Part shown: piece after piece, positions 1 through 20,677 of the stretch | Position numbering within the stretch: the first letter of the stretch is position 1 | Layout: each line of letters begins with the position of its first letter | Source: a virus | Length of the DNA: 20,677 bases | Virus record (IMG/VR): IMGVR_UViG_3300032267_000411 | Span: 1-20,677 of that record | Strand: one strand, 5' to 3' | The notes under the pieces: model-generated | What the model saw: the letters and a program-made list of their open reading frames with translations, nothing else | Told to the model about the DNA's origin: nothing | Databases searched by the model: none | Made by a program: the position numbers and the translations under genes

Positions 1-624
1 GACACGCTGCCGCCGTTGCACACGGTCGAGGTGCCGCTGCAGATGGAGATGCGCGAGTACGACACGATGCGCAAGAACTTCGTGCTGGAGTTCCCAGACA
101 CGACAACTATTGCTCAGAACGCGGCGGTCGTCACGCAGAAGCTCCAGCAGTTGGCCGCAGGGTTTATCTACACCGACGACGGTGTGCGCTGGCTGTCACC
201 GCACAAGCTCGACGCGCTGGCCGACCTGCTGGCCGAGAACCAGCGAGCGCCGACCATCATCTGGTATCAGTATATCGGTGAGCGGGTGGAACTCAAGCGC
301 CAGTTCCCGCACGCGGTGGATGTGCGCGACGCTGGCGCCATCGACGCTTGGAACGCCGGCAAGATCGAGGTGCTGCTGGCGCACCCGGCCAGCGCCGGCC
401 ACGGGCTCAACCTCCAGCACGGCGGCTGCCGCATGGTGTGGCTCACGCTGCCGTGGTCGCTGGAGCTGTACGAACAGGCTGTCGGGCGGCTGCACCGCTC
501 TGGCCAGGCGCATGACGTGTGGTGCTACGTCCTGCTGACACACGGCACCATCGACCACAAAATCTGGGCCGCCCTGCGCGACAAGCGCAGTCTGTCCGAC
601 ATCGCATTGGAAGCGCTGAAATGA
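1..624 (+). CDS. SNF2-family DNA helicase/translocase, C-terminal part (5' end outside window)
   Basis: The frame is open from base 1, so the N-terminal ATPase half lies to the left of the window. The visible part is the second RecA-like lobe of a superfamily 2, SNF2-type helicase. It has the segment LPPLHTVEVPL that usually links the two lobes, a motif V-like stretch (HPASAGHGLNLQ) and motif VI (EQAVGRLHRSGQ, with the arginine finger). Phages often encode single-subunit SNF2 proteins, thought to act in replication, recombination or remodelling of protein-DNA complexes; the exact role here is unknown. An internal TTG at base 16 is not a credible start because conserved sequence precedes it. 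Its stop overlaps the next start as ATGA, which suggests translational coupling. The family call is firm and the biological role is inferred. Confidence 0.88.
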   Translation, partial: DTLPPLHTVEVPLQMEMREYDTMRKNFVLEFPDTTTIAQNAAVVTQKLQQLAAGFIYTDDGVRWLSPHKLDALADLLAENQRAPTIIWYQYIGERVELKRQFPHAVDVRDAGAIDAWNAGKIEVLLAHPASAGHGLNLQHGGCRMVWLTLPWSLELYEQAVGRLHRSGQAHDVWCYVLLTHGTIDHKIWAALRDKRSLSDIALEALK

Positions 625-848
625 CCCGCAAGCAACCAAACTCTTGGCGTTCGCTGAACAGGCGCCTGAACGCCATGACCGAAGACGAAGTGAAGGCAGC
701 GCTTGTTGCCGAAATAGACGGCGAACGCCGCGTCACTGTCGTTGAAAGACTGCACCAGCGCTTCAGTGCGCTGCGTGCAACCCGAGAGCGCCTAGAACTG
801 ATGACGGAGATACAACGTGAGGCTGCACAACCCATTCCGAACCCCTAG
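621..848 (+). CDS. Small phage protein of unknown function (75 aa)
   Basis: I do not recognise this protein. It begins at ATG 621, overlapping the helicase stop (622-624) as ATGA. A longer reading from about 519 would lie inside the conserved end of the helicase and is rejected. The 75 residues are charged and probably helical: a basic N-terminus (MTRKQPNSWRSLNRRLN), an acidic patch (TEDEVKAALVAEIDGE), then a run of Arg, Glu and Leu. There is no membrane segment or metal motif. A helical DNA- or protein-binding accessory factor is possible, but nothing in the sequence proves it. The tight coupling to the helicase suggests joint expression in the replication arm. Confidence 0.7.
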   Translation: MTRKQPNSWRSLNRRLNAMTEDEVKAALVAEIDGERRVTVVERLHQRFSALRATRERLELMTEIQREAAQPIPNP

Positions 849-1014
849 CCCCGAAGAACTTATCGCCCGCGAGCTGGACCAAGCGCGGCGCGGCCTGCTG
901 GAAGCGCAGACCGGGCGCGACTACGCAAACGCGATGGTGCTCTACCATGAGACGCGCATCGACCGGCTGCGCACGCAACTGGAAATGATGACGCAGCAGG
1001 AGGTTACCGCTTGA
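817..1014 (+). CDS. Small helical phage protein of unknown function (65 aa)
   Basis: This frame starts at GTG 817, overlapping the end of the previous gene by 32 bases in another frame. A GGAG lies a suitable distance upstream, at about 804-807. The product is short and probably helical (PEELIARELDQARRGLLEA, then YHETRIDRLRTQLEMM), with heptad-like Leu spacing that could form a coiled coil. It resembles in style small conserved proteins often found next to replication genes in betaproteobacterial phages, but no function can be given. Its stop TGA overlaps the next gene's TTG start as TTGA. Confidence 0.65.
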   Translation: MRLHNPFRTPSPEELIARELDQARRGLLEAQTGRDYANAMVLYHETRIDRLRTQLEMMTQQEVTA

Positions 1015-1247
1015 AATGCCCGACTTGCGCGGCATGGACAGAAGTTCTACAGACCAGACAACGTGACGGATACACCTACAGGAGGTACACATGCGCGAAC
1101 AATCACCGCTTCAGCACCCAAGAATTCCCAACGGCTGCGACCAGCAAGGCCGCCACCCCCAAGCAGCCGAGTGCTGCACAGAACTTGGCCAAGAAGAACC
1201 GGAGTTTTACGGCTTTGATTTCTGGAAAGAAGAAGGCATCGCCCTGA
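1011..1247 (+). CDS. Small zinc-ribbon protein, NrdR-type N-terminal fold (78 aa)
   Basis: The N-terminus carries CPTC at residues 3-6, then TRQRDGYTYRRYTC and NHRF. Cys3, Cys6, Cys28 and probably His32 can bind one zinc. The pattern CPxC, TR, RRxxC, HRFxT is like the zinc ribbon that opens NrdR-type regulators, but the ATP-cone domain is absent. The C-terminal half is basic and low-complexity (Lys, Ala, Ser), suiting nucleic-acid binding. The start is TTG 1011, preceded by AGGAGG at about 999 and overlapping the preceding stop as TTGA. A role as a small DNA-binding regulator is plausible and unproven. Its second half is overlapped by another frame with its own strong ribosome site. Confidence 0.7.
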   Translation: MKCPTCAAWTEVLQTRQRDGYTYRRYTCANNHRFSTQEFPTAATSKAATPKQPSAAQNLAKKNRSFTALISGKKKASP

Positions 1248-1309
1248 TCGTTTTGGCCGTCGCGCTTGTGGCCATCATGGGCACTATGGTTGCGCTCTAC
1301 GCGACCTAA
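1091..1309 (+). CDS. Overlapping small membrane protein (72 aa), out of frame with the zinc-ribbon gene
   Basis: ATG 1091 is preceded by a near-perfect AGGAGG six bases upstream (1079-1084), inside the zinc-ribbon gene. The frame shares 157 bases with that gene and then continues alone to a TAA at 1307-1309. Residues 1-45 are polar and low in recognisable structure. Residues 48-72 form one clear transmembrane helix (IALIVLAVALVAIMGTMVAL), coded almost wholly beyond the other gene's stop. A single-pass membrane protein, oriented with a short or absent C-terminal tail, is expected. It could be a lysis-related or superinfection factor, but this is a guess. The alternative is that a shorter product starts internally. 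Confidence 0.55.
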   Translation: MREQSPLQHPRIPNGCDQQGRHPQAAECCTELGQEEPEFYGFDFWKEEGIALIVLAVALVAIMGTMVALYAT

Positions 1310-1668
1310 TAAGACCAGACCGTAGGGGCGGCGCGTAGGTCCAAATGGATGAACCGCCCCGCGCCCTTCTGCTGCACGCCGATGCCGGTGAAGCCTAGGT
1401 GCATCGCTAGGCGCAGCAGTTCATGGGCGTCAGCGCCTTGCACGCCGACGTCGCAGGCTAGGCCGGTGGAGTGCATACCCGGCTCGGCCTTGGCCTTCTC
1501 CACCGGGTGGTCAGGGCAGCGGTAGCCTGACGTGATGCTCATGGGGCGACGGTAGACGTCGCGCAGCGCCTGCAGACGCCCCATGAACTCGGGCTTCATC
1601 TCCTGCTTGCCGCAGTGGCGGCAGCGGAATTCGGCCTCGGTAAAGTTGGGGTAGTCGGCCCAGTTCAC
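1306..1668 (-). CDS. Endolysin: M15-family zinc peptidase (120 aa)
   Basis: This is a compact M15 (M15_3/D-Ala-D-Ala carboxypeptidase-like) metallopeptidase. Motifs in order are SGYRCPDHP (47-55), HSTGLACDVG (66-75) and FIHLDL (107-112). His66, Asp73 and His108 match the usual HxxGxAxD and HxD zinc ligands. The N-terminal NFTEAEFRCRHCGK adds a Cys pair typical of phage members. Known relatives cut peptide cross-links of peptidoglycan, so it is the best candidate for host lysis. There is no signal peptide, so it would need a holin. The start is GTG 1668, overlapping the holin stop as GTGA. It is the last gene of the leftward operon and overlaps the convergent plus-strand gene by 4 bases at the stop codons. 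Confidence 0.9.
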   Translation of the reverse strand: MNWADYPNFTEAEFRCRHCGKQEMKPEFMGRLQALRDVYRRPMSITSGYRCPDHPVEKAKAEPGMHSTGLACDVGVQGADAHELLRLAMHLGFTGIGVQQKGAGRFIHLDLRAAPTVWSY

Positions 1669-1832
1669 TGTTTGCGCTTGTCGTAGACCGACCAGCCCAC
1701 ACCGGCCAGCGCCGCGCCACCGCCGATGATGGCGTCCATGACGTCGCTGCCGATGCCGTACTTGACAGCGAAACCGCCGGCCAGTGCGGTCAGGATGTGG
1801 CGCGCCAGCGCTTGGATGATCATCGCGTTCAT
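1665..1832 (-). CDS. Putative holin (55 aa)
   Basis: The start is taken at ATG 1832, which has AAAGGA at good spacing; a longer reading upstream runs antisense-like through the next gene and has no such site. The 55 residues contain two hydrophobic stretches, roughly 8-23 (LARHILTALAGGFAVK) and 34-47 (AIIGGGAALAGVGW), separated by a short turn, and end in a basic tail (YDKRKQ). This size and layout fit small two-segment phage holins that let the endolysin reach the cell wall. It lies directly before the endolysin, overlapping it by 4 bases, which supports the call. Function rests on topology and position, not a specific motif. Confidence 0.72.
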   Translation of the reverse strand: MNAMIIQALARHILTALAGGFAVKYGIGSDVMDAIIGGGAALAGVGWSVYDKRKQ

Positions 1833-1842
1833 GTCAGTCCTT

Positions 1843-2070
1843 TCAGGGTTTGTCCGCCTTGTTGTCGAGCTTGGCGAAGATCTGGCGGCAGATCTCCTTG
1901 ATCTCGTCAATGTCACGCCGGTAGTCATCCTTGGCGACGTAATCGAACGGTATCCGCCGCACGTCATTGTCCAGAGACCGCAGCGTCTGGTAGATGTTGT
2001 TCAGCACCCACCCGCCAAGGAACCCGGCGATGGAGACGGCGATGTTGAAGAGGTATTGCGTGTCCATCAT
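1843..2070 (-). CDS. Small membrane-anchored protein of the lysis cassette (75 aa)
   Basis: The start is ATG 2070 (a second ATG follows at once at 2067), overlapping the stop of the upstream 675-residue gene as ATGA. One hydrophobic N-terminal segment (LFNIAVSIAGFLGGWVLNNI) is followed by a charged, probably helical tail (DDYRRDIDEIKEICRQIFAK) ending in KADKP. An N-terminal anchor with a coiled-coil-like tail next to holin and endolysin genes suits a lysis accessory factor, possibly a holin partner or an inner-membrane spanin-like protein. No Rz1 lipobox is visible in any frame I examined. The identity of this protein is not settled. Confidence 0.7.
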   Translation of the reverse strand: MMDTQYLFNIAVSIAGFLGGWVLNNIYQTLRSLDNDVRRIPFDYVAKDDYRRDIDEIKEICRQIFAKLDNKADKP

Positions 2071-4094
2071 CGTGCAAGAGCGTTGACGTTTTCGGATTCG
2101 GGCGAAAGGGCGTTGACTGTCGGCATGATCGTTGAGGGTGCGATCTTGGCCGCTTCCTTTACCATGCGTCCAGCCGGATTCTGCATCAGGTTGGACACGC
2201 GCAGACGTTCTGCGCCAGACAAAGCGCTGAGCAAATCTTCGGCGCCTTGCGGCGTCTTGAGCGCCTGCGTCAACGTGTCCAGCGTCTTCTTGCCAATCGC
2301 ATCTTCCAGCAGTTGCAGCAACCGGTTGGTGTTGGTCACCCACGCACTCAAGTGCGACGGCAGGCTGAACTTGGAGACGTTCTGGCGCAGCAACTCGCGC
2401 AGCGCGGCTTGACCTTCGCTGGCCTGCTCCTTGACCGACACCTGCCTGATGCGCTGCTGGGCCTGCGCGCGCAGCGTCTCCAACGCGGAGTCGGCCAACT
2501 CGGTGGCGATGTTGTAGTTGCCCTTGCCGAGGAACTTTTCGACCACCTCGGGCGACTCGTTCTGCACCAGTCGAACAAAAGCGTCTTTGCCTTCCGGCCC
2601 GCTTTTCCACAACCGCGCCGCCTCGCCCACCAGCTTGCGCTCAGAAATCTGCTGCATGCCCTTGGTGTAGTCGGCCAAGTACTGCCGGTAACCCGTGCCG
2701 CCAGCCGACTCGATGGCGTCTATCAGCGCGGGCTTGATCTCGGACAGCACGCCAGCAGCAAGGTTGCGCTGTGCGGTGGCATCCATGCCAGGCCGCAACT
2801 GCTGGATGGCAGCGTTGACGGAGTTTTTGCGGATAGCGTCAAGAGCGCGGGCATCAATGACGCCGCCGCTGCTTGTCCACTTGGCGATGTCGTCGGTGAC
2901 GTTCTTCAACGCGCCGCTGATCAAATCGTTGCCGGCAAACTCAGGGTTGCGCCCCACTGCCGACAGGCTGCGAATCAGCGGCTCGCCTTCCAACGGCTTG
3001 ATGCCGACCGAGCGTAGTGCGTCAGCCGCGCCTTGTGCAAACCTCGCGCCTTGGCCGAGGTCAAGCGATGCAGTAGCCGCTTGGCTGGCCCACTCGTCGG
3101 CTTTCTTGGCAAGGTCTAACGGGTATGTGTACTGACGAATGTCAGCAATATCTACCGGCCCCTTCGGCACCGCCGCGCGCTCTGCAACAGCTTCTGCGCG
3201 CTTCAAGAACCGCACGTTCTCAACCTCGCCGGCTGCTTGCGCAGCAAGTCGTTCAGCTTCGGTTTCAAACTGCGCCACAGACTTGCCAAGGTTTGCGCGC
3301 TTCAACGCCGCTTCGCGCTGCGGGCCAGTCATGGCGTTCAGCGCATTCTTGGCCGACTCAACAGTGGCACGGGTTTCGGCGGCGGTTGTACCGCCGGCCA
3401 GTTGCGCCAGCGCGTTGCGCGACTCACGCTCGCCCAGCAGGTTGAACTTGCGGACGAACTGCGGGTCGCGCTCCAACGAACGCTGGATCAGCGCCTGCCA
3501 AGTAGGGTTCTCAATGCCAGCGGTAATCTCGGCCACGCTGGCGTTCGGCGGCGCGTTGCGCAGCGTGCCAACCACGGTCTCCAGATCGCGCCCAAGCGCC
3601 TGCTTGGCAATGTCGGCGGCTTTCTGCTTGGGAATTTGCCGCAGATCCGCGATCTTGCCGGCAGCACTGCCAAGCGCCTGCACGGCAGCGCGGCCACCAG
3701 CCTCCATCGTCGCGCCCATCAGCACGTCCTTGGCGCCGCCGACAACGGCTTCTTCGGCGGTGCTAGGACCTTGGCGGTAGCCAAGCGCTGTCTCCAGCGT
3801 GTCCAACCCACCCTTGGCCAGCCCGTAACCCAGACCAGCGCCGCCGACAGTGCCCAGCGGCCCCAACGGCGTACCTACTATTGCGCCGCCAACGCCGCCC
3901 AACGCCTCAACGGTGGGTCGCACAAAACTAATGACCCGCCGACCTATTGGCACTTCGCTTGGTTGCGCAGGCGGTGCTCGGTACGGGCCCGCGCCGGAAA
4001 TCTGTCCGGGCGGCGTGATGGGCTGCTGCTCAACAAATTGAGCAAACGGATTTGCCGGCTGTTGGACAAACTGCGCGAACGGATTGGTCGCCAT
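2067..4094 (-). CDS. Large ejection-type internal virion protein (675 aa), P22 gp16 position
   Basis: This is the last and largest of three consecutive genes placed like P22 gp7, gp20 and gp16, whose products are ejected with the DNA (P22 gp16 is 609 residues). The N-terminus repeats NPFAQFV at residues 4-10 and 15-21 in a Pro/Gln-rich leader. A glycine-rich hydrophobic region follows (about 62-95), able to insert in or cross a membrane. The rest is long, Ala-rich and mostly helical. I see no lysozyme or transglycosylase catalytic motif. ATG 4094 abuts the preceding TAA and has AAGGGG upstream. Assignment as an ejection protein rests on order, size and composition rather than sequence identity. 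Confidence 0.72.
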   Translation of the reverse strand: MATNPFAQFVQQPANPFAQFVEQQPITPPGQISGAGPYRAPPAQPSEVPIGRRVISFVRPTVEALGGVGGAIVGTPLGPLGTVGGAGLGYGLAKGGLDTLETALGYRQGPSTAEEAVVGGAKDVLMGATMEAGGRAAVQALGSAAGKIADLRQIPKQKAADIAKQALGRDLETVVGTLRNAPPNASVAEITAGIENPTWQALIQRSLERDPQFVRKFNLLGERESRNALAQLAGGTTAAETRATVESAKNALNAMTGPQREAALKRANLGKSVAQFETEAERLAAQAAGEVENVRFLKRAEAVAERAAVPKGPVDIADIRQYTYPLDLAKKADEWASQAATASLDLGQGARFAQGAADALRSVGIKPLEGEPLIRSLSAVGRNPEFAGNDLISGALKNVTDDIAKWTSSGGVIDARALDAIRKNSVNAAIQQLRPGMDATAQRNLAAGVLSEIKPALIDAIESAGGTGYRQYLADYTKGMQQISERKLVGEAARLWKSGPEGKDAFVRLVQNESPEVVEKFLGKGNYNIATELADSALETLRAQAQQRIRQVSVKEQASEGQAALRELLRQNVSKFSLPSHLSAWVTNTNRLLQLLEDAIGKKTLDTLTQALKTPQGAEDLLSALSGAERLRVSNLMQNPAGRMVKEAAKIAPSTIMPTVNALSPESENVNALAR

Positions 4095-5543
4095 TTAACG
4101 CCCCTTTGCGCGTGCCGCAGCCCCTGGCCCAAAGATCGCATCAAACTGCGCGTCAGTGCCTTGCCCACGCCTAAGCGCGTCAATAGCCGCAGCCGGCGGC
4201 GCAGGAAAGTTACCGCCACCTTCGGCGCCCGGTGCCGACGGTGCAGCACGACCTTGGCGATAATCATACATATCGTTAAACTCAGTGGACACCGTGTCTC
4301 TGGTACTACCAGCCTGAGCTTTCAGCCGCTTAAGCGCAGCAACCATATCGTCATAAGACTGCGTGCGCTTCAACGAAGCCTTTAGGTTTTCAAACCGATC
4401 ACCTTCCTTGTTAGACACGTTGCCAACGCCAGCACCAGTCTTGGACGCGGCGCGGAGTTCCGTGATGCCTTGTACAAATGCAAGGTTGGCCAGTTGTTCC
4501 AGATCAGCGTCCGCAGCACGAGCGGCGTCAGTCAACGCAGGTGTGCGGCCCCCGACCAAGCCAGTGACGCCATTAAGACCAGACTTGTTTTGCAACAAAC
4601 GATCAATCGTTTGTTCAATCGTGCTCATGGTATTGGTCACCGTGGTCACAGATTGTTTGGCCTGCGGGAACACAGCTTCTCGACGCTGTATTTCCTTCGG
4701 GGCCAAGCCTTCCATCGCCTTGGCGGGCGTCATGCGTCTGGCAATTGCTTCTTCCGCAGACACGATAATGGTTTTACCGTCCGGTCCGACAACCTCAACT
4801 GGCTTGTTTGGCTCTTTTGGCTGCGCGGGCGCGCGCCCCGCTTCAGCCAATTGTCGCTTGTAGTCAAAGAACGTGCCTTTGAACCCTTCGCTTTTGGCCA
4901 ACTCGTAACCCTGCATGTCGGGCGAAGGCGTATACGTTTGCGGCTTTTCAGGCGCGGTGTAGATCAATTTACCGCCCTGCAGCACGGTAGCGCCGGGGGA
5001 CACGACGGTCTGCTTGGTCTTAGACTCAATCTGATCTTTGAGGCTCATGCCTCGCTGAGCTAGCGCCGCCACCTGCTCCGGGTTGAACTCTGCAGGCAGC
5101 GCAGACGCGAATTGCGGGTTGATGCGATTGATGTCGGCGCGGATTGCGCCATAAGTCTCTGGTGTGGCGGCGGCAAGATTGCGCGAAACGTAGTCCAGCG
5201 TTTTGAGTTCTTGATCAATTCGCGCCGTGTGTTCTTCGCGCAAAGACTTTGCCAACGCAAGCCCCGGCGCGCCAAATCGACCAAGCGCCTCTGGCGTCAT
5301 TTCGCCGCTTGCAGCTACGTGCGCCGCCAAAGCGTTCTGCTGCTCGGTAGCCCGACGACGTTCAGCCGCCAATGCTTCGCGCTCGCCTCGCTGCGCCAGC
5401 ATGTTTTCGCGCTCCATCTGCAGTTTTTCGGTCTGCATCTGACGCAGCATGTTCTGCTCGGCCTGCTGGCGAACATCCTGCTGGCCTTGGAAGAACGCCG
5501 ACGCCGGCTGCGCCGGTTGGAGAAGTCCGAAGTTGACTGCCAT
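4095..5543 (-). CDS. Ejection-type internal virion protein (482 aa), P22 gp20 position
   Basis: The length is close to P22 gp20 (471) and the gene sits between the gp7-like and gp16-like genes. After a short leader (SAFFQGQQDVRQQAEQ) comes a long charged helix at about 22-75, rich in Gln, Glu and Arg, likely a coiled coil. The middle is mixed, with a short beta-like segment (VEVVGPDGKTIIV) and repeated helical stretches. The C-terminus is Ala/Gly/Pro-rich. No enzymatic motif is visible. Such proteins leave the capsid with the genome and help build a conduit across the envelope. The start ATG 5543 follows AAGGAG that is fused to the preceding TAA stop (TAAGGAG). Confidence 0.75.
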   Translation of the reverse strand: MAVNFGLLQPAQPASAFFQGQQDVRQQAEQNMLRQMQTEKLQMERENMLAQRGEREALAAERRRATEQQNALAAHVAASGEMTPEALGRFGAPGLALAKSLREEHTARIDQELKTLDYVSRNLAAATPETYGAIRADINRINPQFASALPAEFNPEQVAALAQRGMSLKDQIESKTKQTVVSPGATVLQGGKLIYTAPEKPQTYTPSPDMQGYELAKSEGFKGTFFDYKRQLAEAGRAPAQPKEPNKPVEVVGPDGKTIIVSAEEAIARRMTPAKAMEGLAPKEIQRREAVFPQAKQSVTTVTNTMSTIEQTIDRLLQNKSGLNGVTGLVGGRTPALTDAARAADADLEQLANLAFVQGITELRAASKTGAGVGNVSNKEGDRFENLKASLKRTQSYDDMVAALKRLKAQAGSTRDTVSTEFNDMYDYRQGRAAPSAPGAEGGGNFPAPPAAAIDALRRGQGTDAQFDAIFGPGAAARAKGR

Positions 5544-5552
5544 GTTGGCTCC

Positions 5553-6251
5553 TTAATACGGCCCTGTAAAGTCAGGGTAGTACCCGCCACCACCGCCACC
5601 GCTCGGGTAGATATCGCGCGATTCAACCGGCGCAGGTGCTTGGAACTGCGGTTGACCATAGTACCGACCGGCCAGATAGCCCAACTGATTCAGGCCGCCC
5701 GAGTAGGCGCTGCCTCGGGCCAGCGCAGCGTTCGCCGCCGTCTGGCCTTGGCCCAACATCATGTTGCCGACGTTGGTGGCGTAGGTCTGGCCCAGACCGC
5801 TCATCACGCCTGCGGCGCGGGGGCCGACGTCAGCCAGGCCGGCCAGACGGTTGTACGCTGCGCCGAACTCCTGCGAGCCGAGCTCTTGGCCGTACCGCTG
5901 CGCGGCCTTCAGCGCACCACCTGAGATCAGCCCACCACGCGCCGCAGCTTGGCGGTCCAGCGCCTTCATGCCTTCGCTCAGACGGAACTGGTAGCCAGGG
6001 TCCATCTGCAGGAAGTTCTGCGCTGCGCCAGGGCCGCCGCTCATCAGCGAGCGCAGCCGGTTGTAGTCCTCAGTCCCGCCTTGCAGAAACGGCTGCTGCC
6101 GCGCAACCGATTCCTCGTACTGTTGGCGCTGAAGTTCAGTGGCGCGGTCTGCAGCATTGGCAGACGTCGCTGCAGCCGACTTGGCCGCACTCGACGACAT
6201 CTTAGCGCCGAGCAACGTCGCCGCAGCAGGGATGATAAAGGCGAATGGCAT
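5553..6251 (-). CDS. Ejection/DNA-transfer protein (232 aa), P22 gp7-like
   Basis: The start is ATG 6251, with GAGGAG seven bases upstream; an extension to 6266 adds five residues and has no ribosome site. The 232 residues nearly equal P22 gp7 (229). The N-terminus is hydrophobic then Ala/Ser-rich (PFAFIIPAAATLLGAKMSSS), followed by a charged helix and the segment MDPGYQFRLSEGMKALDRQA, and then RGGLISGGALKAAQRYGQ. I know the DPGYQFR and RGG..SG combination from phage DNA-transfer proteins. The tail is Gly/Tyr/Pro-rich with a run of six glycines. It is expected to be packed in the virion and ejected. The gene begins one base after the cupin gene stop. Confidence 0.82.
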   Translation of the reverse strand: MPFAFIIPAAATLLGAKMSSSAAKSAAATSANAADRATELQRQQYEESVARQQPFLQGGTEDYNRLRSLMSGGPGAAQNFLQMDPGYQFRLSEGMKALDRQAAARGGLISGGALKAAQRYGQELGSQEFGAAYNRLAGLADVGPRAAGVMSGLGQTYATNVGNMMLGQGQTAANAALARGSAYSGGLNQLGYLAGRYYGQPQFQAPAPVESRDIYPSGGGGGGYYPDFTGPY

Positions 6252-6252
6252 G

Positions 6253-6549
6253 TCAATGCTCCTCAATCAGAACGTCATCAACTGCTTCGATGTCGGCGCA
6301 ATCTGTGGCGTGAATGCAGTACCACACGATGTCAGTCAGGGCCAAAACGCTGTGCTCTTTGCCCGCCGTGATTGTCAGACACGCGGGCGCTTCGTAAACA
6401 GTCGTCTGGTCATCGACGGTCAGCTCCACCTTGCCACTAGCCAGTACGGACAAATGGTCAAACTTATGCTTGTGTTGCACAGCCAAATAGCCAGCCGGGA
6501 TGCTGGCTTCCTTGGCATACACGCCGCCGCCGAAATGGTGCTGGATCAC
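6253..6549 (-). CDS. Small cupin-fold protein (98 aa)
   Basis: This is a single cupin (RmlC-like jelly-roll) domain. Motif 1 appears as PAGYLAVQHKHKFDHLSVL followed by ASGKVEL. It has the HxH pair, while a His stands where the classical Glu usually sits. Motif 2 is seen as ITAGKEHSVLAL, giving a fourth His. A metal site is thus likely. The start is GTG 6549 with a strong GGGAGGTAAC upstream, and it overlaps the preceding stop as GTGA. Cupins range from sugar epimerases and isomerases to dioxygenases and non-catalytic structural proteins, so the substrate cannot be told. Its place between spike and ejection genes suggests a virion-associated or surface-sugar role, which is inference. Confidence 0.75.
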   Translation of the reverse strand: MIQHHFGGGVYAKEASIPAGYLAVQHKHKFDHLSVLASGKVELTVDDQTTVYEAPACLTITAGKEHSVLALTDIVWYCIHATDCADIEAVDDVLIEEH

Positions 6550-6881
6550 GTTACCTCCCGCCCCGAGGCGCGGATGTTGATGGCGGTTGCCGTGCCGGCG
6601 ATTGTAGAGATGAACCCGCCTGGCGCAAGCACTTGGCCAACGATCTCGGGGAACGTGTACGTCTCAGCCGGGGCCAGCGTCTTGGTCTTGACGATCAAGT
6701 TCTGGTTGCCCGCCGTGTCCGCCAGCGTGACCAGGTTCACGCTGATCGTCGCAGCCGAGGCGCTGTAGTTCGTGGCGGTGAACTTGTCGATGATCGCGGT
6801 CACGTTCGTGGCGGTGTACTGCGTGGTCTGCGCGGCCTCGGCGATCTTGGCCGGAATAAGAACTTTGACAATGACAGTCAT
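6546..6881 (-). CDS. Small beta-rich structural-type protein (111 aa)
   Basis: I cannot name this protein. It is rich in Thr, Ala, Val and Ile with alternating beta patterns (SASAATISVNLVTLA, LIVKTKTLAPAETYTFPEIV, GGFISTIAGTATAINIRA), the look of an Ig-like or jelly-roll sandwich typical of small virion proteins. It lacks Cys, membrane segments and catalytic motifs. ATG 6881 has a purine-rich GGGGGTGG just upstream and follows the tailspike stop by nine bases. Position after the spike and before the cupin suggests a tail or capsid accessory protein. It could also be a decoration protein. Confidence 0.68.
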   Translation of the reverse strand: MTVIVKVLIPAKIAEAAQTTQYTATNVTAIIDKFTATNYSASAATISVNLVTLADTAGNQNLIVKTKTLAPAETYTFPEIVGQVLAPGGFISTIAGTATAINIRASGREVT

Positions 6882-6890
6882 GCCACCCCC

Positions 6891-8777
6891 TTACGGGAAA
6901 CATTCGACGTTGCAAACCACGGAGGAATTACCAGTAATGACGGTGATGGTAAAACCGTTAATATCATATGACGTCATGTTTGCAACCGCCAATGCCGTAC
7001 CTGCGCTGTCTTTGATGTTGATAACGCCCGTATCGCCGCCGCCGCGTCGGCCTGTTCCGTCTACCGAGCTAAAAATTACCGTGCCCGACGTGCCGTCATG
7101 CGTACCCACAGACGTAAACGCCTGCGTAGTTGACGTAAGCACCGCAGTAATTCGCAAAGCGCGGGGGCGAAAACCGACCCCTGTAATCGCTTGCGCACCA
7201 GCGCCAGCGTTCAACGTAAACTGAACGTACTTAAACGGCGGCAATAGCGCGCCGTTGCGGTCATAGTTATTTAGTGTGTAGCAGCCCGCGCCAAACCGAG
7301 CCGCCGTCAGGTTGTAGTAAGTGGCGGTTTTTTGTTCATTGAAGTCGTTGTTATAGATGGCGACGTTTGTACACGCCGCGCCCGCACCACCAAACCCAAC
7401 AGCCGCGTATTGCGTCTTAGTGCCTTGACGGTCGCCAATGCGATTGCCGTGGATCTGGATATGGTCGGGCTGATTAGGCGCGGCGACCGAGCCGATGATG
7501 GTGATACCGTTTGCAAACGGGTAGTACGCTGTGTCTTGCCCGTTGTTGAAAATCATGTTGTCGGCAATCGTGACGTTTTGAACGTCCGAAAGCGCAATGC
7601 CTTCCGCACCGCATGAATCAATAGTATTGCCAACAATGACAGTGTACGGCGAGCCGCACTCAATGCCTGATGCAGAGATGTTTGACCGGGTAGCGCCGGT
7701 AATCGTATTGTTCTCGATGCGAAGGTACGCGCCAGTGTCGTTGCAAAAGATCGTAGATTCGCCGTTACCGACGCAGTTGTTGTTGGTGAACGATCCTCTG
7801 GTCGGCATGAAGTACGCCGCAGACCAGTTGTTGTCGTAGAAAAAGTTGTTCTCCACACGCGCGTCGTAGGGCGTGCCCAACACAGACGTCGCAATCCAAA
7901 GCGCCGGGGCGCTGACTATAGATGGAATGGGGCGCCCGTTATTGGTGAAGTAGCACTCCGTCACCACCATGTTGCGGTTGGCGGTCATAGCCAGCGCGAT
8001 GAACGTGTGGTTTTGAAAGCCGCAGTTTGAAAACGTGACGTTTGACACCTTGGCAACAGCGACAAGCTCCGCTGTGCGCGTGGAGTTGTTGTTGCCGTCA
8101 AACGTCAGCCCGTAGAACTCCAGGTCGGTGTCGTAGTAAACGTTCACCGTACCCGTGATGATGTCGTTGCGGATCGCGGTCACACTGGCGCCGAACCCGG
8201 AGGTCAGCTTGATGATCGACTTATCCATCCCGTCGCCGATCAACGTTGTCTTGGTTTTGACGAGCAACGTCGTGGAGATGCGGTAAGTGCCAGCGGGGAA
8301 GTAGACGCTGCGCCCGGTGCCGGCGTTCAGCGCGTTCTGGATTGCCGTAGTGTCGTCAGTAGACCCGTCTCCCGTGGCGCCAAAGTCCTTCACTGATAGC
8401 GACTGGCGCAAACGCGCTTGGACCGTGGTGGCTACCGCGCCCGTGCCCGACTGAACGTACCCTACAAGGCTGGAGCCATTGGACGCGGACAGTGTGGTCA
8501 GCGCCGAAATGACGTCGATGTTGTCCACCGTCCAGATCTCAACGTCAGTGGCTGAGGTCAATTTGAGCTTGTACGAAGCATTACCCAGCCACACAGACGC
8601 CTCGCCTCGGCTGTCAAGAATGACGGGATTGGTGTTGGCCACCAGGCCACTGGCCGAGGTGTACGTCAGCAGCGGCGTGGTCGTGCCGGCTGCATAGGAG
8701 TACAGCTTCCCGCCAGACAGAGGCACGCCGTTGGCGTCAAAGAACTGAAGTTTGGGTGCGGGCGAGAGGATGGCCAT
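6891..8777 (-). CDS. Tailspike with N-terminal head-binding domain and pectate-lyase-type beta-helix (628 aa)
   Basis: Residues 1-85 form an anchor domain seen in many phage spikes (SPAPKLQFFDANGVPLSGGK, then NPVILDSRGEASVWL). A linker ends at RLRQSLSVKDFGATGDG (122-138), the usual entry to a Pectate_lyase_3/right-handed beta-helix. Asp-rich GDGSTDDTTAIQNAL follows, and then many short beta turns with repeated Asn, as in stacked helix rungs. The last 120 residues are a separate beta-rich cap. Such spikes bind and often cut host surface polysaccharide and set host range. The substrate cannot be read from the sequence. ATG 8777 uses AAGGA fused to the preceding stop (TAAGGA). Confidence 0.9.
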   Translation of the reverse strand: MAILSPAPKLQFFDANGVPLSGGKLYSYAAGTTTPLLTYTSASGLVANTNPVILDSRGEASVWLGNASYKLKLTSATDVEIWTVDNIDVISALTTLSASNGSSLVGYVQSGTGAVATTVQARLRQSLSVKDFGATGDGSTDDTTAIQNALNAGTGRSVYFPAGTYRISTTLLVKTKTTLIGDGMDKSIIKLTSGFGASVTAIRNDIITGTVNVYYDTDLEFYGLTFDGNNNSTRTAELVAVAKVSNVTFSNCGFQNHTFIALAMTANRNMVVTECYFTNNGRPIPSIVSAPALWIATSVLGTPYDARVENNFFYDNNWSAAYFMPTRGSFTNNNCVGNGESTIFCNDTGAYLRIENNTITGATRSNISASGIECGSPYTVIVGNTIDSCGAEGIALSDVQNVTIADNMIFNNGQDTAYYPFANGITIIGSVAAPNQPDHIQIHGNRIGDRQGTKTQYAAVGFGGAGAACTNVAIYNNDFNEQKTATYYNLTAARFGAGCYTLNNYDRNGALLPPFKYVQFTLNAGAGAQAITGVGFRPRALRITAVLTSTTQAFTSVGTHDGTSGTVIFSSVDGTGRRGGGDTGVINIKDSAGTALAVANMTSYDINGFTITVITGNSSVVCNVECFP

Positions 8778-8785
8778 AAAAGTCC

Positions 8786-10015
8786 TTACAAAGCCGCGAA
8801 GGCAAACGTCAGCAATTGATCATAGCGCAGACCCAACCGAGGAGTCACAGTGCCATCGGCCAACTCAATATCATCGCTACAGAACAATCCGTACTTGTTT
8901 GCGTCAAGACCTTCTGCGGCAAATGCAGCGTAGACATCCTGCGCCATGACGCCGACGTGCGTGCGCGCCGCATCGCCTTTTAGGTCAACGGCGGAATTCC
9001 ACTTGAAGGTGCGGACTAAAGATTTGACGCGCTGCGCTACACGCCGCTCTGCGTCGGTCAGTTCTTGAATCTGCTGCTTTTCGGTGGCGTCAGACGTATT
9101 GATCGTACCTACGGCTGCGTAGACAGTACCCCAGCGTTGGCCACTAGTGCCCAAGTTGTAAGTGTTGTCAAGGAACGGGCGGAAGCCCGTAGCCTGCGTG
9201 ACCGTAATTCCGGTCGTGCCGATAGCTGTGACGACGCCATTGTCGCCAGCAACAAGAGCGAATCCACTGTCTTCTTTGTAGCGAGCTTCTTGCGCTGGAC
9301 CAGCAAGAAATTCGGTGGAGTACGTGGACGCCCAGCGTTGGCCACTAGTGCCCAAGTTGTAAGTGTTGCTGGCAAACGGACGGAAGCCGGTGGCCTGCGT
9401 GACTGTAACGACAGACCCACCAATGCCGGTAGTGACGCCGTTGTCGCCATCAACAACCGCAAAACCCGAGTCTTCTTTGAAACGCGCCTGCTGGGCTGAT
9501 CCAGCTAAAAATTCAGTGGAATATGTGGAGGCCCAACGTTGACCACTGGTGCCCAAGTTATAGGTGTTGCTGGCAAACGGACGGAAGCCCGTAGCCTGCG
9601 TGACCGTAATTCCGGTCGTGCCAATACCTGTGACTGCACCGTTCGTCCCCAGAAGCGTGACAAACCCGCTGTCTTCGGCCAGCGTGCCGTTGCGCACCCC
9701 CGTCGTTGCGCTTACGGTGTTCAGCCGGGTGACGAATGCGTTTTCCGAGTTCTGGTACGCAAACGTGCCAAAGATGACAGGTGGCTGCGTGCCGATCTCA
9801 GCGATGTTTGCAACTGCAGCTATTTCTGCGGTGTAATCAACCGGCGACGGAACTAACTGCAAATCTTCCAGCGTAGCGGCGCTTTGGCCGCTGCCTGTCA
9901 GCGTGAATAGGTTCAGCAAGAACCGATACCACTCACGCGAAATCAACCCCGTCCGTTCGTCAGTAAACGGCACACGCGGCGGCGTGATATTGGTAATGTT
10001 CGGCGGGCTGGTCAT
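8786..10015 (-). CDS. Tail fibre with three 67-residue repeats and C-terminal S74 chaperone domain (409 aa)
   Basis: The N-terminus (PPRVPFTDERTGLISREWYR) looks like a tail-attachment segment. Three repeats start with EDSGF at residues 114, 181 and 248, each containing TQATGFRPF and NTYNLGTSGQRW. The C-terminus is a Peptidase_S74 intramolecular chaperone: INTSDATEK (305-313) supplies Ser308 and Lys313, spaced as in the self-cleaving endosialidase chaperone, followed by RTHVGVMAQDVYAAF. In this family the domain helps three chains fold into a fibre and then cuts itself off. The gene follows the gp10-like hub and overlaps it as ATGA, in the slot where P22 has its tail needle. Confidence 0.9.
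   Translation of the reverse strand: MTSPPNITNITPPRVPFTDERTGLISREWYRFLLNLFTLTGSGQSAATLEDLQLVPSPVDYTAEIAAVANIAEIGTQPPVIFGTFAYQNSENAFVTRLNTVSATTGVRNGTLAEDSGFVTLLGTNGAVTGIGTTGITVTQATGFRPFASNTYNLGTSGQRWASTYSTEFLAGSAQQARFKEDSGFAVVDGDNGVTTGIGGSVVTVTQATGFRPFASNTYNLGTSGQRWASTYSTEFLAGPAQEARYKEDSGFALVAGDNGVVTAIGTTGITVTQATGFRPFLDNTYNLGTSGQRWGTVYAAVGTINTSDATEKQQIQELTDAERRVAQRVKSLVRTFKWNSAVDLKGDAARTHVGVMAQDVYAAFAAEGLDANKYGLFCSDDIELADGTVTPRLGLRYDQLLTFAFAAL
9104..9676 (-). repeat. Tandem 201-base repeats inside the S74 fibre gene (about 2.85 units)
   Basis: The string CCAGCGTTGG (plus-strand reading) recurs at 9131 and 9332, and as CCAACGTTGA at 9533, giving an exact 201-base period, or 67 codons. Units 1 and 2 by plus-strand order share a long identical block beginning at CCAGCGTTGG. 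Units 2 and 3 share GTTGCTGGCAAACGGACGG. Units 1 and 3 share CGTAGCCTGCGTGACCGTAA. Identity is therefore patchwork, as expected from internal recombination between units. The reading frame is kept throughout, so copy changes would lengthen or shorten the fibre shaft by fixed steps. Confidence 0.92.
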
Positions 10016-11556
10016 GCGTTGGTGCCGCTGATGTTCAACTCAGCACCCATGATGGCAATCTTCACGGGGTCTGTGCCGCTGATCTCGTACACGCGGTCGC
10101 GCAGCTTCAGCGTCATGCCTAGCCGGCGCCAGAACGCGCGGTGGCCATACTCTCCGACGCGGCCGATTGACGTCCAGTGTTCGTTTGACCAAGTGTGCCC
10201 GCCGTCATCACTCCAACGCAACATAACCTTGGGAGATGTCGTCAGCACCGCCGACAAAGTGACTGTCAATAGCACGCCGTTTTCAGTAATGATGATAGAT
10301 CCATTCTCAGCCGACAAAAACCCAAGAACAGTCTCAACAATTTCTGGTGGGTCGTAGACGTTGAGCCCCACGCCCGTTTCGCAGTCAAGCTGAAGCGTGT
10401 GGTGCGCTGTGCGTTTCAAATTGTTCTGGCCAGTGGGCAGCGCCCGCCACGACCGCAGCCATTTTTGCGCCGTGCCGTTGTCGGCGTACACATCCAAGTC
10501 CAGCGCGTAGATGTTGCCGTTTTCGTAGTCGCCCACAACGATCTCGTTGGCGAACGACATCTGGCAGTTGCTACGATGGCGCAAAAACGTGCCAGTTACC
10601 GCATCCCAGCCGGCACGCTCATGCCAAGCGCTGGTGGACACGTCATAGACCCAAGTGGTGTTGGCCGTGGGGAAATTCAGCACATAGAAGGCGTGGCCGT
10701 CTTGCTGGTAGGTGTACCCCACCGCGTCGGCCAAGTTGCCATACTGCTGGATCTGCCACTCCACTGCGTGCGTGCTGATGCGCTGGCCCGTATAGCCATT
10801 TGCACGGTAGACGATGCCGCGCCCGCGCGCGTCAGCGCCGAGCCAAAACAGCCCGTTGTCCAGCCTAGCCACAGAGAACGCTGCAGCGCAACCGATCTCG
10901 TTGAACGCACCCTGAATCCGCGTCAGGGGAAAATCGACAGCGCCGCTGTCGTACCAAACCTCAACCGAGTTGGTGCCGAAGAGCCAGGCTTCACGGTGAT
11001 CGATGATCAGGCTCACCAAGCCATCTGGCGAGCCTTCTGCGCTTGCAAAATCCAACGGATCTACCGAAGTGCCATCCAGCAAACTTGTGACCCATATACG
11101 CTGGCTGGTAGGCTCGTTGAAGACAAAGTACCCATCAAGGTAGCCGACCGTCACCGCGCCGGGAAAGTCTGGGTCTGTGATTTGCGAGAACGCACCCAGA
11201 CTGGCGTTATAGATAAAGCTCGGCCCATTGCACGCGATGAACAACTGCGTGCCGTTGTCGGCCATGCTGACCGGGCCGGTGCCCGTCAACGTGCCGATCG
11301 TGGTGACTTGCCAACTGGAATTGACGCGGTACAGCGTGTTGCCGCTGGCCACATAGCCGTAACCGCCGAAGGCCCACAAACCTCGGACAGGCCCGCTGCC
11401 GACAGACGCCAGCAGCCGCAGCCCCGGCGCGCGTTGCAAGAACGCCGGCTCCTTGCCTGCCTCCGGTACGATCTCCGGAAACAGATTGATCATGCGGTTG
11501 TCCGCAGCATTGACGCTGCGGGCAACGTAGCTGGAGCCGAGGATCGGCGTCTTCAC
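10012..11556 (-). CDS. Tail hub / packaged-DNA stabilisation protein, P22 gp10-like (514 aa)
   Basis: The N-terminal DNRMINLFPEIVPEAG, then RAPGL, and repeated short beta blades (WAFGGYGYVASGNTLYRVNS, DGYFVFNE, EAWLFGTNSVEVWYD) match the P22 gp10-like family, a beta-propeller-like hub. P22 gp10 is 472 residues. In P22 it joins the gp4 ring to the tailspikes and needle and plugs the portal to hold DNA in. The C-terminal 130 residues carry another beta domain with LRWSDDGGHTWS, a turn also seen in tail proteins. The start is GTG 11556, three bases after the gp4-like stop, with only a weak ribosome site, so coupling is likely. Confidence 0.86.
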   Translation of the reverse strand: MKTPILGSSYVARSVNAADNRMINLFPEIVPEAGKEPAFLQRAPGLRLLASVGSGPVRGLWAFGGYGYVASGNTLYRVNSSWQVTTIGTLTGTGPVSMADNGTQLFIACNGPSFIYNASLGAFSQITDPDFPGAVTVGYLDGYFVFNEPTSQRIWVTSLLDGTSVDPLDFASAEGSPDGLVSLIIDHREAWLFGTNSVEVWYDSGAVDFPLTRIQGAFNEIGCAAAFSVARLDNGLFWLGADARGRGIVYRANGYTGQRISTHAVEWQIQQYGNLADAVGYTYQQDGHAFYVLNFPTANTTWVYDVSTSAWHERAGWDAVTGTFLRHRSNCQMSFANEIVVGDYENGNIYALDLDVYADNGTAQKWLRSWRALPTGQNNLKRTAHHTLQLDCETGVGLNVYDPPEIVETVLGFLSAENGSIIITENGVLLTVTLSAVLTTSPKVMLRWSDDGGHTWSNEHWTSIGRVGEYGHRAFWRRLGMTLKLRDRVYEISGTDPVKIAIMGAELNISGTNA

Positions 11557-11559
11557 GGT

Positions 11560-12273
11560 TTAATAGTTCCCCGCGTACACGTTGAACCGTTGCCGCGTTG
11601 CCACCAGCGAGTACGGCAGGCTCATAATGTCGTCAGGGTTGTTGATGCGCTTCAGATTGCGCTTGGACGTCATAGCAATCCGCACCACTTGCGGCGAAGG
11701 CTCGACACCGAACTCGGGCGCAATCTCCATCGCCAAGTTGTAGGTGAATGCTCGCAGATAGCCTGGTGGGAACGACAGTATTGTGGCAAGCGTAGCCGGC
11801 TGCGTCAGTTCTTGGACCGAGACGAAGTGCCACTCCAGCAGCCGCGTTGGCACTGGATAGATGTACATCTCAATGTCAGGGTACGTCATGTTGACCCACA
11901 ACACCTGCGGATACGTTGACGTGACCGTCTTGACAGCAATACCGTTGTACTGCTGCTGGTTGATCATCTTGATGCCGAAGCTGACGTTCGTGCCGGGGTC
12001 GCGGAAGTACGTCGAGTCGTCCAGCAGGATGGGCCTGTTGCCCACAAAGTCGCCCGTAGGCCCCAGAGTGCGGCTGATTGTGCTGGTGGGCCAGTTGAAC
12101 ACTTGGTCTTGCGTGCTGAACACAGACAACCGCTCGGTGTTCCACGAGTCGATCATCTGGTTCATCGCCGTCAGCGAATCCTGCATGACGGCGGCGGATG
12201 TGGTTTCGCCTTCTGCCAATACGCCCAGCAGACGCAGGGCGCGCTGGATTTGATCACCCGCTGTGGTGGACAT
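11560..12273 (-). CDS. Tail accessory factor, P22 gp4-like (237 aa)
   Basis: The start is ATG 12273, with GGGAGG six bases upstream; a TTG at 12279 would place that site directly against the start and is rejected. The opening GDQIQRALRLLGVLAEGET, then MIDSWNTERLSVF, is a form I know from gp4-like head-tail connectors in podoviruses. In P22 gp4 (166 residues) binds below the portal, begins tail assembly and has been reported to have peptidoglycan-hydrolase activity. This protein is longer, with a beta-rich middle (YPDIEMYIYPVP) and a C-terminal helix-rich part. It is followed at once by the gp10-like gene, the same order as P22. Confidence 0.84.
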   Translation of the reverse strand: MSTTAGDQIQRALRLLGVLAEGETTSAAVMQDSLTAMNQMIDSWNTERLSVFSTQDQVFNWPTSTISRTLGPTGDFVGNRPILLDDSTYFRDPGTNVSFGIKMINQQQYNGIAVKTVTSTYPQVLWVNMTYPDIEMYIYPVPTRLLEWHFVSVQELTQPATLATILSFPPGYLRAFTYNLAMEIAPEFGVEPSPQVVRIAMTSKRNLKRINNPDDIMSLPYSLVATRQRFNVYAGNY

Positions 12274-12457
12274 GGACAACCTCCCTACGGCGGCGAGGGC
12301 GCTCGGTCAAAGCGTTGACCGCAAGCGCCGGTTCGACATCATCGTCTTGATCGGGAGTATACCGCTCCCATCCGCTGCGCTCGTCGTATTCCGCTTCCAT
12401 CTCCAACGTCGCTACCTTAGCGCCGTGGATCGGATGTCTCATGTAGATGATGGGCAT
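12254..12457 (-). CDS. Small conserved-type phage protein (67 aa), unknown
   Basis: The sequence opens MPIIYMRHPIHGAKVATLE, then MEAEYDERSGWERY, with an acidic middle (TPDQDDDVEP) and a strongly basic end (RPRRRREVV). Proteins with MRHP..G.KVA and GWERY patterns are frequent between capsid and connector genes in related phages, but I know no function. Met6 is an alternative start. Its end overlaps the gp4-like gene by 20 bases, and its coding sequence holds the gp4-like gene's ribosome site. It begins right after an intrinsic terminator, so its expression probably depends on readthrough or a local promoter that I cannot identify. Confidence 0.68.
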   Translation of the reverse strand: MPIIYMRHPIHGAKVATLEMEAEYDERSGWERYTPDQDDDVEPALAVNALTERPRRRREVVHVHHSG

Positions 12458-12459
12458 AC

Positions 12460-12483
12460 AAAAAAGGGGCCGAAACCCCTTTC
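12460..12483 (-). terminator. Intrinsic terminator after the 155-aa capsid-associated gene
   Basis: On the minus strand the stem AAAGGGG/CCCCTTT (7 pairs, 6-base loop TTTCGG) is followed by six T residues. It lies just after the stop at 12486 and just before the next start at 12457. It should reduce transcription of the tail genes relative to the capsid genes. Confidence 0.85.
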
Positions 12484-12485
12484 CG

Positions 12486-12953
12486 TTACACGCAGTGGAT
12501 CAACGCGAAGTTGAGGATGACCGCTTCAGACAGCGACCCCCCAGTCAGGTTGCGCAGCGCAATGACCGCAGAACCAGCAGTCATGCTGGAAATGTAGGTT
12601 GTATATGCCGCAGCCGTACCGCCGCCTGACACGTTCACGACGATTGAGTCGTTGGCGGAAATGAAGCTGTTGTTCATTGTGAAAGTCACTGCGGTATTGC
12701 CCGCCAAAGCCGTGGCAGCCATAGTGATGCGGCCAGCAGCCTTGTTCAGCGTTATTGCTGTGGTCTTGTCCGTGGCCTGCGTTACCGTGCCCTGCGCGTC
12801 TGCGGTGTACCCCAACTCGCTGGATGCGTAGACGGTGTTCGCACTAACCGAAGCGCCGGTAACAGCGCCCGTAACAGCAACCGCACCCGTAACGGTAACG
12901 CTTTCAAACTCGGGGTCGCTGTACGCGACGCCGACAGCCTTGGTATTAGGCAT
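12486..12953 (-). CDS. Beta-rich capsid-associated protein, candidate head fibre/decoration (155 aa)
   Basis: The start is ATG 12953, with GAAAGGA six bases upstream; the TTG at 12968 overlaps that site and is rejected. The protein is low in charge and rich in Thr, Val, Ala and Ser. A short repeat VTGAVAVTGAVTGASVSANT (26-45 counted from the rejected start, five lower from this one) resembles shaft sequences. A jelly-roll-like C-terminal half follows, ending IALRNLTGGSLSEAVILNFA. I have seen such C-termini in small phage head or tail fibre proteins. Together with the gene before it, it lies directly after the coat gene and is bracketed by two terminators, which suggests a high copy number. 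A tail-fibre fragment is the alternative. Confidence 0.72.
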   Translation of the reverse strand: MPNTKAVGVAYSDPEFESVTVTGAVAVTGAVTGASVSANTVYASSELGYTADAQGTVTQATDKTTAITLNKAAGRITMAATALAGNTAVTFTMNNSFISANDSIVVNVSGGGTAAAYTTYISSMTAGSAVIALRNLTGGSLSEAVILNFALIHCV

Positions 12954-12966
12954 GATCAATCCTTTC

Positions 12967-12992
12967 AAAAATGCGCGGCCCGAAGGCCGCGC
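12967..12992 (-). terminator. Strong intrinsic terminator between the 138-aa and 155-aa genes
   Basis: A perfect 8-pair stem GCGCGGCC/GGCCGCGC closes a TTCG tetraloop on the minus strand, then A and five T residues. It starts six bases after the 138-residue gene's stop. The T-run sits just upstream of the GAAAGGA ribosome site of the next gene. Confidence 0.9.
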
Positions 12993-12998
12993 GATGCG

Positions 12999-13415
12999 TC
13001 AAGCCACGCGATACAGCGTCCAAGCGCCAGCAGCGCTCTTGCGAGCAAGCAGCGCAGCGCCGGTCGTAACGGGGATCGTCATGGTCAAAGAACCAGAGAC
13101 AGTCCAGCCGGTGCCCGCAGCGATGATCGCGGTGCCAGAAGACGTGCCGAGGTTGACCAAACGGAAAGTGAACGAAGTGCCCACTTTGTCCGAATTGGTC
13201 AGCACGGCTTCCAAATCCGCCACAGTGGGCAGCGTGTAGGTCTGAGCCGCAGCGGTGACACCGTTGTTGGCCAAGATCAGACCGTTCAGCACTTGTGCCG
13301 GGGTCAAGGTTGCGGTAGCCGCAATCGATACCGGCTCGGGGAGCGCGTCGATCAGGGGTTCGTTGAGGTTGCCGTCGCCGACTTGATAGCCGCCGCCACC
13401 ATTAGGGAGTGCCAT
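12999..13415 (-). CDS. Small beta-rich capsid-associated protein (138 aa)
   Basis: The opening MALPNGGGGYQVGDGNLNEP is one I associate with proteins encoded beside phage coat genes. The body is beta-patterned (SIAATATLTPAQVL, AAQTYTLPTVADLE, SFTFRLVNLG, GWTVSGSLTMTIPVTTGAAL) and ends in WTLYRVA. There is no Cys, membrane segment or catalytic motif. A decoration, head-stabilising or head-fibre role is likely from its place just after the coat gene and its own hairpin-bounded cistron, but it is not proven. ATG 13415 is preceded by GAAAGGA nine bases upstream, the same ribosome site as the coat gene. Confidence 0.74.
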   Translation of the reverse strand: MALPNGGGGYQVGDGNLNEPLIDALPEPVSIAATATLTPAQVLNGLILANNGVTAAAQTYTLPTVADLEAVLTNSDKVGTSFTFRLVNLGTSSGTAIIAAGTGWTVSGSLTMTIPVTTGAALLARKSAAGAWTLYRVA

Positions 13416-13450
13416 GATTGAGTTTCCTTTCAGTGTTCAGTTGTAAGACT

Positions 13451-13466
13451 GGGGGCCGTAGCCCCC
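13451..13466 (-). other. GC-rich stem-loop after the coat gene
   Basis: GGGGGC and GCCCCC form a perfect 6-pair stem around a TACG loop (minus strand), eight bases past the coat stop. No T-run follows, so it is a poor terminator. It may protect the 3' end of coat mRNA from nucleases. Confidence 0.6.
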
Positions 13467-13473
13467 ATTGTCA

Positions 13474-14676
13474 TCAGCCCCAGAGACGGCAGGCCATCTG
13501 CGGACGAATAGTGCTGAAACCATACAGCACGTCGATCCGGCAAGGCATGCGGTCGTTGTTGATGTCGTACTGACGCACGACGCGCAGGCTGATGCCATTG
13601 TGAACGGCACGCGCAGCCATGTCCACGCCTTGGGGCAGGAGCAGGTCAGCGGTGGCGAACGTGATGGCATCCTTGTGGTACACCAGGTTCTGAGCGTACT
13701 GCGTAGAGGCAGCACCCACGAACACCACAGCCTTGCTGGTAGCAGGCAGAGTGTTCACGGTAGCCAAAGCGCTGCTGGCCGAGTAGATCGGAGCCACGGT
13801 CACGGTAACGGCGGTGCCGCTGGCGGTGACGTCAGCCAGAACCACGAACTGGAACAGCGAGCCGGTGGACTCACGAGTCTGCGGGTTCACAGCGAAGCAG
13901 TCAGCCACGGTAAACACGTCGCCAGCCTTAATGGTGACGTTAGACGCCACGGTCAGTGCGATGGAGGTTGCGCCTTCAGCGGTAACCGCCGCAGAGGTGG
14001 TGTTGCCGGTAGCACCGCGCGAGCCGGTCGTGAACTGCTTGATTGACTGAGACATGTTGACTTCTTCGAAGCCAAGCACGCCAGTGCCCATCATGCCGTT
14101 CTTGAACTGCTTGCTGATGGTGTCGGTGGGATTGAACAGACCCTTCATGCCTTCCACCAAACCGGCGTTGGCAGCCGGGTTGACGGTAGCGTAGCGGGGC
14201 GACATCACAGCGGCGTTCTCGTTGAGCTTCTGCTGGGCTTGCAGCAGAACCAGCGAGGTGGCCGGCGTGGTGCCGGGGGTGCCCACGGAGTTACCGATGG
14301 TGCGGAAGGCGTTGGCGACGTCAGCATCGATGCTGGAGGCCAACTGGCTGATACGAGGCTTCAGCACACGGTCTGCAAAGTCGTCCAACTGCATCGTCAG
14401 TTCGGCGGACGTGAAGTTCACGCCGATGTGCTTTTGCGAGGCGACCGTCAGGGTCGTGAACTGCTCGTTGTCGTCCTGCACTTGCAGAGCGGCGCCGTCA
14501 GTCACCAGAGCGCGGTCCGGCAGGCGGATACGCAGCGTGGAGCCGATCTTGGCCCCTTCGACAGCGAAGCTGTCGTCGTACTGGCGGTTCACGTTGCGCG
14601 TGAGCACCAAGTTGTTTTCCAAGATCTCCAGGGCCTTCCTGGTGATCATGTCAATGGTCAGAATACTATTAGCCAC
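13474..14676 (-). CDS. Major capsid (coat) protein, P22 gp5-like fold (400 aa)
   Basis: The protein opens ANSILTIDMITRKALEILEN and carries KIGSTLRIRLPDRALV (43-58), then HIGVNFTSAELTMQLDDF. These are marks of the P22 coat-protein family, HK97-fold shells of podoviruses (P22 gp5 is 430 residues). A Thr/Val-rich region at about 220-320 (ATSIALTVASNVTIKAGDVF) fits an inserted beta-domain, as in the P22 I-domain. The C-terminus returns to conserved GVDMAARAVHNGISLRVVRQ. The start is GTG 14676 with GAAAGGA upstream; two TGA stops lie in tandem. Scaffold precedes it, as expected, and hairpins follow. Confidence 0.92.
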   Translation of the reverse strand: MANSILTIDMITRKALEILENNLVLTRNVNRQYDDSFAVEGAKIGSTLRIRLPDRALVTDGAALQVQDDNEQFTTLTVASQKHIGVNFTSAELTMQLDDFADRVLKPRISQLASSIDADVANAFRTIGNSVGTPGTTPATSLVLLQAQQKLNENAAVMSPRYATVNPAANAGLVEGMKGLFNPTDTISKQFKNGMMGTGVLGFEEVNMSQSIKQFTTGSRGATGNTTSAAVTAEGATSIALTVASNVTIKAGDVFTVADCFAVNPQTRESTGSLFQFVVLADVTASGTAVTVTVAPIYSASSALATVNTLPATSKAVVFVGAASTQYAQNLVYHKDAITFATADLLLPQGVDMAARAVHNGISLRVVRQYDINNDRMPCRIDVLYGFSTIRPQMACRLWG

Positions 14677-14695
14677 GATTGAGTCCTTTCAAATC

Positions 14696-15499
14696 TTAGC
14701 GAGAAGCCTGGGCCTGCAACTTACGCAACTGCCGGGCACGTTCAGCTTCAATCCACTCCGACGTACTCATGTTCTTGATGGAACGCGGGTCAGTCGTGTC
14801 AAATGACGGGTTGTTGTTGCTGCCACGGGCCGTTACAGGTGTGATTGGTGCTGGCGCAGATGTGGTTCGTTTGACGGGCGGATTGTCGGTCAGTCTGACC
14901 TCGATCTTCCCAATTTCTTTTGCCTGCAAGAAGGGCGACAGTCGTGAGATACGGTCCGCTTCTTTGGGGTTAGCTCCGAGGTAGTAGGCTACATCAGGGC
15001 CAACATCAGAAGCGCGGATCGTTTCAGCCATCACGTCAGTGATTCGGACGCTCGGGTTGTAGGCGACCTGTTCAAAGTCGTCGTACTTGTTCCGGGCCTC
15101 TTCTTCTCTGTCGTGGTAGGCGTCAGCAATCGCTGCCTGTGCCTTTTGCTGTTCTCGCAAGGCAATCAGTTCTTCAGCCTTCTTGTACGCCAACGCATCT
15201 GCGTAGGCTTCAGGAGACTCAAACTGATCGACTGGCGGAACATCTTTCGGCGCAGACTGCCGGGTTTGCATCTCTGCAAACTTGGCCGCTTGCTCTCGTT
15301 CCCATTTGCGCTGCTCTCTTGCGAGGCGCTTGCTGATCATCGCGTCGATCTCAGCTTGAGAAAACTTCTTTTCCTCTGCCGTTTGCTCGACTTGGTTCTC
15401 AGCTACTTCCGGCGAACTTGCTTCGACTTCAGGCGCAGCCGTTGCTGCCTGTGCCGGCGCGGGGTCTACTTCCGCTAGGATTTGGACTTCTTCAGTCAT
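14696..15499 (-). CDS. Capsid scaffolding protein (267 aa)
   Basis: The protein is acidic and Ala/Glu/Gln-rich at the N-terminus, then a charged helical core (EEKKFSQAEIDAMISKRLAR, EQRKWEREQAAKFAEM) and a helix-rich middle, ending in a basic tail (SEWIEAERARQLRKLQAQ). In P22 the basic C-terminal helix-loop-helix of scaffold (gp8, 303 residues) binds coat protein. Placement directly before the coat gene supports the role: it guides procapsid assembly and then leaves. FSQAEIDAMISKRLAR is common in phage scaffolds. ATG 15499 has only a weak GAG upstream. There is no protease motif, so self-cleavage is not expected. Confidence 0.88.
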   Translation of the reverse strand: MTEEVQILAEVDPAPAQAATAAPEVEASSPEVAENQVEQTAEEKKFSQAEIDAMISKRLAREQRKWEREQAAKFAEMQTRQSAPKDVPPVDQFESPEAYADALAYKKAEELIALREQQKAQAAIADAYHDREEEARNKYDDFEQVAYNPSVRITDVMAETIRASDVGPDVAYYLGANPKEADRISRLSPFLQAKEIGKIEVRLTDNPPVKRTTSAPAPITPVTARGSNNNPSFDTTDPRSIKNMSTSEWIEAERARQLRKLQAQASR

Positions 15500-15516
15500 G
15501 GATGCTCACTAGAGCC

Positions 15517-15533
15517 CTGGTGAACCGCACCAG
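15517..15533. other. Small stem-loop upstream of the scaffold gene
   Basis: CTGGTG and CACCAG form a 6-pair stem with a 5-base loop in the 51-base gap between the 82-residue gene and scaffold. On the minus strand no T-run follows. It might modulate translation or mRNA ends around the scaffold gene. The evidence is weak. Confidence 0.3.
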
Positions 15534-15550
15534 TACGGTTGTTTTTAGCC

Positions 15551-15799
15551 TTATGCTGAAATTTGTTCTTGTTGTGCAAGTACATAGGCTGCGACAACTT
15601 CAGGTGTGTGAACAGCAGAGGCAATTGCTTGCACTTTGGCATCTTCACCACTTACGTCAGCACCGGGCGCGACAACGTGGCGGCGGAACTTGCTGCTGAT
15701 TTCGATGCCATCTTCTTTGATAGCGGTCTTGGTACGAACTTGAATTGAGCCGTTTTCAACAATTTCAATCAGATCGACAGAGATAACTTTTTCCAACAT
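15551..15799 (-). CDS. Small conserved-type phage protein (82 aa), unknown
   Basis: The sequence is VISVDLIEIVENGSIQVRT, then KEDGIEISSKFRRHVVAPG, ADVSGEDAKVQAIASAVHTP and EVVAAYVLAQQ. The block RHVVxPGxDxSxE followed by VHTPEVVAAY is one I have met in small proteins next to phage structural genes. It starts with two or three beta strands and ends in helices. No function is known to me; a tail-fibre assembly or minor virion protein is a guess. ATG 15799 has AAGGA upstream. It lies at the left edge of the AT-rich spike region. Confidence 0.75.
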   Translation of the reverse strand: MLEKVISVDLIEIVENGSIQVRTKTAIKEDGIEISSKFRRHVVAPGADVSGEDAKVQAIASAVHTPEVVAAYVLAQQEQISA

Positions 15800-15847
15800 A
15801 TCATTTCCTTGTTTCCAGCTTGACCATCTAGTCAGGCATTAAGGTTT

Positions 15848-15864
15848 CCAGTTGTCCGAACTGG
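15848..15864 (-). other. Stem-loop after the AT-rich tailspike gene
   Basis: CCAGTT/AACTGG make a 6-pair stem with loop CGGAC, eight bases past the tailspike stop at 15872, in the 72-base gap before the 82-residue gene. There is no T-run on the minus strand. It could shield the spike mRNA end, but is weak as a terminator. Confidence 0.35.
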
Positions 15865-15871
15865 TACGGGT

Positions 15872-17701
15872 TTATCCAATAAAATTAACGGTAACTACCT
15901 GAGTGCTACCAAGACGATTTTTAACATTTAACTTGCCGCCCGTAAACCACATATTGAATTGCCCATCAACGTCTGGGTTTGTTCCAGCGGTAGATACTGT
16001 AAACAAACTGCCTGCTGGTGCAGCAATTGAATAGATTGCATTGCCGCCAGTGGCAAACACGCCTTGAGTTGTATAGTCAAAATCAACACTAACGACAAAT
16101 AATCCACGAGATGTGTTGTAGAACCGAGAATCAAATTGATAGGTCGCATCGTCGGCAAGTGCTGTTGATTGAATGGATGTAGCACCGCCATTTTGATCAC
16201 CACTTAATCCAGCGTTAAATAATAGTGGGCCTTTGTTGGCGCTACTGCTATTTGCATATGTTGCCAAAAATCCTTGGTTTAATGCGCCGCCAATCAAGCC
16301 AACATAATTTATTGGTGTGCCAGTTGATGTGGTGACGAACGGCTTTGCATTGGCTGGTGTTGAAACACCATCGACGTTCATCACATTGGTTGCAATGATG
16401 TCAAAATTATTGTCTGCACCATTGGTTGTTACCGCGCTCCAATTTAATTTTGGAACAGTAATGTTGTCCAAACGTAAAGTGCCAAATGTTGTCGCTTCAT
16501 GTCCAATGTTAATAATCGCAAAAATTGGATTTTTGTTAATTGAAACATTGGTAATTGAAATAATTGGTCTTAAAGGTGTTGCGACACCAGCACCTACTGT
16601 TGCGCCAACGATTGAACCAATATCTAAACCTACACCGGGTGGAATGCTGCTTAATACTTGAATACCATTGACAATGCAACTGCCTGTGTCTTCGCCAAAA
16701 TCATTACCTTGGAAAAAACTAACAAGCACAAGGCCAGTTTGAATTGGTGAAGATGAAGGCGATCCATAATCACGATAGATAAATTGGCAGTTAGATACCA
16801 TGCCAACACCAAATTGGAAATTGATTTCAGCACTACCACCAAAAATGGTTATGCCGTTTGAATCATCACGAATGATGGTCTCATCACGTACAGATCCGAT
16901 GGCTTGGATTTTCATGGCTCGGCCACGGCAATTGCGAAAGATGTTTCCAAATGAAGTTAAAGTAGACTGCGCGTATTGACCAGATGCAGCAGCAGGGCTT
17001 GGTGCAAAAAACTTAAAGCCATCATAGTCAACACAGTTTGGTGACGTAATCAAATCATCACCAGTAATTGCCGCATATTGATTTCCAAAGTGCAAACATT
17101 CACGAATAAATTGGGTGTTGCTATAAGGCACAACTTCAATTCCGGCTGTACCACTAGTTGACGGAACTCCAGTACCAGCAGCGCGGGTAATTAACCGCAC
17201 TCGATTGCTCTGGATAGTCACCAATTGGAAAGAGCCTGCAACATAAACCGCTTGGTTCCAAATACCAGCCACAGTCATGCGAAAGCGAATGAACAGATTA
17301 TTGGAAATTGTGCAGTCTGGTAAAGTATTACTAGATGGTGTTGCAGTGTTGTAAACACGAACACCAGCGGCAATTTTGTCATTGCCATCAAAGTTTAACC
17401 CATCAATTGTCAACGTGTTGTTGCCAGTCTCAATTGCGATCAGCGGGTTTGTGTTACCAGTTGTACCCGTGTAAATAATTGTTCCATGACCATAGAAAGT
17501 AACATCAGTTGCAATAGTTGCTGAAATGTTAGTGGTCATTGCAAATGTACCTAGTGGTACATACACGGCCTGAATACCTGATTGCAATGCAGCAAGAATT
17601 GCGGTGCTGCAATTAGTAGTGCCATCGCCAACAGCACCATAGTCTAAAATATTGGCTGGCGCTCCAGTTATCATTGAATAAGAAACTTTGGTAAGCGACA
17701 T
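15872..17701 (-). CDS. Second tailspike: pectate-lyase-type beta-helix lacking its own anchor domain (609 aa)
   Basis: The start is ATG 17701 with AAGGA at close spacing, fused to the preceding stop; a longer frame upstream lacks any ribosome site. The protein begins directly with the linker VSYSMITGAPANILDYGAVG, the joint that in other spikes leads into a Pectate_lyase_3 beta-helix. It continues with many Asn-, Thr- and Ile-rich rungs. No head-binding domain precedes it. The C-terminal 100 residues look like a beta-sandwich cap. The gene is strikingly AT-rich (15 G+C in bases 16501-16560, against 41 in 13021-13080), a sign of recent acquisition. It probably binds or degrades a host polysaccharide of unknown type, docked through another protein. 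Confidence 0.87.
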   Translation of the reverse strand: MSLTKVSYSMITGAPANILDYGAVGDGTTNCSTAILAALQSGIQAVYVPLGTFAMTTNISATIATDVTFYGHGTIIYTGTTGNTNPLIAIETGNNTLTIDGLNFDGNDKIAAGVRVYNTATPSSNTLPDCTISNNLFIRFRMTVAGIWNQAVYVAGSFQLVTIQSNRVRLITRAAGTGVPSTSGTAGIEVVPYSNTQFIRECLHFGNQYAAITGDDLITSPNCVDYDGFKFFAPSPAAASGQYAQSTLTSFGNIFRNCRGRAMKIQAIGSVRDETIIRDDSNGITIFGGSAEINFQFGVGMVSNCQFIYRDYGSPSSSPIQTGLVLVSFFQGNDFGEDTGSCIVNGIQVLSSIPPGVGLDIGSIVGATVGAGVATPLRPIISITNVSINKNPIFAIINIGHEATTFGTLRLDNITVPKLNWSAVTTNGADNNFDIIATNVMNVDGVSTPANAKPFVTTSTGTPINYVGLIGGALNQGFLATYANSSSANKGPLLFNAGLSGDQNGGATSIQSTALADDATYQFDSRFYNTSRGLFVVSVDFDYTTQGVFATGGNAIYSIAAPAGSLFTVSTAGTNPDVDGQFNMWFTGGKLNVKNRLGSTQVVTVNFIG

Positions 17702-17709
17702 ATTATTCC

Positions 17710-18279
17710 TTACACAAAATAGGTAGCTGTAAAATTTATACCCGCACAAGCAGTTATCGCAGTTGATAGATATACAGTTGTGTTGTATGCAATAAGTGTG
17801 CTTCCTTGATTTACGTTGGCTATACCAACACTTCCCGCAAAGGCCGTGGCTGGTGTTGTAAATGGTAAATTGGTTGTGATTGTGCCGCCAGATGCACCAG
17901 CAATAGAAGTTGCACCAGAAACAGTACCATTTATTGTGACTTGTCTGCCAACTTTTGTGTAAGTTCCAGATGAACTAAAAGCACCAACAACAGTTAATCC
18001 AGGGCCTTGGTTTGGCGTCCAAGTACCTTCTTCATAGTCAGCCAACAACTCGCTTGTGCCTGTGCCTGGTGTGGCAGAAAAGTCAATGCCTTGACCAGAT
18101 GTGCCAACAATAAAATTTCCTGTTGACGCAGTAACCGCCGTTGCGCTAATTGCGCGGCCAGCAGTCAAGTTGGCAACGCTGACTTGTCTTGTTACACCAC
18201 TTTGAACAATCGGCAGCACCTCAGTGCCAGCAAGCGGTGTAGTTGATGCCGGTAGGGCGGAGATTTTTAAGTCAGCCAT
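17710..18279 (-). CDS. Short tail-fibre/adaptor protein with shared N-terminal module (189 aa)
   Basis: The N-terminus (MADLKISALPASTTPLAGTE, then VLPIVQSGVTRQVSVANL) is a module seen at the start of many phage fibre proteins. The remainder is a fibre-type beta domain: SELLADYEEGTWTPNQGPGL and SSSGTYTKVGRQVTINGTVS are patterns common in fibre C-termini. It therefore reads as a small complete fibre or as the anchor/adaptor for the anchorless spike encoded eight bases downstream. The start ATG 18279 uses AAGGG fused to the previous stop (TAAGGGA). Its composition is intermediate between the AT-rich spike and the GC-rich rest. Confidence 0.78.
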   Translation of the reverse strand: MADLKISALPASTTPLAGTEVLPIVQSGVTRQVSVANLTAGRAISATAVTASTGNFIVGTSGQGIDFSATPGTGTSELLADYEEGTWTPNQGPGLTVVGAFSSSGTYTKVGRQVTINGTVSGATSIAGASGGTITTNLPFTTPATAFAGSVGIANVNQGSTLIAYNTTVYLSTAITACAGINFTATYFV

Positions 18280-18288
18280 GATTGTCCC

Positions 18289-18600
18289 TTAGACGTAGTT
18301 GACTTCAATTGTTGAAGTAACCGGAGGTGCTTCGGAGAAGGTAAGCGTTGTACTTGCAACAGAAAAGCTGCTGTGGTTTTGATACACGCCGTTGATGTAT
18401 ACGTTTAAACCGTTTGGCGCTTTGGTCAACGTAAACGCGACTTGAGCGCCAGTTCCTGTAAACACATCGGTTGTTTGTGCGCTAAATAACGAAGCAACTG
18501 TTGCCTTAACAGTTGCTCCATTTTGCACTGCGGGGACAATGTCCGTGCTACTTAACGGGATCGTAGCTGGCGGCAGTTGGGAGATTTTTATGGTACTCAT
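18289..18600 (-). CDS. Short tail-fibre-type protein, paralogous N-terminus (103 aa)
   Basis: Residues 1-38 (STIKISQLPPATIPLSSTDI, VPAVQNGATVKATVASL) align by eye with the start of the neighbouring 189-residue protein. Residues 45-103 form a common fibre module: DVFTGTGAQVAFTLTKAPNG, LNVYINGVYQNHSSFSV, then TLTFSEAPP and IEVNY, a small beta-sandwich. It may attach to the same site as its neighbour or form a short shaft. The ATG overlaps the 52-residue gene's stop as ATGA. No catalytic motif is visible. Confidence 0.76.
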   Translation of the reverse strand: MSTIKISQLPPATIPLSSTDIVPAVQNGATVKATVASLFSAQTTDVFTGTGAQVAFTLTKAPNGLNVYINGVYQNHSSFSVASTTLTFSEAPPVTSTIEVNYV

Positions 18601-18755
18601 AAAAGTATCTGGCCTTCATCTTCTTGCACAAGGTTGTCGCTACTCTCGGTAAGAAGGTTGTCTTGGGCCTGCTCGTTTCCACGCCCGCCAAAAAGCGAGA
18701 TGATGCCGCCCAGCCCAAGGGCGACGGCGTTGCGAAAGGCTACACCAAAGCTCAT
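18597..18755 (-). CDS. Very small conserved-type phage protein (52 aa)
   Basis: Reading the minus strand gives MSFGVAFRNAVALGLGGIIS, LFGGRGNEQAQDNLLTESSD, NLVQEDEGQILL. The first half is hydrophobic and glycine-rich (VALGLGGIISLFGG), too short and glycine-laden for a confident membrane helix. The second half is acidic. Both ends are coupled: its ATG overlaps the upstream stop as ATGA, and its TGA overlaps the downstream ATG in the same way. That arrangement and the clean amino-acid pattern argue that it is real. No function is known to me; a membrane-active or virion peptide is conceivable. Confidence 0.72.
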   Translation of the reverse strand: MSFGVAFRNAVALGLGGIISLFGGRGNEQAQDNLLTESSDNLVQEDEGQILL

Positions 18756-19060
18756 TGCTTGTTGATCGGTTTGGCGTAAGCAGTGCCGTCAGTGCTGCCG
18801 ATTCGCAGCACGCTGACGCGCCAAGGAGCGCCGCTGGTGTTGAGGGGCACCCCAAACGGGATGGGGGTGAAAGACGGAATTGGGGTGCTGGCGCTGGTAG
18901 CCACGGCCCCAACGCCCACCTGAACGTAGCAGGGCACTTCAGACCACACCACCACACCTTGGGGACCAGCGCCCCATGCCGTCGTGTTGCCCGCAGAGGC
19001 TCCGGCAGTTGCGGAGTAAGCGGGAAAATCCGCTTGGCTCATTGGATTAAGAAGTTCCAT
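18752..19060 (-). CDS. Small beta-rich structural-type protein (102 aa)
   Basis: The opening ELLNPMSQADFPAYSATAGA is followed by GVVVWSEVPCYVQVGVGAVA and SFTPIPFGVPLNTSG, and then WRVSVLRIGSTDGTAYAKPI. The strong beta alternation and Pro/Gly turns suggest a compact sandwich, as in small virion proteins. The same general look is shared by the 101-residue protein encoded nearby (both end in a beta strand motif after an I-x-S/T segment), so the two may be distant relatives. The function is unknown. ATG 19060 uses AAGGA fused to the upstream TAA. Confidence 0.74.
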   Translation of the reverse strand: MELLNPMSQADFPAYSATAGASAGNTTAWGAGPQGVVVWSEVPCYVQVGVGAVATSASTPIPSFTPIPFGVPLNTSGAPWRVSVLRIGSTDGTAYAKPINKQ

Positions 19061-19069
19061 TGTGATTCC

Positions 19070-19192
19070 TTACGCAAAAAATTTCAGTTTGACTTTCATC
19101 ACAAAACGCCTGTACCACCCAGCAATTTTGTGCGCGAACTTCTTGTGCAGCGGCCAAGACAGGTTGTCCGGCAGATCGTTGTAAATGTACAT
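19070..19192 (-). CDS. Very small basic protein (40 aa), unknown
   Basis: The minus strand reads MYIYNDLPDNLSWPLHKKFA, HKIAGWYRRFVMKVKLKFFA. The last 25 residues are an Arg/Lys- and aromatic-rich, probably amphipathic helix. The gene fits exactly between its neighbours: it begins five bases after the 101-residue stop, and its TAA forms the TAAGGA ribosome site of the next gene. No good Shine-Dalgarno precedes it, so it would depend on coupling. Similar tiny basic peptides occur in phage structural operons, but no role is known to me. Confidence 0.58.
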   Translation of the reverse strand: MYIYNDLPDNLSWPLHKKFAHKIAGWYRRFVMKVKLKFFA

Positions 19193-19196
19193 GGTG

Positions 19197-19502
19197 TCAG
19201 GCGTAGTAAGAAATGTTCAACTTGGCGCCAGCGCTTTGCTGAATAAAGCGGATTCGCGATATGTCGCCGTCGTACTGCAAAGTCACGCCGGCTGCAAGAG
19301 GCATCCCAACCGATGCTGTAGGCACACCACCATCATCACGCCACCGCACGGCGGCGGCTTCACTGGTTATCAAGGCAAACGACGGTCGGCAGTTTAGCCC
19401 GTTGGCATCCGTAGCCGGTGCGTTCAGTGCTGTTGACGTCGCCAAAGAAGCGATCTGCTCATAGCCGATACAAGACGTGATGGCTTTGAGGTTGATGGCC
19501 AC
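19197..19502 (-). CDS. Small beta-rich structural-type protein (101 aa)
   Basis: The end of the protein is distinctive: AAAVRWRDDGGVPTASVGMP, LAAGVTLQYDGDISRIRFIQ, QSAGAKLNISYYA. VRWRDDG..PT..VG followed by Y.GD.S.I.FI is a pattern I associate with small proteins in phage structural operons, with a beta-sandwich character. The start is GTG 19502, with GGGAG eight bases upstream and TGA of the previous gene directly adjacent (TGAGTG). Function is not known; a minor capsid or tail accessory role fits the context. Confidence 0.76.
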   Translation of the reverse strand: MAINLKAITSCIGYEQIASLATSTALNAPATDANGLNCRPSFALITSEAAAVRWRDDGGVPTASVGMPLAAGVTLQYDGDISRIRFIQQSAGAKLNISYYA

Positions 19503-19643
19503 TCAGAATCTCCCGCGTTCAGTGAACGAGCGCAATTTTATATCTAGCTGGACCGCAGTTTCTGGAGGCGTAGGCCCGCCATCAACCGGGGGGAAGAAGT
19601 ACCCCGAGAAGAACGCTGCAGCAAAGTACGTCTTAGGAAACAT
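19503..19643 (-). CDS. Very small aromatic-rich protein (46 aa)
   Basis: The minus strand gives MFPKTYFAAAFFSGYFFPPV, DGGPTPPETAVQLDIKLRSF, TERGRF. A short N-terminal block rich in Phe and Tyr (KTYFAAAFFSGYFFPP) then Pro/Gly resembles tiny proteins with F/Y-rich repeats that I have seen in other phage structural clusters. The start overlaps the 293-residue gene's end by 11 bases, and its stop abuts the next GTG. Coupled placement and pattern make it likely real. No function is known. Confidence 0.68.
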   Translation of the reverse strand: MFPKTYFAAAFFSGYFFPPVDGGPTPPETAVQLDIKLRSFTERGRF

Positions 19644-20514
19644 CGTAAGTCACGCCTGTGCGGTTGCCGTTAGCGTCTACTGTGGCCGTGATCCGTACTG
19701 TAGTGCCATTCACGCTCTTGATCAAAATCGGCCCGCGAGGCGAGCCTGCCAGTTCGCCCGCCACAGAGGCAGAAATCAACTTCAGCAAGTCGCTGGCAGT
19801 GTACGTCCCGTCGATGACCTCCGTCCACGGGTTGGCCGCGCTGCCGGCGTCGTTGAGCTTTTCACCCATTGTGCCAGCGACGTTGTACGCACTGGCTAAA
19901 GCGCTCCAGACCGCGGCCGCCAGGCTTTGCGGGGACAGCACCGACTCGCCCGTGATGTCAGCCGATAGCTCGCCCACGGCGTAGGGGACGAGCGTTAGCG
20001 TACCTGTGCCTGACAAGTCTGCTTGGACCGAAGCAATCGCCTCTAGAACGGCGGTGATGGCACCAGCGCCCGTCAGATTGCCGGATAGGCTTAGCAGGGC
20101 CAGCAGATTTGGCGGGGGTGAGATGTCGCCCGCACCAGTCAACGACGCAATCAGGTCGGCAATCAGCGACAGGAACGCATTGGTAACCGTGCCTGACCCC
20201 GTCAGATCCGCAGTAGCGTTTTTGGCCCCCGCCAAACTAGCGACGATGCTTCCCAAGCCATAGATCTGGTTACTTGACCCGATCTGACCAGCTTGTTGTG
20301 GGATAAACCATGTCAGGCTGGGGTAGGCCCCGTTCGGCAGTGCGTAGTACTCCAGCGCCGTGGTGGTCTGGTCCTGCATCATGCGGCTACGCACACGACC
20401 TGACTGAGCAAAATTACCCCGGTTACCTGACTGAACAGACGCAGAATTACTAGCCGCGCCGATGTACTTCAGCGGCAGCTTGTCGTAAACGGTGTAATTG
20501 CCGATTAGAGCCAT
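19633..20514 (-). CDS. Structural-type protein with glycine-rich repeats (293 aa)
   Basis: The first 75 residues are mixed and end in WFIPQQAG. Residues 95-195 carry a loose 20-22 residue repeat with the core (L/I)(T/S)GxG at 104, 125, 147, 167 and 187, each followed by a hydrophobic strand or helix. After that come SLAAAVWSALASAYNVAGTM and GEKLNDAGSAANPW, a module found at the ends of several phage virion proteins. The C-terminus (GTTVRITATVDANGNRTGVT) is a beta hairpin. A minor virion or fibre-like protein is likely, but I cannot name it. ATG 20514 is preceded by GGGG just after the upstream stop. Confidence 0.75.
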   Translation of the reverse strand: MALIGNYTVYDKLPLKYIGAASNSASVQSGNRGNFAQSGRVRSRMMQDQTTTALEYYALPNGAYPSLTWFIPQQAGQIGSSNQIYGLGSIVASLAGAKNATADLTGSGTVTNAFLSLIADLIASLTGAGDISPPPNLLALLSLSGNLTGAGAITAVLEAIASVQADLSGTGTLTLVPYAVGELSADITGESVLSPQSLAAAVWSALASAYNVAGTMGEKLNDAGSAANPWTEVIDGTYTASDLLKLISASVAGELAGSPRGPILIKSVNGTTVRITATVDANGNRTGVTYDVS

Positions 20515-20515
20515 G

Positions 20516-20677
20516 TTAGCCCCAAGCTACATCAATGCTGCCGTAGTAGGCGGTGTTGACCGGAGTAGCTGCGCCTGCGTACATCAACCACTGCAAATTT
20601 GCACCGTCAAAAATTCTCGGCATTGACGGCAACTGATTCACTAAGTCACGCTCCGACGCCACACCAACTGTCGTCAA
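20516..20677 (-). CDS. C-terminal end of an unidentified phage protein (cut by the right edge)
   Basis: The frame is open from the window edge to TAA at 20516-20518, giving 53 residues: SERDLVNQLPSMPRIFDGAN, LQWLMYAGAATPVNTAYYGS, IDVAWG. Its stop lies one base before the next start at 20514, so it belongs to the same operon. The true start lies beyond the window (an edge TTG cannot be judged). The fragment is too short to identify; a structural protein is expected from the context. Confidence 0.62.
   Translation of the reverse strand: MTTVGVASERDLVNQLPSMPRIFDGANLQWLMYAGAATPVNTAYYGSIDVAWG

Follow-up and report, generated by a model that had tools for sequence, protein, structure and literature searches.

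The tat and rev genes of HIV overlap in a functionally segregated manner, with the key residues of each protein coming from different parts of the overlap, and among phages the lysis genes Rz and Rz1 are an embedded pair. Same-strand overlapping genes can form through loss of a stop codon and through an upstream shift of a start codon, routes a and b in PMC2268670.

The locus described here lies in a window of 20,677 bases, which is the whole of an IMG/VR virus record, and brings together a gene for an NrdR-like zinc ribbon (ZR) and a gene for a small membrane protein (TM) in another frame. As in tat/rev, ZR and TM draw their important residues from separate portions of the overlap; unlike tat/rev, the two genes lie in phage DNA, a single codon pair marks a clean switch between them, and there is a long passive tail. 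The pair recalls Rz/Rz1 in that TM is a small membrane-associated product begun out of frame within a phage gene near lysis genes, and it differs in that TM lacks a lipobox after a signal helix and its partner is a zinc ribbon rather than an Rz-like protein. As in the routes of PMC2268670, each of two neighbouring genes reaches into the other in a different frame, the start of TM lying upstream of those of its relatives and the stop of ZR downstream; the locus is unlike them in a junction that looks less like the outcome of point mutation than of recombination of unrelated genes, and in a shared start site within conserved zinc-ribbon codons.

Our preferred reading, to which we assign a probability of about 0.88 on the basis of sequence comparison, is that ZR and TM are translated separately as two genes, that they end a rightward block and were fused by recombination, with constraint switching from one protein to the other at one codon pair.

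Layout of the locus

The rightward block consists of the end of an SNF2-like helicase gene, two small genes, ZR, and TM. The small gene 5' of ZR (817–1014, plus strand, 65 aa) follows the helicase fragment and has relatives near TM in other contigs; its stop codon overlaps the TTG start of ZR (TTGA). Facing TM is a leftward block in which an M15 peptidase gene (1306–1668, minus strand; PF08291, E = 3.5e-15; phrog_894, endolysin, E = 7.1e-28) comes first, then a holin-like gene and virion genes; the stop region of the peptidase gene and the end of TM have 4 bases in common. A scan for terminators and promoters gave nothing that exceeded shuffled sequences. Elsewhere in the window, a tail-fibre-like ORF (8786–10015, minus strand) contains three near-repeats of ATGFRPFxxNTYNLGTSGQRW, and its C-terminus is reminiscent of the S74 chaperone domain.

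ZR (1011–1247, plus strand) starts at TTG 1011, with an SD-like AGGAGG (998–1003) 7 bases 5' of it, and encodes 78 aa, namely a zinc ribbon in codons 1–38 and a run-on tail of 40 residues. Like NrdR, ZR carries the N-terminal zinc-ribbon domain of that repressor: PF22811 scores 24.3 bits against the whole ORF, below the cut-off of 27.2, and reaches 27.2 bits, exactly the cut-off, with the 38-aa domain only. All 13 zinc ribbons scanned match this family at E = 0.01 or better. Unlike in NrdR, a Pfam search with the complete 78-aa ORF found no ATP-cone domain. AlphaFold models ZR confidently over approximately residues 1–40, and the pLDDT is under 50 over most of the remainder, so that the tail is predicted to be disordered; the position of the ZR stop varies across overlap loci from +64 to +112 after CDQ.

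TM (1091–1309, plus strand) starts at ATG 1091 and encodes a 72-aa protein in which the conserved segment RIPNGCDQQGRHPQAAECCTELG is followed by an acidic linker and by a single helix predicted to lie in the membrane. The initial annotation had described two out-of-frame genes, the second running on past the ZR stop into a transmembrane helix, and this description was borne out: both ORFs were confirmed, TM lies in the −1 frame relative to ZR, and in the AlphaFold model of TM residues 42–71 form a confidently predicted helix, around the hydrophobic segment of residues 50–72 (1238–1306). The ZR stop TGA (1245–1247) sits inside this segment, and the overlap therefore spans 1091–1247, 157 bases counting the ZR stop.

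The membrane-protein family and its internal start

The conserved part of TM reads RIPxGCDQQGRxPQAAExCTELG (in the family, IPxGCDQQGRxPxAAExxTE) and is followed by the acidic linker and the helix, which varies between sublineages. An IMG/VR scan with a TM alignment gave 173 confirmed relatives, and 80 loci were kept for the counts, with 22 TM copies overlapping a zinc ribbon and 59 without an overlapping one. Together with the window, the overlap set comprises 23 loci of uncultured phages (17 unique sequences across the 99 bases compared). Many copies without ZR start with M(T)TSRIP, MKHPRIP, or the like, either at an ATGA where they overlap an unrelated gene or from an SD of their own. Copies without ZR do not have the leader of about 10 residues. 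Judged by these alignments, TM is a real conserved gene and not an ORF accident, because it is also found without ZR.

Matches to this family were sought in Pfam, PHROGs, PDB, and phage records. The TM protein of the window has no match at E = 1 among 50,697 phage records and none in Pfam, its best PHROG value is E = 0.14, and the TM profile finds no PDB chain at E = 1. Composite TM-family queries gave chance hits only in the phage records (E = 2 and 5), one of them matched DUF6480 weakly, under its cut-off, and four plasmid matches are weak (E = 0.5 or worse). Among 84,980 GTDB genomes there is one TM-matching contig, L132, labelled as an Anabaena MAG and probably a phage contig binned with its host. 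Among the papers searched, none mentions CDQQGR and none combines NrdR, zinc ribbon, and phage. The GCDQQGR membrane-protein family is thus, as defined by its sequence motif, conserved in phages and absent from Pfam, PHROGs, and the phage records searched. Its genes may be missed by gene callers that penalise overlaps.

The zinc-ribbon residues YRRYTC are encoded by TAC AGG AGG TAC ACA TGC (1077–1094), which include the SD-like AGGAGG (1080–1085) and ATG 1091–1093, so that these residues do encode the putative ribosome site of TM, as had been proposed. The same proposal placed AGGAGG six bases before the ATG; the site is there, and the spacer is five bases, TACAC, the sixth being the A of the start codon itself. 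This ATG straddles two zinc-ribbon codons, taking the third base of the first and the beginning of the next, a Cys codon. The TM frame has a TGA upstream (1064–1066) and no other ATG, GTG, or TTG before the conserved Cys16, which leaves 1091 as the one usual start from which a protein including the conserved part can be made.

The pattern AGGAGG-N4-9-ATG on its own is not significant in the window (0.55 expected; at least one in 43 of 100 shuffles), and the case therefore rests on comparison with relatives. The ATG is at the identical place in 23/23 overlap loci, the window included. In 82 unique zinc-ribbon cores, GGAG was scored in the codons 5' of the third Cys; it occurs in the Arg-Arg codons of 22/24 overlapping cores versus 1/58 others (p = 1.2e-16; the sequences being related, this and the other p values given here for GGAG and for constraint overstate the significance), and after clustering at 85% identity in 7/9 versus 1/43 (p = 2e-6). 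An ATG at the place of the TM start is found in 23/24 cores with TM in frame and in 11/58 without. Four rows with a degenerate TM (L154, L167, L179, L210) were recognised only after their SD and ORF had been seen; under a stricter definition, in which overlap means an intact CDxQGR and these four rows count as "other", the figures are 18/20 versus 5/62 for GGAG (p = 9e-12) and 20/20 versus 14/62 for ATG.

We also scanned IMG/VR in reverse, for zinc ribbons with SD and ATG and blind to what lies downstream. This gave 33 stretches (26 unique, many of their contigs already present in the earlier sets), with the TM family recognised in 18 by pattern and in 5 more by eye (L220, L224, L228, L232, L245), and with 3/26 lacking a TM-family ORF (L219, L237, L246). 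Among the matches listed, a TM-like ORF accompanies 13/16 sequences with GGAG and ATG versus 5/65 others, a control set that mixes loci chosen by their SD with loci from part of the matches. The ATG is kept and GGAG is absent in L102 and L107, and these two and L118 have an additional ATG directly 5' of GCDQQGR. No hairpin hiding the TM start was found; RNA there is weakly folded (z = +2.06, less than 196/200 shuffles).

Overall, the constant ATG and the enrichment of GGAG indicate that the inner gene has a translation start of its own and that this internal start is selected. A conserved protein motif of ZR would then serve also as a ribosome-binding site. Four loci (L140, L253, L260, L290) have unrelated short hydrophobic ORFs with a GTG start at the same Cys codon and no GGAG.

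Division of the shared bases and rival explanations

It had been suggested that about 157 bases code for two proteins and that both constraints act on the same bases, with a test of synonymous sites in both frames across relatives as the check. The length is correct, and parsimony counts over TM codons 2–33 in 20 unique sequences place the constraint on one protein at a time. In TM codons 2–10, which cover the zinc-ribbon motif CANNHRFST, the changes at ZR positions 3/1/2 number 23/8/7 (binomial p = 0.005) and thus fall at third positions of ZR; for TM codons 11–33 the numbers are 20/5/60 (p = 9e-6), at TM third positions, each such change altering a ZR residue. Pairwise comparisons agree: changes silent in TM and not in ZR occur at 0.51 times expectation in codons 2–10 and 3.2 times in codons 11–33, and changes silent in ZR and not in TM at 2.7 and 0.59 times, respectively. 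Codons 2–10 thus spare ZR and codons 11–33 spare TM, and no constraint on both proteins at once runs along codons 2–33.

Three parts of the overlap can accordingly be distinguished by substitution pattern. At 1091–1120 ZR is constrained, and TM residues 1–10 (MREQSPLQHP) are a variable leader. The junction (1121–1124), made of TM Arg11 (1121–1123) and ZR Glu38 (1122–1124), is invariant in 17/17 unique overlap sequences; the Arg11 codon ends in A in all 17, as ZR Glu38 (GAR) demands of the bases in common, and copies without ZR mostly use CGC (23/35). From 1125 to 1247 the constraint is on TM, with ZR continuing as a run-on tail free of constraint, the counts here being those of TM codons 11–33, to about 1189. 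Double constraint on the same bases, therefore, holds for the SD and start codons and for the Glu38/Arg11 pair and not elsewhere. For most of the bases in common, only one of the two genes seems to depend on the sequence.

Both frames are open and conserved in the sense that the ZR core and the TM motif are present in all 17 unique sequences, with TM open in 21/23 loci. When TM was recoded synonymously 20,000 times, a fraction of 0.889 of the versions kept the ZR frame open as far as the observed stop, because stops in this phase need xTG or xTA codons (Leu, Val, Ile, Met), and in 59/59 TM copies without the overlap the corresponding frame runs without a stop for 43 bases or more past CDQ. By these measures the ZR tail shows no sign of constraint, and the TM peptide by itself is enough to account for the open frame of the tail. 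A nucleotide-level element behind the TM motif was ruled out, since third positions vary freely in TM, also in the copies without ZR.

True dual coding, in which both proteins are constrained over all 157 bases and the ZR tail has a sequence-specific function, would account for a ZR frame that is open in 23/23 overlap loci and for the A-ending codons preferred in the overlap set (Glu31 GAA in 17/17 versus 16/41; Gln24 CAA in 13/15 versus 2/15). However, these preferences may reflect shared descent, the tail is variable in length besides its predicted disorder, and the open frame together with the variation of codons 11–33 at positions that always alter ZR makes this explanation improbable. Chance origin of the TM ORF, or its decay to a pseudogene in the overlap clade, is suggested by stops in 2/23 loci and a truncation in L228, but the other 21 are open, the third-position pattern of TM is that of purifying selection, and of the two contigs with a stop one (G008) has a second, intact TM copy, while the other (G004) is too short to show one at that distance; we hold this to be highly improbable.

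The −1 frame of TM would also fit a ZR–TM fusion made by frameshifting without a separate start. However, 19/23 loci, the window included, have no X-XXY-YYZ heptamer in the overlap, the only one being GGGCCCG in 4/23, a selected GGAG and ATG would be unnecessary for it, and TM copies without ZR have their own start; with the slippery site absent, we rejected this very unlikely possibility. Birth of TM de novo by overprinting inside ZR agrees with its first 10 residues, which are read from zinc-ribbon codons, but the remainder of TM is conserved in the 59 copies without an overlapping ZR, which lie behind unrelated genes. Overprinting is therefore contradicted for TM as a whole, for which we give it almost no credence, and is true of the leader only.

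Taken together, the preferred reading of two separately translated genes makes ZR/TM a clear natural case of overlapping genes forming and lasting without much conflict: the two abut at their informative ends, and each extends into the other as unconstrained filler. Relatives with and without the overlap provide comparisons that are seldom available for overlapping genes.

Origin of the overlap and deviating loci

One other junction bears on how the fusion arose. L220, with a ZR front and a TM lacking GCDQQGR, and L124, with a GCDQQGR-containing TM and no ZR, are 96% identical across 129 bases of the 3' part of TM and unalike just 5' of it. The L220 junction is at a different point and in a different TM sublineage from that of the window, and recombination is therefore favoured: it would have joined a zinc ribbon that already contained a start site to a membrane-protein gene beside lysis genes. 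A degenerate TM lies at the same place in L154, L179, and L167 (profile match probability 93 for L154), and L210 has one too (98). The zinc-ribbon tree, built on 38 columns only, has 4 label changes, at least 2 of them forced by well-supported branches, which fits either a single origin followed by losses or gain on several occasions.

We propose that recombination attached the 5' part of a zinc-ribbon gene to a TM gene that lay in another frame. ZR would then read on through TM as far as the hydrophobic segment, where xTG and xTA codons supply stops in the ZR frame, and TM would have acquired its leader of about 10 residues from zinc-ribbon codons. Ribosomes would start ZR at TTG 1011 and TM at ATG 1091, their passage through ZR probably helping the TM starts. 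More tentatively, and at somewhat less than even odds, the RRYxC of phage NrdR-like zinc ribbons may be a portable selected start module (AGGAGG in Arg-Arg, ATG(C) at Cys) that has been repeatedly recombined onto the membrane gene by the lysis cassette, tying the dose or timing of the latter to translation of a zinc-ribbon regulator.

A relative of the window M15 endolysin lies on the opposite strand just after TM in 17/22 overlap loci (E threshold 1e-4) and is also present in 18 of the other loci, counts that miss other endolysin types and include loci that end early. From its position against the convergent endolysin and holin genes, a role of TM in the envelope or in lysis timing can be guessed, which even within the main explanation we consider rather doubtful.

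Stops in the 1091 frame beside an intact zinc ribbon had been named as evidence against the inner gene, and two of the 23 overlap loci do have one: in L055 and L059 a TAA at TM residue 24 is silent in ZR, and the frame past it is open with a later ATG near the helix. The gene itself withstands this, being open in the other 21 loci and conserved without ZR. The L059 contig (G008) carries its second, intact TM copy at 13987–14145; G004 begins 535 bases before TM, so that a copy at a similar distance would fall off the contig. L228 encodes a shortened 40-aa TM product without the helix. These alignments show ZR persisting where TM is broken. TM from the internal site is not indispensable to every phage carrying ZR, given the stops in L055 and L059, the truncated L228, and L102 and L107 without GGAG.

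Phage DSL-LC05 (OR003940.1) has, without GenBank annotation, a zinc ribbon (L213:2995–3270) at the same genome point, whose tail reads antisense into the annotated holin gene of the opposite strand; this is what one would expect of a tail that simply takes up the downstream sequence. In other zinc-ribbon genes the tail shares bases with an unrelated coiled-coil-like ORF in a different frame (L013–L021, L155, L022–L024). In six loci (L103, L106, L111, L112, L114, L115) the zinc ribbon and TM are separate, more than 1 kb apart, with TM first. TM-family genes also occur as tandem pairs about 20 bases apart (L087–L089, L092–L096; G017, G019, G020), and in G008 the two copies lie about 800 bases apart.
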